Shown: positions 1 through 64,000 of the stretch, piece by piece | How the letters are laid out: every line of letters starts with the position of its first letter | How positions within the stretch are numbered: position 1 is the first letter of the stretch | Origin: Butyricicoccus pullicaecorum DSM 23266 | Lineage (GTDB): Bacteria; Bacillota; Clostridia; Oscillospirales; Butyricicoccaceae | Length of the DNA stretch: 64,000 nt | NCBI RefSeq assembly: GCF_900167005.1 | Contig: NZ_FUXW01000002.1 | Location: 124,001 to 188,000 of the forward strand | Reading direction: 5' to 3' | Program-made: the position numbers and the translations under genes | Notes under the pieces: generated by a model | The model's input: only the letters and a program-made list of their open reading frames with translations | Database searches by the model: none | Told to the model about the DNA's origin: nothing

Positions 1-925
1 CGCCCAGCTCGCTTTCAAACAGCATGTGAATCACGTTGTCACCGTGCTCTTTGCGCAGGGCCTCAAGCTCGCCCTCGGTGTAGAAGTCAAGCAGGGCGGC
101 GTATTCGTCCCGAATATCCTCCGGGACTTTCTTTAGGCTCGGAGCGTCCTCCAACACGAGCGGGTAAGTGCCTCGGCCCCAATCGCCCCAGCCGCCGTAA
201 CCGTATCGGCTGAAACGGTAGCTCTCGATGTACTCGTACTGCGGGAAGTCGGGCTTGGCCGCGTCCGCGACAATTTCCACCACTTTCTTCACCGTAGCGT
301 TTAGATGCTTGCGGTCGATGTACTCGTGCTGGGTGTGGGCGTTGTAGTAACCGGACGAGAGGTTCACCGCCGCTACGCCGAGCGCGGGAGCGAGGAGAGA
401 GATGTCGCTGAACGAACCCCATTCCGTTTCAAACCCCTTGCTCGTGATGTACTCCTCAAACTCCGGGTTATCGCAGTCGTAGTAAACGGCGTCGTTCCTG
501 CCCTTGCGGTCAATCTCGACCAGCATTTTCAGGCTTTCCAGCTCTTTCTTTGGGAGTTTCCCTTTCTGGAAACGGGTGCAGAACGCGCTCGCACCAACGC
601 CCCCAACTTCCTCATCACAGGTGAACAGCAGCCACGGCTTTACCGCAGACTGCTCGTAGACCGTCACGAGGGCGTAAACGCCGCAGCGGTCATCGCCGCC
701 GATTCCCTGCGGGGACATCAGGATGCCGCCGTTCTGCGTCTTGCAGATGTGCTTCACAGGGGTCTTGTGAACCGTGTCGAGGTGAGCCACCAGCATAATC
801 GGGGCCTCTCCGCGAACAAGGATATAACTGTTCTTGCAAACCGTCGTGCGGCCTTTGAACCGGTCGCACAACTTGGAAAACAGTTCTTTCTGGGTGGGCA
901 TCAGGAAATCTTCTAACTTTTTCAT
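1..925 (-). CDS. M20/M28/M42-like zinc peptidase (3' end outside window)
   Basis: Open from an ATG at 925 to the window edge with no stop (308 codons visible). The product has the layout of a co-catalytic zinc exopeptidase: AHLDTVHK near residue 47 (metal His/Asp), GIGGDDRCG near residue 74 (bridging Asp) and CDEEVGGVGA near residue 104 (catalytic Glu pair); a later AHTQHEY segment could supply the last metal His. No signal peptide is seen, so it should act in the cytoplasm. The start overlaps the upstream stop as ATGA, so it is translationally coupled to the Cys-rich protein gene. Substrate unknown; a phage role in peptide or amino-acid salvage is a guess. Confidence 0.75.
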   Translation of the reverse strand, partial: MKKLEDFLMPTQKELFSKLCDRFKGRTTVCKNSYILVRGEAPIMLVAHLDTVHKTPVKHICKTQNGGILMSPQGIGGDDRCGVYALVTVYEQSAVKPWLLFTCDEEVGGVGASAFCTRFQKGKLPKKELESLKMLVEIDRKGRNDAVYYDCDNPEFEEYITSKGFETEWGSFSDISLLAPALGVAAVNLSSGYYNAHTQHEYIDRKHLNATVKKVVEIVADAAKPDFPQYEYIESYRFSRYGYGGWGDWGRGTYPLVLEDAPSLKKVPEDIRDEYAALLDFYTEGELEALRKEHGDNVIHMLFESELG

Positions 926-2598
926 ACCGCTTCGTCCTCCTCTTTCTCGTCGATGACGGCTCCGCACTCAGGGCAGGTCCCGTCTTCACATCTCTCAATC
1001 ATCGTGTCGCAGTGCGGGCAGATTTCGTAAGAATCCATGCAATCCTCACAGACGTAGGCGTGGTCGCCGTCACGCAAGGTAACGAACGTCATTTCCTCTC
1101 GGATGTGGTACTCACCGCAGCCCTCGCACTGCTCGTAATATCTGTCGCGGCAGTCCTCGCAGACAAGAACCTCATCGCCACGGGCGTTCACAACCTCCGT
1201 CATATTGTCCGTGTGGTGATAATCCTCACATTCGTAGCACTCACTGCAATACTCATCGCGGCAGCTGTCGCAGTAATATCGGTCGTCAATTTCTGTGATG
1301 CAGTCGTTCGGCCAATACTCCCCGCAGCACTCGCAGTAGGCAAAGTTCTCATCGCGGCAGTCCTCGCAGACCTCGATCCAATTACCGCGTCTGTCTCTGA
1401 CGGAATACAATTCCTCGTCAACATATCCCTCACAGCACTCGCAGTAATTACCGCCGCGACCGTCCTTGCAGTCCTCGCAATAAACTCCGTAGCTTGTCTC
1501 GCAGCCGCAGGAAACGCAAAGGCCGTAGCTCCCGACAACGAGGCTTCTGAAATCCTCCTCGTGGTCGGCGCGGATGCTCACCTTGCCGTCGAAGTTCTCG
1601 TATTCCCAATCGGGATAGCCGCCGAACCCGTCTCCGCGCTCAACGCAGAAACTCTTTTCTCCAACCGTCGGATAGGTCTTCCACAGGTTCGGAACATTTT
1701 CCAGCATCGAAATCTCGCGCTGAATGAGGTCGCGGTACAGCTTGGAATCCTCGCTGGCCCCGTAAACGCCCCCGGAGGTGTTATACATCCGGCTCTGCAA
1801 AAGCAGCCCGTTCCCCGGTTTGTATGCGAAAACCTGCCGTGTGGTCTTGCGGTTGTTCAGGGTTTCCTTGTCGGCGGGGTCTGCCACGGTGAACGCGATG
1901 AACGAAACCTTATCCCGCGCATAGCCCGTGCAGCCGTTGTTGTACTCGTACTCGGTCGAGTTGAACGAATGGCAGCTCGTCAGGGTCGTACCGCGATGGT
2001 CGCCTTTCGGATTGCTCATCGTGATGAAATGCGCCGGGTTGATGGAGACGTACAGCTTGAACCCGATTTTCTTCGAGGTCAGCTCGTCCGCAAACTGCGC
2101 GTACAGCCTCTGGAAATCGCTGCCCGCCGTTTCATCCGCAACGCCCAGCGCCTGACAAAGCGCCTTGAAAACGCGGCTCTTTTTCTTGTTCGGGGCGTAG
2201 GCTTTCGGGGCAAGCTGCTTGATGGCCGCGATACCCTGCTCCTCGTAATTGGGGTCATAGAAAAACCGAATAGCCTCATAAATGAGGTTTCGGTTGTCCG
2301 TGCGGTAAATCGCCTCGCTCAAGATGTCAGTCCCCAGCGAGTAGATCCGGTCGGGGTCAGGGTCGTGCGTTCTGGTCCCGTTGATAACCAGAGCGTCAAG
2401 ATTGGCGTCCCACACGGGAGACTTGCTGAACAGCTCTCGCAGCTCCTGCTTCGCATAGCAGCTGTCGGACGCAAGCTGATTCACAAAGTTCGCTGTGCAA
2501 TCGTCCATAACGCTCGTCTGGTCGGTGTGCTTGCCGTAATCGCTGATAGCCTGCCAGATATTCTGTTTCGTGCGCTCAATGAGTTCACTCATGTCCAT
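922..2598 (-). CDS. Cys-rich multi-zinc-ribbon phage protein, function unknown
   Basis: 558 residues. The first 350 or so have no motif I recognise. From about residue 355 to the end there is a run of CxxC knuckles (CVSCGC, CEDC, CECCEG, CEDCRDE, CECCGEYW, CDSC, CSECYECEDY, CEDC, CEGCGEYH, CEDC, CPHC, CPECG), enough for five or more zinc sites spaced roughly every 40 residues. The tail is very acidic (DEKEEDEAV). The start follows GAGGAGG with a 10-base spacer and overlaps the upstream gene by 14 bases. A zinc-scaffolded nucleic-acid or protein-binding role is inference only. Confidence 0.8.
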   Translation of the reverse strand: MDMSELIERTKQNIWQAISDYGKHTDQTSVMDDCTANFVNQLASDSCYAKQELRELFSKSPVWDANLDALVINGTRTHDPDPDRIYSLGTDILSEAIYRTDNRNLIYEAIRFFYDPNYEEQGIAAIKQLAPKAYAPNKKKSRVFKALCQALGVADETAGSDFQRLYAQFADELTSKKIGFKLYVSINPAHFITMSNPKGDHRGTTLTSCHSFNSTEYEYNNGCTGYARDKVSFIAFTVADPADKETLNNRKTTRQVFAYKPGNGLLLQSRMYNTSGGVYGASEDSKLYRDLIQREISMLENVPNLWKTYPTVGEKSFCVERGDGFGGYPDWEYENFDGKVSIRADHEEDFRSLVVGSYGLCVSCGCETSYGVYCEDCKDGRGGNYCECCEGYVDEELYSVRDRRGNWIEVCEDCRDENFAYCECCGEYWPNDCITEIDDRYYCDSCRDEYCSECYECEDYHHTDNMTEVVNARGDEVLVCEDCRDRYYEQCEGCGEYHIREEMTFVTLRDGDHAYVCEDCMDSYEICPHCDTMIERCEDGTCPECGAVIDEKEEDEAV

Positions 2599-3043
2599 TT
2601 TCTTTTAACCTCCTCAGCATTCCGTCGTTGATGTAATTCGCAAAGATCCAGTTGCGGCAGGTTCTCTGCCGGCGGGTGAAGTGTCCCGGCGGGTTCGGGA
2701 CGTAGCTCTGGAAATCAACCCGCTTGGCGTCCGTAATCGTCAGCCGGATATTGGCGTTGTCCACGAACACCGTCTCGCCCGGAGCGGGAATGAACGCCAC
2801 GTGTGTGTTCTGGTGGTAATTGAACCCCGCGCTCAACCCGCAGAGGTAATACGCGACCGCTTTGGGATTCTCTTTCACGTCGATGTCGATGAGCGCGTGG
2901 GGCTGGTGCAGGGTCCCGTGATAGACCCTGCTGTCCCGATTGCCGATGAAACACTCGGCGCAGCATTTGTAGATGTTCACGGCCTGAATGTCCCTCAGCC
3001 AAAAGAACTCGTGGTATCGCTTAACTTCCAATGTCAGGTGCAT
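2585..3043 (-). CDS. Unnamed phage protein family, copy 1 of 3 (CCxxC / CRNWIFANY)
   Basis: 152 residues. Belongs to a family with two further members here, at 16,644-17,078 and 50,412-50,882. Shared landmarks: FFWLR near residue 13, CCAECFIG near 28, YYLCGLSAGF near 66, NTHVAF near 80, and near the C-terminus a block with P-PG-FT--QR-CRNWIFANY followed by DGM. The invariant Cys residues (CC..C, LCGL, CRNW) suggest a metal or Fe-S site, but this is inference. No signal peptide or membrane segment. It lies upstream of, and overlaps, the Cys-rich protein gene. I do not recognise a named family. Confidence 0.85.
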   Translation of the reverse strand: MHLTLEVKRYHEFFWLRDIQAVNIYKCCAECFIGNRDSRVYHGTLHQPHALIDIDVKENPKAVAYYLCGLSAGFNYHQNTHVAFIPAPGETVFVDNANIRLTITDAKRVDFQSYVPNPPGHFTRRQRTCRNWIFANYINDGMLRRLKENGHE

Positions 3044-3468
3044 TATTCAGCCTCCTTTTTCTTTCGCCCGCGCTTCTTCGGCGCGGGTTTTTCTTTGGTC
3101 TTTTTCGTAACCGGCTCGCTGACCGCCCAGCTCAACTGGACCTTGAAGCTGCCGTCGCCCATCCGCTCGATGGTGCAGTTCCAGCCGGCGCCATCGGCGA
3201 CCATCTCGTCCTCCTCGCGGTTGGTGCTCGCCGCAGCGTCCTGGATTTTCGCCAGCATCTCGTCAGCGACGATTTGCAGCGCCTCCGCAGCCTTGAGATA
3301 TTCGCCCAGCCAATAGGCGGCTTTCTTGTAGCTGCGGACGGTGTAGGTCGCCTCAGCTTGGAGGCGGCCCGTCCCGATCACGATGTCCATGACGTTCTCG
3401 TGCTCGACGAAATTCGCCTGTCCGGGTTCGTGAACCTTGACCCAACGGCCCTGTTTCAACTCTGCCAT
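3043..3468 (-). CDS. Hypothetical protein with Lys-rich tail
   Basis: 141 residues; starts after AAGGAGG with good spacing and ends within one base of the copy-1 gene start, so it heads or shares that operon. The middle is helical and contains KKAAYWLGEYL. The last 20 or so residues are almost all Lys, Arg, Pro and Glu (KKRGRKKKE), a disordered basic tail typical of small nucleic-acid-associated proteins. No catalytic motif seen; function unknown. Confidence 0.75.
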   Translation of the reverse strand: MAELKQGRWVKVHEPGQANFVEHENVMDIVIGTGRLQAEATYTVRSYKKAAYWLGEYLKAAEALQIVADEMLAKIQDAAASTNREEDEMVADGAGWNCTIERMGDGSFKVQLSWAVSEPVTKKTKEKPAPKKRGRKKKEAE

Positions 3469-3557
3469 GATTTTGTCCTCCTTGATTTATGTACTTGCCC
3501 TGTCATCATCAGGCCGGGTGGGGCAGTTCCCGGCGACGCCCTTTCGGGCGTTTCGAC

Positions 3558-3704
3558 TTAGATTGCTTTCAGCCGCTTTATGTACTCGCGCTCAGATTTG
3601 ATGTATTCAATGTCGTCCTCACTGGGACCGTTCTCGGATTGAATCAGTTCTTCAATGAACCTGCGCAACGCGCCCTCCATGATGTCGATGATTTTCTTAT
3701 CCAT
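3558..3704 (-). CDS. Small hypothetical protein (48 aa)
   Basis: A start at 3,704 (MDKKIIDIMEG) is preferred because AAAGGAG lies 8 bases upstream; a longer frame reaching 3,743 has no ribosome site. The product is a short, acidic, helical protein (ENGPSEDDIEYIKSE). It is the leftward gene nearest the divergent plus-strand replication region. Function unknown. Confidence 0.55.
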   Translation of the reverse strand: MDKKIIDIMEGALRRFIEELIQSENGPSEDDIEYIKSEREYIKRLKAI

Positions 3705-3782
3705 CTCGAAGTCTCCTTTCTTGACTGTGAGTGTTTTGCTCAAATCCAGCAGACTATTGAGATAACAAAGATTGCAAAAACC

Positions 3783-4250
3783 GTGATAATCCTTGCTATG
3801 GCGCCGCTATTGCTTACAGCCTGCGGAACAGACGCTGGCAGCCAAACGGTTTTGCCGAAACCCGAGATGGCGACCAGCCAGCCGGAGTATCCAGAGGTAA
3901 AAGAAACGCCCGTCCAGAATGTGTGGACGGACGAAGAACTTGAGGCTATGGTGCTCACCCTTGCGGGAGAGTGCTATGACGACAAGGAACACGATAAACG
4001 CCTTGTCTGTGAAGTGATTCTGAACCGTGTCAGTGATGGCCGGTTTGGAGATTCCGTTTTAGAAGTTGTCTCCGCGCCGAATCAGTTTTCGGGCTATTGG
4101 GAGCAGTCCCGTGAGATTACCGAGAACGACTACGACGTGGCGACCGAGGCTCTTGAAGACTGGTATGGAAGCGGATGTGAAGCCCTTTCCGATTACCTGT
4201 TCTTTGTGGCCGGTGACAACCGTGAGAACGTATTCCGTTGTGAATACTAA
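3783..4250 (+). CDS. SleB-type cell wall hydrolase, predicted lipoprotein
   Basis: The C-terminal 110 residues match the SleB / Hydrolase_2 pattern: an initial LAGECYDD (the Glu is the expected catalytic residue), a V-EVILNRV helix, and the APNQFSGYW loop. The N-terminus carries a hydrophobic stretch ending in a lipobox (LLLTAC), so the product should be exported and lipid-anchored, with the hydrolase outside the membrane. The start is uncertain: the open frame runs back to 3,489, but an in-frame GTG (3,783) or ATG (3,798) fits the signal peptide better; neither has a clear ribosome site. Unusual as the first gene of a replication module rather than in the lysis cassette. Confidence 0.65.
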   Translation: MIILAMAPLLLTACGTDAGSQTVLPKPEMATSQPEYPEVKETPVQNVWTDEELEAMVLTLAGECYDDKEHDKRLVCEVILNRVSDGRFGDSVLEVVSAPNQFSGYWEQSREITENDYDVATEALEDWYGSGCEALSDYLFFVAGDNRENVFRCEY

Positions 4251-4278
4251 TCAATAAATTTCTAAGGAGGACAAAACC

Positions 4279-4725
4279 ATGCTCGAAATGAAACTCACCA
4301 TCGAGGCGCCCGAACTGGCAAACGCGCTGAACAATCTCGCCGCTGCTCTGGGTGCAAGACCTTTCCCGACCGCACAGCAGGCCCCCGCAGCGGCCTCTAC
4401 GCAGCCCCAGCCCGTTGTGCCTCAGCAGGCTCCCGCCGCACCTGTGCAGCAGCCTATGCCGGCTCCCGCTCCTGTGGCTCCTATGCCTGCTCCTGCCACC
4501 ACTGCGCAGCCTAATACGCCCGTGGCCGGCGTACCTCTCGCACAGCCGCCCAAGTACACGGTGGACCAGATTATGGCTGCCGGCGCTCAGCTGATGGACG
4601 CAGGCAAGGTGAACGACCTGATGAACCTGCTCCACTCCTTTGGCGTTCAGGCTGTCATGGATCTGAAACCTGAGCAGCTGGGCGCGTTCGCTACCGCTCT
4701 GCGTGATATGGGGGCGAAGATTTGA
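4279..4725 (+). CDS. Phage protein with Pro/Ala/Gln-rich linker
   Basis: 148 residues behind AAGGAGG. A short N-terminal helix (ELANALNNLAAAL) is joined by about 70 residues made mostly of Pro, Ala, Gln and Val to a C-terminal helical domain (YTVDQIMAAGAQLMDAG, then a helix ending ALRDMGAKI). This is a two-domain tether, as in proteins that bridge partners in a replication complex. The stop overlaps the TTG start of the DUF2800 gene (TTGA), so the two are coupled. Function unknown. Confidence 0.75.
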   Translation: MLEMKLTIEAPELANALNNLAAALGARPFPTAQQAPAAASTQPQPVVPQQAPAAPVQQPMPAPAPVAPMPAPATTAQPNTPVAGVPLAQPPKYTVDQIMAAGAQLMDAGKVNDLMNLLHSFGVQAVMDLKPEQLGAFATALRDMGAKI

Positions 4726-5900
4726 GCGCCCATGCGCTCCTCTCGCCGTCCAGTGCGCACCGCTGGCTGAACTGCCCTCTGGCCCCACGGCTTGAGGCGC
4801 AGTTACCTGAAAAGCCAAGCGAGTATGCGAGAGAGGGAACGATTGCGCACAGCATCTGTGAGGTCAGCGCCAAGCTGCACTTCAAGAAAATCAAGAAGAC
4901 CGAGTACAACAAGGTCGTAAAAAAGTACAAGGCCGATCCGCAGTGGGACGACGAGATGTTGCAGACTGCGGAAACCTATTCCGAGCACCTTGCTGAAAGA
5001 GCGATGGGATTCGACAACGAGCCATACATCGCTTTCGAGGTTAAGGTGGACATATCCGATGTGGTCCCCGAAGCCTTTGGCCGATGCGACTGCATCATGT
5101 TCGGCGGTGATACTCTCGTCATTACCGACTATAAGCACGGGAAAGGCGTACCTGTTTCCGCGTCGGACAACCCGCAGCTGAAACTCTACGCTCTCGGAGC
5201 GTTGAAGCTCTACCAGCCACTTTTCGGCAGCTCGCTGAAAAACGTGGAAATCACCATCGACCAGCCCCGTATCAATCTCTACGACACGTGGGGATGTAGC
5301 GTCGAAGACCTGCTCGCTTGGGGCGAGGAAATCAAGCCGAAAGCGATGATGGCCTACATGGGCTTTGGCGAGTACCACGCAGGCAGCTGGTGTCAATTCT
5401 GCCGAGCCAACGGCATCTGCAAAGCTCAGGCCGCACAGCAGATTGGGGCGTTCGACGATTTCAAAGACGCGGTTGAGAACCGCAACGTGGCACTTCTCTC
5501 CCCTGATGGCATGAGTGATGTGCTTGCACGGGGCAAGGACCTCGTGGCGTGGTATGAGGCCGTGAAGAAGCGGGCGCTTGAGGTCATGCTTAACGGCGAG
5601 AAAATCCCCGGCTGGAAAGTTGTCGAGGGCCGCAGCTCCCGTGTTTGGAGCAATCAGGATAAGGCTCTCGATACGCTCATCGAGAACGGTATTGACCGGG
5701 CAGTCATTTACGACAGTGTTCCCAAGACACTGGCGCAGCTCGAAAAGGTTCTGGGCAAGAAGAAGTTCGAGGAGCTGGTCGGCGAGTTTGTTGTGAAGCC
5801 GCAGGGCAGCCCGACCCTCGCTGATGAGAATGATTCCCGCAAGGAGTTCAGCAGTGCCGCCGCCGATTTTGCGGAGGTGGCTGACAATGGCTCGAAATAA
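4722..5900 (+). CDS. DUF2800 protein, PD-(D/E)XK nuclease-like
   Basis: 392 residues. The N-terminus (LSPSSAHRWLNCPLAPRL, then EGTIAHSICE) is the DUF2800 signature, related to RecB/Cas4-type nucleases. GRCDCIMFGGDTLVITDYKHG carries a D...DYKHG pattern resembling the PD-(D/E)XK core, and later Cys residues (CQFCRANGIC) may form a Cas4-like Fe-S or zinc cluster. In Firmicutes phages it sits just before the DUF2815 and PolA genes, as here, and is presumed to act in recombination or replication; the activity is not shown by sequence. TTG start, coupled to the upstream gene. Confidence 0.85.
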   Translation: MSAHALLSPSSAHRWLNCPLAPRLEAQLPEKPSEYAREGTIAHSICEVSAKLHFKKIKKTEYNKVVKKYKADPQWDDEMLQTAETYSEHLAERAMGFDNEPYIAFEVKVDISDVVPEAFGRCDCIMFGGDTLVITDYKHGKGVPVSASDNPQLKLYALGALKLYQPLFGSSLKNVEITIDQPRINLYDTWGCSVEDLLAWGEEIKPKAMMAYMGFGEYHAGSWCQFCRANGICKAQAAQQIGAFDDFKDAVENRNVALLSPDGMSDVLARGKDLVAWYEAVKKRALEVMLNGEKIPGWKVVEGRSSRVWSNQDKALDTLIENGIDRAVIYDSVPKTLAQLEKVLGKKKFEELVGEFVVKPQGSPTLADENDSRKEFSSAAADFAEVADNGSK

Positions 5901-6798
5901 ATACCCCGGCTACTGCTATTGCTGCGGCAGTTGGGTAGAACCCGGATATGGACACTTCGAGAGGCACAACGGCGGCTGGCGCATTAAATGCGTGAAATGC
6001 GCCAGCGGTCGGGTCCTCACAGAAGATGACCCCGGAGTTAAGTGGGCAAGAAAAACAGTGCAGAGTGAAATCGAAAGGAGAAAAACAGTTATGTATAACA
6101 ATGTGCCTACGAAAGTTCTGACCGGCGAGGTTCGCCTGTCCTATGTCAATCTCGTGCAGCCGAGGGTGAATAACAACGACCCCACGGCTACCCCCAAGTA
6201 TTCCGTGACACTGCTTATCCCCAAGACTGACACGGCGGTCAAGCAGAACATCGACGCCAGCATCGAGGCTGCCGCTGCCGATGCGCAGGGCAAGATTTGG
6301 AACGGCGTTCGCCCTCCTGTCATGCCTATCCCCATCCATGACGGTGATGGCGTCCGCGAGAACGGTACGCCCTACGGTCCTGAGTGCAAGGGCTGCTGGG
6401 TCATTACGGCCAGCTCCAAGAACAAGCCGCAGGTAGTCCACCAGAGCGACATCAACACCGAGCTGCTCCCGCAGGACATTTACAGCGGTATGTACGCCCG
6501 CGTGACGATCAACTTCTTCGGCTACAACCGTGCGGGCAAGCGCGGTGTGGGCTGCGGGTTGGGCAACGTGATGAAGACCCGCGACGGCGAGGCACTTGCC
6601 GGCGGCGCCAGCGCAGCAGCTGATTTTGCCGGTGTCGGTATGGAGGCCGGCGCTCCCGCTACTCCCGCCTATGGCGCGGCTATGCCAGCCACTCCGGGGC
6701 AGATGGCATATCCCAACACGGGTATGCAGCAGCCAAACCCGCTGGGCGTCCAGCCGGGGGCAATCAATCCCTTAACCGGCCAGCCGTACTTTGGATAA
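5887..6798 (+). CDS. Zinc-ribbon plus DUF2815 (ssDNA-binding-like) protein, with internal start at 6,091
   Basis: One continuous frame joins a zinc ribbon of about 65 residues (CYCCG ... CVKC) to a full DUF2815 domain beginning MYNNVPTKVLTG at 6,091. DUF2815 proteins are the presumed single-stranded-DNA-binding proteins of this replication module (OB-fold, Gp2.5-like). Both starts have ribosome sites: GGAGG 9 bases before the ATG at 5,887 and AAAGGAG before the ATG at 6,091. Either a fusion or two nested products may be made. The C-terminus is Pro/Gly/Ala-rich and ends GQPYFG, as in the flexible tails of SSBs. The first start overlaps the end of the DUF2800 gene. Confidence 0.85.
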   Translation: MARNKYPGYCYCCGSWVEPGYGHFERHNGGWRIKCVKCASGRVLTEDDPGVKWARKTVQSEIERRKTVMYNNVPTKVLTGEVRLSYVNLVQPRVNNNDPTATPKYSVTLLIPKTDTAVKQNIDASIEAAAADAQGKIWNGVRPPVMPIPIHDGDGVRENGTPYGPECKGCWVITASSKNKPQVVHQSDINTELLPQDIYSGMYARVTINFFGYNRAGKRGVGCGLGNVMKTRDGEALAGGASAAADFAGVGMEAGAPATPAYGAAMPATPGQMAYPNTGMQQPNPLGVQPGAINPLTGQPYFG

Positions 6799-6807
6799 AT
6801 CGAGCAA

Positions 6808-6845
6808 AGGCGCACGGCCACCCATAAGTGGTCGTGCGCCTTTTT
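6808..6845 (+). terminator. Intrinsic terminator after the DUF2815 gene
   Basis: A 14-bp stem (AGGCGCACGGCCAC paired with its complement, one G-T wobble), 6-base loop, then TTTTT. It lies 10 bases after the DUF2815 stop; the next gene continues on the same strand, so it probably attenuates transcription and lowers expression of downstream replication genes relative to the SSB. Confidence 0.85.
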
Positions 6846-6865
6846 CATTAAGGAGGATAAACGCT

Positions 6866-7096
6866 ATGAAGAAACTGACCTGTCCTGTGTGTGGGACCGA
6901 ATTCATTCCGCAAATTGCGGATCACTACGTAGCTGTGACCGATAATGCCGGTTCCGGTCTGAGCCGTCTCGCTGGGAGCGCGAAGCCTGAAACCTATTAC
7001 GACGCTTTTGACTGCCCGCAGTGCGGCTGCCAGCTGCGTCCGAACACTCGTCTGGTGGAGGTTCCTGAAAAGGAGGAAGACCATGAAAAGAGCTGA
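6866..7096 (+). CDS. Small zinc-ribbon protein
   Basis: 76 residues from an ATG after TAAGGAGGATAAACGCT. Two CxxC knuckles (CPVCGTEF near residue 5 and CPQCGCQL near 52) form a classic zinc ribbon split by about 45 residues. An in-frame extension upstream overlaps the terminator and is not a credible start. It sits between the terminator and the DUF6378 gene and overlaps the latter. Function unknown. Confidence 0.75.
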   Translation: MKKLTCPVCGTEFIPQIADHYVAVTDNAGSGLSRLAGSAKPETYYDAFDCPQCGCQLRPNTRLVEVPEKEEDHEKS

Positions 7097-7403
7097 GATT
7101 TTAGAGGCTGCTCGTATCTGCGTCTGCGGGGAACGCCAGCAGGACTACGGCACACCGGAGAACAACTTTGAAACCATCGGTCTGTTGTGGGGCGTCTACT
7201 TGCGGGCTGCTCATCCTGAGCTGGCTAAGGTCATGGCTATCAATCACATCAACGCCAAAGACGTGGCTACTATGATGGGGCTGCTAAAGGTAGCTCGAAT
7301 TGCTACCGGGTACAAGGATGACAACTTTGTGGACCTCGCTGGTTACGCAGCCTGTGCCGGCGAGATTGCAGCCGCTGAGAGAGGAGGCGGCGACCATGAC
7401 TAA
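7083..7403 (+). CDS. DUF6378 phage protein
   Basis: 106 residues starting MKRAEILEAA after AAAAGGAGG; overlaps the upstream stop by 14 bases. The segments ERQQDYGTPENNF and AKDVATMMGLLKVARI, followed by NFVDLAGYAA, are the hallmark of the DUF6378 family found in phage replication regions. It resembles MazG-type helical proteins in its helix-DLAGYA ending, but catalytic function is unproven. Confidence 0.8.
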   Translation: MKRAEILEAARICVCGERQQDYGTPENNFETIGLLWGVYLRAAHPELAKVMAINHINAKDVATMMGLLKVARIATGYKDDNFVDLAGYAACAGEIAAAERGGGDHD

Positions 7404-7752
7404 CGGTGTATTCCGAATCGAATATCCGACAGGTTATATGGAGCTGAATGTCAGAGAGTTCTTCGCCAACGCGAATAAGAAGCGGATGACAAAGGTTCTC
7501 AAGCTGGCGAAGCAATATTGCAGCGACATCCGCAGGGAAGAACTTATCAGCACAATGCGGTCTGAGGTTGACCGGCTGAACGAAGTGGTTAAGAAGCTGG
7601 AAAGTCTGAGACTGTCCGAACAATATCATCTGCTGGCATTCTTCCCGCAGGCGCGGATTGAGCCGTCCAGTTATGAAAAAGCCTTGCGCCGGCAGAGGGA
7701 TAAACTCGCAGAGAGCGTGGCTCTGATTAAGGACGAGAGGTGGGACGGATGA
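7396..7752 (+). CDS. Hypothetical helical phage protein
   Basis: 118 residues from an ATG after GGAGG (8-base spacing), overlapping the end of the DUF6378 gene. Long charged helices (LISTMRSEVDRLNEVVKKLE) suggest a coiled coil of about 40 residues. The stop overlaps the ATG of the polymerase gene (ATGA), so it is co-translated with the polymerase. I do not recognise a family. Confidence 0.7.
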   Translation: MTNGVFRIEYPTGYMELNVREFFANANKKRMTKVLKLAKQYCSDIRREELISTMRSEVDRLNEVVKKLESLRLSEQYHLLAFFPQARIEPSSYEKALRRQRDKLAESVALIKDERWDG

Positions 7753-9737
7753 CGCATATCTCGATTGATATTGAAACATACAGCAGCGTCCCTATCGCAA
7801 AGGCCGGGGCGTACAAGTACGTGCAAAGCCCTGACTTTGAGGTTCTGCTGTTCGCATACAGCGTAGATGGTAGCCCTGTGGAAATCGTGGATCTGGCGCA
7901 GGGAGAGCTGCTGCCGGAATGGTTGTTTGACGCTCTGAGTAATCCCGCTTACATCAAACACGCCTACAATGCGGCGTTCGAGTGGTACTGTCTCTCAAAG
8001 TTCTGTGGGCGTCTGCTGCCGGTGGACCAATGGCGGGACACGATGCTTCACGGCCTCTACTGCGGCTATACGGCGGGCTTGGACGCAACCGGCAAGGCTC
8101 TGGGCCTCCCCGCCGAAAAGCAGAAGCTCTCGGTCGGCAAAGCGCTTATCCGCTATTTCTGCGTCCCCTGCGCCGCCACGCAAAGCAACGGCGGCAGGAC
8201 ACGGAATCTCCCCAAGCATGACCCTGATAAGTGGGAGCTGTTCAAGACTTACTGCAAGGGCGATGTTACGACCGAAATGGAGATTGACCGCAGGCTGTCG
8301 AACTTCCCTGTCCCTGCGGACATCGAGAAGCAGTGGCAGACCGACCTCCTCATCAACGCGAGGGGCGTTGCGGTAGATATGCAGATGGTGCGCGGGGCGT
8401 TGGAAATCGACGCCGCCTCCCGCGATAAGCTGACGGCAGAAGCTGTCTCCATCACCGGCCTTGAGAATCCGAACAGCGTGTCACAGCTCAGCAAATGGCT
8501 TGAGACCAACACGAACCAGCCGGTGGGCGACCTGCGGAAAGACACGGTTGCGGCGATGCTTGACAGCAAAGTCGTGACCGGTCCCGCAGAGAGAATGTTG
8601 GAGATTCGTCAGGAGCTTGGCAAGACCAGCACGAAAAAGTATGACGCTATCGAGGCTGCTGTGTGCGGCGATGGGCGTGTCCGGGGGCTGCTTCAATTCT
8701 ACGGAGCGAACCGCACCGGCAGATGGGCGGGACGGCTCGTGCAGGTGCAGAACCTACCGAGGACCTACATCGACATGAAAACGCTCCCGTGGGCGCGGAG
8801 CGCGGTTAAGGAGCGAAGCGCCGATAAGCTGCGGTGTATGTACGGCTCTGTGCCTGATACTCTCTCGCAGCTCATCAGGACATCGTTTATAGCGTCCAAA
8901 GGCAACACCTTAATCGACGCGGATTTCAGCGCCATCGAAGCACGGGTTATTTCGTGGCTGGCGGGAGAGCAGTGGCGGCTCGAAGTATTCAGGACGCACG
9001 GCAAAATTTACGAGGCGTCTGCCAGTCAGATGTTCGGGGTCCCGATTGACCGAATCAAAAAAGGGAATCCCGAATACGAGCTGCGGCAGAAAGGCAAGGT
9101 CGCTGAACTCGCCCTCGGCTATCAAGGCAGCACGGGCGCACTGATTGCGATGGGCGCTCTGCGAATGGGCATACCCGAAGATGACCTACCGGACATCGTT
9201 TCTCGCTGGCGTGACGCAAACAGGCGCATTGTGGACCTGTGGTACGCTGTGGAGAACGCAGCGGTATCAGTCATTCAGACGGGACGGCCTGCGGGCGTGA
9301 GGAACCTCATCTTCGCCCGCGAGATGGACATTGAACACGGGGTGGACTTCCTGACAATAACACTGCCGAGCCGCAGAAAGCTGTACTACGCAAACCCGCA
9401 GCTCGGCGTAAACTCGTGGGACAAGCCCTCCATCTTATATAGCGGCGTGAACCAGACAACCAAGCAGTGGACGCAGCTTGAAACCTACGGTGGCAAGCTG
9501 GTGGAGAACTGCATTCAGGCAATCGCTCGCGACTGTCTTGCGCTTGCGATTGAGCATTTGGAGGCCGCCGGGTATCAGGTGGTGTTCCATGTGCATGACG
9601 AAGTTGTGATAGATTGTCCTGCCGACCGAGCGGATCTGGACGATGTGGTGCGGCTGATGACGCAGCCCATTCCGTGGGCGCCGGATTTGCCGCTGAACGC
9701 AGATGGCTGGGTTGGGGACTTCTTTAGAAAGGATTGA
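7749..9737 (+). CDS. Phage DNA polymerase, family A with 3'-5' exonuclease
   Basis: About 662 residues. The N-terminal DnaQ-like exonuclease begins with SIDIETYS (metal Asp/Glu). Polymerase motif A is DADFSAIEARV, motif B lies in RQKGKVAELALGYQG, and motif C is VHDEVVID near the C-terminus, so all catalytic acidic residues are present. This is the replicative polymerase of the module with DUF2800, DUF2815 and VapE. The ATG at 7,749 overlaps the upstream stop; a GTG at 7,740 is also in frame but has poorer spacing. Confidence 0.95.
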   Translation: MTHISIDIETYSSVPIAKAGAYKYVQSPDFEVLLFAYSVDGSPVEIVDLAQGELLPEWLFDALSNPAYIKHAYNAAFEWYCLSKFCGRLLPVDQWRDTMLHGLYCGYTAGLDATGKALGLPAEKQKLSVGKALIRYFCVPCAATQSNGGRTRNLPKHDPDKWELFKTYCKGDVTTEMEIDRRLSNFPVPADIEKQWQTDLLINARGVAVDMQMVRGALEIDAASRDKLTAEAVSITGLENPNSVSQLSKWLETNTNQPVGDLRKDTVAAMLDSKVVTGPAERMLEIRQELGKTSTKKYDAIEAAVCGDGRVRGLLQFYGANRTGRWAGRLVQVQNLPRTYIDMKTLPWARSAVKERSADKLRCMYGSVPDTLSQLIRTSFIASKGNTLIDADFSAIEARVISWLAGEQWRLEVFRTHGKIYEASASQMFGVPIDRIKKGNPEYELRQKGKVAELALGYQGSTGALIAMGALRMGIPEDDLPDIVSRWRDANRRIVDLWYAVENAAVSVIQTGRPAGVRNLIFAREMDIEHGVDFLTITLPSRRKLYYANPQLGVNSWDKPSILYSGVNQTTKQWTQLETYGGKLVENCIQAIARDCLALAIEHLEAAGYQVVFHVHDEVVIDCPADRADLDDVVRLMTQPIPWAPDLPLNADGWVGDFFRKD

Positions 9738-9741
9738 CGAT

Positions 9742-10041
9742 ATGACAAGAAAAGACAGAGAGGAAAACCCCGGCGAATCCTTTGACGGCGGTTATCACCT
9801 CTACGCAAAAGAGCAGCACGATGCGCGTGTTGCAAAGAACTCCGACCGGATTCAGTACGCCATAGATCAGTTCCAGCGGAACAACATCGAGTTCGTGCTG
9901 AAAAACGCCCAGACCGGCCATTTCCACTGCCGCCGGCAGTCGGATGATAAGCTGTTTCAGTTCTGGGCGGGAACCGGCAAAATCAAGGGCTACGACTATG
10001 TTCGCGGCATCCACGCGCTGATTAAGCTGCTCAAAAGGTAG
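9742..10041 (+). CDS. Hypothetical phage protein (99 aa)
   Basis: Starts MTRKDREE four bases after the polymerase stop, with AAAGGA upstream. It contains a compact alpha/beta segment (IEFVLKNAQTGHFHCRR, then KLFQFWAGTGKI) and ends in a helix. Proteins of this size and pattern recur after phage PolA genes, but I cannot assign a function. Confidence 0.7.
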   Translation: MTRKDREENPGESFDGGYHLYAKEQHDARVAKNSDRIQYAIDQFQRNNIEFVLKNAQTGHFHCRRQSDDKLFQFWAGTGKIKGYDYVRGIHALIKLLKR

Positions 10042-10049
10042 GTGAGATT

Positions 10050-10271
10050 ATGGCGCACGATAAGAAACCACATCTCTATAAGAACTCGGAGGGCTACAAC
10101 GACCCGACTGTGGGCGAGGCGATGAGCAACATCGAGGCCGAGGAGCGCCGGGTGCTTGAGCGGATAAGCGCACTCATCCCGATTATGAAGAAGACCGCTG
10201 AACTCGTCGGTTTCGAGGTGGTCGGGCGCATAATCCTCATGGATAAGGAAACCGGCAAGAAGTACAAGTAA
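10050..10271 (+). CDS. Small hypothetical phage protein (73 aa)
   Basis: Follows the previous gene by 8 bases with an AGGTGAG ribosome site. The N-terminus (KNSEGYNDPTVGEAMSN) is followed by a long helix (EAEERRVLERISALIPIMK) and a short beta hairpin. Common shape for small proteins between PolA and VapE in Clostridia phages. Function unknown. Confidence 0.7.
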   Translation: MAHDKKPHLYKNSEGYNDPTVGEAMSNIEAEERRVLERISALIPIMKKTAELVGFEVVGRIILMDKETGKKYK

Positions 10272-10287
10272 AGGAGGGCTGGGCTTA

Positions 10288-12702
10288 ATGCAATACGACA
10301 GAGAGATAACGATAACTGTCGGCAACAACCGAAAAAGTGTAAACTGGCAGCCCCAGTCCATCATGCTGTCAGAGTTCTACGAGAAGCTCAGGATTCCGAA
10401 CCGCTCTACCGAGACTATGCAGGAATACCTGAACCTGAAAAAGTCGGAGCAGGACGATAAAAAGGACATCGGCGGGTTCGTCGCCGGTACGCTGTCCGGC
10501 CCGCGCCGCAGAGCGGGGGCCGTGACAGGGCGTGACATCATCACGCTGGATTTCGACACGATACCGCCGGGAGGCACAGATGAAATCCTGAAACGGGTAG
10601 ACGGGCTTGGGTGCGGCTACTGCATCTATTCCACACGCAAGCACTCGCCCGCAAGCCCCCGTCTCAGGATATTAGTCCCTTTTGACCGGACGGTCACTGC
10701 GGACGAATATGAGCCGTCTGCGCGGTTTGTGGCGTCCCTTATCGGCATAGAGTTCGCGGACCCGACCACGTTTGAGGCCACACGCCTGATGTATTGGCCG
10801 AGCTGCTGCTATGACAGCGACTATGTGTTTACCTTTAGCGACAAGCCGCTGCTTGACGCTGACGGGCTGCTGCACATGATTGACGAACGGCTTGGGGACT
10901 GGCGGGACGTGTCGAAATGGCCGCAGGTTCCGGGCGCGGATAACGCCTATAAGAAGCTGGCGATGAAGCAGAGCGATCCTCTGAGCAAGGCAGGCGTGGT
11001 GGGCGCATTCTGCCGCACATACGACATCTACGGTGCGATGGACACCTACCTCGACGGTATTTACGAGCCGGTGGACAATTCACGCGGGCGTTTTACCTAC
11101 CTCGGAGGAACGACAACAGGCGGCGCTGTGGTGTACGACAACGGGATGTTCCTCTATTCCCACCACTCCACCGACCCCTGCTGCGGCAGGCTTGTGAATG
11201 CGTTCGATTTGGTGCGTATGCACAAGTTCGGGGAGATGGACGACGGGGCTGACCCGAATACGCCCACGAACCGGCTGCCATCGTATGCGGCGATGTGCAA
11301 CCTCGCCATTGAGGACCCAAAGGTCTCACGGCAGCTGGCAAAGGAACGGGCTGATTCTGCGGTCAGCGATTTTCAGGGACTGAACGAGGCGCCGGCTGCC
11401 GAAGCCGAGAACTTCGACTGGACGATGGACTTGGAGCTGAACAAGCAGACCGGTACGATAAAGGCCACCATCGACAATATCTGGCTGATTCTTGAGAACG
11501 ACCCGCTGCTCAAAGGCAAGTTCGCCTTAAATGAGTTTGCGGGGCGCGGAGAGATCCTCGGCGACCTGCCGTGGAGCGCCTTTGAGAAGCGGCGCGGCTG
11601 GACAGACAATGACAATCAGGGGCTGTACTGGTACTTCGAGAAAGTCTATAAAATCACAGGCAACGGGAAAATCGACGGCGCGCTGTCCCTGCACAGCGAG
11701 AAGCACAAGTTCAACGATGTGCGCAACTACCTCTCATCCCTGACGTGGGACGGCATTTCCCGCCTCGATTCCCTGCTGATTGACTATCTCGGCGCGGAGG
11801 ATAAGCCTTATGTGCGGGCGGTCACGAGAAAGGCTTTCACGGCGGCCGTGGCGCGGGCTATGGAGCCGGGGTGCAAATATGACACCATGCTTATCCTTAC
11901 GGGGCCGCAGGGCATCGGAAAGTCCACGCTGCTGGACCGGATGAGCAAGGGCTGGTTCAACGACGGCATCAGGACATTCGAGGGCAAGGAGGCAAGCGAG
12001 CTGCTGCAAGGCGTGTGGCTGGTGGAAATCGGCGAGCTGGACGCTTTCAGACGGACAGATGAAGCCCGCATCAAGCAGTTCCTCAGCCTGCGTTCTGACC
12101 GATTCAGGGCGGCCTACGGGCGGCACGTAAAGGATATACCGCGATGCTGTGTGTTCTTCGGCACGACGAATACCCCTGTGTTCCTGCGGGACAAGACGGG
12201 CAATCGCCGGTTCTGGCCTGTGGATGTGGGGGTGGTCCCACGCACGAAAACGGTATGGCGGGACCTCGATGACGAGCTGGACCAGATTTGGGCTGAGGCA
12301 GTTATGCGCTGGCGGCTGGGAGAAACGCTGTACCTGACAGGCGAGTTGGAGGAGCTGGCGAGAGCCGAGCAGGAAGATCACAGAGAGGTTAGCAGCAAGG
12401 AGGGCATCGTCCTTGACTTCGTTGAGAAGCTGGTCCCAGAGGACTGGCAGAAGTGGTCGCTGGACAAGAGGCGGCTGTTCCTCAACGGCACAGTCGAGGG
12501 GTCTGCAAACCTTGTAAAGCGGGACCGCGTGTGTGCGCTGGAAGTCTGGTGCGAGGCGTTCGGCGGTCAGCCAAAGGATTTCAAGTATGCCGAGGCGACC
12601 GAGATAAACGACATTCTTCGGTCTATGCCGGGGTGGGAAAAGTCCTCGAACGGGCTGCGGTTTGGCTACTGCGGATACCAGCGTGGGTTCCTCCGTCGCT
12701 GA
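10288..12702 (+). CDS. VapE-type primase/helicase (virulence-associated E family)
   Basis: 804 residues. The C-terminal half is a superfamily 3-like helicase: Walker A TGPQGIGKST near residue 535, Walker B region VWLVEIGEL, and a sensor-like CCVFFGTTN. The N-terminal 200 residues have a primase-like DFDT motif (DIITLDFDTIP) of the BT4734/PriCT type. It is expected to unwind DNA for the phage polymerase. Starts after AAAGGAGG. Its TGA stop is also the first three bases of the repeated element that follows. Confidence 0.93.
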   Translation: MQYDREITITVGNNRKSVNWQPQSIMLSEFYEKLRIPNRSTETMQEYLNLKKSEQDDKKDIGGFVAGTLSGPRRRAGAVTGRDIITLDFDTIPPGGTDEILKRVDGLGCGYCIYSTRKHSPASPRLRILVPFDRTVTADEYEPSARFVASLIGIEFADPTTFEATRLMYWPSCCYDSDYVFTFSDKPLLDADGLLHMIDERLGDWRDVSKWPQVPGADNAYKKLAMKQSDPLSKAGVVGAFCRTYDIYGAMDTYLDGIYEPVDNSRGRFTYLGGTTTGGAVVYDNGMFLYSHHSTDPCCGRLVNAFDLVRMHKFGEMDDGADPNTPTNRLPSYAAMCNLAIEDPKVSRQLAKERADSAVSDFQGLNEAPAAEAENFDWTMDLELNKQTGTIKATIDNIWLILENDPLLKGKFALNEFAGRGEILGDLPWSAFEKRRGWTDNDNQGLYWYFEKVYKITGNGKIDGALSLHSEKHKFNDVRNYLSSLTWDGISRLDSLLIDYLGAEDKPYVRAVTRKAFTAAVARAMEPGCKYDTMLILTGPQGIGKSTLLDRMSKGWFNDGIRTFEGKEASELLQGVWLVEIGELDAFRRTDEARIKQFLSLRSDRFRAAYGRHVKDIPRCCVFFGTTNTPVFLRDKTGNRRFWPVDVGVVPRTKTVWRDLDDELDQIWAEAVMRWRLGETLYLTGELEELARAEQEDHREVSSKEGIVLDFVEKLVPEDWQKWSLDKRRLFLNGTVEGSANLVKRDRVCALEVWCEAFGGQPKDFKYAEATEINDILRSMPGWEKSSNGLRFGYCGYQRGFLRR

Positions 12703-13024
12703 AACATTGGGGATGAAACATCTGGGGCTGATTTCACCATAAGTCTAACATCAGGAAAAATTAGAGAAGTTTAGGCGGGAAATTCAACCCAATGTTTCAC
12801 CCCTTGAATGTTTCAATGTATCGGCCAATGTTTCACCAATGTTTCGGCTAAAACCCGCACCGTTACTGGCTTTTTGAGCTTTTGAAACATTGAAACATTC
12901 ATTCTTAATAGAGAGAGAAAATAGGGATATTAGAAAGGATTTAGAATTATAGTCGCACGACTTACGCGCCTAAAGCGCCTAACGCGCCTATACGCGCGTA
13001 AAGTATAGAAACACCAATGTTTCA
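12700..13024 (+). repeat. Intergenic repeated element, copy 1 (TGAAACATTGG ... CCAATGTTTCA)
   Basis: 325 bp without a gene, bounded by an 11-bp inverted pair TGAAACATTGG / CCAATGTTTCA and filled with AATGTTTCA or its complement (about eight occurrences). Three blocks are identical to the copy at 34,872-35,162 read on the other strand: 12,768-12,789 (22 bp), 12,852-12,874 (23 bp) and 12,881-12,913 (33 bp). The right end also shares CTAACGCGCCTAT and GCGCGTAA. It starts on the VapE stop codon and ends next to the GGAGG of the VRR-NUC gene. TTGAAA, 17 bases and TTAATA at 12,882-12,910 could be a promoter. Confidence 0.85.
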
Positions 13025-13034
13025 GGAGGAAAAC

Positions 13035-13325
13035 ATGAATGAAAGTCGAATTGAACGCCGTCTTGTTGATGGCGTGAAGAAGTTGGGAGGTATGTGCCTA
13101 AAGTTCGTAAGTCCCGGCACACCGGGCGTTCCTGACAGGCTCATCATCACTCCAACTGGACGAATCATTTTCGCAGAGCTGAAAACCGAAACCGGCCGCT
13201 TGGCGAAGATCCAGCGGTACACGATTGGAGAGATGCAAAAGCGCGGCGCCGATGTGCGCGTGGTAAAAGGCATCGACGAGGTTATGCGGCTGCTTGCGGA
13301 AATTGAGGGAGGTGGGGGCCAATGA
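13035..13325 (+). CDS. VRR-NUC domain nuclease
   Basis: 96 residues starting MNESRIERRLVDGVKK. The core GTPGVPDRLI ... IFAELKTETG is the VRR-NUC (PD-(D/E)XK) signature: the Asp of PDR and the E-x-K of AELK are the expected metal-binding residues. Stand-alone VRR-NUC proteins in phages accompany the SNF2 helicase encoded immediately downstream, with which this gene overlaps by ATGA. Probable structure-specific nuclease. The ribosome site AGGAGG adjoins the end of the repeated element. Confidence 0.92.
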   Translation: MNESRIERRLVDGVKKLGGMCLKFVSPGTPGVPDRLIITPTGRIIFAELKTETGRLAKIQRYTIGEMQKRGADVRVVKGIDEVMRLLAEIEGGGGQ

Positions 13326-14692
13326 AGTTTGTCCCTTATCCGTATCAGCAGTATTGCATTGACAGCATTATTTATAACAGGGCCGTCGGCTTATTCCTCG
13401 ACATGGGCTTGGGCAAGACGGTTATTACCCTGACCGCCATTCACGACCTGCGGTATAACAGATGGGAGGTTTCAAAGCCCCTCATCATCGCGCCGAAAAA
13501 GGTTGCCGAGGCCACGTGGACTACGGAGGCAAAGAAGTGGGAGCACCTGAAAATGATGAGGGTCGTCCCTGTTCTCGGTACAGCTCAGCAACGCATCCGT
13601 GCTTTGGCTACGCCTGCGGATGTCTATGTGGTGAATCGTGAGAACGTGCAGTGGCTGGTCGAGCATTTCAAAAATGCGTGGCCGTTTGACATGGTGGTAC
13701 TGGATGAAAGTTCCAGTTTCAAGAACTCCCAGAGCAAGCGGTTCAAATCCTTGAAGCTGGTGCGCAGCCGAATAAAGCGCATCGTGGAGCTGACGGGTAC
13801 TCCGTCCAGCAACGGGCTTGAGGATTTGTGGGCGCAGATTTATCTCTTGGACGGCGGCGCACGGTTGGGCAAGACCCTCGGCGCTTATCGGGACAAATAC
13901 TTCGTCCCCGGCAGGAGAAACCGCACGACAATTTTCAATTACTCGCCAAAGGACGGCAGTTTCGAGATGATTAAGCAGGCCATCAGCGACATCTGCATCA
14001 GCATGAAAGCAGCGGACTACCTGACCTTGCCTGATATGCTGGTGAACAATGTGCCGGTAGCTCTTGACGCTGCGGCGGCAAAAGCCTACGCACAGCTTGA
14101 GACGGAGCTGCTTTTGCAGGTGGACGAGGACACGATAACCGCCGGCAGTGCGGGAGTTCTGACAGGAAAGCTCTTGCAGCTTTGCAACGGGGCGATCTAC
14201 AACGAGAACAAAACGGCGGTCAAAGTCCACGACTGTAAAATCGACGCTTTCTTGGAGTTGATTGAGCAGCTGCACGGGCAACACGCCCTTGTGTTCTACA
14301 ACTTCCAGCACGACCGGGACAGGCTGGTCGAGGCTTTGGCAAAATACGACCTGCGCGTCAGGGTTTATTCTCAAGCGAAAGACGAGCAGGATTGGAACAA
14401 CGGAGAAATCGACATCTTACTTGCGCACCCCGCGAGCTGCGGCTACGGCCTGAATTTACAGCGCGGCGGCCATCACGCCATCTGGTTCGGGCTGACGTGG
14501 AGCTTGGAGCAGTACGAGCAGGCAAACAAGCGCCTGCATCGTCAGGGGCAGGAGCATCCGGTCATCATCCACCACCTGATTGTGCAGGGCGGCATGGATG
14601 AGCAGGTAGTCGAGGCTCTCGAAAACAAGGGCGATATGCAAAACGCCCTGATGGACGCCTTGCGAGTGCGTATCAGTAAACTTCGCAGTTAA
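13322..14692 (+). CDS. SNF2-family DEAD/DEAH-like helicase
   Basis: 456 residues. Motif I MGLGKTVITL near residue 28, motif II VVLDESSSFKN (DESS in place of DEAH, common in phage SNF2 proteins), motif III LTGTPSSNG, and motifs V/VI YGLNLQRGG and QANKRLHRQGQ. The expected role is ATP-driven duplex translocation with the VRR-NUC partner in phage replication or recombination. Starts by ATGA overlap with the VRR-NUC gene. Confidence 0.93.
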   Translation: MKFVPYPYQQYCIDSIIYNRAVGLFLDMGLGKTVITLTAIHDLRYNRWEVSKPLIIAPKKVAEATWTTEAKKWEHLKMMRVVPVLGTAQQRIRALATPADVYVVNRENVQWLVEHFKNAWPFDMVVLDESSSFKNSQSKRFKSLKLVRSRIKRIVELTGTPSSNGLEDLWAQIYLLDGGARLGKTLGAYRDKYFVPGRRNRTTIFNYSPKDGSFEMIKQAISDICISMKAADYLTLPDMLVNNVPVALDAAAAKAYAQLETELLLQVDEDTITAGSAGVLTGKLLQLCNGAIYNENKTAVKVHDCKIDAFLELIEQLHGQHALVFYNFQHDRDRLVEALAKYDLRVRVYSQAKDEQDWNNGEIDILLAHPASCGYGLNLQRGGHHAIWFGLTWSLEQYEQANKRLHRQGQEHPVIIHHLIVQGGMDEQVVEALENKGDMQNALMDALRVRISKLRS

Positions 14693-14710
14693 AAAAGGAG
14701 GTGCGTGGCG

Positions 14711-15184
14711 ATGAACAAAGAGGAAATCGCTGAGGTGGCGCGGGTTGCGGCACAGGAAGTTCTTGCCAGAAAGGACGCTATCATTGACGAGGAGTTTGAC
14801 GCTCGGTATCACGACGTTAATCTCCTGATGAAGAACTACCGGAAGTTGCGGGCGCACTACGCCCATGTTTCCCCGGAGACATTGGAGGTAAGCTGCATCT
14901 GCTCCATGCGCCGGAAGACAGGGCTGATGATGAGCCATGTGGACAAGATGCTGGCAGCGTATGAGGCTCTGTGCAAAGAGGCGGTGAATCCCGATGAGGC
15001 CCGCCGGTGGGAGGCGCTCAATCTGCGGTACATCGACGAGGACAGGCTTAGCGTGGATGAAATCGCCGAGCGGCTGAACATCGACAAGCGGACGTTCTAC
15101 CGGGACATCAACCGTGCGATGGAGGACATGGCCGTTCTGCTGTTTGGCATCGAGGCCATTGGCTCGTGGAAACACAAGAAGTAA
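14711..15184 (+). CDS. Sigma-70 region 4-like regulator (ArpU/DUF1492 type)
   Basis: 157 residues. The C-terminal third (LRYIDEDRLSVDEIAERLN, then IDKRTFYRDINRAMEDM) is a sigma region 4-like helix-turn-helix; the N-terminal part is helical with two Cys. Such proteins usually close the replication module of Firmicutes phages and activate late transcription (ArpU-like), which is the inferred role. Start chosen at 14,711 from AAGGAGG with 9-base spacing. A terminator follows directly. Confidence 0.82.
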   Translation: MNKEEIAEVARVAAQEVLARKDAIIDEEFDARYHDVNLLMKNYRKLRAHYAHVSPETLEVSCICSMRRKTGLMMSHVDKMLAAYEALCKEAVNPDEARRWEALNLRYIDEDRLSVDEIAERLNIDKRTFYRDINRAMEDMAVLLFGIEAIGSWKHKK

Positions 15185-15186
15185 CG

Positions 15187-15220
15187 AATCAGGGAGCTGA
15201 CAAGGCTCCCTGATTTTTTA
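15187..15220 (+). terminator. Intrinsic terminator closing the replication operon
   Basis: AATCAGGGAGC, 7-base loop, perfect 11-bp complement, then a T run. Directly after the sigma-like gene. Confidence 0.9.
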
Positions 15221-15271
15221 TTCTCCGTTGCTTTTCGAGAAAATTTTTCTGAAAAAATTTTAGGAAAAGCA

Positions 15272-15300
15272 TTGACGAAAACGACTTAAAGTGCTATAAT
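15272..15300 (+). promoter_or_regulatory. Sigma-70 promoter (TTGACG-17-TATAAT)
   Basis: TTGACG at 15,272, exact 17-base spacer, TATAAT at 15,295. From AAGTGCTATAATAAG onward it is nearly identical to the leftward promoter of the XRE switch (16,117-16,145), including a TGTAA motif at the start point, so the same repressor may act on both. Confidence 0.85.
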
Positions 15301-15346
15301 AAGAATGTAAAGAAAAAAGGAAAAGCCCGTAAGGAGGTTGAACAGA

Positions 15347-15610
15347 ATGAATGACTGCATCAAAGCTGAAATGGAATACCGCGAATGGCGTGAATGCCCG
15401 CTTTGGTATTGCGTGAAGACGCTGCTCAGAGCGGACGGCAAGATGGAAAGCGAGATTGTTTCCGACGAGAAAACCAAAATCCCCATCGCCATTCAGAGCC
15501 TTGAGAAACCGCAGGATGGCGTGTTTGAGGACGCGAGCGGCACGACATATTACACCTACCATCAGGGATATGAGGCGGCAGCGAAGCAGGTAGCCGCCGC
15601 GAGCATATAG
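15347..15610 (+). CDS. Hypothetical protein (87 aa) under its own promoter
   Basis: Begins MNDCIKAEMEYREW, 9 bases after AAGGAGG and about 45 bases after a consensus promoter. Acidic, with YREWRECPLWYCVK and a C-terminal TTYYTYHQGYEAA. Single-gene unit between two terminated operons and beside the switch; may be a lysogeny-expressed or moron-type gene. Function unknown. Confidence 0.7.
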   Translation: MNDCIKAEMEYREWRECPLWYCVKTLLRADGKMESEIVSDEKTKIPIAIQSLEKPQDGVFEDASGTTYYTYHQGYEAAAKQVAAASI

Positions 15611-15646
15611 GCAAATGCGGCAGACCTTTTCAGTCATTTGCAACTC

Positions 15647-15862
15647 CTACTCCACCACCGCCTCCCGGCGGCTTTTTCTTTGCCTGAAATCGTATTGGCA
15701 CAGGAATAACTTGTCTCCGAGGGATGTTTCGCGGTAATATACTCCGCTTTCGTACCACTCGCGCAGTATTCTTTCGCCCTCCCTCATTTCAGGCATACCG
15801 GACTTCGCCTGCTGTGCAAGCTCCGTCGCAACCGCGAGTAGAACAGAGGTGGCGGCGGTCAT
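15647..15862 (-). CDS. Small hypothetical protein of the leftward immunity operon
   Basis: 71 residues; ATG overlaps the stop of the XRE gene (ATGA). Contains MREGERILREWYESGVYY and a basic C-terminal end (RQRKSRREAVVE). Converges with the preceding plus-strand gene with 36 bases between. No family recognised. Confidence 0.6.
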   Translation of the reverse strand: MTAATSVLLAVATELAQQAKSGMPEMREGERILREWYESGVYYRETSLGDKLFLCQYDFRQRKSRREAVVE

Positions 15863-16065
15863 TCTTCTTGCTCAGCGTCGTCGGCCAAAAGCTCCTCGAT
15901 GGTGCAGCCGTACAGCTTTGCAAGAATGGGCAGCTTGTCCGCTCGCGGCTTAGCAAGACCGCGCTCCCACTTGCTTACAGCGGATTCCTGCACACCGACG
16001 ATCTTTGCGACCTCTCGCTGTGTGGGAATCGCCCCGCGAAGTCTACGCTCTCTCATAACATTCAT
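15859..16065 (-). CDS. XRE-family regulator (Cro/CI-like)
   Basis: 68 residues: one helix-turn-helix domain (TQREVAKIVGVQESAVSKWE) and a short acidic tail. The start at 16,065 follows AAAGGAGGTGG; an upstream in-frame Met at 16,188 lies beyond the promoter and is not used. Transcribed from a perfect TTGACA-17-TATAAT promoter, divergent from the second XRE gene, so together they form a two-regulator switch next to the integrase. Which one is the lysogenic repressor cannot be told from sequence. Confidence 0.85.
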   Translation of the reverse strand: MNVMRERRLRGAIPTQREVAKIVGVQESAVSKWERGLAKPRADKLPILAKLYGCTIEELLADDAEQEE

Positions 16066-16116
16066 TGTTCCACCTCCTTTAGTGTCCTGCGGGTCGCTTT
16101 CTTTACTTACAGTCTT

Positions 16117-16145
16117 ATTATAGCACTTCATTTCCTCAATGTCAA
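16117..16145 (-). promoter_or_regulatory. Leftward switch promoter (TTGACA-17-TATAAT)
   Basis: On the minus strand TTGACA at 16,145-16,140, 17-base spacer, TATAAT at 16,122-16,117. Just downstream is GACTGTAAGT (16,114-16,105), whose complement ACTTACAGT recurs at the start point of the rightward promoter (16,213-16,221): likely operator sites. Confidence 0.88.
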
Positions 16146-16181
16146 CTCCCATTCTTGAATTTTTCCCGAAAAAATCCTGCA

Positions 16182-16210
16182 TTGACAACTTGAATTAAAA
16201 GACATATAAT
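16182..16210 (+). promoter_or_regulatory. Rightward switch promoter (TTGACA-17-TATAAT)
   Basis: TTGACA at 16,182, 17-base spacer, TATAAT at 16,205, then ACTTACAGT at 16,213-16,221. It should drive the XRE repressor, the copy-2 family gene and the integrase as one transcript. Confidence 0.88.
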
Positions 16211-16236
16211 AGACTTACAGTAAAGGAGGTAGACCT

Positions 16237-16647
16237 ATGGACGGGTTCGGAGAACGACTTAGACGGTTGAGAAAAGACTGCGACATCACACAGAGCCAGT
16301 TGGCAGAAGTCATCGGCGTTGTGCCGTCCGCAATCGGGAAATACGAGCGCATACCGCAGGCGTTCCCGAGCGTGGAGGCGTTGATAAAGATAGCCGACTA
16401 CTTCAATGTGAGCATCGACTATCTGCTGAGAGGGACGCAAACCGTCCCTGCCGTTGAGAACAATATCAGCGGCCAGCTAACAAACAGCCCATTCATCCAA
16501 GCCAACCACGGAGGCGTGGTGATTAACGGAGAGCAATCCATTTCGCCGGAGGCGATGGAGCTGCTGCATATCTACGAACAGCTGAGCGGCAGGGAGCGGT
16601 TAAAACTGCTTAACTTTGCCGTCGAGTTAGAGGAGGGTACAAAATGA
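16237..16647 (+). CDS. XRE-family repressor (CI-like)
   Basis: 136 residues. N-terminal HTH (DITQSQLAEVIGVVPSAIG) with the usual YFNVSIDYLL end at about residue 64, followed by a Gly/Asn-rich linker and a short helical C-terminus (LSGRERLKLLNFAVEL), as in many Firmicutes phage repressors lacking a peptidase domain. Ribosome site AAAGGAGG. Its stop overlaps the ATG of the next gene (ATGA), so repressor, unnamed protein and integrase are translationally coupled. Confidence 0.88.
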   Translation: MDGFGERLRRLRKDCDITQSQLAEVIGVVPSAIGKYERIPQAFPSVEALIKIADYFNVSIDYLLRGTQTVPAVENNISGQLTNSPFIQANHGGVVINGEQSISPEAMELLHIYEQLSGRERLKLLNFAVELEEGTK

Positions 16648-17078
16648 AAGTATCACTGGACATTAAAAAGAAGTGCGCATTCTTCTGGCTGCGGGCAATC
16701 CGCTCCGCACGTATCGACAAATGCTGTGCGAAATGCTTTATTGGCGACGCCTTTCACGAGATATTCGAGGGGACGCGCTACAAAGACAAGGCTCATGTGG
16801 AGCTGGACATTGAACCGGACGCAAGGGTAAAAGCCTACTATCTCTGCGGGCTGAGCAACGGCTTTAAGTATGACGAGAATACGCACGTGGCTTTCGTTCC
16901 GTGCGAGGGACAGAATATTGAGATTGAAAATGACCGGATTCGGCTGGTGATTACGGATGCTCGCCAGATTGACTTCCAAAGCTACCAGCCCCACCCAGAG
17001 GGCGAATTTACCGAGGAGCAGCGCACCTGCCGTAACTGGATCTTCGCCAACTACCTGTTAGACGGGATGCCGCTGTGA
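16644..17078 (+). CDS. Unnamed phage protein family, copy 2 of 3
   Basis: 144 residues. Same landmarks as the other two copies: FFWLRAIRSARIDKCCAKCF near residue 13, AYYLCGLSNGF, NTHVAFVP, a DFQSY-P-P-G-FTEEQRTC block and CRNWIFANYLLDGM. Overlaps the repressor gene by ATGA and the integrase gene by GTGA, so it is made with the lysogeny/integration genes, a different context from copies 1 and 3. No membrane or secretion signal. Function unknown; Cys conservation hints at metal binding. Confidence 0.85.
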   Translation: MKVSLDIKKKCAFFWLRAIRSARIDKCCAKCFIGDAFHEIFEGTRYKDKAHVELDIEPDARVKAYYLCGLSNGFKYDENTHVAFVPCEGQNIEIENDRIRLVITDARQIDFQSYQPHPEGEFTEEQRTCRNWIFANYLLDGMPL

Positions 17079-18478
17079 GACGGGCAGCCCTCTATATCCG
17101 CGTTTCCACGCTGGAACAGGCACAAGAGGGCTACTCCGTAGGAGAGCAACGGGAGCGCCTGATTGCGTACTGCAAGGCGCAGGATTGGCTCATAGCGGAC
17201 ATATATGTGGATGGGGGCTACACAGGCAGCAACCTGAACCGCCCCGGCATCCAAAAGCTGATGAGCGAGACAGAGAAGTTCGATGTGGTGCTGGTCTACA
17301 AGTTGGACCGGCTCTCCCGCTCGCAGCGGGACACACTGTATCTCATCGAGGAGATATTCAGGCCGAACAAGGTGGATTTCGTCTCCATGCAGGAGAGCTT
17401 CGATACCTCGTCCCCGTTCGGCAAAGCCATGATAGGTCTGCTTGCGGTATTCGCCCAGCTGGAACGTGAGCAGATAAAGGAGCGCACGTGGATGGGGCGA
17501 GTGGCTCGTGCCAAAACCGGGCTTCACCACGGAGGCGGGAACATCCCTATCGGGTATGACTACGAGGACGGCAAGCTCATCGTAAACCCATACGAGGCAG
17601 AACAGGTTCGGAAGATATATGAGTGGTATCTTTCCGGTTCGTCACTGAAAGCAATAACCGATAAATTGCAGGACGCGGGGTACACGAACAAGTACAGCAG
17701 CTACAATTCGTGGTCGAGCGTGAGAAACATCTTGGAGAATGAAACCTATATCGGGCGTCTGCACTTCGGAGATGTCGTTGTGGATCACGCGCATGAAGCG
17801 ATAATAACGGAGGAACAATTCAATGCCGCACAGATATTGCGTGGAAAGCGCAGAGAGCAGTTCGGGAGCCACGCTTTCCAATCCAAGCACGTGCTGACCG
17901 GACTTCTGTTCTGCGGACACTGCGGAGGCCGGTACTACCTGCGCAACACGGGGAAATACTCTTATTATGCCTGCTACTCCCGAACAAAGCAGATGAAGAA
18001 CATGATAAAGGACCCGAACTGCCAGAATAAGATATGGCGGGCGCAGGACTTGGAGCCTATCATTGAGGAAAAGATACTGGCGCTGCTGCGCAATCCAAAG
18101 ATTGCAGAGGAGCTTGCCGCCGGCAAGCCGAAAGCCGCAGCCCCGGTAAGCAAGAACACTGATATTGAGCGCCGCATCCGTGAGATAGACCGTCAGATCG
18201 GAAAGCTGATGGAGCTTTATCAGCAGGATGATATACCGCCCGAGCTGCTCGGTGAGAAGATAAACCGGCTGTACGGCGAGAAAACCGCATTGGAAAACTC
18301 CATCGCCCCGGTCGAGGAAACCAATGCTATGCCGCTCGATTTAGTGGCCGAGCTTATAACCAACGCTGCGGAAATATGGGACTTCGCCGATGAGAACCAG
18401 AAACGGCGCATCCTGCAAAGCCTCATATCCCGAATTGTCCTGACCGACGACCAAGTTGATATTGAGTGGGCGTTTTAG
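17075..18478 (+). CDS. int: Large serine recombinase (phage integrase)
   Basis: 467 residues. Resolvase domain: YIRVSTLEQ (nucleophile Ser near residue 11), QREGL-type helix, KLDRLSRS (catalytic Arg residues), and LLAVFAQLEREQIKERT. A recombinase domain follows (about 150-255), then a zinc ribbon beginning LLFCGHCGG and a coiled coil (IREIDRQIGKLMELYQQDD). This is the full architecture of phage integrases that insert without accessory factors other than a directionality factor. GTG start coupled to the upstream gene. It lies between early and lysis genes, where attP would be expected, yet far from the apparent prophage edge at 54.86 kb. Confidence 0.95.
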   Translation: MRRAALYIRVSTLEQAQEGYSVGEQRERLIAYCKAQDWLIADIYVDGGYTGSNLNRPGIQKLMSETEKFDVVLVYKLDRLSRSQRDTLYLIEEIFRPNKVDFVSMQESFDTSSPFGKAMIGLLAVFAQLEREQIKERTWMGRVARAKTGLHHGGGNIPIGYDYEDGKLIVNPYEAEQVRKIYEWYLSGSSLKAITDKLQDAGYTNKYSSYNSWSSVRNILENETYIGRLHFGDVVVDHAHEAIITEEQFNAAQILRGKRREQFGSHAFQSKHVLTGLLFCGHCGGRYYLRNTGKYSYYACYSRTKQMKNMIKDPNCQNKIWRAQDLEPIIEEKILALLRNPKIAEELAAGKPKAAAPVSKNTDIERRIREIDRQIGKLMELYQQDDIPPELLGEKINRLYGEKTALENSIAPVEETNAMPLDLVAELITNAAEIWDFADENQKRRILQSLISRIVLTDDQVDIEWAF

Positions 18479-18486
18479 CGCAAAAG

Positions 18487-18532
18487 AAAAAGCCCTCCCG
18501 CGCAGGAATAATCCTGCACGGGAGGGCTTTTT
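18487..18532. terminator. Bidirectional terminator between integrase and lysis genes
   Basis: AAAAAGCCCTCCCG, then CGCAGGA ATAA TCCTGCA, then CGGGAGGGCTTTTT: a 21-bp near-perfect stem flanked by A and T runs, so it stops transcription from both sides of two converging operons. Confidence 0.95.
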
Positions 18533-18535
18533 GGC

Positions 18536-19024
18536 TCACTTAGTTTCGGTGCTCAGCTGAGATACCGCGATGGTAGCGGCGGTGGCAGCCGCAGTGCTGG
18601 CAGCCACTTCGGTGGCTCCGCTGGTGGAAGACGGGAGCGCAATCTTCTGGCGGCGCACCTCGGCTTCAATTTTAGTCGTCAGGTACTCGGTGAGGTCGCC
18701 ATACAGAGCCTCGATAAACGCCTGAGCAGCGGGGCTGATGGACGCCAGACAAGCGGTTAGCGCCTTTCGCGCTGCCTCTTTCTGGGCCTCCAAGTCAAAC
18801 TTACCGGCCTGCTTCAAAGCGTCAACGTAGGTCTGGCTGGTGGCTGCTACGGCAGCGGAAACCGCATCAGCGATTTCCGTGATGTAGCCCTGCGCCTTGA
18901 CATCATCCGTCTCGGCGGCCACATTTGCGGCAACCCGCTTGATGTAGGTGATGGCGAATGCGGTCAGCACAGGAACCGCAGCCGTGATTACGGCAATCAA
19001 CAGGTCAGACAAAAGTTCGTTCAT
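18536..19024 (-). CDS. Holin, LLH / superfamily 6-like
   Basis: 162 residues. One N-terminal membrane segment (LLIAVITAAVPVLTAFAITY), a basic turn (IKRVAANVAAETDD), then a long Ala-rich helix and a Thr/Ala tail. This single-span plus coiled-region pattern matches the LLH-type holins encoded beside endolysins. Last gene of the leftward late operon, directly after the endolysin gene. The holin call rests on shape and position. Confidence 0.75.
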   Translation of the reverse strand: MNELLSDLLIAVITAAVPVLTAFAITYIKRVAANVAAETDDVKAQGYITEIADAVSAAVAATSQTYVDALKQAGKFDLEAQKEAARKALTACLASISPAAQAFIEALYGDLTEYLTTKIEAEVRRQKIALPSSTSGATEVAASTAAATAATIAVSQLSTETK

Positions 19025-19040
19025 GGTGATAACCTCCTAA

Positions 19041-20567
19041 TTACATTTTTTCGCAGTGGTCGAGGGAGATCCAGCCTGCACCGGATTTCAGCTTGCCCCA
19101 CTTCGAGGCTCCCGTGCCGGTGGCCTCCTGCACGATGGTGTAGACGCCCGGCTTGATTACACCTTTCTTGGCGTTGTTCGTGCCGGGGCCGCTGCGGATA
19201 TTCAGGTCGGTGATTTTCACACGAACCATATAGTTGACCGCAGCAGAGCCGCCGGCCACCGAGACAGCGCTTGCGTCCACCCATCCGTAGACGTTGCTTG
19301 TGCCGTTGGTGTGGATGACGTGATACGGATGCTTGGCGTTAGCGGACACAGCTGTGATTTTGGCGGGACCAGCCTTTGCAGCGGAGCCGCTGGCGGCGTT
19401 TGCACTGGTGTAGTGCTTACCGCCCGCAAAATTCACAACCGTGCCTACGCTCAGCCCAGAAGCAGGGGCGCTCGGCGTCGAGGGCTGTACAGTGGAGCCT
19501 CCAAGCTGCGCTGTTACCTTGCTGGCGAGGTCTCCCATACGGGCGAACATCCAGTTTCCGGGGCAGCTTTTGTTGGCGAACCATCTGTGGACGGTCAAGA
19601 CCATCTCATCCGACTTCGGAGAGTAGTTGAGCGTCTTGTTCTTGTCGCCCAGCCAAAGCAGCTTCTTCTTGCCGTTGCGCTTGCAGATGTCCACGCAGAG
19701 CGCGATGAGCTTCTGGTACACTACGTCCTTAAAAGCGTAAGGCTCAGTGGTGTCAGACGCGCACTCGATGGTTACGGCCCGCTGGTCGTTGGCGTTGGAA
19801 GAAGTACACCAAGAACGGTTGCCCTCGTCCACGCACAGAAGCACCCGCCCGTCCGGGCCGATGCCATAATTGCAGGACGCCTGACGGGATGTGGGGGCAA
19901 AGATATTGCCCAGCGTCTCAACAGAGCACTGGCCCACCACACAATGCGGAGTGATGCGGTCAATGGCGTGGGTGCGCTTACCCGAATGGTTCGGGCTGAG
20001 TTTTGTGTAGTTTACAAGTGGGCTGTTTCCCATAAGATTTCCTCCATTTCCGGGCTTTGCTGCTGCGGCATACCTGTCAAAGTAGGTCTGCCCATAGCCG
20101 GCCCTTTTCACCTTTACCGCCTCGCTCTGGTCTGCGGGGCGCTCAAAATTGAGAAGAACGCTGTCGCTGGCAGCCCGCACGGTGGTGGCGGTTTTCAGCG
20201 TGGACAGAACCTGCTTGTAGCTGCCTGACAGCTCTTGAAAAAGAAAATCGAGCTGCATTTCCAAGTCCCCGATGGACTTTCCTGCGGCTCGTGCGAAGTC
20301 AAGCATATTCTGTTTTCTGCTCCAAAACGTCCACTGCGCGAGGCCATATCCGGCGCTGTCACGGACAAAGTTCTGATACGAGCCGCTATCCACAGCGGCG
20401 GTATAGCTGTCATCCGTAAAGCCCAGCTTCTTCTCGTAGGTGTTTTGCAGGTTCTTCGGGGAAAGCCCGCTCTCTGCGAACAGGTTTCCCATCAACCCTG
20501 CGGCGCCGGCTTTGCTCAGCCCTTTCCCGATGAGGTAGTTCCAGATCCTCTCCTCATTCGTGCTCAT
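19041..20567 (-). CDS. Modular endolysin: tail-lysozyme, amidase and two SH3 domains
   Basis: 508 residues. Domain 1 (about 1-150) is phage tail lysozyme-like, with GAAGLMGNLFAESGL and GYGLAQWTF. Domain 2 (about 180-345) is an Amidase_2/PGRP domain: THAIDRITPHCVVG, TIECASDT and a C-terminal HRWFANKSCPGNW supply the zinc ligands. Domains 3 and 4 are SH3-like (about 375-430 and 445-508; the last has DLNIRSGPGTNNAKKG). Two different catalytic domains plus cell-wall binding fit host lysis. Ribosome site AAAGGAG. No signal peptide, so it depends on the holin. Confidence 0.92.
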   Translation of the reverse strand: MSTNEERIWNYLIGKGLSKAGAAGLMGNLFAESGLSPKNLQNTYEKKLGFTDDSYTAAVDSGSYQNFVRDSAGYGLAQWTFWSRKQNMLDFARAAGKSIGDLEMQLDFLFQELSGSYKQVLSTLKTATTVRAASDSVLLNFERPADQSEAVKVKRAGYGQTYFDRYAAAAKPGNGGNLMGNSPLVNYTKLSPNHSGKRTHAIDRITPHCVVGQCSVETLGNIFAPTSRQASCNYGIGPDGRVLLCVDEGNRSWCTSSNANDQRAVTIECASDTTEPYAFKDVVYQKLIALCVDICKRNGKKKLLWLGDKNKTLNYSPKSDEMVLTVHRWFANKSCPGNWMFARMGDLASKVTAQLGGSTVQPSTPSAPASGLSVGTVVNFAGGKHYTSANAASGSAAKAGPAKITAVSANAKHPYHVIHTNGTSNVYGWVDASAVSVAGGSAAVNYMVRVKITDLNIRSGPGTNNAKKGVIKPGVYTIVQEATGTGASKWGKLKSGAGWISLDHCEKM

Positions 20568-20579
20568 GCTTTACTCCTT

Positions 20580-20939
20580 TCAACCGGTCCCGGAGTTTGT
20601 GTGTTCGTCAGAGGGCCTGTCCCTGTCCGGCCACCGGTTATTTTTACTCAGGTTTTCGACAGCGGATTTTATACAGTAGGCAAGCACCACACCGATAATC
20701 TCCGTAACTGCCACTTGGGACAGGCTCTCGGCAATCTGCATCTTATCGAGGTAGGCAAGGATATAGCTGCACCATACCCACGCAAACCCGTTTATCAGGC
20801 AGACCCAGATTACCTTTTTGGTAGTCTCCGCTTTCTGCTTCTTCGTCTTGCGGCTCTTTCCGCTGCTCAAGCGAATCAGCAAGAGAGAGCCTAAGACGCC
20901 GAGGAAAACGGATGCTACCGCAGTAAGAACAATTACCAC
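20580..20939 (-). CDS. Small two-span membrane protein, possible second holin
   Basis: 119 residues from a GTG after GGAGGAGG. Membrane segment 1 is residues 2-22 (VIVLTAVASVFLGVLGSLLL), followed by a very basic stretch (SGKSRKTKKQKAETTKK) and one or two further hydrophobic stretches (VIWVCLINGFAWVWCSYILA; VTEIIGVVLAYCI). Position just upstream of the endolysin suggests a holin or antiholin; no family is recognised with certainty. Confidence 0.65.
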   Translation of the reverse strand: MVIVLTAVASVFLGVLGSLLLIRLSSGKSRKTKKQKAETTKKVIWVCLINGFAWVWCSYILAYLDKMQIAESLSQVAVTEIIGVVLAYCIKSAVENLSKNNRWPDRDRPSDEHTNSGTG

Positions 20940-20955
20940 GGCATTCCTCCTCCTT

Positions 20956-21339
20956 TTACTTCACAGGCAGCTCCATGACTTCCTCCATGAGCTTGTCCAG
21001 ATTCCCATTCCCGCCAAGCGCGTTATGATAAACGCCGTGCATATCAATCAGGTCTTGGCGGTCGTCAAAGTCGATCTTGCCGTCCCGAATGAATCGTCTG
21101 CCCAGATATTTGATGCGGTCGTGCAGAATCACACGCTCACCGACCCGCAAAGAAGCAAGGTCATCTTGGAGCCGTTTTGTCGTGTCCTTTTCCTGCTGCT
21201 CATCGGCAGCCTGCTTGTCAGCGTCCCTGTCCTCTTTGGCGGCCTTGCGGTTAAGATGCCACATGATTACCCCGTCAAGGGTCTTCATCGCGGCAGCCGC
21301 AACGCCGCCACTTAACAGGCAGAGCACAATTTCGTTCAT
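20956..21339 (-). CDS. Membrane-anchored coiled-coil protein of the lysis region
   Basis: 127 residues; start at 21,339 (MNEIVLCLLSGGVAAAAM) set by AGAGGAGG. One N-terminal hydrophobic segment, then a highly charged helix (RKAAKEDRDADKQAADEQQE) and a C-terminal part with two short helices. The shape recalls XhlA/haemolysin-type or spanin-like lysis accessories, but no motif confirms this. Confidence 0.6.
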   Translation of the reverse strand: MNEIVLCLLSGGVAAAAMKTLDGVIMWHLNRKAAKEDRDADKQAADEQQEKDTTKRLQDDLASLRVGERVILHDRIKYLGRRFIRDGKIDFDDRQDLIDMHGVYHNALGGNGNLDKLMEEVMELPVK

Positions 21340-21358
21340 TTCAATCCCTCCTCTGAGA

Positions 21359-22021
21359 TTACAGCCCGTCAATTACCTCGACGGCATAGTCCAGGCAGCT
21401 TTTTGCCGTCTGGTTTTTCTCCCGCCAGTATTCTGCCGCCCCTCCCGAAAGGCTGTCTGCTACGGCCTTGATGATAAGGCACGGGACGCGGTTTCGGTCG
21501 CAGGTGAGCAGAATGGCTGCGGATTCCATGTCGCAGATGTCGGCTCCGAACTCGTTGTGCAGCCATAGCTTCTCTGCGGCGTCTCCCACAAACTTGTCAC
21601 CGGATGCGCAAACCACCCGGCGAAGTTCGGGGGAGGCCAGCTCCGTGAAAGCAGTGCTTACCGGCAGCAGCCGGTCTGGGTATTCCAAATAGCGGCCAGC
21701 TGGCACATTATCAACGGCAAACAGGTCGTACTGATAATGCGCCACCTTTACCACGACGCACACCTCGCCGGGGTGCAAGTTATCAGTGCAGCCGCCCACA
21801 ACGCCATAGTTGAGGACCGCCGCCACTTTGTACTTGTCGATGAGGTACTGCGTCGCTGCCGCCGCATAAATTTCGCCAGCTCCACACCGTATGGCATAGA
21901 GCTGGCAATTCTTCGTCTGATAGAGGGTCACGCCCATTTTGTCTTTCGTGGGGCGGCCCTCTCCAAACCGTTGCCGCAGAGCGTCATCCTCCACGGCAAC
22001 CACCAATCCTACTTTTCTCAC
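21359..22021 (-). CDS. MTA/SAH nucleosidase-like nucleoside phosphorylase
   Basis: 220 residues with the PNP/UDP phosphorylase fold: N-terminal VGLVVAVEDDALRQ (MTAN-type start), NYGVVGGCTD, phosphate/ribose loop region, CDMESAAILLTC (the Met-Glu pair binds ribose) and a catalytic-Asp segment KAVADSLSG. Expected reaction: cleavage of the glycosidic bond of methylthioadenosine or S-adenosylhomocysteine. Odd position between XkdX and lysis genes. Together with the SAM synthetase gene at 48,780-49,574 it suggests a phage-managed SAM/SAH pool. Start (ATG 22,021) overlaps the upstream stop. Confidence 0.85.
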   Translation of the reverse strand: MRKVGLVVAVEDDALRQRFGEGRPTKDKMGVTLYQTKNCQLYAIRCGAGEIYAAAATQYLIDKYKVAAVLNYGVVGGCTDNLHPGEVCVVVKVAHYQYDLFAVDNVPAGRYLEYPDRLLPVSTAFTELASPELRRVVCASGDKFVGDAAEKLWLHNEFGADICDMESAAILLTCDRNRVPCLIIKAVADSLSGGAAEYWREKNQTAKSCLDYAVEVIDGL

Positions 22022-22212
22022 GACTGTTCACTCGGCGCGGCAGACTTTGCCGCGTACTCCTCTCCGGTGATCTCCTTGTACTTTTCAGCGGTAATCTCGC
22101 CGTCCTCCACGCGGGACGCCAGCTCGGTCTTTACCCCGCTGCGGCGGTAATCGGGAACGGAATCCCAAACCTGTGTACCGGCAATCAGTCTGTTAGCCCA
22201 AATTTTGTTCAT
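22018..22212 (-). CDS. XkdX-like small tail protein
   Basis: 64 residues starting MNKIWANRLIAG after GGGAGG. The C-terminal EDGEITAEKYKEITGEEY is the XkdX signature, a short protein found after tail-fibre genes in Bacillus PBSX-like phages. The long upstream frame extension is a shadow of the neighbouring gene. Couples to the nucleosidase gene by ATGA. Confidence 0.75.
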   Translation of the reverse strand: MNKIWANRLIAGTQVWDSVPDYRRSGVKTELASRVEDGEITAEKYKEITGEEYAAKSAAPSEQS

Positions 22213-22648
22213 TGATAGTACCTCCCTCACTAATTGTGCTGATGATAGCGTCAATTTCGCATACAGCGTCCTCAACGGCGCTGATACGCACGTCGTTCGC
22301 GTCGTCCTGCTCGCACAGGGCGTCTTCGATTTCGCCCATCCGTGCGCCGGCAAGCTCGTCGTACTCGCACAGGGCGTCTTCCAATGCGGCAGTGCTCTCC
22401 ACAAGCTGCTGGGCGACGGGGCCGGTCTTATCGGTAAACCGGTAGTGCCGGTCAATCTCGTACCAGTCGTAGCAGTTTCCCTCGCCGTCCTCCAAGCTGT
22501 CCAGCTTGCGGACTACGCGGAAACAGTCTGTCACGGTCTGGTCGGGATAGCTCCGCTCGATCTGGTGAAACCCGGTCAAGTCGGAATGCTCACTGCCCTT
22601 TGTCTTGAGGACTTCGATGTCTTCCTGCGTTCCAAATACATACTCCAC
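22193..22648 (-). CDS. Helical protein with three 18-residue EDA-CE repeats
   Basis: 151 residues from a GTG 7 bases after GGAGG; overlaps the end of the reverse-transcriptase gene by 73 bases. The N-terminal 75 residues are alpha/beta with acidic character (ERSYPDQTVTDCFRVVRKLD). Residues 87-135 hold three 18-residue repeats starting ALEDALCE, EIEDALCE and AVEDAVCE, predicted to form a regular helix with evenly spaced Cys. It occupies the slot after the RT, but is acidic, unlike known DGR accessory proteins (Avd). Likely a tail-fibre-associated protein; function unknown. Confidence 0.75.
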   Translation of the reverse strand: MEYVFGTQEDIEVLKTKGSEHSDLTGFHQIERSYPDQTVTDCFRVVRKLDSLEDGEGNCYDWYEIDRHYRFTDKTGPVAQQLVESTAALEDALCEYDELAGARMGEIEDALCEQDDANDVRISAVEDAVCEIDAIISTISEGGTINEQNLG

Positions 22649-23772
22649 GTCAGTTCCTCCTTTCGCTGCTTTTGACGGATGATTCTTTTCAGGTCACGCA
22701 CAAGGCGTTCGCCTTTATACAGAAGCCGGTAAAGGTTGTAGTTATTGCAGTGTTTCAGCTGTCCGAGCCTTGAAATCAGGCTCGCAGCCGCTCCTGCCAT
22801 GATGCGCTTGCCCTGTCTCTTTCTCTTGCGGTATCGGGCAATCGCCCGTTTGATGCGCAGGAGATTGTGCTTGCGCGGAATTGTGAAGCCTCGACCGTAC
22901 CGATACCCTACGGCGTTTGGCAGACGGCTCTTTTGCCTCGCAAATCCGCGCCTCGGTGGTTCCAGCGGCGTCTTCGGGTTTACGCGGGCAATCGGAAATA
23001 TCTGCCAGTCGCCTTTCAGCTCAAGCTGGTGCTCCGTCAGCCATTTCTCAACGAGAAGCCGGAGCTTTTTCAGCTTTCGCTTATTCGGGCCGAACACCGT
23101 GAGGTTGTCCATGTACCGGACATAGTGGGCGCACAGCCCGCTATTACGGATCATCTGGTCCAGCGGCTGCAAAACGGTGTTTGCGAACCACTGCGAGGTA
23201 TAGGAGCCGATACGGACGCCATCTTTCACAATGCGCCAAATCAGGTCGAGGACATGCCGGTCTTTAATCAGGCGGCGCATACGGTCCATTACGACCTCCG
23301 GTTTCAGGCTGTCATAGAAATGGCGCACATCGCCGCACAGCTCGTACCGAGTGCCTTTCAGGTCGTGATTCATCCAGCTTTCGATTGCCGCCCGTGCTTG
23401 GTGCGGGCCTCTGTCCCTAATACTGCCGCAGCAGTAATGGTCCATGCCCCGCATGAAGATTGGCTGCAAAATCTGGATAAGCGCGTGATGGACATACTGG
23501 TCGGGCCACTGCGCGGGTTCGCTCACCGTTCTCCACTTCTGGGCGCTTGCGTCCCATCTGCGGGTCGTGTGAGGCGGTTTCTGTTCAAAGCCGTCGATGA
23601 TAATTTGCCGCAGCTCCTTGATGCGCTCCTCTTTGGTCTCCTCCACCCAAGCAGTGCATTTATTCGGGCGGTGGTGGGTGCGCCAATGATGTGTGCGGTT
23701 TACTTCGTCGATGGCTCTTGATAAATTCTCATCTGAGATTAAAGGTTCAAATAGGTTCTTTGCTCTTTTCAC
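22576..23772 (-). CDS. DGR reverse transcriptase
   Basis: 398 residues from a GTG at 23,772 (VKRAKNLFEPLI), 12 bases after AAGGAGG; the frame is open further up to 23,916 but that part reads unlike an RT. Motif A is CGDVRHFYDSL (Asp 148), the DGR-typical GxxxSQ is IGSYTSQWFAN (188-198), and the catalytic box is YMDN (220-223), with Asn where most RTs have a second Asp. The C-terminal half is very basic with VGYRYGRGFT. It copies the TR RNA into mutated cDNA for the tail-fibre gene. TR lies directly upstream, the target gene beyond it, all on the minus strand. Confidence 0.95.
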   Translation of the reverse strand: MKRAKNLFEPLISDENLSRAIDEVNRTHHWRTHHRPNKCTAWVEETKEERIKELRQIIIDGFEQKPPHTTRRWDASAQKWRTVSEPAQWPDQYVHHALIQILQPIFMRGMDHYCCGSIRDRGPHQARAAIESWMNHDLKGTRYELCGDVRHFYDSLKPEVVMDRMRRLIKDRHVLDLIWRIVKDGVRIGSYTSQWFANTVLQPLDQMIRNSGLCAHYVRYMDNLTVFGPNKRKLKKLRLLVEKWLTEHQLELKGDWQIFPIARVNPKTPLEPPRRGFARQKSRLPNAVGYRYGRGFTIPRKHNLLRIKRAIARYRKRKRQGKRIMAGAAASLISRLGQLKHCNNYNLYRLLYKGERLVRDLKRIIRQKQRKEELTWSMYLERRKTSKSSRQRAVSIPT

Positions 23773-23924
23773 AGGGACTGGTATCCTCCTTTTAGCTGTA
23801 CGAGCTTTCCAACGCCTCTTTCGAGGTGTACTAACCCGCTCCCTGAACTGCTTATCTTCACCGAGAGGTGCGCGACTACCTGTGCCGTGGTTTGGAGGTT
23901 TGTCAGCAAGACACATAAAAGGGT

Positions 23925-24061
23925 GCGGCAGCCGATGTTCGTGTTCGAGTTCGACACGCTGTTGTAGTTGACGTAGAACAAACCGTGGTTGGTGTTGCGG
24001 TTATAGTTGCCACCAACGTAGAGGCACGGGTTCGACGAGTTGAAGTTCCAGTTATCGCACG
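23925..24061 (-). repeat. DGR template repeat (TR)
   Basis: 137 bp that align without gaps to 24,184-24,320. There are 17 differences, and every one lies at an adenine of the TR coding (minus) strand; none of the roughly 100 non-adenine positions differs. Of 36 TR adenines 17 are changed. TR codons at these sites are mostly AAC/AAT, the classic template design giving many amino acids by adenine mutation. It sits between the RT gene and the target gene. Confidence 0.97.
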
Positions 24062-24110
24062 TCACGCCGAACAGTTGACATCGGTACTGCACAGGTAGCC
24101 CCGGATGGTC

Positions 24111-24156
24111 CCCGCGCTCCGCGCGGGTCCCTTGTGAGGGGGCTTCGCCCCCTCAC
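24111..24156. other. Two tandem hairpins between VR and TR
   Basis: Hairpin 1 (24,111-24,127): 7-bp stem CCCGCGC / GCGCGGG with a 3-base loop. Hairpin 2 (24,134-24,156): perfect 10-bp stem GTGAGGGGGC / GCCCCCTCAC with a 3-base loop (GAA on the coding strand). They lie just downstream of the target stop, the place where DGRs such as that of phage BPP-1 carry a hairpin/cruciform that promotes target recognition. One could also act as a terminator, but no T run follows. Confidence 0.8.
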
Positions 24157-24165
24157 GCTCCCCCA

Positions 24166-26022
24166 TTAAGGGAGTTCTTGGAGGCGGCAGCCGATGCTCG
24201 AGTGCGAGTACGACACGCCGTTGCAGTAGACGCAGAACAAACCGCGGTTGGTGTTGCGGCTATAGTAGCCACCAACGAAGAGGCACGGGTACGACGAGCC
24301 GAAGTACCAGTAATCGCACGAGTACGTGGAATCACTGCCGCTTGCAGCAGTCGGATAGAACATCGGGAACCCGCCAGCCGTAGCGACATTGAATGCGGAC
24401 GGATAACCGCTCGACGGCGTACCGACGCTCGTGCCGCCGCTGCTGTCGCTGAAATTGTTGGGATTCAGGATGAGATTCAGCCCGTTGCCGTTATAGTAAC
24501 AGCCGTCCATCCAATCCAGCACGTTATCCCACAGGCCCTCTATGTTGCGGTACTGCACACCCACGCCGTAGGTCGTGCGGGAGGTCTGCATCGTGCCGGT
24601 GTGGTAAGGCATACTGTCAGACGCTCCCATATTCTGCACATCGCTGTTGTTGCCGCAGCCGTAGCCGATTTTCGCCTGAGAATTCCAGTCAGCAAACTCC
24701 ACGATGTAGAGCAGCCAGATGGTGAACCGCATGGCGAAGTCCATCTGCCAGAAGTTCGCACCGAGGCCGTGAATGCCGGACCTTGCCGCGCTTCGGGTGA
24801 TGTTGTTCTTCGGCGACACACCGGTCTTGCTCTTGTAGTCGCTGGCGCAGTGATACCTGCCGATGTAAACAACGTCCCGCTCGCCACGGCCGTCGCCCCT
24901 GTTCATGTGGGCGGGGGAAACCGAGAAGCCAGCGGTCGCTTGGTCTGCGATCTGGATTTTGATGCTGCTGCCGCTCTTGGTGAGCTTGTACCAGAACTTC
25001 GGGATAGCGACCATCGAGTTACCGGAGCGCGTGGTCTTTGTCATTCCTGCCCACGGCTGCAAATTGTCAAACGGCGAGCTGTAACTGCCCGCGCCGGCCA
25101 CATAAGGAACTGGGTCAATAAAGCCGGCGGCTTTATCGGTTCTCGTCCATTTTGTGGTACTCGTGCCGTCCCAGCTTGCGCCGTAGATATTTACGAAGTT
25201 CACCTCGACCCTGCAAGTTTTATCCGTAGGGGCCGTGTGGTTTGTGCCGGCGGCTACCTTTACCGTGATGGTAGCCACACCGGAGCTTTTTCCTGTGACC
25301 GTGATTTTGTTTCCGCTGACGCTGACTTGGGCAATCCCGGAGCTGCCGGAAACGGCAGAAATCGCGCCATCGCCCGCACGGGTTACGGTGATTGTCCCGG
25401 TCTTCGTTGTGTTGTTCAGCGTCATATTGGTCGGGTTAAGGCTGAGGGAGCCTGCCGCCTTTCCAATCGTCCAGTTCACCGTCTTCGCGGTCGTAGTCCC
25501 GTCTGCCCACTTGTAGTTAGACCCCGGCGTGAAGATTGCGCCGTAGGTTCCCGCATTGGTAGCGGAGTTCGTGCCGCTGATGGACATTTTGCCGGTGTCG
25601 TAGTCTGTCCATGTAGGAGACTGCGGAGAGCCTGTGTAGGTCAGGCTGCCGTTCGGCGTGGGCGTTGCGATGGACGCTCGGTTGATAGTCCACTGAACGG
25701 TCTTAGCAGTCTCCGTATCGTCAGACCACTTAAGCCCGGACTTCGGCGTGAACGTCGCCTCATAAGTACCGGCATTCGTGGCCTGCGTTGTGCCGCCGAG
25801 GGTGAGCTTGCTTTCATCGTAATTCAGCCATGTAGGGGACTGCTGGCGGCCCGTAAAGGTCAGCGTCCCGCTTGGGGACGGAACGACGTTGATTGTGTTC
25901 GTGAGGTCTGTGATGGCCTCAGATGCGGATTCCGCAAGTTCTTTTGCGTCCTGCGCAAGCGCCCTGACCGTTTCCAGCTCAGACGCGCTCACGCCGAGGA
26001 TATTTACAGATCCATACGCCAT
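24166..26022 (-). CDS. DGR target: tail fibre with Ig-like repeats and C-type-lectin-like variable domain
   Basis: 618 residues. A short coiled segment (about 10-45) is followed by two similar Ig-like modules (about 48-117 and 118-190, each with SPTW ... GT..ATNAGTY ... F.P....W), a BIG2-like module (about 191-275) and a C-terminal formylglycine-enzyme/C-type-lectin-like domain typical of DGR targets. The variable repeat covers residues 568-613, just before the stop. Sixteen codons there differ from TR, most of them Asn in TR replaced by Tyr, Ser, His or Gly. Expected role: receptor binding at the tail tip, diversified to follow changes in host surface. Ribosome site GAGGAGG. Confidence 0.93.
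   Translation of the reverse strand: MAYGSVNILGVSASELETVRALAQDAKELAESASEAITDLTNTINVVPSPSGTLTFTGRQQSPTWLNYDESKLTLGGTTQATNAGTYEATFTPKSGLKWSDDTETAKTVQWTINRASIATPTPNGSLTYTGSPQSPTWTDYDTGKMSISGTNSATNAGTYGAIFTPGSNYKWADGTTTAKTVNWTIGKAAGSLSLNPTNMTLNNTTKTGTITVTRAGDGAISAVSGSSGIAQVSVSGNKITVTGKSSGVATITVKVAAGTNHTAPTDKTCRVEVNFVNIYGASWDGTSTTKWTRTDKAAGFIDPVPYVAGAGSYSSPFDNLQPWAGMTKTTRSGNSMVAIPKFWYKLTKSGSSIKIQIADQATAGFSVSPAHMNRGDGRGERDVVYIGRYHCASDYKSKTGVSPKNNITRSAARSGIHGLGANFWQMDFAMRFTIWLLYIVEFADWNSQAKIGYGCGNNSDVQNMGASDSMPYHTGTMQTSRTTYGVGVQYRNIEGLWDNVLDWMDGCYYNGNGLNLILNPNNFSDSSGGTSVGTPSSGYPSAFNVATAGGFPMFYPTAASGSDSTYSCDYWYFGSSYPCLFVGGYYSRNTNRGLFCVYCNGVSYSHSSIGCRLQELP
24184..24320 (-). repeat. DGR variable repeat (VR)
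   Basis: Recipient copy of the TR inside the 3' end of the fibre gene. The invariant last 13 bases on the coding strand (complement of 24,184-24,196 apart from one A-site) are GC-rich (CGGCTGCCGC) and play the part of the initiation-of-mutagenic-homology site; beyond it VR and TR diverge completely. Confidence 0.96.
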
Positions 26023-26039
26023 GAGTGTTTCCTCCTCTT

Positions 26040-26849
26040 TTAGTTTTCAGGCTCTTTCATAAGAACCACCGTTGCTGTGATTTCGCTCTCCGGGGCCTTT
26101 TCCGCGTAGAGACGGATTCCACCGGAGAGGGTGCGGCACACAGGGTACAGCCCGCACTTCTTCGCCGTTGCAAGCTGTTTCGGCTGGACGTTGACAATCG
26201 GAATCAGTGCCTCCGTCACACTGTCGAGCGGGATGTCCACGTAGTAGACGCCCGCAGGAGCCTCGGACGCCCCGATGTCCCATCCGGTTTTTGGGATAGT
26301 AAGCGACCGCTCCTCAATACTCGAAAGCCCGCCATGCGCAGCAGGGTCGTTGTTGTGCTCTAAAATGGCCTGCTCGACCTCGCCGATGGTGGCGATGGCC
26401 TCCGGGTCAATCACAGCCGTAACCGTGTCCACATCGCCCACCGCAGCGATCAAATCAAATGTTGCGAGTTTCCCCACGACAGAGCTTGCGGGGCGAATCC
26501 ACTCAGGCTCATTCTCCAAGCACAGATAGGTGTAGGGGACTTCGCCATCGTCGGGATCTTCCGCGAACAGGACGATGTTCGTCAGGTAAAAGCCGGATTC
26601 AACACTCTCGCTCTTGATGCGGACCGTGACCTGACACTCGCCGTCCACAGGGTTCGATACCGCCGCAATCTGCGCGTCCATCACATACCCGGCAGGGCCT
26701 GTCATGGTCTTCGGTGTCAGCCCCTCCGGGATTGTCCCGTTTCCAACGGCGGCTTTTGTGTAGTGCATTTGGCAGCGTCCGGCGAGGACTTTTCCGATAA
26801 GAGCGATACCGGTCAAAGAGCCGTAGCTGCCGTCCTCAAACTTCGACAT
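26040..26849 (-). CDS. Tail fibre / collar-fibre-like protein
   Basis: 269 residues. N-terminal SLTGIALIGKVLAG and the YTKAAVGNGTIPEGLTP segment match phage tail-collar fibre N-termini that dock on the baseplate; the C-terminal 100 residues form a beta-rich module with a VYYVDIPLD segment. Lies between tail protein I and the DGR target, so it probably links the variable fibre to the baseplate. Confidence 0.78.
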   Translation of the reverse strand: MSKFEDGSYGSLTGIALIGKVLAGRCQMHYTKAAVGNGTIPEGLTPKTMTGPAGYVMDAQIAAVSNPVDGECQVTVRIKSESVESGFYLTNIVLFAEDPDDGEVPYTYLCLENEPEWIRPASSVVGKLATFDLIAAVGDVDTVTAVIDPEAIATIGEVEQAILEHNNDPAAHGGLSSIEERSLTIPKTGWDIGASEAPAGVYYVDIPLDSVTEALIPIVNVQPKQLATAKKCGLYPVCRTLSGGIRLYAEKAPESEITATVVLMKEPEN

Positions 26850-26851
26850 TC

Positions 26852-27622
26852 TTATTCCTCCTTGTCAACTCGTTTGGATTTGATTCTGGTGTGGTACACA
26901 GCGCCCCCAGCGCCCTCCTGCGTGGCCGTATGCGCCCGGTTCTGCGGCGGGTGGGCCGCAGATACCTCCGTGGGCTGGAACGTGCCGTAGAGCGTTTTCA
27001 GGGTCATTCTGGCGCCCCTGTCCTCTGTAAACGGAGGGGCGCTCTGCTCGGTCGCCGCATATCCGCAGTGCCGCACGACAAGCTCGTGGCGGTAGGTGCT
27101 GTGGGTCCGCAGGTAAAGGCGCAGCCCCACGCCCGCCGCGAGGATTCGCTTGATGGCCTCAGCAATCAAATCCAGCATTTCAATGCGCTCCGGGGATAGG
27201 AGCTTCTGGTCTACGAACAGCTCGATTTTGGCAGGATAGACCTCATCAAGCATGACTTCGGACACATCCACTTCCAGCAGGGCGCTTGCCGCCTCGATAA
27301 CAGTGTTGATGTCGCCGCCGGAAAGCTGCGCCATCAGCTTCACCTTAATCGCCATGCGGTAGAACCTGTCATCAGGGCTGATACGAGCAACGCCGAAATT
27401 GGCCCCGTACCGGTCGAGGACCGCGCCCTCCGCATAGTCGATGTCCTCCCACAGCTTTATCAGCTCGGTCTGCTCCTCGACGGAATCCAGCCCCCATGCG
27501 AGGATGGCGAACAGCTTTCCGATGTTCGTCTCAATGGGGAGGTCACGGCGGCGGTTATTGTAGTCTTTTCTCGTGTATGCGCTTGTCAGCGCGTACAGCA
27601 TTTCAGAAAGATAGTTCCTCAT
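26852..27622 (-). CDS. Baseplate/tail protein I-like (gpI, YmfQ family)
   Basis: 256 residues. Starts MRNYLSEMLYALTSAYTRKD and contains LFAILAWGLDSVEEQTE and VLDRYGANFGV, the pattern of P2 gpI/YmfQ-type proteins that follow baseplate J in myoviruses. Overlaps the baseplate J gene by ATGA. The C-terminal 60 residues (TERGAR to KRVDKEE) look disordered. Confidence 0.8.
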   Translation of the reverse strand: MRNYLSEMLYALTSAYTRKDYNNRRRDLPIETNIGKLFAILAWGLDSVEEQTELIKLWEDIDYAEGAVLDRYGANFGVARISPDDRFYRMAIKVKLMAQLSGGDINTVIEAASALLEVDVSEVMLDEVYPAKIELFVDQKLLSPERIEMLDLIAEAIKRILAAGVGLRLYLRTHSTYRHELVVRHCGYAATEQSAPPFTEDRGARMTLKTLYGTFQPTEVSAAHPPQNRAHTATQEGAGGAVYHTRIKSKRVDKEE

Positions 27623-28797
27623 TCGACCGTCACCTTGCTTTCGTCAGTGACCGCCTTTTCACGGGCCGCAATCGTGATGTTCTCACGGCTGAACACAGAG
27701 CCGTTTGAGCTGATTTGCAGGTCGAAGTCAACAACCCCCGGCACTTTAAGCACCTCGGTCGGAAGAGTGACGCAAATCACGTCCTGCCCGATAGCCATAC
27801 CGCCTCTCGTGTTGGAGCCGATATACTCAACGATGTTCTGCTTGATACGGTCAATCCCGTCAAGCGGGAACACGCTGTCGGTTTTCAGGCCGGTGATTTT
27901 CACCCAGACGTTCACGGGCGTCGGGCGGCTGAACTTGATTTTGTGCGTCGTGCCGGCAGAGCTTACGACAGAAACGGAAGTGTTTCCGTAGGTCTGGATG
28001 CCCGCCGCCTTTCTGCGGAAGATTGCCCCCGCCACATCTTCATCAAGGCCGCCATAGGCGATAATCTCGATGGAGTGGGGAGGCAGCCCGCTCTCGCTCT
28101 GGACATCGGTATCGTTCTCCTCGCCAGCCACCGCTATGACAGCCTCAACGCTCTCGTAGATCTCAGCGACGATGGCGTCAATATTCACGCCGCCCGCAAA
28201 GTCCACGGACAGATAGTACCGCTCACGGAACTCCGCATCGGTTTCCGTATTTCTGCCGCCCTCGAACGCAGAGGCGTTCGTGACGGCTTCGATGCCGCTC
28301 ATGGGGTTTACGATATTGGTGATGGTGTTCTTCTCCGTATTCCCGTCAGGCCCCGGCACAACAGCGGTCGCGGAAAGAGTGACGCTCCCACTGGTTATCA
28401 CGCCGGATTGCAGGGTAATGTACTGCTCGCCGGCAGTCGTTTCAGCAAGGTAGCCCTCCGGGACCTCCACGCCGTCCTCGCCGGTAAAGGTCAGGTAGCC
28501 GACCGCTTTCTGCGCTCCGAGGAGCTTCAAGCCGATTGCTCGCCCGAGGTTATAGAGGCTCGTCCCGACAGCCGTGTCAATGAACCGGCTGTTATACACA
28601 TCTTCCAGCGTGGAGAACAAGAGGTTCAGCATCCAAGCGTAGATGCGCAGGAACACGCCGAGCGGGGAGCGAACAGTCAGGTTTGCCCGCGACCCGTACA
28701 GCTCGCGAGCTTTGTATTCCAGAGCGTCCAGCAGCTCCGCGTATGTGGGGCGTCTGAAACCAGCGTCCGTCAAGCCCCAATCTGTGGTCTTCGCCAT
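27619..28797 (-). CDS. Baseplate J-like protein
   Basis: 392 residues. The N-terminus (TYAELLDALEYKARELYG), LNLLFSTLEDVYNSRFIDTA, and the central GTEAD-like NTETDAEFRERYYLSV block are typical of the baseplate J family, wedge components that surround the hub in contractile tails. Next to the gp25-like gene as expected. Confidence 0.92.
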   Translation of the reverse strand: MAKTTDWGLTDAGFRRPTYAELLDALEYKARELYGSRANLTVRSPLGVFLRIYAWMLNLLFSTLEDVYNSRFIDTAVGTSLYNLGRAIGLKLLGAQKAVGYLTFTGEDGVEVPEGYLAETTAGEQYITLQSGVITSGSVTLSATAVVPGPDGNTEKNTITNIVNPMSGIEAVTNASAFEGGRNTETDAEFRERYYLSVDFAGGVNIDAIVAEIYESVEAVIAVAGEENDTDVQSESGLPPHSIEIIAYGGLDEDVAGAIFRRKAAGIQTYGNTSVSVVSSAGTTHKIKFSRPTPVNVWVKITGLKTDSVFPLDGIDRIKQNIVEYIGSNTRGGMAIGQDVICVTLPTEVLKVPGVVDFDLQISSNGSVFSRENITIAAREKAVTDESKVTVE

Positions 28798-29165
28798 TAT
28801 GCCGTCACCTCCAATGCTATTTTCTCGCCATCCGACAGGGTGGCGGTGAGTTCAACAGTTATTGTCCGTCCCTCGTAGGAGACGGAGATTGAATCAATCT
28901 GAGACACATCGGGGTCCTGAAACACAGCCTCCCGAATGACCTCTTTTATCTCGTCATCGTCAACGTCGTTCATGCTCTGGCCGACGATGCTCTCATAATC
29001 AGTGCCGTGCGTCTCATCAGCGAAGAACTCCGCTTTCCACGCAAGGAGCGTGTGACGCACGTTTTGGACGGTGGTGTCGTCCCCGTATATCTTCTTGAAC
29101 GACCCGTCGGTGTCAAACACCAAATCCCTTGATTCCGGGTCGATAAGCAGTGTCATGTTATCCAT
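28797..29165 (-). CDS. Baseplate wedge protein, gp25/GPW-like
   Basis: 122 residues. Contains VRHTLLAWKAEFFADETHGTDY, with W and E positions typical of the gp25/XkdS (DUF2634) group, and DDDEIKEVIREAVFQDP. Homologues are essential wedge parts carrying the EPR-type core. Ribosome site AAGGAGG; one-base overlap with the baseplate J gene. Confidence 0.88.
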   Translation of the reverse strand: MDNMTLLIDPESRDLVFDTDGSFKKIYGDDTTVQNVRHTLLAWKAEFFADETHGTDYESIVGQSMNDVDDDEIKEVIREAVFQDPDVSQIDSISVSYEGRTITVELTATLSDGEKIALEVTA

Positions 29166-29174
29166 ACTGCCTCC

Positions 29175-29807
29175 TTATCCGGGCTGCCCCGTTCTACCTC
29201 CCGAATCTCCGGGGTGCGTGTGGTGGGCGCCGCTTATGCTGCTCTCGGCAAGGACATCGCCGGCAGCGGTCATGTTGCCAGCCGCGCTTATGTTGCCCGA
29301 GCTGTCCACGTTCCCCGTCACGGTCAGGTCCCCTTTTATCGCAACCCCTGCCGCAGATACCGCCACGTAGACGCTGCCGTTTTCAGCGGCGAGGACAAGG
29401 CTGTCTGACGGAAGACCGGAGGACGAGTAGCTGCCAGCCACGATTGCGCCGATGAAAATAGCGTCCGTCGTGGCATGGTTGCGCTCCGTGAGGGGCTTGG
29501 CCTCCTTGCCACCCGTAACGGTGCTGTCCATGTCGTGGTCGAGGTAGACCACCACGCCGGTATCTCCCGCCTTTATCCACGGCCTTGTGATAAACCCGCC
29601 GCAGCGGGTACACGCCACAGGTACGCCCAAAATAGGCGGCTGGCTTTCATACTTCCCGTTCTGCAAATGCTTCGAGAGCGGCTGAACGTCCACCGTCATC
29701 TTCGCGGGGTCAAACGCCACGACCTTGACGGTAGCCGCCACGCAGATGGATTCCGCAAGCCGCTTGTCGTGGATCTGCTGGTATTCGTATTCGTTGATAG
29801 CGGACAT
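29175..29807 (-). CDS. Baseplate spike (gpV / Gp138 N-terminal type)
   Basis: 210 residues. An OB-like N-terminal domain (VKVVAFDPAKMTVDVQPL, then DTGVVVYLDHDMDS) is followed by a short beta-helix region of repeated GNxSAAG units and a C-terminal AHHTHPGDSG. The His-x-His near the end matches the iron-binding tip of P2 gpV-type membrane-piercing spikes. Sits between hub and gp25-like genes. Confidence 0.87.
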   Translation of the reverse strand: MSAINEYEYQQIHDKRLAESICVAATVKVVAFDPAKMTVDVQPLSKHLQNGKYESQPPILGVPVACTRCGGFITRPWIKAGDTGVVVYLDHDMDSTVTGGKEAKPLTERNHATTDAIFIGAIVAGSYSSSGLPSDSLVLAAENGSVYVAVSAAGVAIKGDLTVTGNVDSSGNISAAGNMTAAGDVLAESSISGAHHTHPGDSGGRTGQPG

Positions 29808-29822
29808 TCCGCAGCTCCTTTC

Positions 29823-30665
29823 TCAATAAGGTTTCAGCTCCATCGAAGTTTCCCAATCGCCCGTTCTGCCGCCCTTGTGGGAGCCTTTCACCACGATGAA
29901 ACGGCCATTCAGGTTGCTCGACTGGATTTTCACCACCTCGGCGGTGGCTATCCGATAATTGAGCAGGCAGGAGCGGGAGATGGTGTCATCGTCCCGGTCC
30001 TCGCCGGTTTTCTGGGAGTTCAGGTCAGTCTCATACGGTATCGCCACTTTCTCCTCATCAGCCCTCAGCAGGCCGGTAGCGGAGGTGAGGGTCACGCCGT
30101 TGTTGATGCCGTCGTCCGCTTTGGTGATGTAGATTTGCCCTGTCGCCCGGATGATGAACCGGCTCTTGCACTCGTTCACCACAATCTCTGTCAGAACCTG
30201 CTTCAAATTTCCCCGGCACACCCGCCCTCGCGGGTAGCTGATGTCCTCGGTCAGCTCGCACTTGGACACCTCCACGCCGAAGATGTTCAGCAGGTCGCGC
30301 ACGATGGCAGACGCCTTTATCCCTTTTGCATAGGTCTTGTTTATCAGGCTGCCGAGTATCTCGTCAGCGCACGGCTGTACCGTCAGGGTTGAGGTCCAGT
30401 CGGTGTTGGCCTGCTTGTGTTTCAGGCCGACCACTTTCCCGATGAGGATGCAGCCGACATCGCCCTCATATCCGGCGTTCAGCACAACAGGGTCGTTTTT
30501 CTTGATGCCAGCTCTCGTGGCTGCGGAAAGGTTTGTGACCTTTACCGTCGCCACAGGCGGCTCGTCGCTGTCCTCAAACGGGATTTCAAAGGTGAAATTC
30601 AGGCCGCCGAGGGAATACTGCTTGTTGCCGATGGTAAGCGTTGCGTCCCTGATCCAGAATGCCAT
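29823..30665 (-). CDS. Tail hub protein (gpD / late control D-like)
   Basis: 280 residues, beta-rich. Begins IRDATLTIGNKQYSLGGL with an E-IPFEDSDEP segment, then KVVGLKHKQANTDWTSTLTV and a central SAIVRDLLNIFGVEV helix, as in phage hub proteins (gp27/gpD fold, XkdQ-like). Position between the plug-like protein and the spike supports the call. Confidence 0.75.
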   Translation of the reverse strand: MAFWIRDATLTIGNKQYSLGGLNFTFEIPFEDSDEPPVATVKVTNLSAATRAGIKKNDPVVLNAGYEGDVGCILIGKVVGLKHKQANTDWTSTLTVQPCADEILGSLINKTYAKGIKASAIVRDLLNIFGVEVSKCELTEDISYPRGRVCRGNLKQVLTEIVVNECKSRFIIRATGQIYITKADDGINNGVTLTSATGLLRADEEKVAIPYETDLNSQKTGEDRDDDTISRSCLLNYRIATAEVVKIQSSNLNGRFIVVKGSHKGGRTGDWETSMELKPY

Positions 30666-30666
30666 G

Positions 30667-31023
30667 TTACTGCACCGTCCTTTCCCTGAGATACAGCTTC
30701 ACGTCTTTCCCGAAGTTCTCTTTTGTGACTTCCGAAATGCTGTCTCCCGTAATGCACAAGGGGATGATAACCGGTATCGGGAACCGCTCGTCCTCCACCA
30801 CGTTGAACAGCGGGCGGGCATAGCGGACGATTTCACCGAACACGAGGACATTCCCGTTTGCGTCAAGCAGGTCTATCGTATAGAACCCACCGGTGTCATT
30901 GTACTTGACCGTAAAACTGAACGTCTTGTCGGTCAGCTTGATGGAGAATGAGTACGGCACTTTCGATGCGTCGATGTTGATGTACTCAATATCTTCATTC
31001 AGGTCAATCAGTTGCAGCGCCAT
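30667..31023 (-). CDS. Baseplate plug-like protein
   Basis: 118 residues, all-beta: SFSIKLTDKTFSFTVKYND, then FYTIDLLDANGNVL. Small proteins of this make-up, encoded between Dit-like and hub genes, are called baseplate plug or DUF6983-type proteins. The ribosome site is GGAGGTGTGAGGT. Assignment is by context and pattern. Confidence 0.65.
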   Translation of the reverse strand: MALQLIDLNEDIEYINIDASKVPYSFSIKLTDKTFSFTVKYNDTGGFYTIDLLDANGNVLVFGEIVRYARPLFNVVEDERFPIPVIIPLCITGDSISEVTKENFGKDVKLYLRERTVQ

Positions 31024-31036
31024 ACCTCACACCTCC

Positions 31037-31633
31037 TCAACGCCGCACCAGACCGTCGTATCCGCCGGTGAGCCGCGTGAGCGGGGCGGCGCTGCCGCCC
31101 GATACGTTCACGGACCTCAGCGCCGCCGCAGCGGTAGAGCTTACGGACTGGATAGCCAAAATCGCCATGCCCGTGCTCACCGTTCTGGCAAGCTGCGGGT
31201 TCTGGCTTTTCCCCGCGTCTTGGCTCGTCATAGCAAGCTCGGCGTCCATCGGAACAAACTCCGATGAAGTCATCTGCACCTGCTTGAGCGTGGCCGAAAA
31301 AGACGCGCCGTGCCGGTTTTTATAAGACCGGTCAAACTTTAAGCTGGTGAAAACGAGATTGTTCATCCGCGTTACGCCGATGTATGTGATAACGTCCCGG
31401 CGGTCACGCATGGACTTTAGGGCGTTGATTGCCCCGTCGCCCCCGATAATCGTGCCGGAGATGTTCAGCGTACCAGCCGCATTGTTCACATGGTCGTCGA
31501 TGTCAGCCCCGTCCTCCACGGGGTTGGAGGTGACGGAGCTGCTGTAACTCTCGCTTTCCTTTTCAATTACGCCGTTTTCGAGCGGGATGAAACGGACCGT
31601 GCCGCCTTTTCTCCCTCTCAGCACATACGCCAT
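31037..31633 (-). CDS. Dit-like/tail-adaptor N-terminal domain protein
   Basis: 198 residues; start at 31,633 (MAYVLRGRKGG) 8 bases after GGAGG. Contains AGTLNISGTIIGGDGAINAL and YIGVTRMNNLVFTSLKFDRS, the layout of the phage Dit-like N-terminal domain family following tape measures in myoviruses. The C-terminal 60 residues are Ser/Ala-rich. Probably connects tube and hub. Confidence 0.7.
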   Translation of the reverse strand: MAYVLRGRKGGTVRFIPLENGVIEKESESYSSSVTSNPVEDGADIDDHVNNAAGTLNISGTIIGGDGAINALKSMRDRRDVITYIGVTRMNNLVFTSLKFDRSYKNRHGASFSATLKQVQMTSSEFVPMDAELAMTSQDAGKSQNPQLARTVSTGMAILAIQSVSSTAAAALRSVNVSGGSAAPLTRLTGGYDGLVRR

Positions 31634-31648
31634 TCTCAATCCCTCCTA

Positions 31649-34396
31649 TCAGTAAGCGTATTGGTTTTTAAGCACCATTCGCTCGCGCTCCTCCTCCCGG
31701 AACTCGTTATACAGCTCACGGACGGTATCGCGCAGCGAGGTTTTCAGGTTCTCCGTGGATTCCTCATCCGCGTTGCCCTGAACGATGACGGTAATCTGCG
31801 GAGCAAACGCAGGACTGCTGCCGCCACCGCCGCCGGGAACCGGATCTGGGTCTGGGACATCGACGTGCGTACCGTCACCGTCTCCGTCCTCCGTATTCGG
31901 GTCGGGCGGGTCAAAGTCGCCCACCACCGGCGTGACAGAATATGTGGCGTCAGCCACCACAGGAGCGGGAGCGTCGCCTACAATCGGGTTCACCTTGAAA
32001 GCGGCGTTTGCGGGACCGTTGATTGCGGGCATATCGAACTTGGTCGGAATGGCGTTCTCAATGTCTTTTGTCACGCCACCCATTGTGTTCTCAAAGCCCT
32101 GCCCAAGACCAGCGGCCATGTTGTTGCCGATGCCGGCGAACACACGGGACGGGCTGTGGATTCCCAAAAAGCCCTTAACGCCGTCAACGATTCCACTAAA
32201 GAACCCTGTTACCTTGTCTTTAATCCATCCTGCCATAGCCGTGATACCGTCCCAGATACCTCGCACGATATTCTTACCGACTTCAACGATAGAGCCAATC
32301 AGCGCCCCGATGCCATTTACGATGGCAGAAATAATCTGCGGCAGCTGCGCCACCAGCTGCGGGATGGCCTGAATGATACCTGCTGCCAGCTGGATGAGGA
32401 CGTTCACACCGGTTTCAAGAATGGCCGGCAGATTCCCGCTGATGAACTCCACGATGGATGTGATGATAATGGGTAACTGTTCAACCAGAATCGGGATTGC
32501 GTTGATGATACCGTTCACGAGCATCAGGATAATCTGCGCGCCCTGTTCCAAGAGGATTGGCAGGCTCTCCGTCAGGAACGTCAGGATGCCCTCAATAAGC
32601 AGCGGGAGCTGCTCAATGAGCATCGGTATTGCCTCGATGATACCCTGCGCCAGCCCCATCAGGAGCTGCATACCCGCCTCCATGAGCAGAGGGGCGTTCT
32701 CTATCAGGGTGTTCACCGCAGACATCAAGCCCTCGATGATGGTCGGAATCAACGTCGGCAGGGAATCGCCGAGGCCAGTCGCCAGATTAGCCACAATCTG
32801 AACCGCTGCCTCTGCAAACATGGGCAGCAGATCACCGATTGCTCCGATAAGGCTGTCCACCAGATTAACCGCCGCATCCACAATCAGCGGGACGTTTTCA
32901 AGCAGCGTCTCCGCAATAAGGGAAATAGCGTCTACCGCCACGGGAATAAGCTGCGGCAGCAGGGCGATAATGGACGTAAGCACCTGACCGAACACGCTGC
33001 CCGCCGTGCTCACAAGGGTGGGCAAAAGCGAACCTATCGCCGGTATAACCTTGCTTATTGCGTCAGGCAGGGCAGCAGCAAGGTTTTCAACTACGGGCGT
33101 GACATTTTTCACCACGTTCCCGAAGCTGTCCACCACATTATCGACGAGCATTCCGATGTCGGCATTTGCGTTACCGAGGCCGGCAAGCAGGTTCCCGATT
33201 GCCGACTTTGTACTGGAAATAGAACCGGCAATCGTTTCCGACGCCTCTAACGCCGTCGTGCCGGCAATCCCCATATCCTCTTGGATAATGTGAATGGCCT
33301 CGGTTATATCTGCGAAATTGGAGATGTCGAACTTCTTACCGGACAGCTTCTCCGCGTCACTCAGCAGCCGCTCCATTTCCTCTTGCGTACCGCTGTAACC
33401 GAGCTTGAGGTTGTCCAGCATGGTGAAGTTCTGCATGGAGAATCCACGGTACGCGTTCTGGATAAGCTCAAGGTCTGTACCCATTTTGTTCGCGTTGTCG
33501 GACATATCCACAATCGCGCTGTTCGCATAGGATGCAGCCTTGTCAGTGTCGTTGCCGAGAGACTTAATCAGGCTGGCAGAAAAGCTCGTGGTGAGTTCCA
33601 TGTACTGGTTCGCTGACATACCAGCGGTAGCGTAGGCATTCGCCGCATTTGCCTGTACCGTCTGAGAGGCTTTGCCGAACAGAGTATCAATACCGCCGAC
33701 AAGCTGCTCATAATCGGAATAGGCAGACACGACCTGCACACCGAGCGCCACAGCTCCTGCGGCGGCAGCTGCGGAAACACCCGCGATAGCAGCCCCCGCA
33801 CCTTTCAGAACGCCGCCGAGCTTTTCAAACTTGCCGCCGGATTCCTCGGCAGCCTCGCCGAGATTGGAAACATCCTGTCTGGCGCCGCCGGCAGAACCGC
33901 CCATGTCGTCTGTTGCGGTGGCGGCCCGTTCTGCGTTTCTGATGTAGTCAGTGAACCTGTCCTTTGCGGACTGAATCGCGTTGCCCAGCCCGTTTCGGAT
34001 TGTAGAAATCGGGTGCGCAAAACCATTTGCGATGTTCTGCGCACCCGATACAACATTTTCTCTAAAGGCGTTTGCTTGCCCCATTACATAGGAGAAAGCC
34101 CCGCCGACGCCGGAACGCAGGGAGGAGGAAAAGGTATTTCCTCCATCCACGCCGGCAAGGAAAGAACTGCGGAACGCCGAGCCTACGCTGCTGGCCTGCG
34201 ACTGCAAACCGCCGAGATTGCTCGTGACATTTCGGATGCTCGAATCAGCCTGAGAGCTATCCGCACTGATATTGATTCTGCCGCCGCTGCCCTGCAAGCC
34301 ACCAAGACTGCTCGTGACGTTGCGAATGCTGGCTTCTGCCTGCGACGTGTTTGCGCGTACATTTATGCTGTACGATACACTGCGGGCTTCATCCAC
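31649..34396 (-). CDS. Tail tape measure protein
   Basis: 915 residues, GTG start after GGAGG. N-terminal Ser/Gly-rich helical repeats (two SSLGGLQ-type units), a hydrophobic Ala-rich segment (GAGAAIAGVSAAAAAGAVAL) and then about 300 residues of regular amphipathic repeats around LP-LIE (PMLIEQLPLLIEG, PILVEQLPIIITS). The end has KDKVTGFFSGIVDGVKGFLGIHSPSR-type sequence, the usual tape-measure signature. It sets tail length and is ejected with DNA. Confidence 0.95.
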   Translation of the reverse strand: MDEARSVSYSINVRANTSQAEASIRNVTSSLGGLQGSGGRINISADSSQADSSIRNVTSNLGGLQSQASSVGSAFRSSFLAGVDGGNTFSSSLRSGVGGAFSYVMGQANAFRENVVSGAQNIANGFAHPISTIRNGLGNAIQSAKDRFTDYIRNAERAATATDDMGGSAGGARQDVSNLGEAAEESGGKFEKLGGVLKGAGAAIAGVSAAAAAGAVALGVQVVSAYSDYEQLVGGIDTLFGKASQTVQANAANAYATAGMSANQYMELTTSFSASLIKSLGNDTDKAASYANSAIVDMSDNANKMGTDLELIQNAYRGFSMQNFTMLDNLKLGYSGTQEEMERLLSDAEKLSGKKFDISNFADITEAIHIIQEDMGIAGTTALEASETIAGSISSTKSAIGNLLAGLGNANADIGMLVDNVVDSFGNVVKNVTPVVENLAAALPDAISKVIPAIGSLLPTLVSTAGSVFGQVLTSIIALLPQLIPVAVDAISLIAETLLENVPLIVDAAVNLVDSLIGAIGDLLPMFAEAAVQIVANLATGLGDSLPTLIPTIIEGLMSAVNTLIENAPLLMEAGMQLLMGLAQGIIEAIPMLIEQLPLLIEGILTFLTESLPILLEQGAQIILMLVNGIINAIPILVEQLPIIITSIVEFISGNLPAILETGVNVLIQLAAGIIQAIPQLVAQLPQIISAIVNGIGALIGSIVEVGKNIVRGIWDGITAMAGWIKDKVTGFFSGIVDGVKGFLGIHSPSRVFAGIGNNMAAGLGQGFENTMGGVTKDIENAIPTKFDMPAINGPANAAFKVNPIVGDAPAPVVADATYSVTPVVGDFDPPDPNTEDGDGDGTHVDVPDPDPVPGGGGGSSPAFAPQITVIVQGNADEESTENLKTSLRDTVRELYNEFREEERERMVLKNQYAY

Positions 34397-34411
34397 AGTT
34401 CATCCCTCCTC

Positions 34412-34657
34412 TCAATCTTTCTTGTTCCATTCGTCCTGCCAGAGCAGGCGGGCCTGTTCGGTCTCGGAGAACTCATACAGATCCATCTCTTTAAGCTCCG
34501 AATAGGTCACGCCGCCCATGCAGAACACAAGCCGCCAAAACCGCTCGTTTTTACGAGCGCGGCTTTTAGCGGCCTTGCAGTTTAGTTCGTTCGCTAAGAA
34601 AGGATTCGATCTCGCGCACCAGCTCACCCGGCGTAGCGAGGTCGTCCTGTTCGTCAA
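34412..34657 (-). CDS. Tail assembly chaperone, frameshift extension (GT-like)
   Basis: Frame open from 34,657 to 34,412, overlapping the 3' part of the chaperone gene in the +1 (or -2) frame. The unique part (GGVTYSELKEMDLYEFSETE, then a Trp-rich end) has the form of the T portion of gpG-GT proteins. No ribosome site precedes any Met in it, so expression by programmed frameshifting before the zero-frame stop (34,566) is likely. A 7-bp hairpin (CGCTCGT-AAAA-ACGAGCG) lies just after that stop. Confidence 0.65.
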   Translation of the reverse strand: MTNRTTSLRRVSWCARSNPFLANELNCKAAKSRARKNERFWRLVFCMGGVTYSELKEMDLYEFSETEQARLLWQDEWNKKD

Positions 34658-34856
34658 AGTATTTCAGACCGGCCTTAGCCACCTCAGCGGGGGCGGTCAC
34701 ACAGCCCTTGATAAGAGCGTCGGCGTACTTCGCCGTGTTCTTCCTGCCGTTGGCAGGGTTGATGTAGAGGTCGGTCAGGTTGGAATACCACGTGAAATTT
34801 ACACTTTGCAGCTGGTACTCAACGTCGTTGACGACGACGGTTTTTGTTCTTGCCAT
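34566..34856 (-). CDS. Tail assembly chaperone (gpG-like)
   Basis: 96 residues. Starts MARTKTVVVNDVEYQL with a beta-rich N-terminus and a helical C-terminus (GELVREIESFLSERTKL). Position directly before the tape measure and overlapping the out-of-frame extension fits the phage gpG/GT pair. Ribosome site GAGGAGG, immediately downstream of the second copy of the repeated intergenic element. Confidence 0.8.
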   Translation of the reverse strand: MARTKTVVVNDVEYQLQSVNFTWYSNLTDLYINPANGRKNTAKYADALIKGCVTAPAEVAKAGLKYFDEQDDLATPGELVREIESFLSERTKLQGR

Positions 34857-34871
34857 AGGTCAATCCTCCTC

Positions 34872-35162
34872 TGAAACATTGGCGTTTTATACATTACGCG
34901 CGCATAGGCGCGTTAGGGAGACGGAGATATACATTACTCTCTATTCTCCCTATTTACACACTCTATTAAGAATGAATGTTTCAATGTTTCAAATACCTGC
35001 AAAAGCCAGTAACGGTGCGGGTTTGAGACGAAACATTGGCGATACATTGGCCGAAACATTGAAACATTCGGGGCTGAAACATCTGGTTGAATTTCCCGCC
35101 TAAACTTAGACTTTCGCGCCTAATACTTGAATTCGGGCGGGATGTTTCAACTCAATGTTTCA
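34872..35162 (-). repeat. Intergenic repeated element, copy 2
   Basis: 291 bp between tail tube and chaperone genes. Read on the minus strand it starts TGAAACATTG and ends CCAATGTTTCA next to GAGGAGG, as copy 1 does on the plus strand. Identical blocks to copy 1 lie at 35,085-35,106, 35,001-35,023 and 34,961-34,993. Outside these it is diverged, with several small gaps, so the copies are not a recent duplication. The TTGAAA-17-TTAATA promoter-like pair is kept. No gene is visible inside. Confidence 0.85.
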
Positions 35163-35166
35163 GCAA

Positions 35167-35556
35167 TTACAGCTGGATGTCGGGGATGAGGAACACGATG
35201 GAGACATCAGCGGCCTCCTTGCCTCTCGCCCTGTCAGGCAGCTTCTCCACCATGCAGTTCTGGGCGAAGAAAACGGAGCCGCTGTCGTTGGCATCCGTGA
35301 TAGCAAGGTTCGCCATCACGTTCTTCTCGGCGCACTGCTCAAGGTACGCCACGTCAGGAGAATCCTGCAACAGCGTGATGGTGAGCTTGCCCGCCTTGTT
35401 CGCATTCAGGATGTAGGTGCTGTCGCCCTTTACACCCTTTTTCAGCGTGACGTTGGCCTCGTCACGGGCCAGCGTGAACATACTCTCGCCGAACATACGG
35501 AGCTGCCGGTTGTTGAAAGACACATTGACTTTCATCGGGTCAAACGTAGCTAACAT
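35167..35556 (-). CDS. Tail tube protein (DUF3277-like)
   Basis: 129 residues: FDPMKVNVSFNNRQLRMFGE, then ANVTLKKGVKGDSTYILNAN and SGSVFFAQNCMVEKLPD. This matches phage KPP10-type tube proteins (DUF3277), which pair with DUF3383 sheath proteins, as here. Ribosome site GGAGG. Its stop is 4 bases before the repeated element. Confidence 0.87.
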   Translation of the reverse strand: MLATFDPMKVNVSFNNRQLRMFGESMFTLARDEANVTLKKGVKGDSTYILNANKAGKLTITLLQDSPDVAYLEQCAEKNVMANLAITDANDSGSVFFAQNCMVEKLPDRARGKEAADVSIVFLIPDIQL

Positions 35557-35570
35557 GGTCTATCCCTCCT

Positions 35571-37046
35571 TTACAGCGTCGCACGGAGGACGCCTTTGGT
35601 TTTTACCTGATGGACCGCGCCTGCCAGCTGAGCCTCCCACGTGATGTCCGGCATCACACGGTTGCGGCGCTGGTCTTCGGTGCTCTCCGCATACTTCGGG
35701 ATGACAACGGTGAACACGCCGGTCTTGCTCTCCGGGTCGCGGGCGATGATATTGAGGTCTGTGGCCTCTGCCAGAGCCTGCAACACTGCCGTGCCAATCA
35801 TGCCGAACCCGTCATCACCATAGTTGATGTTAGCGTTTTCAAGCAGGATGTCGTAGAGCAGGTCGCGCATACGTTTGGCGATCCAGTCCCCGCCGAGAAC
35901 CACGTCGATGAACTCACCGTTGAGGCAAGTGCCGTCCTTGACGTACTGGCGCTTGTACTCCTCGGTCAAGAAGTTCACGTGGTTTTCAAGCAGGGTCTCC
36001 CGCTCGCCGTCGGTGAGCAGGGGGAGCGTGATGAGCTTGGTCGTGGAGGCGTTGCCGTCCTGCGGACGCTTGAACTTCCACGTTACGCTTGTGGGATAGA
36101 ACGGCCCCACGTTGCCCGTATAGGAGGCGTCAGGCTCCTCATTCAGATTGTCTGCATCGGCGTAGATGACAGCGGCGCGGGCGGTGTTGCACACGAACGC
36201 CTTGTTGCTGGTCTGGCCCATGTAGAACTTGCGGTGGTCTTCCACGCCCGCGCCCAGCTCTGCCTCGCTTGGCTCGCTGGCCTCTGCAAACTTCGCCAGA
36301 GCGATGACATACTCGTCCTCGTCCTTGTCGGTCAGGAGATAGTACCAGTCGTTGTCAACCTCGGACTGGAACTTCTTAATCTGCTCGATGAAGCTCTCCG
36401 CAGCGGTTTTCGCGTCCTTGCCGTTGGTGAACTTGGCGGTAGGAGCGGTACACTCGGTAGTCACGGGCTTGGACAGGTGCTCATCGGTGAACACGTCCAC
36501 GGTTTCGGGAATAGTGTCTGCTTCGCCCTCCTCGGTGGCGGTAAAGGTCACGGTCGCATCGGACACCGCAGCGGAATAGGTCTTGCCGCCTTTGGTGAAA
36601 CTTGTGCTGTTGAACAGTGCGGCGAGGTCGTTTGCAGAGGACACAGCGGAAGACGTGGTGATCTTTACAACGGCCTTGCTGTCCCCGCCAAAACGGAACC
36701 AGAGGCTCTTTTTTGTGGCGATGTCAATAGACCCGCTAAAAGTGCAGACGAGCTTTGCGGCCGCAGCCACAACGGGGCTGGCGGGGTCAAAGCTGACGAT
36801 TTTGAACTTGCTCACGAGGCTGGTAGCCAGCGTGGTCTTGCCCTGATTAAGCAGGGTGGTAGCCTTGCGCACGACCTTTGCGTTAGGGCAAGCACCCTCC
36901 GGGCCGTACACGGCTTTTACGCTCTCAACATCTCTGTACGTTCCGACCGGATAATCCCCGGTGGTAGATACAAGGAGAATGTCGAGGCTTTCTTTCTCGC
37001 TGGGCAGCGCGTCCCGCTGCACAACGACAATTACGTCTTTTGCCAT
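35571..37046 (-). CDS. Contractile tail sheath (DUF3383)
   Basis: 491 residues. Begins KDVIVVVQRDALPSEKESLD and includes LLVSTTGDYPVGTYRDVESV and a C-terminal TGVFTVVIPKYAESTEDQRR block with an anti-parallel beta end. This is the DUF3383 sheath family of myoviruses; it shows the tail is contractile. Confidence 0.9.
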   Translation of the reverse strand: MAKDVIVVVQRDALPSEKESLDILLVSTTGDYPVGTYRDVESVKAVYGPEGACPNAKVVRKATTLLNQGKTTLATSLVSKFKIVSFDPASPVVAAAAKLVCTFSGSIDIATKKSLWFRFGGDSKAVVKITTSSAVSSANDLAALFNSTSFTKGGKTYSAAVSDATVTFTATEEGEADTIPETVDVFTDEHLSKPVTTECTAPTAKFTNGKDAKTAAESFIEQIKKFQSEVDNDWYYLLTDKDEDEYVIALAKFAEASEPSEAELGAGVEDHRKFYMGQTSNKAFVCNTARAAVIYADADNLNEEPDASYTGNVGPFYPTSVTWKFKRPQDGNASTTKLITLPLLTDGERETLLENHVNFLTEEYKRQYVKDGTCLNGEFIDVVLGGDWIAKRMRDLLYDILLENANINYGDDGFGMIGTAVLQALAEATDLNIIARDPESKTGVFTVVIPKYAESTEDQRRNRVMPDITWEAQLAGAVHQVKTKGVLRATL

Positions 37047-37061
37047 TTGGCGATTCCTCCT

Positions 37062-37592
37062 TTATTGCTTAATATCCCCTATGGGGTTTCCCGGACGCTC
37101 CACCAGAGTGGCGGGCATCGTGTCGGTTCGTACATAGGAGAAGCGAATATCGAACCCGTACCTGCGTATCGTGTCCTCCACGAAAAAGCTGGATCGGCTT
37201 GCGACTGACCCCACATTGACTATCACGACCTCGCCTTGCTCGGTTTGGATATTGTGGGCGTTGAGCAGGAAAAAACCGTTTGCCTTTTCCGCGAGTTCAA
37301 GTGCCTCGTCCTCGCCAAAGATGTAGCCGTCCTCGGTTTCCCGATTCGTGCTGCAAAAGGTGAACGACATGGTAGCCGACACCTGTTCGGAACGGACGAG
37401 CAGCGGCCCGTCGGGAGTTTCAATAATCTCCCGCAAGCCGAACGAATACTCCGGTATTCTCGGAGCGAGAACGCTGTAATAGCAGTACGGGTATTCGGGC
37501 ATATCTGCGATTTGCTCTGACAGGTTGACAGGACAGCCGATGTGGGCCTCCAACCCAGACACAATCGCGTTACGGGCCTGAGCGAACGTCAC
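37062..37592 (-). CDS. Neck/tail terminator-like protein
   Basis: 176 residues from GTG, coupled to the upstream gene. Contains EHIADMPEYPYCYYSVL-like sequence (MPEYPYCYYSVLAPRIPE) and the C-terminal YGFDIRFSYVRTDTM, as in LIC_12616-type phage proteins encoded before the sheath gene. These are thought to complete the neck or tail end. Assignment by pattern and order. Confidence 0.65.
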   Translation of the reverse strand: MTFAQARNAIVSGLEAHIGCPVNLSEQIADMPEYPYCYYSVLAPRIPEYSFGLREIIETPDGPLLVRSEQVSATMSFTFCSTNRETEDGYIFGEDEALELAEKANGFFLLNAHNIQTEQGEVVIVNVGSVASRSSFFVEDTIRRYGFDIRFSYVRTDTMPATLVERPGNPIGDIKQ

Positions 37593-37942
37593 TTTTTCAC
37601 CCCCTCCACGATATAGCGGACCATCGGGTGGATGGAATTGTGGGAGAGTTCCTGCGTGACGGTGTATTTCTGCCCGTCGTAGGTGTCCAGAATGATTTGC
37701 CCCGGCTTAATTTCCACGGGGTCATCGGTGTAGAGCTTCTGAGAATTGTACGTGTACGACCCCTCCGGCAAGCGTTTCAAGTCCAAGTTGGAAAGCGGCA
37801 TCACAATCCCCCAAAAGGACGTTACCGGCTCGTCAACAGGTCTGGACTGCCCGCCGGCTGCGGGGTCGCGCACGAACGTCCTGTTGGAAACTGTCAGTAT
37901 GTGCAGTAGCGCCCTCGGCAGTTTTGGAGTTGCGAAAAACAT
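37589..37942 (-). CDS. Head-tail joining protein
   Basis: 117 residues, beta-rich: KPGQIILDTYDGQKYTVTQE and a PLSNLDLKRLPEGSYTY segment. Lies between a gp10-like protein gene and the terminator-like gene, where stopper or joining proteins are encoded. Ribosome site GAGGAGG. Confidence 0.6.
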   Translation of the reverse strand: MFFATPKLPRALLHILTVSNRTFVRDPAAGGQSRPVDEPVTSFWGIVMPLSNLDLKRLPEGSYTYNSQKLYTDDPVEIKPGQIILDTYDGQKYTVTQELSHNSIHPMVRYIVEGVKK

Positions 37943-37945
37943 GGG

Positions 37946-38377
37946 TCATACCTCCTCAACCTTGTATGTGATACGGTCGCGGATATGCGTACCGGTCTCA
38001 TACAGCGTCGTGTGCTGCGTTTTCTTGGTGAAATCCGACTGCGGCTTTACCCGATTGTCGTCAATGAAGTTCTGCACCATCTGGGCCGCCTGAGCGCCAA
38101 TGGCGTTGGCGGCGGCATCTGCGGAGGTCTGTCCAGACAGCACCTTTCCGATTGCGCCCGACACGATTTCACCCAGCTTGGCTTGGTCTGCATCAAAGCT
38201 CGCCCGGATAAAGGACCGTTCCGGCAGTTTCTCTGTGCCGTACTCGTGGGCGATGGCGATTTTTAGAACTTCGGAATCTACGCCGCCGACAAGACCCACG
38301 AGGATCTTCTTGCCGGCCATATCGTCGCAGGCTTTTTTCAGCCGCTCGAAATCGTTCAGGATAACATTGACATCCAT
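37946..38377 (-). CDS. HK97 gp10-like head-tail protein
   Basis: 143 residues; start at 38,377 (MDVNVILNDFERL) from CGGAGG. The HEYGTEKLPERSFIR segment is the usual signature of gp10/virion morphogenesis proteins; a long helix with alternating Ala follows. Role in head-tail connection inferred from family and order. Confidence 0.75.
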   Translation of the reverse strand: MDVNVILNDFERLKKACDDMAGKKILVGLVGGVDSEVLKIAIAHEYGTEKLPERSFIRASFDADQAKLGEIVSGAIGKVLSGQTSADAAANAIGAQAAQMVQNFIDDNRVKPQSDFTKKTQHTTLYETGTHIRDRITYKVEEV

Positions 38378-38379
38378 AA

Positions 38380-39003
38380 TCAATACCTCCGATACAGGTT
38401 TACGAGCTGCATCCACTCCGATTTCTGTGTCTTGTCAAAGTTCCACGTCACATCGGAGATGGAGAACGAGCTGAGGCCCTGCGACCCGTTTTGCAGGTTC
38501 GTGTACGCCTGCGACACCATATCCCACACAAGCCCCTCAAGGTCTGCGGGGAGGGTCTGCGGCTCGTCATCGGTGGCGTCTTTCGGCAGGACGTACCCAG
38601 CCGTGTAGCTCACCTCGATAACGCGCTTCGGCGCAACGATGTCGTACGCCAGACCTTTTCGATACCCGGCTTTCATCCATCCCTCGTCACGGTAGATAAC
38701 TCCCACATCTCCGGTTTGAGAATAGTCATAGCGGTTCGGGTTTACCAATCGGCCCTCCTCCTTGACATACTCAACGCTGATGATGGGGTATTCTACCGTG
38801 ACGAGTTCCTGCTGCCCATCCGCATCGTACCACTGACGGTACGAGCGTTTGCCCAAATGTCTGCCGGTCTGACGCTCAATCCACGAAGAAGCCTTATTTA
38901 TCAGCAGTTCGACAATTAGGTTGACCTTTTCGTCCTCGATGTCGGATAAGCCGAGCATTAGCTTCATTCGTTCAAGGGTAGTCAATGCGTTCTCTGCAAG
39001 CAT
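38380..39003 (-). CDS. Head-tail connector (gp6-like)
   Basis: 207 residues. N-terminal LERMKLMLGLSDIEDEKVN and LINKASSWIERQTGRHL, then VEYPIISVEYVKEEGRL and YTAGYVLPKD: the gp6/YqbG connector pattern. Ribosome site AGGAGG. It should form the ring below the portal. Confidence 0.82.
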   Translation of the reverse strand: MLAENALTTLERMKLMLGLSDIEDEKVNLIVELLINKASSWIERQTGRHLGKRSYRQWYDADGQQELVTVEYPIISVEYVKEEGRLVNPNRYDYSQTGDVGVIYRDEGWMKAGYRKGLAYDIVAPKRVIEVSYTAGYVLPKDATDDEPQTLPADLEGLVWDMVSQAYTNLQNGSQGLSSFSISDVTWNFDKTQKSEWMQLVNLYRRY

Positions 39004-39031
39004 AAGGGCCTCCTAAATGGGGCAACGACGG

Positions 39032-39169
39032 CTATTCGCCGTCGTCGCTGTCTTCTTTCGGCTCGTCCTTTTCGACGGGCTTGGTGGTTCTGGTGCGCTT
39101 AGTCTCCTTTGCGGGGACCTCAGCCTTGTTGTCGGTAGGACCCGGCTGCTGTTTATACACGCGAGACAT
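39032..39169 (-). CDS. Very small charged protein (45 aa)
   Basis: ATG at 39,169 after AAGGAGGG, TAG at 39,034-39,032. Starts MSRVYKQQPGPTDN and ends DEPKEDSDDGE: Lys/Thr-rich middle, very acidic end, likely disordered. Lies between connector and decoration-like genes, where several phages carry such short genes. Function unknown. Confidence 0.65.
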   Translation of the reverse strand: MSRVYKQQPGPTDNKAEVPAKETKRTRTTKPVEKDEPKEDSDDGE

Positions 39170-39181
39170 AATCAGCCCTCC

Positions 39182-39595
39182 TTACACGGGCTGGACGGCA
39201 TTGTCGCCCAGCGCAATCGCACAGGTGGCTTCGCACTTGGGAGACGTGCCGCCGGTGCAGTTCACGGTGACGGTAATCTTGATGAACTTCTTACAGCCCG
39301 CAAGGTCAAGGTCGAGGTTGTGCAGCTCGTTGCCGGACTTGTCGACGGTGAGGGTGATAGCGCCCTCGCCATCGGCAGTGTGGTCAACGAACACATCTTT
39401 GTCCTCGACAGCGGTATAGCTGCCGCTCTGAGTGTCGCACTCAGTAACGGCAATCTTCACGGTGATTCCGGTAGGATCGCCTGTGGGTGCGCCGAGGGAC
39501 ACAGCGAGAACCCCCGAAAGGAATCTCTCGCGGTCGATGGCGTCCCCGCTCTTATAAGGAATCACTTTGGTGTTTTGGATGAGTTCTCTTTTCAT
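39182..39595 (-). CDS. Head decoration-like protein
   Basis: 137 residues, beta-rich (VKIAVTECDTQSGSYTAVED, then FIKITVTVNCTGGTSPKC). Encoded directly after the major capsid gene, where decoration or head-fibre proteins are usual. No firm family match. Confidence 0.6.
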   Translation of the reverse strand: MKRELIQNTKVIPYKSGDAIDRERFLSGVLAVSLGAPTGDPTGITVKIAVTECDTQSGSYTAVEDKDVFVDHTADGEGAITLTVDKSGNELHNLDLDLAGCKKFIKITVTVNCTGGTSPKCEATCAIALGDNAVQPV

Positions 39596-39614
39596 GTTCA
39601 GTTACCTCCTCACT

Positions 39615-41144
39615 TTACACAGGGACGGAGACCTTAGTAGCCACGGCAAAGCTCTCGTCGTGGCGCAGGCCGGTGTCCACGTTGTTGATAGCACGGATGA
39701 GGGTCTGGTCGTTCTCGAAAGCGGAAACGAGGTTGCCCGCGTCATCCGTCCAAGAACCCTCGCGGCTGGTTTCGATTTCCAGTGCGCCCTGCTCGCCGAT
39801 AACGAGGTCGTTCCAGTTGCCGAACACAATCTGGGTCTTGCCGCCGGTGGTTTCGAGCAGGTTGGTGGTCTTGTAGGGGTAGCCCACCAGAGTACCGTTC
39901 TCATTCATCTCCTTAGCGAAGATGAAACCGCCGACCTCATCGCGCAGGGACTTGAAGAACTGCTCCACGCTGGTGTTGAACACGAAGCCCAGACCATCAG
40001 CATAAACATTGTTCTTCAAAACGGACGCCACCAGATAGTTCGGGAACGCAGCAGTCAGGACGCCCTGATTGCTGGAATACTCGGTATCAATGCTGGTAAC
40101 GTCGATGTTGAGCACACCCTTGTTCTTGGTGATGCCCAAAGGCTGGAACTCGCCGCCGGTGCCGAGCAGTGCGCCGTAGTCAACACCCAGAGCCATCTGC
40201 TTGGTAACGTCCTGACCGACGATGACATCATTGTCAAAGTTGGTGGAGCGGAGCAGGTCGTTGCTCATGGGGATGAGGGCGGTCAGCTTCTTGGCAGACA
40301 GCTTGAGGTTGCCGAACTTGGGTGCGCTGCGGGAAATAGCGCGGTTCTCACCGGCAAACAGAGCACGGGAGCCGGTCTTAATCTTGGGGATGTTCAGGTT
40401 GCCGTTCGCCATCCCCAGACGGCGGGCGCCGAGGCTGTAAATGACGGTGGACGGATAGAGCAGCTCGATGATCTCGTTGGCGTACACCTCGGGAACGAGG
40501 TAGCCGCCGTCAGCGGGAACAGTAGCGGACAGCGCCTTGAACTCGTGCGCCATATCCGCATCGCCGAACTTGCGCTCGGCGGTGAAAGCCGCTCTCTCGA
40601 TGTCGCCGCCAGAGGCGTGGATGCACTTCACAGCGCGGCCAAACATACCGTATACAGTCTTGCGGCGCTCAGGCGCGGACATGGACGCGATACGGGTCTG
40701 GAAAGAGTTCTGCTTCACGCCGTCGGGACCGGAGCCGGTAGAAAGAAACAGGTTGGCATACTTGCGCTCGGGCTGCTTCTGAACACCGGGGCCGCCGGAC
40801 TTCTTCTCGCCAGCGCCAGTGGCGCTCTTGACGCCCTGACCCTCAAGGGCCGCGATGATGGCGGCGATGAGTTCAGGGGAAACGCCCTCGCCCTCTCCCT
40901 TATCACCACCAACAGGGTCGGCAGTAGGAGCGGGAGCGGGATTGGCAGCGGGGTCATTGGTGGCGGTGGGGTCAGCCACGCCGCCCTCACCCTCAAGGAT
41001 AGCGGTCACTTCCGCAAGGATCTCCTCGGTAGAAATGCCGTCAGACACGGCCTCGCCTTTCTCCTTGCAAGCCTTTCGCTTCTCGTCGAGGTTGGTAAAC
41101 ACTTTGGCAATCAGCTCAGCGAGCTGTTCCTGAGTAAGTTTCAT
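39615..41144 (-). CDS. Major capsid protein, HK97 fold, with scaffold domain
   Basis: 509 residues. The N-terminal 200 or so (coiled coil, EILAEVTAILEGEGG, Pro/Ala linker) form the scaffolding delta domain removed on maturation. The mature part has the classic PADGGYLVPEVYANEIIELL, ALIPMSNDLLRSTNFDND, and LVGYPYKTTNLL blocks. Follows the prohead protease gene as expected. Confidence 0.95.
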   Translation of the reverse strand: MKLTQEQLAELIAKVFTNLDEKRKACKEKGEAVSDGISTEEILAEVTAILEGEGGVADPTATNDPAANPAPAPTADPVGGDKGEGEGVSPELIAAIIAALEGQGVKSATGAGEKKSGGPGVQKQPERKYANLFLSTGSGPDGVKQNSFQTRIASMSAPERRKTVYGMFGRAVKCIHASGGDIERAAFTAERKFGDADMAHEFKALSATVPADGGYLVPEVYANEIIELLYPSTVIYSLGARRLGMANGNLNIPKIKTGSRALFAGENRAISRSAPKFGNLKLSAKKLTALIPMSNDLLRSTNFDNDVIVGQDVTKQMALGVDYGALLGTGGEFQPLGITKNKGVLNIDVTSIDTEYSSNQGVLTAAFPNYLVASVLKNNVYADGLGFVFNTSVEQFFKSLRDEVGGFIFAKEMNENGTLVGYPYKTTNLLETTGGKTQIVFGNWNDLVIGEQGALEIETSREGSWTDDAGNLVSAFENDQTLIRAINNVDTGLRHDESFAVATKVSVPV

Positions 41145-41162
41145 TTCAAATTCCTCCTTGTG

Positions 41163-41888
41163 TTACGGGATAATCTCGAAGACAATCTCCGATTTCTTGG
41201 TTTGCTTGACGGGGTTGTTGGACTTCACGATGTTGTTCTGCACAGGCGGGTCATCAGGTGCGGTGGGTTCCAGAAACGGGCCGAGAATGTCAGCCAGCTC
41301 ACGGACTACCGCGATGAAAGGCTTCAAAGCGTCCAGTCTTGCGCGGGTGATTTTGCCCGTTTTGACTTCGGTTCTAAGGCCCTCCACCAAAGACTTGACC
41401 TCATCAATTTTAGCTTGGTCGTTCATCGCCCAAGTGACGATGGAAACTTCCCAGAGCTTGATTTCTTTCAGCCGGCGCACACCCTGCTCGCTGTCGTAAT
41501 CGAACTCAACAGCGTCATAGCCAATGGACAGCTCATTTAGAACGCCGTCTTTCATAAGCGTCTGAATATCGCGGCCTTTGGCGGTGTCGCTGATTTTGCC
41601 CCGGATGAAAAGACCCTTATCATCTTCACGCAATTCCAGCGGCTTGCCGATGGGCAGTTCGCAATCGGTGTGTTGCGACAAGATTTTGATGCGGTCAAAA
41701 TCCTCCCTGATGGTCTTGGAGAATGCGCCTTTTTCGATGATGTCGCCGCCGCTGTCCTTGTTCCCAAACACAGCTGCGTACCCGGAGAACTCGCCGCTCT
41801 CGTCCGCGCTTTCCAGCTCGAACTTAAACGACTTATACTCGCGGGTTGCCGGCGCTTTTCCAGCAGTACGTTTTCCCTTGCTTGCCAT
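41163..41888 (-). CDS. Prohead protease, HK97 family (S78)
   Basis: 241 residues. Core: GEFSGYAAVFGNKDSGGDII, ILSQHTDCELPIGKP (catalytic His) and DGVLNELSIGYDAVE (catalytic Ser), then LWEVSIVTWAMN. It matures the head by removing the capsid scaffold. C-terminal 90 residues are helical and variable. Confidence 0.93.
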   Translation of the reverse strand: MASKGKRTAGKAPATREYKSFKFELESADESGEFSGYAAVFGNKDSGGDIIEKGAFSKTIREDFDRIKILSQHTDCELPIGKPLELREDDKGLFIRGKISDTAKGRDIQTLMKDGVLNELSIGYDAVEFDYDSEQGVRRLKEIKLWEVSIVTWAMNDQAKIDEVKSLVEGLRTEVKTGKITRARLDALKPFIAVVRELADILGPFLEPTAPDDPPVQNNIVKSNNPVKQTKKSEIVFEIIP

Positions 41889-41923
41889 ACGGTTTTCCTC
41901 CTTTCCTCAGAGTTTAGGGCATC

Positions 41924-44041
41924 TTAAAAACCGCCGTATGTCAGATAACACCGGCAGTTGATAAGCTCCTCGGGGCGAGGGTCATTCGGGTCACGCGGAT
42001 AGCGCAGCCCGTTTGAGAACTTGGCGTCAATCGCCACCGTCTCGCCGTCCAATATGACGTGGTTCGGTCCGTGAGAGCCATCACGAGGATTTTTCTGCGG
42101 CCTGTGATGCCACGTCTTTGTCTTAGCACCGGCGGCTTTCATTGTGTCAAATTGACCTGTCGCCAGTGCGGTCATGGTTTCCTGTCGGGCAATCAGCTTT
42201 GCCCGTGCTTTGGTTGCGCCCATCGTGTCCTGAATGGATTCACGCAGGCTGATTTGGCTGAGACCCTCAGAGACACCACGAACGATGATGTCCGCAATCT
42301 TGTCCCGTGTGGTGCGCTCGATACCAACAATGCGCTTGCCGCCATTGATTTTGGCAGACGATACGAACTCTGGGCGGTCAAGGCTTGTCAAGCCGTAGTT
42401 TTCCTCGCTGAGCGCAGCCCCGTCGTCGTAGGTCTTGCGCCACAGAGGATTGAACAGGCCCATCAGCTTTTCAGCTTCTTTGTTCCAGTCGAGCAGCCCT
42501 GCCGCTATTGCGTCGGCAAGCCGCTGCTGTTCAATCTCGGGCAGCTGCGCCCACAGGTCGGGGTCAAATGTGCCGTCTGGGAGCAGATATTCGGACAGCT
42601 CCGAGAACACGTCAGAGGCATCGGCCTTTACCGTGTTGCCGAGGGCTGCTGCTATCGCGGCCTGCTGGTCAGCAAAGTGTTTGGACACCGCTGCCTCAAA
42701 CAGCCGCTCGTTTTTCTGTACTGCCACAGCTTCACGCCGCAGCATGGCTGCGACGTTCATGCGGCGGGATTTCTCGCCATACACAGGACCGTCAGACAGC
42801 GCTGCCAGATCCTCCTGCATCATGGACTGCGACAGCTCTGCGGGGTCGTCTGTTTCGTTCAGGAACAGGTCGTTGATGGAAACCTTGTAGACATCCCCGC
42901 CGTCAACGTCAGGCAGGTCGAGCAGCTCTCTTGCCTCGTTCTTGGTGATGAGGCCGGCGTTGTAGGCGTCAAGTGCTTTACCTTTGTCAAACTCCTTATC
43001 GTAGGGGATAACAGGGTCAAAGCGCCACACAAGCCCGCTCCCAAACATCGGGAGAAGCTGCGTGTTGATTGCCTCCTCACGCATCCGAATCCTCGATGTC
43101 AGGACGTTCTTGGCGTAAATGTACTGCGCTGCGTCAGCGGTGGAGCGGTTGCTGTTCTCGGTAATGCCCATGATTTCACGAGGAACACCGAAGTGTTCGA
43201 GAACTGCGTCTCGCATGGCAATACGGCTCTCAATGAAGCCGAGGTTCTTACCATCGGTGCTGCCAAGCTCCTTTACATCGACGTTGCCGGAGAGGGCTGC
43301 CGCACGGTGGCTGTTCTCTACGCCCCGGTGCTTCTGATTCCAGCGGGCCAGAAAAGCGTTCCGCTGCTCATCAGTAGCGTCAGGCATGAGGAATACCACG
43401 GGCGGTGTAGCGTCGTTATAGAAGAACCGCTTTTGGAACTTGGCGGCATATTCGTCGATTTCCACCTCGTCCGCGATGCTTTCCGCAATACCCAGACCGC
43501 GCAGGAAAGGGTCGAGCGGGTTCAGCTGCTTCATCACGAACATATCGTCAACCGGCACGGTCATTGTCAGCCCGCCCGACGAGACGATTTGGTACGTGGG
43601 GTTGCCGAGGTACGGCGTCAGCTTCACCCAATGCGGAGGCACGTTCCACAACTCTACCGGCCTGCCGCGTTCATCCCGCTCGATGAGGAAGAAACTCTCA
43701 CCCACGAGCATGAGATAGATTTCATGCAGCCGCCAGATCGCCGAACTCGTCATCTCGTACAGCGGGTTCGGGTGGTTCATAAAGTCAAGGAACGGGTGGC
43801 TTGTCACCTCAACCTCTGTCCCGTCCTCCTCAACACGCATCAGCTTTCCGCTGATGTTTGCGAGGTCGCTTGCGATACGGTCAACGACCGCAAGGCGGGG
43901 ACTGGTTGAAAACATATTCAGCCATTCGGCTGTGTTCATAGAGGGCGGTCTTGCCCAGCGCGAGACGAAACTGTCGCTGCCGCCCTGATAAGCGTCTCGC
44001 ACCTGTTTTCGTCTGGTTATTTCGATATTGAATATTCTCAT
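41924..44041 (-). CDS. Portal protein fused to Mu gpF-like head morphogenesis domain
   Basis: About 705 residues. Residues 1-420 are an HK97-type portal (RWARPPSMNTAEWLNMFSTS, IWRLHEIYLMLVGESFFLIE, FGVPREIMGITENSNRSTAD). A helical linker leads to a Mu gpF domain (about 560-705) ending in WHHRPQKNPRDGSHGPN ... EELINCRCYL, with the typical Cys pair. Usually these are two adjacent genes; here they are one chain. Start taken at 44,041 (MRIFNIEI), preceded by GAGGTG; an in-frame ATG at 44,053 overlaps the terminase stop. Confidence 0.92.
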   Translation of the reverse strand: MRIFNIEITRRKQVRDAYQGGSDSFVSRWARPPSMNTAEWLNMFSTSPRLAVVDRIASDLANISGKLMRVEEDGTEVEVTSHPFLDFMNHPNPLYEMTSSAIWRLHEIYLMLVGESFFLIERDERGRPVELWNVPPHWVKLTPYLGNPTYQIVSSGGLTMTVPVDDMFVMKQLNPLDPFLRGLGIAESIADEVEIDEYAAKFQKRFFYNDATPPVVFLMPDATDEQRNAFLARWNQKHRGVENSHRAAALSGNVDVKELGSTDGKNLGFIESRIAMRDAVLEHFGVPREIMGITENSNRSTADAAQYIYAKNVLTSRIRMREEAINTQLLPMFGSGLVWRFDPVIPYDKEFDKGKALDAYNAGLITKNEARELLDLPDVDGGDVYKVSINDLFLNETDDPAELSQSMMQEDLAALSDGPVYGEKSRRMNVAAMLRREAVAVQKNERLFEAAVSKHFADQQAAIAAALGNTVKADASDVFSELSEYLLPDGTFDPDLWAQLPEIEQQRLADAIAAGLLDWNKEAEKLMGLFNPLWRKTYDDGAALSEENYGLTSLDRPEFVSSAKINGGKRIVGIERTTRDKIADIIVRGVSEGLSQISLRESIQDTMGATKARAKLIARQETMTALATGQFDTMKAAGAKTKTWHHRPQKNPRDGSHGPNHVILDGETVAIDAKFSNGLRYPRDPNDPRPEELINCRCYLTYGGF

Positions 44042-44049
44042 TTCACACC

Positions 44050-45519
44050 TCATCCAAAAGAGAAGCCGAACTCCGGTTTCCCGTTTTCTAACTCCAAATA
44101 GGCGTTCGCCGAGGCGTCCACCATATCTTTCAGCTTGCCGACGGGGAAGTTTTCAAGCTGCCTGAAATAGTCATCGTTCCAGTCAGCCATCTTCACGTCC
44201 ACGTTACCGGCAAGCCATTGAGAGGAGAAAGGCTCGGCGCGGGTCACTTTGTCCCCGCTTTCCAGTGAGGTTGTCACGGTATAGCCGCCGAGCATCCGAA
44301 CAAAGCTCTGTGCTTGGTCTTTGCCTGCCTGTCCGGGGTCCTGCGGCAGCCGAACTGTGACGTTGCCATAAAGCGCATTGTCGCTGGCAGCGGTATTCAG
44401 AATGAGCTGACGCACATCAGCGCCATTCTCACGGACGTTGATGACATCAGCAACGAATACACGCCCATTCTTCCGTTTGCCAAGCAAAACACCGGCGGTA
44501 TAGGCGCTTTCGTCGCCCCGCCGGTTGGTGCGCATGGCCTGCGGCATACCCTCCAACTCGTCCATCTCGCCGGGGGCTGTGGCAGCCAAGTCCCATGCTC
44601 GCACCCACTTGACAACATCGGTCGGGGTGGAGCGGAACATCTGTCCGACTTTGGAGCGTTTGAAGTAGTGGCCCGCAGACCGCCTGATTTTCCAGTTACC
44701 ATTGAGCAGCTGTTCTTGGTCGAACTCGGACATGGCTTTCAGTGCGCCGATGTAGCCGGGGTCGTGTTTCATCATGGCCGCGTTGTCCGTCAGCTTTGCG
44801 CTGATGAACGACACGGATTTTACTTCCTCCATTTCCTCTGGGCTGTATAGATGAAACTCCTCATACAGCTGTTGCGGTGTGTCAGCCCAATGGATGATGT
44901 TGTTCCTGCGGATGAAGTAGCGCAGCTTTCCGCATCTGCTTTCATCGGCGTACCCTGTTTCCGGGTCGATCCACCAGTCGATGAACCGAGCCACCCAGCT
45001 TTCGCCGTCGGGGTTGCAGGTCGCTCGAATGTAGGGGCGGACCCCACAAGTCGAACGGTTACGGGAGAACATATAAAAGAACTGGCTCTCCGTGAAATGG
45101 ACAAGTTCGTCAAACATTAGGAGCGGTATCTGGGAACCTTGCCAGTTGTATTTCTCCTTTTCGTAGAACATGTGAGCGAATGTGACCTTTGCGCCAGACT
45201 GAAATCTCCACTGGACGTTCGGCGTGAGAACGCTGGACGCCCCCAGATGCGGGTATATTTCTTGGCTCGTGGCGTAAAGACCACCGGCGCTCATAATTTG
45301 CGGACGGGACTGCCGGAAAATGACTGCCTCGAACAGCTTGTTGTCGATGTGTCTCAGGCACTCAAGCAGGAGGGCGTAGGTCTTGCCGCCGCCAGCCGCG
45401 CCGCCGTAAATGCAAATATCAGCGGGGGAGCGCAGAAACATTTCCTGCTTGCCCTGCTGAGGCCGAATAATAATTGGTTTGTTACTGGTTTTTTCCGTCT
45501 TTTTTCTCACGTGCGTCAC
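44050..45519 (-). CDS. terL: Terminase large subunit
   Basis: 489 residues. ATPase: Walker A CIYGGAAGGGKTYALLLE near residue 35, Walker B LMFDELVHF; motif III follows. The nuclease half has RAWDLAATAPGE and a downstream RLPQDPGQAGKDQAQ segment (metal-binding Asp residues). GTG start; a second in-frame GTG three codons on is also possible. Overlaps the small-subunit gene. Confidence 0.95.
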   Translation of the reverse strand: MTHVRKKTEKTSNKPIIIRPQQGKQEMFLRSPADICIYGGAAGGGKTYALLLECLRHIDNKLFEAVIFRQSRPQIMSAGGLYATSQEIYPHLGASSVLTPNVQWRFQSGAKVTFAHMFYEKEKYNWQGSQIPLLMFDELVHFTESQFFYMFSRNRSTCGVRPYIRATCNPDGESWVARFIDWWIDPETGYADESRCGKLRYFIRRNNIIHWADTPQQLYEEFHLYSPEEMEEVKSVSFISAKLTDNAAMMKHDPGYIGALKAMSEFDQEQLLNGNWKIRRSAGHYFKRSKVGQMFRSTPTDVVKWVRAWDLAATAPGEMDELEGMPQAMRTNRRGDESAYTAGVLLGKRKNGRVFVADVINVRENGADVRQLILNTAASDNALYGNVTVRLPQDPGQAGKDQAQSFVRMLGGYTVTTSLESGDKVTRAEPFSSQWLAGNVDVKMADWNDDYFRQLENFPVGKLKDMVDASANAYLELENGKPEFGFSFG

Positions 45520-45931
45520 CTACCTCCGAATCTCTCTCAGGCAGGTAGATCTGAACTTGCGGCTGAACAGAAACCGGTGTGCCGGTTATCTTCGCCTCGA
45601 CCGCTTTTCGGTCGTTGAAGAAATCACCGCCGTAGACTTTGAGCGCATAAATGATAGCGGTCGTGTCCCCACTGGACACCCGCTCCATTAACTTGTTTTG
45701 GCACATCGCCACAACAGACAGGCGCCCCGCTTTGATTGCCTTTTCCAAAGCGGGGTGCTCCTTTTGGAGTTTTTGCAGCGTCCGTCGCGTGATGTCAAAT
45801 ACGTCGGCAATCTCCTCCATAGACTTGCCCTGCATAGACAGAGACTGGATGATGGCGAGATTGTTTTCTACCTCACCGGCTTCTACCCACTGTTCAAACA
45901 AGTCCTTTCTCTGACGCTTGGCATCAGACAT
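45482..45931 (-). CDS. terS: Terminase small subunit
   Basis: 149 residues. An N-terminal HTH (MQGKSMEEIADVFDITRRTL, then LQKLQKEHPALEKAIKAG) binds the packaging site; the rest is a helical oligomerization region and a charged tail ending in Lys residues. Located immediately upstream of, and overlapping, the large subunit gene. Confidence 0.88.
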   Translation of the reverse strand: MSDAKRQRKDLFEQWVEAGEVENNLAIIQSLSMQGKSMEEIADVFDITRRTLQKLQKEHPALEKAIKAGRLSVVAMCQNKLMERVSSGDTTAIIYALKVYGGDFFNDRKAVEAKITGTPVSVQPQVQIYLPERDSEVGDAREKKDGKNQ

Positions 45932-47318
45932 ACCTCTCCGCTACCTTTTCGAGCAGCTCGCGCATCAGACCACCGTGCTTGTTGTGCTTAAAGCCGCCGG
46001 GGTACTCGATGTTCAGCTCTTTTTCCAGATACTCCTCGTAAACTTCCGTCGGCAACTGCTTGGGTAGCGAGCAGGCGCAGTAGATGTAGCCAGCGTTGCA
46101 GGCGAGTACCGCTACACTGTCGAAGTAGTTTTCGAGGAGGGCGACAAAGCTCTCACGGGTGTGGAACTTCTGCTTGAAAACGATGCCGTTTGTCACGCCG
46201 AGGGTGTAATTCTTGTCGTCCAGATACCAGAGACAGTCACCAGCCCCGGCAGACAGCTTCGTCTTGTCGTATGCCTTTTCAACGTAGGCAAGGTTGCGGG
46301 TGCAGGTAATCAGCGTACCCGTGGATTTCAAGACGGCGTTGCAGGTCGTAAGCACGGCCTTTTCAAACTCATCGTCCACTACGGAGTTGATAACCGCCTC
46401 CAACACGCAGTAGTCAAACAGCCCGTGGGCCTTGACCTGCTTCTCGGCGTTGAGGATGTTGGCGATGATGCCTTTCATATCCAGCTTGTTCGCGCCTTTC
46501 ACCATCAGGGACGGCTCGTAGGCGTGGATATTGTAGCCCTTAGACTTGAGCATCTTCGGGTAAGCCATTCGGCCCGCGCCGATGTCGATAAGGCTGTCCG
46601 ACTTCTGCAAGCGGGGGATGACATACTTCTCATACAGAACAGAGGCGTTGGATTGCCGGCCATCGGTACTCAGGCGCTTAGGCTGCGCCAAGAACTGGTG
46701 GTAGGTCTTAACGCCGAGGTTGTCGAAGTTGTACTTGCCGTACTCTATGCCCATGCACTCAAGGAACTCGGCAACGTCCTCGTTCGGGATAGCATAGCTC
46801 AGAACGCCGTAGCCCAGCTTCTTGGAGCAGTAGGCGTATTCAGCGTTAAGAATGACATTCCCATCCCCGTCGGTCACGACGCTGCCCCATTCTCCGTAGC
46901 GGGACATCAACTTCGTGATTTCGGAGCAGATGAGCACATTCTTCGGCTCGCTCTCAATGTGTACCTTGTCGGACGGGCAGTAGTGGTAGCCGCCCACCGT
47001 GAACTCCTCAAGGCGAACGGAAGTCTTGCTCGTCTCGATGGAGTTGTGCATGAGGTTGAACAGGATCTCGTCCTGCAAATTCGGGCTATTGATTCTGATG
47101 CACGGCAGATATTCCAGCCCAATCGCCGTCGCAGCTTTCTTTCGCTGATGGCCGGCGGTAATCACGTTATTGGTGGCGTTGACGATGAGCGGCTTCACCA
47201 TACCGAAACGGCGAATGCTGTGCTGCAACGCCTCTAACGCCTCCGGGGTAATGGAGCGGGGGTTGTACTCAGACCCCGTGACCTCCCCGATAGGCACTTT
47301 CTCTACGAAATCAATCAC
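45924..47318 (-). CDS. ParB-domain protein fused to class I methyltransferase-like domain
   Basis: 464 residues from GTG. Residues 1-90 are a ParB N-terminal domain (YNPRSITPEALEALQHSI, ITAGHQRKKAA). From about 235 a Rossmann SAM-binding fold appears: SLIDIGAGRMAYPKMLKSKG is motif I and HAYEPS is the acidic-end strand. No DNA-methylase (D/N/S)PP(Y/F) motif is visible, so the substrate may not be a DNA amino group. Coupled to the next ParB gene and to the small terminase gene. Confidence 0.82.
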   Translation of the reverse strand: MIDFVEKVPIGEVTGSEYNPRSITPEALEALQHSIRRFGMVKPLIVNATNNVITAGHQRKKAATAIGLEYLPCIRINSPNLQDEILFNLMHNSIETSKTSVRLEEFTVGGYHYCPSDKVHIESEPKNVLICSEITKLMSRYGEWGSVVTDGDGNVILNAEYAYCSKKLGYGVLSYAIPNEDVAEFLECMGIEYGKYNFDNLGVKTYHQFLAQPKRLSTDGRQSNASVLYEKYVIPRLQKSDSLIDIGAGRMAYPKMLKSKGYNIHAYEPSLMVKGANKLDMKGIIANILNAEKQVKAHGLFDYCVLEAVINSVVDDEFEKAVLTTCNAVLKSTGTLITCTRNLAYVEKAYDKTKLSAGAGDCLWYLDDKNYTLGVTNGIVFKQKFHTRESFVALLENYFDSVAVLACNAGYIYCACSLPKQLPTEVYEEYLEKELNIEYPGGFKHNKHGGLMRELLEKVAERYV

Positions 47319-48174
47319 GGTTCTCCACTCCTTTCAGAAGATAGTCGGCAAAGCTGCCGCTCAGGATTGCACCGGAATCAATGTACTCCTGATACTTGGC
47401 GTTCATGCGGTCAAGCTCCACCTGAGAGATGAAGAACGACACGTCGCCAAAGCGGAACTGGCAGAACGGCAGGACCGCCTTAGATTCTTTTTTCTTAGGC
47501 TCGCCGTCGTCAGCAGCGGGAGCCACGCTCTCCACAGCAGGAGCAGCGGGGCTGTCGGCAGTCGCAGGCGCGGGAGCAGGGGTGTCGGCATGGCTCACAG
47601 GTTCGTGGTACGAAACCTCCGGTGCGCCAATTTCATCATCACCGCCCTCAACTGCATCATTTTCCGCACTGATGATGGAGTTGCTGTCGATTGTGTGGAC
47701 GGTAGGTTTCTTGGGCTTTGGCCTTTCGTTGACGCCCATAAAGTTGAACGCGGGGATTTTGATTTCGGCCTGCTCAGGCTCGATGTCAAATACCTCCGTA
47801 GTCAGCTCAAAGCGTTCCAGCAAGAGCTGGTTTTCGTCGAGCGTCAGGTCAACGAGGGAAAGTTCCTCCTTGAGCTTCTCGAAGTCCCAATCGCTGTATT
47901 CGCTGGTCTTGTTGTCCACCAGACGGAACAGGTTGATCTGCTCATCAGTCAGCTCGTCCGCTACGATACAGGGGACAGTCTGAATACCCATCTCGCGGCA
48001 GGCGCGCACACGAGTGTGGCCGGCGACGATGGTGTAATTCATGTCCACAACAACAGGGAACAGGAAACCGAACCGCTCGATACTGTACTTGACCTTTTCA
48101 ACCGCGAGGTCGTTGTTGCGCGGGTTGTTTTCGTAATCTCTCAGTCGAGAGACGGAAATCTCTCTGATATTCAT
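47311..48174 (-). CDS. ParB-domain protein 2
   Basis: 287 residues. N-terminal ParB/Srx-like domain: YENNPRNNDLAVEKVKYSIE, IVAGHTRVRACREMGI, and LFRLVDNKTSEYSDWD. A Pro/Ala/Glu linker (about 170-220) separates it from a small C-terminal domain (FGDVSFFISQVELDRMN) that recurs at the end of ParB-domain protein 3 in a related form (FLIFGNNELPITEDEYARL), so the two share a domain pair. ATGA overlaps on both sides. Confidence 0.85.
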   Translation of the reverse strand: MNIREISVSRLRDYENNPRNNDLAVEKVKYSIERFGFLFPVVVDMNYTIVAGHTRVRACREMGIQTVPCIVADELTDEQINLFRLVDNKTSEYSDWDFEKLKEELSLVDLTLDENQLLLERFELTTEVFDIEPEQAEIKIPAFNFMGVNERPKPKKPTVHTIDSNSIISAENDAVEGGDDEIGAPEVSYHEPVSHADTPAPAPATADSPAAPAVESVAPAADDGEPKKKESKAVLPFCQFRFGDVSFFISQVELDRMNAKYQEYIDSGAILSGSFADYLLKGVENRD

Positions 48175-48698
48175 TCTGCCTCACCTCCTGTCAGGAACAT
48201 GACAAAGCCCAGATAGGTTTTGTTCTTGCTGATGTAGTCGTCGTAAACCGCTTTCAGGCGGGCGTACTCGTCCTCGGTGATAGGCAGCTCATTGTTGCCG
48301 AAAATGAGGAACTTGTTGTCCTTGAAGAACTTGCGGTCACGGTTCGGGGTAAAGAACGTGGTCTTGAAGTCAAGGCCGATGCCGCTCAGCTCCTGATGCA
48401 GCTTGCCGACATCCCACGTAGAATACTCGTGGCTCTTATTGTCGATGATACGAGCCAGCTTTGCGTCCTCCTCGGACAGATTCTGAACGATGCAGGGTAC
48501 TTCCTCCATCCCCAGCTGCTTGGCAGCTTTCAGGCGGGTATGCCCCGCGATGATGACGTTGTTCGGGTCAATCGTGATGGGGTTCAGGAACCCAAACTCA
48601 CGGATACTCTCGGCGACTTTTGCCACGCCCGCGTCATTCCGTCGGGCGTTTCCCTCATACTCGATGAGGTCGTCAACCCTCTTGTAGACAATCTCCAT
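48171..48698 (-). CDS. ParB-domain protein 3
   Basis: 175 residues; start at 48,698 (MEIVYKRVDDLIEYEGNARR) after AAGGAGG. ParB core IIAGHTRLKAAKQLGMEEV and ARIIDNKSHEYSTWD, then a C-terminal small beta-helix-helix module. First of three adjacent ParB-domain genes before the terminases. Such phage ParB-like proteins are often tied to DNA modification; no catalytic claim is made. Confidence 0.85.
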   Translation of the reverse strand: MEIVYKRVDDLIEYEGNARRNDAGVAKVAESIREFGFLNPITIDPNNVIIAGHTRLKAAKQLGMEEVPCIVQNLSEEDAKLARIIDNKSHEYSTWDVGKLHQELSGIGLDFKTTFFTPNRDRKFFKDNKFLIFGNNELPITEDEYARLKAVYDDYISKNKTYLGFVMFLTGGEAE

Positions 48699-48724
48699 GT
48701 TTCGTCCTCCTTGTAACTGAGCAT

Positions 48725-48760
48725 AAAAAAAGGGAGCTGCACACACTCGTACAGCTCCCA
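48725..48760 (-). terminator. Intrinsic terminator after SAM synthetase gene
   Basis: On the minus strand GGGAGCTG, 12-base loop, CAGCTCCC, then a run of seven T. It separates the SAM synthetase operon from the ParB-terminase operon. Confidence 0.9.
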
Positions 48761-48779
48761 TGTTTTACTGTATTAGGTT

Positions 48780-49574
48780 TTAGAACAGGCCCCACTCGGC
48801 GAACGCCTCGAAGCCTCCCGCGTCCTTGATGAACTTGCGGGCGATTTCCACGATTTCGTGGTAGGGCTTTCCGTCAATCTCATCGTCTCCGATGGCGCAG
48901 CACAGCTCCACCGGCTTGCCGGTTTCCTGTGCCTTGAGAAAAGCGTAGATGTTGACGGACACATCAGCTTTGGACAGGTCCTTGCCATGCAGCCCACCAC
49001 CGGTCACAGAATCAGCCATATCGGAGCCGAGCTTGCGGTTGGTGGCGCCTGTGTCCACGTCCGTACCGCCAGTCCAATCGCCGAGCGGGTTGATTTCGGC
49101 GGTGGGGTACAGCTGCTCGATGTCAGCCCTCGCAGCGTTGCTCTGGCAGATGATGAGCTTATCCCCGCTCAGAATGTATTTTCCGTCGCAGGGGTACTTC
49201 TGGTAAATGTCGCGGGCAATCGCGGAGAGCGTCTTCTGCTCGTCCGTGAGCGGCATTCCCTTGAAGATGCCGTTATCGCCACAGCGGAAACCGGCCTGCT
49301 GGTTATCAGCGAGGTGGGTGTCCTGCGGAACGATGCAGAGGTCGATTTGCACGAACCCCGCAATACGGTGGATGGCATTGTGGATCGCCCTCAGCACCTC
49401 TGGCCGGAGCATGGGGGCGGAAGTCTCAACGATGGCGTGGCACACACCATGCCCGATGAGAACCTCAACTGCAACTTTGGGGTCATCCTGAACCTGATAG
49501 GCCAAGTCCACGATAGCGCCGGCAATCCTGTCGGCGATTTTGTCCGGGTGGGACGGGTTTACTTTCTCAATCAT
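48780..49574 (-). CDS. metK: Phage-type S-adenosylmethionine synthetase
   Basis: 264 residues, about two thirds of a bacterial MetK. Starts MIEKVNPSHPDKIADRIAGA (ATP-binding HPDK motif), then VEVLIGHGVCHAIVET, QQAGFRCGDNG in the middle, and NPLGDWTGGTDVDTGATNRK followed by the glycine-rich VTGGGLHGKDLSKADV, corresponding to the GGPxGDxGLTGRK and GGGAFSGKDPTKVD motifs. Predicted to make SAM from Met and ATP. Short forms like this are known in Clostridia phages next to methylase or ParB genes. Operon with DUF1848 and unnamed copy 3. Confidence 0.88.
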   Translation of the reverse strand: MIEKVNPSHPDKIADRIAGAIVDLAYQVQDDPKVAVEVLIGHGVCHAIVETSAPMLRPEVLRAIHNAIHRIAGFVQIDLCIVPQDTHLADNQQAGFRCGDNGIFKGMPLTDEQKTLSAIARDIYQKYPCDGKYILSGDKLIICQSNAARADIEQLYPTAEINPLGDWTGGTDVDTGATNRKLGSDMADSVTGGGLHGKDLSKADVSVNIYAFLKAQETGKPVELCCAIGDDEIDGKPYHEIVEIARKFIKDAGGFEAFAEWGLF

Positions 49575-49578
49575 GGTA

Positions 49579-50415
49579 TCAATTCCTTTGCTTGATTTTT
49601 TCGTTGCCGTTCAGCGGAGGCCCAAGCAGGTCACAGTCCGCGTCAGGCGGGTCCTGAACGTAGCCGTAGTGGTTTGCGTAACAATAGGCGCAACCGTTGC
49701 GGCAGGTGCTGTATGCGCCAATATCGACGCTCTCAACGCACTGGCACAGCCCGCGCTGATTGCGGTCTTTCGGTTTGTCAACGCCGAACATCTTGCCGTC
49801 TACGCAGCTGGAATGGGGCAGCCCCAGTTCCTCCGCACAGGAGGAGAGGACAATCCCGTGCTGGGCGGCTATCTCGGATAGCTGCTGCGCCAGCTCTGTC
49901 TGCTGCTCTGTTGTGAGCGGCTGGATATTCAGCGGTCTGAGGTCTACCGTGCGGTACGAATCCACGAAACTCATAACGGCCTTTGAGGTGTAGCCCTCCA
50001 ATTCCTCCGCGATTTTCGTGAACGCCCGAATGTGGTAGTCCCAAGTGTAGCGGTCATTCAGGAATACCGGGTCATATCGCCAGATGGCTTTATCAGCCCC
50101 GATTCTCTTGAACGCCGGTATCACGACCTCATGCTTGTCGGGGATGTTCTTCTCAACGTCCCGACCATAGGGTGTGATGGTGTACTGGAAATAATATTTG
50201 AATGCGTCCAGCTCGTGAATCCTGTTGAGCATAGGCGCGGCATTCTTAGTCCAAAAAACGAACCCGTCTACTTTGTCGGGCGTGAGTGAAACACGCCCGA
50301 CTTGTAGAGGGTTGTATGGGTTTCTAAGGAGGACAAATCCTTTCCCAACACGGTTGTAAAACCACTCGGAAAACAGTGCCGGGATGTCAGTCCGCCTGCT
50401 TGCGCTAACGATCAT
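49579..50415 (-). CDS. DUF1848 protein (radical-SAM-like)
   Basis: 278 residues. Typical DUF1848 start IVSASRRTDIPALFSEWFYN, FWTKNAAPMLNRI, and the C-terminal Cys cluster CVESVDIGAYSTCRNGCAYC with YANHYG. The family is predicted to bind an Fe-S cluster and SAM, though its reaction is unknown. Lies 4 bases before metK and overlaps the upstream unnamed copy 3 by ATGA, so SAM production and a possible SAM-using enzyme are made together. Confidence 0.87.
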   Translation of the reverse strand: MIVSASRRTDIPALFSEWFYNRVGKGFVLLRNPYNPLQVGRVSLTPDKVDGFVFWTKNAAPMLNRIHELDAFKYYFQYTITPYGRDVEKNIPDKHEVVIPAFKRIGADKAIWRYDPVFLNDRYTWDYHIRAFTKIAEELEGYTSKAVMSFVDSYRTVDLRPLNIQPLTTEQQTELAQQLSEIAAQHGIVLSSCAEELGLPHSSCVDGKMFGVDKPKDRNQRGLCQCVESVDIGAYSTCRNGCAYCYANHYGYVQDPPDADCDLLGPPLNGNEKIKQRN

Positions 50416-50882
50416 AACGGCATCCCATCCTTTAGGTAGTTTGCGAATATCCAGTTGCGGCAGGACCGCTGCTCTTTGGTGTAGTTCCCCGGAGGGTTCG
50501 GCACGTAATCCCAGAAGTGGATGCGGCGGGCATTCGTGATGTGCAGCTTGATTCTGTCGTTCTCAACTCTGACTTCGGAATTGCTGTCAGGCACGAATGC
50601 CACATGGGTGTTCAGCTCCCACACAAAGCCGTCGCTCAAACCGCAAAGGTAGTATGCTTTGGCGTGTGGGTGCTGCTTGACGATGATGTCAACGACGGCG
50701 TTGGACTTGTGCAGCGTTCCGTAATAGACGCGGTTGTCCTTGTCGCCGATGAAACATTTTGCGCAGCACTGCGATATATCCACGTTGCGGATGTCTCGGA
50801 GCCAGAAGAAGTTGCACTTCTTCAAAATCTCCAAGTGCAAGTGCATGGGCGCGTGCTTAATTATAAAATCCGACGGTATCAT
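50412..50882 (-). CDS. Unnamed phage protein family, copy 3 of 3
   Basis: 156 residues; the start at 50,882 has AGGAGAG 7 bases upstream, though homology with the other copies begins at an internal MHLHLEILKK. Shared landmarks: FFWLRDIRNVDISQCCAKCF, AYYLCGLSDGF, NTHVAFVP, YVPNPPGNYTKEQRSCRNW and ANYLKDGM. Closest to copy 1. Operon with DUF1848 and metK genes. The link of this copy to a predicted Fe-S/SAM enzyme and the conserved Cys make a metal-related role worth testing. Confidence 0.85.
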   Translation of the reverse strand: MIPSDFIIKHAPMHLHLEILKKCNFFWLRDIRNVDISQCCAKCFIGDKDNRVYYGTLHKSNAVVDIIVKQHPHAKAYYLCGLSDGFVWELNTHVAFVPDSNSEVRVENDRIKLHITNARRIHFWDYVPNPPGNYTKEQRSCRNWIFANYLKDGMPL

Positions 50883-50906
50883 TTTATCACTCTCCTATAT
50901 GACGGG

Positions 50907-51314
50907 TCAATGACAGCTTTGTGACACGACGGCCACCTCCGCTATCTCGGGGTTTTGCGCCTGAAAAAACTCCCCAAGCGCGTAAAGTATCGTCTCACAA
51001 GCCCCCGGCAGAGCAGGGTGGAATGCAAAGCCACACCCGGACATCGCGCTCTTGACCGCGACAAACTCACGGTCAAAGCCGCTCACACGGGTTCTGGTGG
51101 CTTTCATTCTGCGCCCGTGGTCATCAAAGCTCTCAAACAGGGCGTGGGAGAGCGGGTTGCCCGCGCTCACTGATTCGCCCACCGTCAGCTTTGCGAGGGT
51201 GATTTCATAGCCGCCCGGAATCGAACCGGTCAGTGTGAACGATGAGACGTTCGTTACATAACTCGGCAGCGGATTCAGCCCGTCGTAGGGCTGCGGCTCA
51301 AAGTTTTTAATCAT
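50907..51314 (-). CDS. Hypothetical phage protein (135 aa)
   Basis: Starts MIKNFEPQPYDGLNPLPSYV after AAGGAGG; alpha/beta with SMSGCGFAFHPALPG-like sequence near the end (AMSGCGFAFHPALPGACET). Overlaps the upstream membrane-protein gene by 8 bases. No family recognised. Confidence 0.65.
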   Translation of the reverse strand: MIKNFEPQPYDGLNPLPSYVTNVSSFTLTGSIPGGYEITLAKLTVGESVSAGNPLSHALFESFDDHGRRMKATRTRVSGFDREFVAVKSAMSGCGFAFHPALPGACETILYALGEFFQAQNPEIAEVAVVSQSCH

Positions 51315-51588
51315 TTTGTTCTACCTCCTTATCTTTCAACTGCTCACGCAGATGTTCACGCAATTCCTGACGGACCATCGCGGCCTCAACGTCATTGTGC
51401 GTAGCGTTCTCAACAAGTACCTGCCAACTGCCGTCGCTCGTCTTGAATGTGTGAACTTTCCGCTTTGCGCGGAGAGCACTCACCAGATCCACCGTGTATT
51501 TCAGAACACAGCAGACCAAAATCAAAAAGCCAAGCCAAGCCAAATCCACGGGCTGGAAAAGATAAACTTCAAAAACTCCATTACTCAT
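51307..51588 (-). CDS. Single-span membrane protein
   Basis: 93 residues. Hydrophobic segment at about 15-37 (LAWLGFLILVCCVLKYTVDL), then a basic stretch (ALRAKRKVHTFK) and an acidic helix (REHLREQLKDKEVEQND). Positive-inside suggests the C-terminus is cytoplasmic. Gene overlaps both neighbours by 8 bases. Function unknown. Confidence 0.65.
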   Translation of the reverse strand: MSNGVFEVYLFQPVDLAWLGFLILVCCVLKYTVDLVSALRAKRKVHTFKTSDGSWQVLVENATHNDVEAAMVRQELREHLREQLKDKEVEQND

Positions 51589-51868
51589 CTTCCTCCAATT
51601 TCAGCCGAGCTTCAAGCTCGGTGATGCTCTGCAAAAACGCCATGCGGCAGGACAGCTCGCTTTCCTCGACCGCCACGCGCAGACTTTTCAGAGCCTCCGC
51701 TACCGGCGTGTCAAAACTGTACTTCTGGAAGACCACGCCTCTCCGGTCCTCTGTGGTAAAAATCTCAAACGCATCACCCTCTCGAATGCCGAGGCTCCTG
51801 CGAACTTCGCGCGGGATGACAACCCTGCCGAGGTCGTCAATTCTGCGGATTATACCTGTTGCTTTCAT
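51581..51868 (-). CDS. AbrB/SpoVT-type transcriptional regulator
   Basis: 95 residues. The N-terminal swapped-hairpin DNA-binding domain is clear: GIIRRIDDLGRVVIPREVRR, then LGIREGDAFEIF. C-terminal helix probably mediates oligomerization. Phage AbrB proteins may adjust host transition-state genes or phage promoters. Ribosome site GGAGGAA. Confidence 0.9.
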   Translation of the reverse strand: MKATGIIRRIDDLGRVVIPREVRRSLGIREGDAFEIFTTEDRRGVVFQKYSFDTPVAEALKSLRVAVEESELSCRMAFLQSITELEARLKLEEDE

Positions 51869-51884
51869 CGCACTGTTCCTCCTG

Positions 51885-52586
51885 TCATAATTCGTATTCT
51901 TTGTGGTGGGCAGTCTTGCCCTTATATTTGACCGAGGGCTTGACCCAAACCACCTTGCCGGACTTGTACCGGCGCAGGTGGCCTCGGACGTTGACCTCGT
52001 GGTCGGGTTTGGTGTAGCCGCGCTTCGCCTGTTCGGGCTTTACCAGTGCCGTGCTGTCGAAGTCAGTCACGGTGTAAATGCGGCGAATGAGCGGCTGCCG
52101 CACCTGCGCTGTGCGCTTTTTCTTCTTGTGCTTGGCAGGGCGGCGCTCAATGCGCTGCTCAACTTTGACCTCCTCCCGGTAGTAAGCCATGAACAGCATG
52201 AGCGCATGGTACTTCCGGGCCTCTTTCCTGCACGTGTCATCCATCGAGAGGAGAACACTGAGCAGTTCCTGATCCACAACCGGCTGACTGCCCATCGGGG
52301 CGATACGGCGGTTCCTGATTTCCGTAGTGGCAGGGTCATAGTCAAACATCACAACCGGCGGGAGGTTCGGCTTCACGGTGATGTAGACCGCCATCTCCAC
52401 CCAGCTGCCCTTGCTCTCGAACGTGAATTCGATTTGCTCCTCGCAAAGCTCCACCACACCCGATTCCATCGGAGCCAGAAACTTCTCGCGGTCGAGCCAT
52501 TTGAAGTTGTCAAAATACCAATCCAGCACCCGCTCCATGCGAGCGTTGCTCGTGACGATAATGCGGTCAGCTGTGTTGCGGTTCAT
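51885..52586 (-). CDS. Hypothetical phage protein with basic C-terminal motif
   Basis: 233 residues. N-terminal alpha/beta region (RMERVLDWYFDNFKWLDREK), a basic linker (RRPAKHKKKKRTAQVRQPL) and a C-terminal VNVRGHLRRYKSGKVVWVKP motif that recurs at the end of many Clostridia phage proteins and looks nucleic-acid-binding. Starts after GGAGGG. No enzymatic motif. Confidence 0.7.
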   Translation of the reverse strand: MNRNTADRIIVTSNARMERVLDWYFDNFKWLDREKFLAPMESGVVELCEEQIEFTFESKGSWVEMAVYITVKPNLPPVVMFDYDPATTEIRNRRIAPMGSQPVVDQELLSVLLSMDDTCRKEARKYHALMLFMAYYREEVKVEQRIERRPAKHKKKKRTAQVRQPLIRRIYTVTDFDSTALVKPEQAKRGYTKPDHEVNVRGHLRRYKSGKVVWVKPSVKYKGKTAHHKEYEL

Positions 52587-52588
52587 CG

Positions 52589-52765
52589 TCAGCCCTCCTT
52601 TCCCTCGAACTGCCTGTGGTAGAAATCTGATAGAATGCTTTTTGCTGCGAGAATTCCCTGCTTGTAGCCCTCCTCGTACTTGAAATTACCGCTCCGACCA
52701 TACGGGTTGTTCTCGGCTTTCCGGGTGAGCAGGTCTTGCAGCATTTCGTATTGCCACTTAGTCAT
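52589..52765 (-). CDS. Small hypothetical protein (58 aa)
   Basis: Start at 52,765 (MTKWQYEMLQDLLTRKAENN) set by GAGGAGG; the longer in-frame extension lies inside the neighbouring gene. Helical, Tyr-rich (YEEGYKQGILAAKSILSDFY). Overlaps the upstream gene by 8 bases. Function unknown. Confidence 0.65.
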   Translation of the reverse strand: MTKWQYEMLQDLLTRKAENNPYGRSGNFKYEEGYKQGILAAKSILSDFYHRQFEGKEG

Positions 52766-53396
52766 GCCATACCTCCTCAACGAAAGCGCCGTTCTTATCG
52801 ACCCACACATTCCTGCCGCCGAGCTTCGCAATCCGGCAGTCCTTACTGCGCATCTCCTCAGCTTTTTCTGCGGCGGGGTCGTGCCACTGCAATCCGCGAC
52901 TTTTGTAGAGCGGAATCCAATGCTCGCTGTAAAAATCGTACCCTGCGCCGTCGATGCCGAAGAAATAGCCCCACTCCTCGTGCTGGTAAATGCGGAACCC
53001 GCAGTCGGACATCACCCGAATACCATCCGCATACCCAAGCCAGTAGTCGTCGCAGGAATCGCCAAAGCTCCACATCGTTCCCCACATTGGGAGCGTGTCT
53101 TCGTCCACGACTTCCAAATTGTCAGGCTCCACGAGAATGGACGGGCCGCCGTCCAGATCCACCCGATACTTGTTGAGGTCTGCGGCATACGCCACGATTT
53201 CGCCGAGGTGTTCCAGCGTGTCGCAGCTGTCAGGCAGGTCAAAAACGTGAACTCTGCTGCCGGCGTGAGGGAGGGTGAGTTCCTCCCACTCGTCGGGAGC
53301 CGCCCGCATGAGCCGCTCAATCATGCTCTGCGGGATAGCGTTGAACTCGCTGACCCACTTGTGGGCGGCATCGCTAATCGTCATGCCTTTAATCAT
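52758..53396 (-). CDS. Hypothetical phage protein (212 aa)
   Basis: Starts MIKGMTISDAAHKWVSEF after GAGGAGG. Mixed alpha/beta; acidic middle with many aromatic residues (SFGDSCDDYWLGYADG, EEWGYFFGIDG). No known motif and no membrane segment. Overlapped at both ends by neighbouring small genes, so part of a tight accessory operon. Confidence 0.7.
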   Translation of the reverse strand: MIKGMTISDAAHKWVSEFNAIPQSMIERLMRAAPDEWEELTLPHAGSRVHVFDLPDSCDTLEHLGEIVAYAADLNKYRVDLDGGPSILVEPDNLEVVDEDTLPMWGTMWSFGDSCDDYWLGYADGIRVMSDCGFRIYQHEEWGYFFGIDGAGYDFYSEHWIPLYKSRGLQWHDPAAEKAEEMRSKDCRIAKLGGRNVWVDKNGAFVEEVWHD

Positions 53397-53622
53397 TCTT
53401 CTGCACCTCCTCGTAACAGGCCGGACAATATATCAAATCACTGCCCTGCATCATCTTCATGTACTCTTTTCGCCCATGCCGGTCTATGAAACACTTGGAG
53501 CAAAATGTGTCTCCGCATTTTTCGCAGCCCCACATCTCGCCGTGAACGAGATCGCTGGCGTCCCATTCCATCTCAAACCCGCATAGGTCGCAGGTGTAGG
53601 TATCCTTTATGCAGTTATACAT
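53389..53622 (-). CDS. Small zinc-finger protein
   Basis: 77 residues with three CxxC pairs (CDLCGFEM, CEKCGDTFCSKC, CPACYEEV), enough for two zinc sites, similar in spirit to the Cys-rich C-terminus of the 922-2,598 product. Ribosome site GAGGAGG. Function unknown. Confidence 0.75.
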   Translation of the reverse strand: MYNCIKDTYTCDLCGFEMEWDASDLVHGEMWGCEKCGDTFCSKCFIDRHGRKEYMKMMQGSDLIYCPACYEEVQKND

Positions 53623-53623
53623 A

Positions 53624-53995
53624 TCACCCGAACCTCCTCATTCGCATTTTGGAAAGGGCCTCACCGAGTTCCGGCCAGCTACACCAGCAGTTGTAGCCGC
53701 CCGTCCAGTCTTTGTCATGCGCCATTGTGCGGTACAAAACGTGGTGATACCACTCGGACGAGCAGAACCGCACATCGCTGATGGCAACGTATACGAACTC
53801 GCCGGTTGTCTCGTCCCGCAGCACTGCCGAGAACTCATAATGTCCGGGGATGAATCTGTGCAGCGCAAACCCCGCCGCCTTTGCCTGTTTCCGCAGGTCC
53901 GCTCTTGCCTCCCGCTGGAAAGCGTCGTAGTCGCTCCCGGTTTCACAACCGAAAGAAAATGTGTGGTGCAGCCACTTACCCATTCTGTTCGCCAT
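53624..53995 (-). CDS. Hypothetical phage protein (123 aa)
   Basis: Start at 53,995 (MANRMGKWLHHTFSFGCETG) chosen from GGAGG with 9-base spacing. Contains a basic helix (REARADLRKQAKAAG), a beta-rich middle (EFVYVAISDVRF) and a Trp-rich end (YNCWCSWPELGEAL). No family recognised. The gene overlaps the next upstream gene by 20 bases. Confidence 0.7.
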   Translation of the reverse strand: MANRMGKWLHHTFSFGCETGSDYDAFQREARADLRKQAKAAGFALHRFIPGHYEFSAVLRDETTGEFVYVAISDVRFCSSEWYHHVLYRTMAHDKDWTGGYNCWCSWPELGEALSKMRMRRFG

Positions 53996-54152
53996 TTTGG
54001 TCCACCTCCGCACCCGAATTTAACTTGACCGACCGGAGTATCAGCAGCAAGTCGTCTCGGGTTATGTTTTTCTCCACCAGCAAGGCGGTGAATTTGTCCA
54101 TATCTTCCGTAGTTCCAATAGGGATGAATCTCCTGAAAATTACGTCGCTCAT
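53976..54152 (-). CDS. Small helical protein (58 aa)
   Basis: ATG at 54,152, TAA at 53,978-53,976. The sequence MSDVIFRRFIPIG leads into a helix (TEDMDKFTALLVEKNITRDD) and a polar tail ending GEQNG. Preceded by GGAGG with a longish spacer and placed 2 bases after the MazG-like gene. A longer open frame in another register covering the same region is a shadow. Function unknown. Confidence 0.6.
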   Translation of the reverse strand: MSDVIFRRFIPIGTTEDMDKFTALLVEKNITRDDLLLILRSVKLNSGAEVDQNGEQNG

Positions 54153-54154
54153 TT

Positions 54155-54793
54155 TTAATCGTCAACCTCCAATCTCATGGACCACCGAGCGGCTTTCTCT
54201 CTGATAAACCGCTCAACTTCTTCACGGTCAAGCCCCAGCGCTGCCGCACAAAGAACAACGTCGGCGAACTCCTCGTTCAGCCTGTGCGACGCCTCGCTTG
54301 TGCTCACTGGCGTGGGGTTGCTCTTGTCTATCGTCCTGCGCAGTTTCAGCGCCGCTTGGGACAGCTCCGCTGCCTCCTCTGCCATGCCTGCCAACAACTC
54401 GCAGCAGCCAAGCAGGGTGTGAATTTCTGTGAGTTCATGCCCCCAATCTTCAAGAGCCTTTTCGATAGAGCTGCCAAACGCAAGCTGCTCAGGAATCACA
54501 TCAACCCTGATGTCGCCCAGAAATGTGTCATCGCAGCAATCTCCGGGTTCGACGGGGTAGAAGTCTGTCAGCATGATCTTTCGTTTCAGGTCTCTCGACG
54601 GGATAAAGCAATTTTGAACCGACGGCACAGTGCCATACCCGGTATCGGCGGGCCAGCCGACAGAGAAGTCTCTGCCGCTCTGCCGAAGAACATAACAAAG
54701 CTCGTTCAGCGAGAGAGGATTGCTCTTTGCAATCAACGGGTACTGGCTGATTTCGTTGCTGAACCACGCTTTGAATTCCGTGATGTCTTTCAT
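54155..54793 (-). CDS. MazG-like nucleotide pyrophosphatase domain protein
   Basis: 212 residues; start at 54,793 (MKDITEFKAWFSNEI) from AAAGGAG. The C-terminal half contains a MazG-type helical core: LLAGMAEEAAELSQAALKL (EExxE metal site) and LNEEFADVVLCAAALGL (the second acidic motif). Phage MazG-like proteins hydrolyse (d)NTPs or alarmones. The N-terminal 100 residues are of unknown fold. It is the last gene before the junction at 54.86 kb. Confidence 0.75.
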   Translation of the reverse strand: MKDITEFKAWFSNEISQYPLIAKSNPLSLNELCYVLRQSGRDFSVGWPADTGYGTVPSVQNCFIPSRDLKRKIMLTDFYPVEPGDCCDDTFLGDIRVDVIPEQLAFGSSIEKALEDWGHELTEIHTLLGCCELLAGMAEEAAELSQAALKLRRTIDKSNPTPVSTSEASHRLNEEFADVVLCAAALGLDREEVERFIREKAARWSMRLEVDD

Positions 54794-54819
54794 AAGTACC
54801 AACTCCTTTGCAAAATAGA

Positions 54820-54847
54820 AGAAACCCGCCATTTCTGGCGGGTTTCT
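54820..54847 (-). terminator. Hairpin near the junction, possible terminator
   Basis: Perfect 11-bp stem AGAAACCCGCC / GGCGGGTTTCT with 6-base loop; on the minus strand it is followed by TTCTATTTT. Would stop leftward transcripts coming from the repressor region, before the MazG-like gene. Confidence 0.6.
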
Positions 54848-54865
54848 GTATATAGGCAAATTCGG

Positions 54866-55180
54866 CTATCCATCAATTTCATGTGCAATTCCCCAATGCG
54901 TACGACAAGGATTATCCTCTTGCTCATCAAAAAGAATGACAGAACAGCGAGGATAATCTACCACGCAAGCCCCGTTGAACTGCTCGCAGGTAAAATTACT
55001 TAGTGGACGATTGGTTATCTGCGCAAAGTTCTGCACAGAATCAATCACAATCGGACGATTAAATTGGAGATCGGTAACATTCACATGTAAGGTGGAAATA
55101 GTCTGTGCCAACAATAGATCAGTTGCAACATTTTGCGCTTTGTCAAAATCAGGTCTCCGAGTGTCTGCTTCGAGTTTCAT
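54866..55180 (-). pseudogene. Truncated ImmA/IrrE-type metallopeptidase
   Basis: 104 codons. The C-terminal part of the product (CVVDYPRCSVILFDEQED, then THWGIAHEIDG and stop) follows ImmA/IrrE proteins up to the start of the zinc motif: HExxH should read HEIGH but is HEIDG and ends. The rest of the domain is absent, so it cannot be active. It overlaps the repressor gene (TAATG), the standard CI-ImmA arrangement. The break coincides with a change in base composition and is read as a junction with the neighbouring phage. Confidence 0.72.
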
Positions 55181-55848
55181 TAGTCCTCCTTGGGAATTCC
55201 AATAGCGTCAAGATAAATATCAATAGCATCATGGAAGTTTTCGATCAATCGAGTACGTTGTTGTCCGGGTATTTTTTCTAGATGTCTAGCGAGTAATTTT
55301 ATATTGTTATCATTTTCAACTTCTACATCATGATTATTATTTTGGTGAAGTTGTGAAGCCTCGTCATTACATTTAAGGTCCATGTTTGCTGGTTTATAAG
55401 GGCTGTGATAGATTTCATCTATTTTAATATTCAAGTAAGAAGCGATTTTTTCAGCTAATTTATATCGAACAGGATATAAGCCGGATTCAAGGTTTATCAG
55501 ATCTTCCTCGGTGAGAGCAAGATCACAACTCATTTTTTGTGCAGATATATTTAGATCTTCTCGGATTTGTTTAATAGTGCGACCATATAGTAACTTTGTG
55601 TCGCAAGACGATGAATTGTCATGTGGTGTTTCGAGGAAGTCTTGCATGTTTTTAAAAGAAGTTTTTCCCAGTAGATAATCTACGCTTACCTGAAAAAAAT
55701 TAGCTACTTTTGCTAATTTGTCGCCAGATGGAATGGTATTATCCCATTTTCTGATAGTTCCATTACCAAAATCCATCTTCCGCTCGAGAGAGGCCAATGT
55801 TTCGCCTCGTTCGGAACACATGTTTTTAATCTTTTCAACAAGAGTCAC
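55180..55848 (-). CDS. Phage repressor with two XRE domains
   Basis: 222 residues from GTG after GGAGG. HTH 1 at about 3-62 (TLASLERKMDFGNGTIRKWD, VSVDYLLG) resembles the divergent Cro-like protein; HTH 2 at about 88-146 (LNISAQKMSCDLALTEEDLI). A helical C-terminus follows, without a LexA-like peptidase domain, so relief probably depended on the ImmA partner encoded next. The gene is clearly AT-richer than its neighbours. Transcribed from the leftward promoter at 56,045-56,073. Confidence 0.87.
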   Translation of the reverse strand: MTLVEKIKNMCSERGETLASLERKMDFGNGTIRKWDNTIPSGDKLAKVANFFQVSVDYLLGKTSFKNMQDFLETPHDNSSSCDTKLLYGRTIKQIREDLNISAQKMSCDLALTEEDLINLESGLYPVRYKLAEKIASYLNIKIDEIYHSPYKPANMDLKCNDEASQLHQNNNHDVEVENDNNIKLLARHLEKIPGQQRTRLIENFHDAIDIYLDAIGIPKED

Positions 55849-55892
55849 GATAATCCCTCCTGCATTCCTGGAAGAAATTCGTCTACAGACTA

Positions 55893-55921
55893 TTGACTTT
55901 TAAAAAGAAGCATGGTAATAT
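55893..55921 (+). promoter_or_regulatory. Candidate rightward early promoter of phage B (TTGACT-17-TAATAT)
   Basis: TTGACT at 55,893, 17-base spacer, TAATAT at 55,916. Flanked by CGTCTACAG (55,880-55,888) and its near-complement CTATAGACG (55,926-55,934), likely operator halves. It lies 180 bases from the first rightward gene, leaving a long leader. Confidence 0.6.
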
Positions 55922-56044
55922 TAGCCTATAGACGAAAGTTCTTAGAGGATATGCACAAATGTGTAGTGTGTATGATATGTAGTATGTAATATATAGAAGA
56001 ATTATAGAGCAATCGTCTGGCATCGAAAGGATTGCTATACCCTT

Positions 56045-56073
56045 ATAATAGCTTATAAGCTAATCAAAGTCAA
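56045..56073 (-). promoter_or_regulatory. Leftward repressor promoter of phage B (TTGACT-17-TATTAT)
   Basis: Minus strand TTGACT (56,073-56,068), 17-base spacer, TATTAT (56,050-56,045). The spacer holds the perfect 14-bp palindrome TAGCTTATAAGCTA (56,049-56,062), a good operator candidate. Confidence 0.75.
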
Positions 56074-56104
56074 TAGCAAATTTTCTATTACTGGAGGTGA
56101 GTCA

Positions 56105-56401
56105 ATGAAATTGGATAAAATCATAGCACTGTGTTCGGCAGAAGGATCAAATCTTTCCCGTTTGGAAAGAGAATGCGGGCTTTCGAATGCAGCGATCCGT
56201 CGCTGGGAGAACAGTTCGCCCAGTGCAGAGAACCTGCAAAAGGTCGCAGATCATTTTGGGGTGTCTGTGGATTACCTGCTTGGACGCGACGACTATGATA
56301 TTTCGCAGGAAGCATTGGAGTGTGCTAAGCAGTACAGTGAACTCTCCAAGGAAAAACAGCAGCTGGTACAGATCTACATGAGCGTGATCTCAAAGCAATA
56401 A
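56105..56401 (+). CDS. XRE-family Cro-like regulator
   Basis: 98 residues. HTH (LSRLERECGLSNAAIRRWEN) and the FGVSVDYLLG end closely parallel HTH 1 of the divergent repressor, so both probably read the same operators. C-terminal helix (YSELSKEKQQLVQIYMSV). Starts after GGAGGTG. First gene of the rightward early operon of phage B. Confidence 0.88.
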   Translation: MKLDKIIALCSAEGSNLSRLERECGLSNAAIRRWENSSPSAENLQKVADHFGVSVDYLLGRDDYDISQEALECAKQYSELSKEKQQLVQIYMSVISKQ

Positions 56402-56415
56402 GGAGTGTGATGTCT

Positions 56416-57048
56416 ATGAATCATCTGGTATTTCTTACCCCGAACACGCAGGAGCCGTTTACCACTTCAGATGTGATCGCTGCGTTTGCCGGAATCCAAC
56501 ACCATACGGTGACGCGCCTGATTCAGCAGCATGAGGCCGACTTCAAAGAGTTTGGAATACTTCGATTTGAAATCGAAGAAATCAAGGGACGAGGACAACC
56601 TGCAAAGCGCTACCAGCTGAACGAAGAGCAGGCAACTTTGCTGATGACCTATCTCAAAAACACAGCACAGGTCAGGGCGTTCAAGAAAGAGCTGGTTCGC
56701 CAGTTCTACGCTATGCGTTTTGAGCTGTATAAAGTGCAGGCGGCCAAGATGGAGCGCCGGCCGGTGCGGGTCAGTATGACCGATGCCATTAAGGCGCTGC
56801 CCGATAGTCCGCATAAGGCTATGAAGTACGGACAGTACACAGACCTCGCGTATAAGTTGGCACTCGGCCGGACAGCAAGACAGCTGCGCAAAGACCGTGG
56901 TGCAGATAAGCACGCTGTTGCAAGCGACTACATGACCGCTGAAGAAATCTCGCTAGTTTCCGATGTCGAAAACAAGATTGGCGTACTGATCGGCATCGGC
57001 ATGGGCTATCAGGAAATCAAAGCTAAGCTGACGCGACGCATCATGTAG
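56416..57048 (+). CDS. Rha-family regulatory protein
   Basis: About 210 residues. The N-terminal Rha domain is typical: EPFTTSDVIAAFAGIQHHTV, FKEFGILRFEIEEIKGRG and the YQLNEEQATLLMTYLKNT motif. The C-terminal part (YTDLAYKLALGRTARQLRKD) is a second helical DNA-binding or oligomerization domain. Rha proteins act as antirepressor-like regulators. GTG 56,407 and ATG 56,410 are alternative starts; ATG 56,416 has the best spacing from AGGAG. Confidence 0.87.
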   Translation: MNHLVFLTPNTQEPFTTSDVIAAFAGIQHHTVTRLIQQHEADFKEFGILRFEIEEIKGRGQPAKRYQLNEEQATLLMTYLKNTAQVRAFKKELVRQFYAMRFELYKVQAAKMERRPVRVSMTDAIKALPDSPHKAMKYGQYTDLAYKLALGRTARQLRKDRGADKHAVASDYMTAEEISLVSDVENKIGVLIGIGMGYQEIKAKLTRRIM

Positions 57049-57073
57049 TAAAGCTTAGAAGGGAGGAATCCAT

Positions 57074-57265
57074 ATGCCTTGCGAGCCGCAAGCCTACCGT
57101 GCCAATTTGGAACGGATCAAAGCGACCTATCCGGACAAGGAGATGTTAAACATAGGAGAGGTCAAGCGGTTTCTGGGAATTGACCGCGAGGTAGTTAAGC
57201 GGCGATTCCCATTTCGAGAAAATTATATTTCAGTTGCCACACTGGCGTGGGAACTGAGCATTTAG
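57074..57265 (+). CDS. Excisionase-like small DNA-binding protein
   Basis: 63 residues: LNIGEVKRFLGIDREVVKRR is a short winged-HTH-like segment followed by FPFRENYISVATLAWEL, the usual Xis/MerR-like pattern in early phage operons. Ribosome site GGGAGG. Could be a recombination directionality factor or regulator. Confidence 0.65.
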   Translation: MPCEPQAYRANLERIKATYPDKEMLNIGEVKRFLGIDREVVKRRFPFRENYISVATLAWELSI

Positions 57266-57276
57266 AGGAGGATATT

Positions 57277-57576
57277 ATGAGTCAAAAAAGTGCAAAAGCT
57301 CTTCGGCGCATTGACCGGAGTAACGTCAACCTGGGCCTGCGCCTGGCGCGGCTGGAGGCCGATGTCCATGAGCTGAGAGCAAGCTGCAACGCGCTGGAGC
57401 ATCAGACTAGAATGGACCGCGCGAGCAGCCAGAGCATCGGCCGGGAGCTGTCAATCGTATCGCGTGAGCAGCGCAAGCGGATGGTTAGCCGCCGCCGTAT
57501 GGGCCTGCTGGTCGGATCGGCTGCGGTCATCATCTGCCTGATCGGCCTGTCGTTGAAGATCTTCGGGGTGCTGTGA
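57277..57576 (+). CDS. Coiled-coil protein with C-terminal membrane anchor
   Basis: 99 residues from the ATG after GAGGAGG. Basic N-terminus and a long heptad helix (RLARLEADVHELRASCNALE), then a single membrane span at the extreme C-terminus (MGLLVGSAAVIICLIGLSLK). Tail-anchored layout; role in the early operon unknown. Confidence 0.7.
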   Translation: MSQKSAKALRRIDRSNVNLGLRLARLEADVHELRASCNALEHQTRMDRASSQSIGRELSIVSREQRKRMVSRRRMGLLVGSAAVIICLIGLSLKIFGVL

Positions 57577-58043
57577 TGATGAATTTATCTGCGGAAGACA
57601 TCGCTTTTATTCAATCGTCCTACCGGGATGCTAAGTGTAAGTCTTCGCAGCGTAATAAGCTGCGTGAGCTGTATCCAGACATTGCACCAGCAAAGTTTGC
57701 TGAGCTGACTGGTACGTTGGTTTCAGATTGGGTGAAGGGTAAGAAGCTTGATACAGTAGACAAGCCCGCGCACGATCCGGTGCTGGACTGTTTGATCTTC
57801 CGCTCGTTCGACTTGATGGTTGAGCTTGCGCGAGACAAAGGGATTCCCATTGAAACCTGTTGGCGTGATGCGCTGAGCATGCTTGAGCGCCGGATAGCCA
57901 GCAAGCGTAAACAGATCGAGAACCATCCGGCGACTGAAGAATATGAGTTGATGATCGCGGCGATCCTGACCGCGGACGATCTGGACACAAAGAAAAAGTG
58001 CCCTGCGGGAGTGCCATCCCAACAGAGCACAGATAGTAAGTGA
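57573..58043 (+). CDS. Hypothetical early protein (156 aa)
   Basis: Overlaps the membrane-anchored protein gene. Mixed helical protein: MNLSAEDIAFIQSSYRDAK, a basic middle (DWVKGKKLDTVDKP), ERRIASKRKQIENHP and a polar end. No motif recognised; start among GTG 57,573 and the two following ATGs is uncertain. Confidence 0.65.
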   Translation: MMMNLSAEDIAFIQSSYRDAKCKSSQRNKLRELYPDIAPAKFAELTGTLVSDWVKGKKLDTVDKPAHDPVLDCLIFRSFDLMVELARDKGIPIETCWRDALSMLERRIASKRKQIENHPATEEYELMIAAILTADDLDTKKKCPAGVPSQQSTDSK

Positions 58044-58080
58044 TTCACCTGTATGATACCCCGAAGGAGGGGGATTGTCA

Positions 58081-58269
58081 ATGGAACGTAAGATTTTAAT
58101 CTCGGAATATTCCGACGGCACATTTCGCGCGATTGTCGATCAGGAAGAGAGTCAGGCAGAGATTCGGTACTGCGTAGAACCGAACAATGAGATCGCGTTG
58201 GCCATTTCCGACCTCAAGCTGTTTGCTGATTTCGTGGCGGATCTGGCGCGAGAGGAGGCAACCGAATGA
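58081..58269 (+). CDS. Small acidic early protein (62 aa)
   Basis: Start MERKILISEYSDGTFRAIV after GAAGGAGGGGG. Two beta strands then an acidic helix (FADFVADLAREEATE). Stop overlaps the ATPase gene (ATGA), so it may be an ATPase partner. Function unknown. Confidence 0.65.
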   Translation: MERKILISEYSDGTFRAIVDQEESQAEIRYCVEPNNEIALAISDLKLFADFVADLAREEATE

Positions 58270-60176
58270 ACACCATCATTTTGAAGTCCCTTGATCTGGA
58301 CCATTTCAAGGGCATTCGCTCGCTGCACATTGATTTTGACGGCGGTCTAACCTCGATCTATGGCGACAACGCCACGGGCAAGACTACAGTATACGATGCA
58401 TTGACTTGGCTACTGTTCGGCAAGGACTCGAGCGGGAGCGCCAAGTTTTCCATCAAGCCGACCGGCATTCCCGGTGTTACGCCGACGGTCACCGCCATCC
58501 TTGAGATCAACGGCGAACCTATGAAGCTGCGCAAGACGCTGCGTGAGAAGTGGTCGAAGCCCCGCGGCTGCGCGATCGCTCAGTACGACGGCGATACGAC
58601 CGAGTACACCATCGACGATGTGCCGCGCAAGGAAGGCGAGTACAAGCGCATGATCTCCGCTATCATCGACGAAGGCGTTTTCAAGATGCTGACCAATGTG
58701 CACGCTTTTGCGCGGGATTTGCCTTGGAAGGAACGTCGCAAGCAGCTGGCTGAGGTGTGTGGGTTGCCGGATGACAAAGCGATCCTTACCAGTGCGCCGC
58801 AGTTTGCCGAGCTGGCCGCGGCACTGGGTCGCCGGACGGTGGATGAGTACAAGTCCGTTCTGATGGCCGAGCGTAAGGGCGCAAACAAGACGCTGGACAG
58901 TCTGCCCATCCGCATTGACGAGTGCGAGCGCCGCGCCCGCGAGCTGGATGTGTTGGACTATGACAAGGCGCAGGTAGACAAGGCCGACCTGGAACTGCGT
59001 AAGGGCGCTATCTTGGCTGACCTGTCCCGGTTGGATGGCGGCACGCTGCTGACCGCTGCGGAGGCTGATGTCAAGCATTATGAGGCGGAGTTGAAAGCAC
59101 TGGACGCAGAGAATGCCGCGCACCGGGCAAGTCAGAATGTGCCTGTACAGGATGAACGGCCGGCTATTCAACGTAAGTTGGGAGAACTCTCTTGGACGTT
59201 TAACAACCTGAACAAGATGATGGATGACTGCGAGGAGAACGTCCTCAAGGCCGAAGAACAACTGGAGGAATACCGGGCGGTATGGCGCAGCATTCAGGCA
59301 GAGACCTTTACCGGCGATGTTTGCCCGACTTGTGGTCAGAAACTCCCGGCTGTCGAGGCGGCACAGGCCAAGGCTAAGTTTGAACAGGACAAGGCTGGGC
59401 GGGAAGCGCGACTGGTAAAGGACAGCGATCTGGTTAAGCAGAATCAAGCCGCGCAGAAGGCGCAGTACGCGGAGCTGAAAGAAAAGGCCGCGCAGGTGCG
59501 CGACGAATATGAGCAGATCAAGGCACAGCTGGATGCCTATATTCCGCCGGAAGCACCGGTCATTGAGGATTTACCCGGTTACGCGGAACGCCGCGCAAAG
59601 GTAATGCAGTACATCGAAGAGGCCCGCGAAAAGATCGGTCGTATCCAGTCCGATCAGCAGGCCGAGCGTGACCGGCTGAACAGCCAGCTGTCCCAGCTGA
59701 ATATAGAACTGACGCGCGTGTCTCAGGTGTTGGCAGCCAAGGCGCAGCTGGACGAGACCCGCGCTCGTGTGGATGAACTCAAGGCCGAGCAGCGCACACA
59801 GGCGGCAGCTCTTGAGGAAATCGACCGCAAACTTGCAATGTGTGAGGACTTCACCCGCTACCGTTGCCAATTTATCACCGATTCCGTGAATAGCCGGTTT
59901 AAGCTCGCCCGATTCCGACTGTTTGTCGAGCAGGTCAACGGCGGTGTGGCTGACTGCTGCGACGTGATGGTGGACGGCGTACCCTATGCCGATCTCAACA
60001 ACGCTATGCAGATCAATGTCGGCCTGGACATCATCGGCACACTGTCCGAGCACTATGGCTTGCGTGTACCGCTGGTCGTGGATAACGCTGAATCGGTCAC
60101 CAGATTACAGGAAATCAACACGCAGGTGATTCGCCTGGTCGTGTCTGAACAGGATAAGGAGCTGAGAGTCGTATGA
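58266..60176 (+). CDS. SbcC/SMC-like recombination ATPase
   Basis: 636 residues. Walker A IYGDNATGKTTVYDAL near residue 34 in the usual SbcC setting (LDHFKGIRSLHIDFDGGL before it). Coiled coil from about 190 to 510, interrupted at about 357 by CPTCGQKLP, a zinc-hook-like Cys pair. C-terminal VPLVVDNAESV is the Walker B/D-loop region. No SbcD-like nuclease gene lies next to it; the adjacent DUF669-like and MBL genes may supply DNA-binding and nuclease-like functions. Confidence 0.88.
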   Translation: MNTIILKSLDLDHFKGIRSLHIDFDGGLTSIYGDNATGKTTVYDALTWLLFGKDSSGSAKFSIKPTGIPGVTPTVTAILEINGEPMKLRKTLREKWSKPRGCAIAQYDGDTTEYTIDDVPRKEGEYKRMISAIIDEGVFKMLTNVHAFARDLPWKERRKQLAEVCGLPDDKAILTSAPQFAELAAALGRRTVDEYKSVLMAERKGANKTLDSLPIRIDECERRARELDVLDYDKAQVDKADLELRKGAILADLSRLDGGTLLTAAEADVKHYEAELKALDAENAAHRASQNVPVQDERPAIQRKLGELSWTFNNLNKMMDDCEENVLKAEEQLEEYRAVWRSIQAETFTGDVCPTCGQKLPAVEAAQAKAKFEQDKAGREARLVKDSDLVKQNQAAQKAQYAELKEKAAQVRDEYEQIKAQLDAYIPPEAPVIEDLPGYAERRAKVMQYIEEAREKIGRIQSDQQAERDRLNSQLSQLNIELTRVSQVLAAKAQLDETRARVDELKAEQRTQAAALEEIDRKLAMCEDFTRYRCQFITDSVNSRFKLARFRLFVEQVNGGVADCCDVMVDGVPYADLNNAMQINVGLDIIGTLSEHYGLRVPLVVDNAESVTRLQEINTQVIRLVVSEQDKELRVV

Positions 60177-60775
60177 AGTTAAAGGACAAGGTAAAGCCTG
60201 CTATCCCGCCGCTCGAAGCTGGCGTGTATATGGCGGTGTGCGTCGTGGTTGCCGATCTTGGCGATCAGTACAGTGAAAAGTTCAAGAAATCCAGTCGCAA
60301 GGTGGTTTTCTCGTTCGATATTCCCACGGAAACGGTTGAGGTCGACGGCGAGCAGAAGCCCCGCCAGCTGTCCAAACGCTGCACCTTTTCCGTGAGCAAG
60401 AAGGGCAACTTGAATAAGATGCTGAATGCTTGGATGAATGCCAACATGAGTGAGCAGGAGCTTGGAGAACTCGACCTGTTTTCCCTGATCGGTCGGGGTT
60501 GCCAGATCCGCGTGACGGTCTCCGAGGATGGCGCACACAACAACATCGAGGATGTGATGGCATTGCCCAAGGGGATGCCTGCGCCGCAGTCCGATACCGC
60601 TCCCATTACTTATGACATTGACGAAGATGGATTTACCGGTGAGAAATGGGACGCGCTGCCGGCATGGATGCGTGAGGCCATTGAAAAGAGCGACCAGTAT
60701 CAGCAGGACCCGCCGGACAAGCCGTTGGATATGCCCGCTGAATCCGCCGCACAGGAAGGGGCGTGCCCGATTTGA
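60173..60775 (+). CDS. DUF669-like replication/recombination protein
   Basis: 200 residues. PPLEAGVYMAVCVVVADLG, SRKVVFSFDIPTETVEVDG and LGELDLFSLIGRGCQIRVTV form an OB-like, beta-rich core as in phage DUF669 proteins, presumed single-stranded-DNA-binding partners of phage recombinases. A long acidic tail ends GACPI. Overlaps the ATPase and MBL genes, so co-translated with both. Confidence 0.75.
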   Translation: MKLKDKVKPAIPPLEAGVYMAVCVVVADLGDQYSEKFKKSSRKVVFSFDIPTETVEVDGEQKPRQLSKRCTFSVSKKGNLNKMLNAWMNANMSEQELGELDLFSLIGRGCQIRVTVSEDGAHNNIEDVMALPKGMPAPQSDTAPITYDIDEDGFTGEKWDALPAWMREAIEKSDQYQQDPPDKPLDMPAESAAQEGACPI

Positions 60776-61467
60776 CCTTTCGCAGTCTGGCCAGCAGCTC
60801 CAAGGGCAACGCCTATCTGGTGAGTGACGGCGAAACCGTCTTGCTCTTGGAATGCGGCCTGCCGTATAAGAAGCTGGCCGAAAAGTCTGGGTTTACCCTC
60901 ATGGACACCGCCGCTTGCTTTGTGACCCACGAGCACAAGGATCATAGTCATGCAGCGGAACAGCTTGTAAAGCGCGGTATTCCGGTATTCATGTCTGAGG
61001 GCACCGCACGGGCGCTGGAACTGTGGGATGCTGAGATTATCGAACCCAATGTTCCGATCATGGTCGGGGCGTTTCGAGTGATGGCTTTCCGTGTGGCGCA
61101 TGATGCAGCCGATCCGGTCGGTTATCTGATTGATGACACACGCACCGGCGAGCGCCTGATGTTCGCAGCAGATACTCGCAGCCTGTCGTATATCGTCCCG
61201 CACCTGACCTATATTGCCGTCGAGTGCAATTACGAAGAAAGCCTTCTGGCTGCATCCCAGCGCATCCCGGAGAGCCTGAAGAATCGCATCCGGCACAGCC
61301 ATTTTGAGGTCGAGGACGTGATCCGGTGGCTAAAAAAGCAGGACTTGTCTCACGTCCTGACCATCTACTTACTGCACCTGTCTGCTGGGAATAGCCGTGC
61401 TGCGGCATGGCAGACACGTTTCGTCCGGGAGTTTCCGGGCGTTGACATTCAGATTTGCAAGGAGTAA
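60763..61467 (+). CDS. MBL-fold metallo-hydrolase (YycJ-like)
   Basis: 234 residues from GTG. LASSSKGNAYLVSDGET (YycJ-type start), CFVTHEHKDHSHAAEQL (HxHxDH zinc motif), then FRVAHDAADPVGYLI, MFAADT (metal Asp) and a late HLSAGNS His. Close in pattern to small exonuclease-like MBL proteins such as YycJ/WalJ. In this operon it may be the nuclease partner of the SbcC-like ATPase, which is inference from context. Confidence 0.87.
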   Translation: MPDLTFRSLASSSKGNAYLVSDGETVLLLECGLPYKKLAEKSGFTLMDTAACFVTHEHKDHSHAAEQLVKRGIPVFMSEGTARALELWDAEIIEPNVPIMVGAFRVMAFRVAHDAADPVGYLIDDTRTGERLMFAADTRSLSYIVPHLTYIAVECNYEESLLAASQRIPESLKNRIRHSHFEVEDVIRWLKKQDLSHVLTIYLLHLSAGNSRAAAWQTRFVREFPGVDIQICKE

Positions 61468-61473
61468 AAGACC

Positions 61474-61725
61474 ATGAACGAAAAGCATTACGACAACCTG
61501 TGTGAGATCGCACAGAATACTAGCGAGCCCGGCGCACAGCTGTTTGCGGAGCTTGCCGCCATGCATTACGCGTCCTCTGGCAAGAGCAGTCGAGCAGATC
61601 ACGTCCAGAGGATTGCGCAGATGTATAACACACTGGACATTCTCTGCATTGTGCTCAATTGTGAAGACGAGGTGCAGGACATTGCAGAACAGCTTGCGGT
61701 TGCAAAACTTGCCTCTAAGGCGTGA
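61474..61725 (+). CDS. Small helical early protein (83 aa)
   Basis: MNEKHYDNLCEIAQNTSEP, an all-helical middle, and LCIVLNCEDEVQDIAEQLAV. Six bases after the MBL gene. A weak GC hairpin (61,733-61,752) follows. Function unknown. Confidence 0.65.
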   Translation: MNEKHYDNLCEIAQNTSEPGAQLFAELAAMHYASSGKSSRADHVQRIAQMYNTLDILCIVLNCEDEVQDIAEQLAVAKLASKA

Positions 61726-61773
61726 CACGATTGGGGCGGCTTCGGTCGCCCCGGCCTTTTAGGAGGTGAGAAA

Positions 61774-62532
61774 TTGGCCGAACGCAGAATGTTTTCCAAA
61801 AAGATCGTGGGCTCTGCCCGATTCCTTCGACTTCCGGCGACAGCCCGGCTGCTGTACTACGATCTTGGCATGCAGGCAGATGACGACGGGGTGGTCGAGG
61901 CATTCACCGTGCTGCAAATGACGCACGCAGATGAATCTGACCTTAACGCGCTGGTGGAGAAGGGATTTGTTCGGATACTTAATGATGATCTTGTTTCCTT
62001 GATTATCGATTGGAAAACTAACAATTTAATCAGGAAAGACCGTTATATAGCGAGTTTTTATCGTTATCTGTTGCCTGATTTTGATGGTATACCGGATGAC
62101 AACCAACGGTTAACCGACGGTAAACCAATGGTTAACCTAGGTAAGGATAGTATAGGTAAAGATAGGTTAGATCAGTATAGTATAGGTAAGGCGAGAGGTA
62201 AGGAGCCGGAACCATTCGACCCGAACGAATTCGATTCGATCAGAGAAGAATTTATAGGACGATTTTCGAGGGAACCAGACCGGGCGTTCTTACCGAGCAT
62301 CAAGGCTCATATGGTAGCAGGCAAGAGTGAGCAGGATGTGATAGAGGTCATCCGGCAAGCTGCTCAGCGCCATCCACATAACCCGGAAGCCTACATACTG
62401 GCCGCGCTCAAACAGTATGAGAGTAAGCCTCAGGAGCTACCAGCCGCCGCCCGCCCGCTGGAACCGTGGGAACAGGATTGGATTGCTGAGGTCCAGCGCA
62501 GGCGGGAGCAGATGGGAGGATACGCGACGTGA
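61774..62532 (+). CDS. DnaD-like replication initiator / replisome organizer
   Basis: 252 residues from TTG after AGGAGGTG. The N-terminal winged-helix region (RRMFSKKIVGSARFLRLPAT) matches phage replisome organizers; the C-terminal part is DnaD-like (IKAHMVAGKSEQDVIEVIRQ). They are joined by a low-complexity linker of about 40 residues (Gly/Lys/Asp-rich) whose DNA contains direct repeats and is much AT-richer, as expected of an origin inside the initiator gene. Confidence 0.82.
   Translation: MAERRMFSKKIVGSARFLRLPATARLLYYDLGMQADDDGVVEAFTVLQMTHADESDLNALVEKGFVRILNDDLVSLIIDWKTNNLIRKDRYIASFYRYLLPDFDGIPDDNQRLTDGKPMVNLGKDSIGKDRLDQYSIGKARGKEPEPFDPNEFDSIREEFIGRFSREPDRAFLPSIKAHMVAGKSEQDVIEVIRQAAQRHPHNPEAYILAALKQYESKPQELPAAARPLEPWEQDWIAEVQRRREQMGGYAT
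62102..62189 (+). other. Candidate replication origin (iterons in initiator gene)
   Basis: Two ACCAAYGGTTAACC repeats start 22 bases apart (62,102 and 62,124), each holding the palindrome GGTTAACC. Two copies of ATAGTATAGGTAA follow, 30 bases apart (62,147 and 62,177). The preceding 62,000-62,100 stretch is AT-rich. Arrangement resembles lambda-type origins within O-like genes. Confidence 0.6.
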
Positions 62533-63344
62533 AGAAGCAGATCTTCCGAACCGCCGACCAAAAGGAGTTTGTCGACCTGTTTGAGGGCCTCTGTATGCGC
62601 AGACATGCATGGCAGGCGTGGGGGGATTTCGTGGAGGCGTGCGCGATCGCGGTGTCGAACTCCTGTGATAAGGCCAGCCTAGACCGAAATAAACGGGAAG
62701 ATCGCTACCGGCAGATCATGGCCGGATACGAGCCAAAGGAGCAGGAAATCTTCCCGAAGCTCTTCGGCGCACTGACTGAGGCGCTGGAACAAAACCCGGA
62801 TCAAGATTTTCTGGGTGATATGTTTATGCGTCTGGAACTAGGCAGCCATTGGCACGGGCAGTTTTTCACACCGTACAACCTCTGCCGAGCCATCGCTGAG
62901 ATCCAGATGGGAGATGTCGAGGAGCAAATCCAGAAACGCGGATGGGTGAGCATCAACGACTGCGCCTGCGGTGCCGGTGCGCTGCTGATCGCTGCCCGCA
63001 ATGTCATGATGCGCGCGGGACAGGATTGGTCATCGGGGGCCCTGTTTGTTGCGCAGGACATCGACAGGACGGCGGCGCTCATGTGCTATCTGCAGCTGTC
63101 TCTGCTTGGATGCGCCGGGTATGTTGTGATTGCGGACAGTCTGCGATACCCGATCACCGGAAGCCTGCTGCGGCCGACACCGGCACCAGAGCAGGACATC
63201 TGGTACACACCCACCCTGTACTTGTCGCCGGTGTGGGGGTATCGAATGCTGTGGGAGAGGATCGAGTCTGTGCAGCAGTGCGAGACATCGGATCCAGAGC
63301 CAGAGGCCATGACCGACGTCGGGACGCAGCTGACTTTATTCTGA
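62529..63344 (+). CDS. N6-methyltransferase-like protein, catalytic NPPY motif not visible
   Basis: 271 residues from GTG. N-terminal helical region, GQFFTPYNLCRAIAEIQ (the FTP motif of HsdM-like methylases), then NDCACGAGALLIAARNVM as SAM motif I and LFVAQDIDRTAALMC as motif II. At the expected motif IV only ADSLRYP follows; no (N/D)PP(Y/F) is seen. So it may be inactive, non-canonical or a DNA-binding relative. Common phage family after replisome organizers. Confidence 0.75.
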   Translation: MKKQIFRTADQKEFVDLFEGLCMRRHAWQAWGDFVEACAIAVSNSCDKASLDRNKREDRYRQIMAGYEPKEQEIFPKLFGALTEALEQNPDQDFLGDMFMRLELGSHWHGQFFTPYNLCRAIAEIQMGDVEEQIQKRGWVSINDCACGAGALLIAARNVMMRAGQDWSSGALFVAQDIDRTAALMCYLQLSLLGCAGYVVIADSLRYPITGSLLRPTPAPEQDIWYTPTLYLSPVWGYRMLWERIESVQQCETSDPEPEAMTDVGTQLTLF

Positions 63345-63354
63345 GGAGGATGGT

Positions 63355-63570
63355 ATGGCAAAACGCAGACGGAAATACAAGGATGGTTCGTTGTGCTGGG
63401 ACTGTAAAAATGCAGTTCCTCACGGTGAGCATGGGTGCAGCTGGTCGGAATCGTTTGAGCCTGTGCCGGGATGGGATGCTCGCAGGAAGGACGTACTGAC
63501 TGGAGCCAAGAAAGATCGGATGGCTGAGAGTTATTTTGTGCATGAGTGTCCGGAATTTGAAAAGGGGTGA
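63355..63570 (+). CDS. Small Cys/Trp protein, possible zinc binder
   Basis: 71 residues. Basic start AKRRRKYKDGSLCWDCKNAV, then GCSWSESF and VHECPEF; four Cys could bind one zinc. Ribosome site GAGGAGG. Found with the methyltransferase-like gene in other phages as I recall it. Function unknown. Confidence 0.65.
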   Translation: MAKRRRKYKDGSLCWDCKNAVPHGEHGCSWSESFEPVPGWDARRKDVLTGAKKDRMAESYFVHECPEFEKG

Positions 63571-63576
63571 GCAATA

Positions 63577-63735
63577 ATGAATAACCGAGAGCGTGGATGG
63601 CCGGAGGACTGCCGGAAATGCAACCTGTACGACCACGAGAAGCAAGACTGTAGTATGCGGTCAATCAAGGATGCTGTGCCGATTTGTGAGTGCATGAGTT
63701 GCAAACGGTATGATTATTTGACGAGGGAGGAATGA
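63577..63735 (+). CDS. Small Cys-rich protein (52 aa)
   Basis: ATG 63,577 to TGA 63,735. Six Cys: DCRKCNLYDH, QDCSMR, PICECMSCKRYD. Similar in make-up to the preceding gene product, so a pair of small zinc proteins. Weak ribosome site (GGGGTGAGC). Confidence 0.6.
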   Translation: MNNRERGWPEDCRKCNLYDHEKQDCSMRSIKDAVPICECMSCKRYDYLTREE

Positions 63736-64000
63736 TGGTGAAATACTCCGGAGAAAGACCGCTTGATTATCAGGAGATTATAAACTGTCTTAGAGACCCG
63801 GACTGGAACGACGTTGAAGGAGATGACGGAACCTTACTGGATGATGCAGCGGATGCTCTCGAAAAGTCCGTGATTATCAAGGACATTCTGGGTAACGACT
63901 ATGGTCTCGATCGCCTGCGGGAGCTGGTGCAGGCTGATCGCGAGGGACGGTGCGTGGTGCTGAGCACTCCGATGCGGCCGATGATATGCAAGCCAAATGA
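63735..64000 (+). CDS. Hypothetical early protein (3' end outside window)
   Basis: Open to the window edge. Starts MVKYSGERPLDYQEIINC, just after GGGAGG; an ATG 3 bases earlier and a GTG 3 bases later are alternatives. Acidic helices (DDAADALEKSVIIKDI) and a LRELVQADREGR segment. Function cannot be given. Confidence 0.55.
   Translation, partial: MVKYSGERPLDYQEIINCLRDPDWNDVEGDDGTLLDDAADALEKSVIIKDILGNDYGLDRLRELVQADREGRCVVLSTPMRPMICKPN

Follow-up and report, generated by a model that had tools for sequence, protein, structure and literature searches.

A phage protein family present in three copies in a Butyricicoccus pullicaecorum prophage and genetically linked to ParB-methyltransferase fusions

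A prophage of Butyricicoccus pullicaecorum DSM 23266 carries three homologous copies of a small-protein gene, here termed A, B, and C, which arose by triplication, hold orthologous positions in related phages, and evolve under purifying selection. They belong to a phage family that has no entry in the libraries and literature searched and that is genetically linked to genes encoding a fusion of a ParB_N domain with a methyltransferase domain (ParBMT), a kind of enzyme already known but unexplained. We tentatively propose, with a confidence that falls somewhat short of even, that the family is an accessory subunit or cofactor protein of ParBMT, likely serving DNA modification or protection, and that its three copies answer to three transcription programs.

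Three copies and their gene neighborhoods

The window analyzed here is a stretch of 64,000 nucleotides from a 544-kb contig. The genes around the copies are those of a phage, encoding an exonuclease, an ssDNA-binding/annealing protein, a polymerase, a primase/helicase, an integrase, a holin, an endolysin, a portal protein, and terminase. A preliminary description of this DNA had proposed three related genes lying in three different operons of one phage, and each part of that proposal was confirmed. The three genes and their neighbors are as follows.

922-2598, minus strand: Zn558, a protein of 558 aa with a Cys-rich C-terminus; overlaps the end of A and lies downstream of A in all relatives
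2585-3043, minus strand: copy A, 152 aa, intact open reading frame; clade A in trees
3043-3468, minus strand: g3468, an uncharacterized protein; upstream neighbor of A in relatives
16237-16647, plus strand: Cro/C1-type (RstR-like HTH) repressor; overlaps the start of B by 4 bp
16644-17078, plus strand: copy B, 144 aa, intact open reading frame; structure model with pLDDT 93.8
17075-18478, plus strand: large serine recombinase (integrase) with Resolvase, Recombinase, and Zn_ribbon_recom domains; overlaps the end of B by 4 bp
44050-45519, minus strand: large terminase subunit (Terminase_6N/6C)
45482-45931, minus strand: probable small terminase subunit, from an HTH_23 match and its position beside the large subunit gene
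45924-47318, minus strand: ParBMT, a ParB_N and Methyltransf_23 fusion; likely functional partner of the family
47311-48174, minus strand: ParB2, a ParB_N domain protein by profile match
48171-48761, minus strand: ParB3, a ParB_N domain protein by profile match
48780-49574, minus strand: compact MetK-like S-adenosylmethionine synthetase, 264 aa (PF00438)
49579-50415, minus strand: DUF1848 protein (PF08902, E 8e-89); overlaps the end of C by 4 bp
50412-50882, minus strand: copy C, 156 aa, intact open reading frame
50907-51314, minus strand: g51314, an uncharacterized protein; upstream neighbor of C in relatives

The three proteins share the blocks FFWLR, CCA-CFIG, YYLCGL, NTHVAF, and CRNWIFANY and are 51 to 59% identical in pairwise comparisons from end to end; copy C has a short N-terminal extension, which its orthologues have too. 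E-values among the copies of ~1e-53 to 1e-55 exclude chance similarity, and a frameshift artifact is likewise ruled out by the full-length identity, the E-values, and the dN/dS ratios given below. The genes occupy three strand-separated transcription units and are the sole copies of the family in the 3.27-Mb host genome, all in one contig region. Other single contigs (IMGVR_3300013414_000359, JAFUZE010000001, and CANQTW010000002) hold A, B, and C in the same contexts, so the claim that a single phage carries all three stands.

Each copy overlaps the gene downstream of it, by 14 bp for A and Zn558, by 4 bp for B and the serine integrase gene, and by 4 bp for C and the DUF1848 gene. Zn558 has numerous CxxC motifs in the C-terminal half and, as a conserved block, SCHSFNST...GC..YA.D; searches of Pfam, PHROGs, NCBIfam, and PDB gave no match for it. 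Downstream of C, genes for the DUF1848 protein, MetK, two ParB_N proteins, ParBMT, and terminase follow on the same strand. The DUF1848 protein carries a CX3CX2C motif, read from its sequence, and is radical-SAM-like by that motif. In the phage MetK, which lies within the ParB/terminase cluster, the N-terminal SAM synthetase domain alone was detected; the equivalent cluster of another genome (G407, L102) has a full-length MetK. Three tandem ParB_N genes (45924-48761) directly precede the terminase genes, the last being the methyltransferase fusion, ParBMT, which matches ParB_N and a class I SAM-methyltransferase.

Age, selection, and loss of the copies

Across related phages, which come mainly from gut and rumen, A, B, and C each have their own neighbors and make up separate clades, and purifying selection acts on all three. 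The contexts are fixed: g3468 and Zn558 for A, the repressor and serine integrase for B, and g51314 and the DUF1848 protein for C. In a tree of 37 lineage members, three groups coincide with these three gene contexts. When 15 outgroup sequences were included, support was 100/99 for B, 87/97 for C, 84/23 for A, and 100/100 for the whole lineage; B is thus firmly one group, and C and A less firmly so. Moreover, all 37 lineage members have Cys at position 27, where the other 71 aligned sequences all have His, which points to one ancestor and a single His-to-Cys change before the triplication.

Among orthologue pairs, median dN/dS per group was 0.06 to 0.11, with a maximum of 0.20 among measurable pairs. 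Synonymous sites between A, B, and C are saturated, which rules out recent duplication or gene conversion. Given the low ratios within groups and the saturation between copies, A, B, and C are old, selected genes. The preliminary description had taken the retention of three diverged paralogues as a sign of distinct, useful roles. Retention under selection stands, with dN/dS of at most 0.20 and each copy fixed in its own operon, but distinct roles do not follow, for all three copies keep every family-wide invariant residue and B is dispensable in some relatives. The kept invariants suggest a single activity, common to A, B, and C and placed under three controls, at least as much as they suggest three roles.

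The evidence on B comes from three arrangements of its slot. In one relative (G102), whose integrase is 79% identical to that of the prophage, the repressor is joined directly to the integrase, without copy B. In another (G116), the slot is occupied by an Ada_Zn_binding (PF02805) protein standing alone (L307:2013-2318, minus strand). In a third (L028, 1-708; IMGVR_UViG_3300028833_004807), copy B carries an in-frame fusion to the Ada_Zn_binding domain; the junction codon is GTA, which leaves the family part without its own start codon. Thus, B is dispensable and its slot is exchangeable with an Ada-type domain. Ada_Zn_binding is nevertheless a separate domain, and the family gives no match to PF02805. 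A further phage has an Ada_Zn_binding gene ~1.1 kb upstream of the repressor (L306:660-962).

Several other loci were of note. A distant phage carries two tandem family copies ~2 kb from ParBMT-like genes (L164:4989-6383), a second, independent duplication. A decayed prophage remnant (L044/L046; WRLU01000016.1, G061) has the last 39 residues of C joined to the end of the upstream neighbor, and it is flanked by DUF1848 fragments and, by eye, HicA/HicB-like open reading frames; with the end of the C gene fused to that of its neighbor, it was rejected as an intact variant. L043 was rejected as well, as similarity stops after about residue 105.

The wider family and its linkage to ParBMT

No model in Pfam-A, PHROGs v4, or NCBIfam 20 matches the A, B, or C protein. 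When 38 diverse members were compared with Pfam, PHROGs, and NCBIfam, no catalogued family matched more than one member, and the best stray match (5e-5) concerned a single member. PADLOC gave no family model for 37 lineage members, and its single weak Cmr1 match was dismissed. A PDB sequence search returned immunoglobulin-like and other stray matches only, with no relative. Five diverse members used as queries matched no annotated isolate in INPHARED, copy B matched nothing in PLSDB, and searches of the literature on phage DUF1848 and ParB-methyltransferase partners turned up no account of the family. These results agree with the earlier statement that no known family comes to mind.

AlphaFold models of copy B (pLDDT 93.8, pTM 0.87) and of a distant member, L146 (pLDDT 96.9, pTM 0.90), agree in strand order and end in two C-terminal helices, and the family fold is accordingly predicted to be a beta-sandwich plus C-terminal helices. 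Foldseek searches of both models against the PDB gave nothing at E<=0.001. The sandwich part weakly resembles C2-type domains (perforin C2 and Munc13-1 C2B), with a best aligner Z of 5.2 (86 residues, rmsd 4.2) and 4.2 for the second model, values within the noise for this tool. No sequence relation to C2 domains was found, the C-terminal CRNW helices are left uncovered by the alignment, and the family invariants are Cys, His, Asn, and Arg, with none of them an aspartate, the residue of the Ca2+-binding loops of C2 domains. The Z values do not reach the range in which a true match can be told from a common arrangement, and no C2 relation can be claimed. Two BFVD entries have the same full-length fold: A0A8S5L8L5 (Siphoviridae sp. 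ctjfQ5; model-normalized TM-score 0.97, 94% identity) and A0A6J5QSS5 (uncultured Caudovirales phage; model-normalized TM-score 0.79, 24% identity). Both are named "uncharacterized protein" and are members of this family, without function or name.

Iterated profile searches of IMG/VR and genomes gathered distant members and showed the family to be much wider than the lineage of the prophage. In the 109 distinct sequences compared, W15, Y66, C68, N79, H81, C129, R130, N131, and F134 are invariant or nearly so; position 28 has Cys throughout except for a single R, and position 27 is restricted to His and Cys. The conserved Cys/His set is thus [H/C]27, C28, C68, H81, and C129. The exchange of His for Cys at 27 while the other Cys and His stay fixed is a metal-site-like pattern, and we consider these residues a putative metal site. 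Of the earlier suggestion that the Cys point to metal or Fe-S binding, a metal or thiolate site is therefore plausible; nothing indicates Fe-S, and C31 of the CC-CFIG block is replaced by S, T, or A in many relatives.

Outside the lineage of the prophage, the family is normally single-copy. It had been considered that relatives might show one copy and the extra ones be annotation artifacts; the former is true of distant relatives, but in this prophage the additional copies are genuine genes. Among 45 distinct distant sequences, enough flank or a nearby ParBMT allowed 42 to be judged (two loci were cut). In 39 of the 42, ParBMT lies within 150 bp, on the same strand in 34 cases and convergently in 5, where the 3' ends touch; this counts sequences with ParBMT in view, and the figure becomes 39 of 43 if L103 (9398-9811, G358) is included. 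L103 has no ParBMT within ~10 kb and lies beside a Rep-like replication protein, as judged by eye. The other three of the 42 have ParBMT at 0.4 to 2 kb, and most relatives lie directly upstream of terminase genes. In the reverse search, seeded with ParBMT, the family was present at 55 of 80 loci within a 3-kb flank, actinobacterial-type prophages included, a fraction biased upward by a query built from family-adjacent ParBMTs. At least two of the 25 loci without the family (L217 and L222) are of the same lineage as the prophage, with copy C outside the 3-kb flank. The isolates BS-TP3, 613R2, and BtpYZU02 have ParBMT and lack the family, and such true absences make the family optional for ParBMT. 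Altogether, genetic linkage between the family and ParBMT holds in both directions. The linked ParBMTs form 18 clusters at 50% identity, so the linkage does not stem from one recent clone, and the five convergent loci argue against mere co-transcription. In bacterial genomes the family is rare: among 398 sampled from the phylum, the one match was the source genome itself.

The usual neighbor cassette of single-copy members is the phrog_5475 type, a ParB-CTPase fold with Methyltransf_23 (PF02195 and PF13489; PMC12704722), to which the prophage ParBMT is a full-length match. This fusion is the likely partner of the family, not the family itself, and the small protein is undescribed in the available part of PMC12704722. 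That paper reports that Methyltransf_23 fusions of ParB-CTPase folds are enriched in phages, suggests an anti-defense role, and describes ParB fusions with SAM methyltransferases of bacteria as binding ATP. The nuclease and NTPase activities of ParB domains, including a Bacillus cereus ParB-methylase with nicking activity, have been reviewed (PMC5512222).

Candidate functions

The linkage to ParBMT, together with a MetK gene that shares the cluster both here and in G407 and fits a demand for SAM, leads us to the accessory-subunit reading. The small phage protein would act as an accessory subunit or cofactor protein of the terminase-adjacent ParBMT, and the two would modify or protect phage DNA or serve counter-defense. 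A single ancestor, already bearing the H27-to-C change, would have been triplicated in the lineage of the prophage; copy C would have remained in the presumably late operon of ParB, MetK, DUF1848, and terminase genes, copy B would have inserted between repressor and integrase, in the lysogeny operon, and copy A would have been placed in a third operon, one activity thereby being supplied under three transcription programs. We infer expression timing from gene order only. Since the terminase operon holds C, the repressor and integrase genes flank B, A stands by itself, and every invariant is kept, supply under three controls is the simplest reason for three copies. The fusion of copy B to Ada_Zn_binding, a DNA-repair-type domain, in one protein was counted in favor of a DNA-related role. 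Against a subunit speak the phages in which ParBMT occurs without the family, the positions of A and B, neither of which is beside a ParB gene, and L103; linkage near the terminase could also be partly inherited synteny. Each copy may instead have its own partner. In a bolder, quite unlikely version of the accessory-subunit reading, a nucleotide-binding ParBMT and a metal-binding beta-sandwich subunit would form a previously unrecognized DNA-modification complex of phages, and one phage lineage would have acquired three stage-specific isoforms of that subunit (lysogenic, early, and late) that keep its DNA protected during the whole life cycle.

The overlaps of 4 to 14 bp with the downstream gene, pairings conserved across relatives, would also suit dedicated adaptors, A for Zn558, B for the serine integrase, and C for the radical-SAM-like DUF1848 enzyme, the paralogues having diverged for their partners, and clades A, B, and C do have clade-specific surface residues. 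Yet single-copy relatives adjoin ParBMT and none of these three genes, the 79%-identical integrase is joined straight to the repressor, and no copy has given up a family-wide invariant; we regard dedicated adaptors as somewhat unlikely. The near-invariance of C28, C68, N79, H81, C129, R130, and N131 in 109 sequences, with His or Cys alone at 27, and the Ada_Zn_binding domain fused to, or replacing, copy B at its slot would be compatible with a stand-alone Cys/His enzyme or metal-site protein, such as a thiol-dependent transferase or repair protein, acting on a substrate that the ParB-methyltransferase cassette makes or handles, with no complex formed. However, no enzyme fold or family was matched, and the invariant Cys and His may simply form a structural zinc site, which makes such a protein unlikely. 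Finally, the position of most relatives directly upstream of terminase genes could reflect a packaging or virion-associated accessory protein whose link to ParB is inherited gene order, but five convergent loci and several without a nearby terminase still adjoin ParBMT, copy B is in the lysogeny operon, and copy A is outside the structural operon, leaving a packaging role very unlikely.

Phage-enriched ParB-methyltransferase fusions, which have no assigned job, can thus be tied to a linked family of probable partners that the searched catalogues lack and that has a clear signature. Defined residues to mutate, together with a natural experiment in which one lineage has three copies, many have one, and some have none, make the function of the cassette testable.

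Follow-up and report, generated by a model that had tools for sequence, protein, structure and literature searches.

A truncated immA gene beside a prophage repressor

Why should the gene for a putative anti-repressor stop in the middle of its own zinc motif, directly beside a prophage repressor? The question is raised by a window of 64,000 nt from Butyricicoccus pullicaecorum DSM 23266 (C33:124001-188000; genome of 3.27 Mb in 35 contigs), in which a minus-strand frame ends ...THWGIAHEIDG-stop. An initial annotation, made from the sequence alone, read this frame as an ImmA/IrrE gene coupled to a repressor and cut where HEIGH and the rest of the domain belong. It proposed that a phage on the left (phage A) interrupts a prophage on the right (prophage B) and that, if this came about by integration, the remaining ImmA segment and the integrase of B should lie left of the window. 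The one-base overlap of the two frames bears out the coupling, and both of the missing pieces were found where they had been predicted (Table 1).

Table 1. Features of the nested locus. Positions without prefix are those of the window; others are given on contigs C33 and C20 or on locus L004.
Feature	Position	Strand	Remarks
Prophage B, left portion	C33:115,357-121,297		
Direct repeat of B, left copy	C33:115357-115402		46 bp, exact
Tyrosine integrase of B	L004:11462-12634		Phage_integrase; left of the ImmA C-half
ImmA C-half of B	L004:16992-17299		GHLYLGHQ...; about 2.7 kb left of the window, 57.6 kb from the N-half
Phage A, part within window	1-54874		whole element C33:121,298-178,876, 57,577 bp; about 2.7 kb left of the window
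Partner half-site of phage A	C33:121298-121323 (L004:17298-17323)		left of the window; core L004:17298-17299
PemK/MazF-like gene of A	L004:17662-18099		first sizeable gene within the left end of A
Lone att-like half-site	15588-15618		about 1.5 kb upstream of the integrase gene
Large serine integrase (LSR) of A	17075-18478	+	467 aa; Resolvase, Recombinase, Zn_ribbon_recom domains
Terminator-like hairpin	54820-54847	-	just inside A; faces transcription leaving the truncated immA of B
Right attachment half-site of A	54851-54876	+	arm TATAGGCAAATTCGGCTATCCATC plus core AA (TT on minus) at 54875-54876
immA N-terminal fragment of B	54866-55180	-	104 aa; ends HEI, then DG-stop
Prophage B, right portion	54877-64000	+	extends to C33:214,003
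Repressor of B	55180-55848	-	222 aa; two HTH regions; overlaps immA by one base
Cro-like HTH gene of B	56105-56401	+	divergent from repressor
Rha-type regulator or antirepressor of B	56407-57048	+	
Direct repeat of B, right copy	C33:214004-214049		46 bp, exact
tRNA-Pro(ggg)	C33:214005-214080		holds the right repeat copy
Second M78 gene	C20:104072		

On its own the ImmA fragment gave zero matches in Pfam, and against PHROG it aligned with two longer phage families over roughly their first 100 positions (phrog_19315, 1.6e-5; phrog_1914, 0.019). Its last two residues, DG, and the stop codon are encoded by the attP half of phage A. A Peptidase_M78 profile search of the genome gave matches in three places. 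The missing half lies at C33:121112-121300 on the minus strand, where Peptidase_M78 positions 50-122 are matched (E 3.9e-9), and it reads GHLYLGHQKDEDPEEIEAHFFAAQLLMP... in frame up to a stop at L004:16992. When the two flanks are rejoined at a 2-bp TT core, the frame runs without fault (...WGIAHEIGHLYLGH...) into a 203-aa M78 metallopeptidase with HEIGH whole, which matches Peptidase_M78 (PF06114) at E 1e-13. A comparison of the rejoined protein with solved structures returned a chance match at 0.6 and nothing else. The rejoined protein thus has an M78 domain with an HExxH motif, and its gene lies directly 3' of a phage-type repressor gene, a pair that recurs at locus L131 of another genome of the family, G049. 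By domain and gene order the rejoined protein is an anti-repressor of the ImmA/IrrE type, and cleavage of the repressor is its predicted activity.

Gene content of the inner and outer prophages

The outer element has its own attachment sites, integrase and virion genes. Bounded by the 46-bp direct repeat, whose right copy falls within a tRNA gene, prophage B encodes a large terminase, a capsid (major head) protein and a tail protein in addition to its tyrosine integrase, and measures about 41.1 kb when A is subtracted. B may possibly be defective elsewhere. The two HTH regions of its repressor span residues 6-57 and 89-148, and the counterpart in G049 is shorter, at 149 aa. A search of phage records with window positions 54000-58000 returned six Streptococcus satellite phages, each covering at most 5% of the query; the sole similar DNA is at 56497-56690, in the Rha-type gene, with 70-74% identity to these satellites.

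The inner element likewise has an integrase and virion genes of its own. Its LSR matches Resolvase (2.7e-38), Recombinase (1.8e-17) and a zinc ribbon (1.6e-13), and A further encodes DNA polymerase A (DNA_pol_A, polA), a VapE-type protein, a portal and a large terminase. With a terminase and a portal encoded in its own genome, A counts as a full-size phage and not as a helper-dependent satellite. Two similar proteins of ~150 aa (FFWLR...CCAKCF) are encoded far apart in A, at 16644-17078 and 50412-50882. The initial annotation had also described the DNA right of the junction as AT-rich. This is true of the immunity region at about 55.0-56.0 kb (GC 0.366), and does not extend to a general contrast between the phages, with B further right at about 0.49-0.58 and A at about 0.50-0.61; as the AT-rich stretch is the immunity region alone, we rejected composition as a marker of the junction.

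Junctions and attachment sites

Read in the sense of immA, the right joint passes from ...CATGAAATT directly into GATGGATAG..., and the left joint from ...GACCATCTT into GGACATCTA.... Exchange at TT between the two joints yields CATGAAATTGGACATCTA, which codes for HEIGHL in an open frame, and the combined inner ends give TATAGGCAAATTCAGCAGACCATC-TT-GATGGATAGCCGAATTTGCCTATA, a dyad-symmetric attP of ~50 bp whose halves form an inverted repeat with 20 of 24 positions identical. A scan of the window for dyads of the form 24+2+24 found one other equal score, a terminator hairpin at 18485. The exact restoration of the frame, together with inner ends matched to this degree, argues that the splitting of immA is not a matter of chance. 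The core positions at both joints therefore set the length of element A given in Table 1. No complete attP pattern was found in viral contigs.

A short direct repeat had been expected near 54,860-54,880. Directly shared sequence at the joint does exist, at about 3 bp, and the longer match between the ends is inverted; the direct repeat is so short because the enzyme is a serine integrase. A short core and a dyad-symmetric attP of ~50 bp at the element ends, with little direct and longer inverted matching, is in its sequence the layout of a large serine integrase, and phage A is predicted to recombine through its LSR between attP and attB. That A interrupts B by integration, as first proposed, is upheld by the exact rejoining of attB and attP and by the LSR encoded in A. 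Taken whole, the explanation that A inserted into the immA gene of B by LSR recombination, leaving a nested prophage, is one that we hold with high confidence.

Two other origins of the joints were weighed. An old deletion or rearrangement that was not site-specific, with the left C-terminal fragment an unrelated remnant, would suit the frequent occurrence of decayed genes in prophages and the mere 3 bp or so shared directly at the joint. Against it, the two fragments rejoin in frame into a whole M78 protein, a serine integrase is encoded between the joints, and the matched inverted arms recur in relatives with the same core spacing; with the rejoined pair of attB and attP in hand, we rejected this origin as very improbable. 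An assembly chimera, in which two separate prophages were wrongly joined, comes to mind with an assembly in 35 contigs. Still, a random misjoin would not place both joints on recombination half-sites that recur in independent assemblies, and we consider misassembly more improbable still.

The intact form of the gene was also sought among relatives. Among 71 other genomes of the family, the rejoined ImmA has one relative, in G049 (L131, 43% identical), which is full length (WGIAHELGHLYLEH) and directly follows a repressor gene whose product resembles that of B at its C-terminus. In all five other genomes of the genus the DNA of the joint region is absent, and a search of the viral collection with the ImmA fragment gave five pattern stretches and zero relatives. 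With G049 intact and both the genus DNA and viral relatives absent, we found no support for the cut immA as an old inherited form; homologous phages with the same truncated gene, named beforehand as the observation that would speak against integration, did not turn up. The proposed search for an uninterrupted B thus succeeded as far as the repressor-immA pair of G049, the one relative among those 71 genomes, and yielded no joint-region DNA within the genus.

Of the terminator-like hairpins in the junction region, two were found where 1.2 were expected from shuffles, and similar ones are visible at the same end in two related phages, G087 and G090. The lone half-arm within A has counterparts at the related loci L019:4802, L020:8537 and L026:4291. 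In all four places it lies in the gap separating convergent genes, upstream of the repressor and integrase genes, and lacks the spacing of a TT/AA core. It may be a relic, or a candidate regulatory binding site.

Insertion sites of related phages

Relatives of the A integrase were found in one genome and 18 viral contigs (L012-L030) at 43-82% identity. Among the 11 LSRs compared, that of A and those of ten relatives, one pair of relatives is identical and identity is otherwise 72-83%. Across the 87 genomes of the family, 27 including the host itself matched at E 1e-60, the others with just 36-46% identity. The att arm was sought in nine records of LSR relatives and was present in five, and after further searches seven sites of A-like phages are known: phage A itself, G087, G090, G092, G447, G448 and G449. 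The core TT (or AA) is found 24 bases into the arm at all seven, and the first sizeable gene inside the att end is in each case PemK/MazF-like, at a distance of no more than about 0.7 kb (loci L065, L066, L067, L086, L088, L137 and L004). In the G087 phage (C2, L076/L077) the PemK side has AA and not TT, which gives its core dinucleotide the reverse orientation to that of the other phages. In the three phages for which both features could be located, the integrase gene and the att end are 19.8 kb (A), about 20.4 kb (G087) and about 20.1 kb (G090) apart. LSR genes usually adjoin the att end, and a spacing of ~20 kb is unusual for the class.

Two-sided rejoining is possible in G087 and G090, and one side is seen in G092, G447, G448 and G449. 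In G087 the target is another serine recombinase (LSR) gene of 489 aa, whose C-terminus is restored by rejoining, only the last residues being taken. In G090 a 169-aa frame beside a Y-family polymerase is restored; we take its product to be YolD-like, and no model of Pfam or NCBIfam matched it. The target in G447 is hsdS (type I specificity, 3.7e-62), which adjoins hsdM; phage replication genes forming a separate group lie about 1.4 kb away. In G448 it is a phage tail gene (phrog_1398) beside the tape measure, sheath, portal, terminase and lysin genes of a second phage. The G092 target is a gajB (Gabija) fragment (7.4e-38; profile positions 215-422 of 458), probably broken beforehand, as its match to the profile begins at position 215 and remnants of further genes lie upstream. 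The G449 site has only 108 bp outside the element and falls outside the six identified targets. From the flanking genes, three of the seven sites (phage A here, G447 and G448) lie within or beside genes of another phage. No LSR gene was seen in the fragments G447, G448 and G449 (0/3), so these are grouped only by the arm, the PemK gene and, where seen, the order of replication genes. Four of the six targets come from IMG/VR, which retains viral-looking flanks, and cases of a phage within a phage are for this reason over-represented.

Several arm matches were set aside. Seven of 11 arm stretches (L092-L098) lie in other contigs without a phage-A neighbourhood and were dropped; two of them, L092 and L097, have AA at the place of the core and were excluded on neighbourhood alone. 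The match at L138, which sits in an unrelated gene, was also dropped. An arm search of 394 genomes of the order matched two, the host and G418, where an exact arm copy with an AA core (G418:C19:18966-18986) is surrounded by chromosomal genes and has no gene of phage A in its vicinity; it may be a chance palindrome or a scar. Arms were sought at the 19 closest of 31 PemK loci (L099-L117) and occurred at five of the 19, every one already counted or G449.

Proposed mechanism and its alternatives

At the level of sequence, the insertion of A is shown by its joints to be site-specific and exactly reversible. In the proposed course of events, B would have entered the tRNA-Pro gene through its own tyrosine integrase, and A would later have inserted by recombination of its dyad-symmetric attP with an attB on the HEIGH zinc-motif codons, with exchange at TT. 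With the break between HEI and GH, the protein loses its second zinc histidine and all residues beyond, including the downstream active-site part, so that the split ImmA would be unable to cleave the B repressor and B would not be inducible by that route. Gene order and protein family suggest that the B repressor depends on ImmA, and from these we infer a functional locking of B by A: B would stay repressed until A excises, excision would rebuild immA exactly, and induction of B would then depend on A. The hairpin at the edge of A would end transcripts leaving the split immA. The second M78 gene of the genome might act on the B repressor.

The nesting may also be real and carry no regulatory meaning, a loosely targeting LSR having hit a dispensable gene, with B inactivated thereby or already defective. 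The seven different sites used by A-like phages favor such an account, as do known multi-targeting LSRs, one with a TT core (PMC10083194), and the E. coli prophages that other phages have entered, described as apparently defective (PMC8112680). B nevertheless retains its integrase, both att sites and the genes for terminase, capsid and tail, and immA would be rebuilt if A excised precisely. We regard this account as evenly poised between being right and wrong.

A further idea is that the LSR of the A lineage preferentially targets anti-phage defence genes and those of competing mobile elements, so that embedding would silence a competitor until A leaves. This seems unlikely to us: its basis is six targets, of which four come from a collection favoring viral flanks and one was a remnant already. 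For now we favor loose targeting followed by survival in dispensable genes, since Durrant et al. 2022 report no target enrichment within or near anti-phage genes for LSRs outside the multi-targeting clade (PMC10083194).

Comparison with known systems

ICEBs1 is released when ImmA cleaves its repressor, ImmR (PMC8960796), and Clostridium prophages with ImmR/ImmA-like modules are known (PMC11318856). As in ICEBs1, the repressor gene of B is followed by a gene for an ImmA-type metallopeptidase and is divergent from the early genes, whereas ICEBs1 ImmR has 127 residues (PMC8960796), the B repressor has 222 with two HTH regions, and immA is split here.

Prophages within prophages have been described in E. 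coli (Nakamura et al. 2021, PMC8112680), and these share with A the site-specific integration of a complete phage inside another prophage. Their attB derives from loci of the host chromosome, next to effector genes, in contrast to the lysogeny-control gene of B; the text of that paper does not contain the word 'serine', and the enzyme here is a serine integrase. Satellites lodged in late genes of their helpers make up a clade whose tropism recurs (Tommasini et al. 2023, PMC10111431). Such helper-embedded PICIs resemble A in occupying a prophage gene that is restored on excision, and the repeated use of prophage genes by their integrase clade recalls the A-like insertions; they are, however, satellites in late genes (PMC10111431), while A is a full-size phage with a serine integrase that splits an early regulatory gene. 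The LSR of A resembles multi-targeting LSRs in its TT core and in the entry of related enzymes into several unrelated genes (PMC10083194). It differs from them in that Pfam-A at E 0.001 gave no match to DUF4368, which was our criterion for the multi-targeting clade, and in that its relatives, at 72-83%, fall below the 90% clustering used in that study. The arrangement is also like active lysogeny, or a phage regulatory switch, in which a prophage interrupts a gene that excision restores; there the gene is the bacterium's own, and here it belongs to a rival phage. In the open literature, with most subscription papers outside its scope, we found no phage that splits the ImmA-type anti-repressor of another phage at the zinc motif. 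Nested prophages are already known, and what appears new here is a full phage splitting the immA of another.

If the proposed locking holds, one prophage would govern in cis whether its rival can be induced, with the anti-repressor of B available only in A-free cells, and the order of induction of the two phages could be tested directly. Taken together, the A-like insertions suggest a group of phages that frequently settle in competitors' genes, and this would carry the principle of helper-embedded satellites over to full phages. Should there be no more to it than relaxed targeting and survival in dispensable genes, the locus would still offer a clean insertion, and the sites together a compact collection of paired attP and attB sequences for a serine integrase family.
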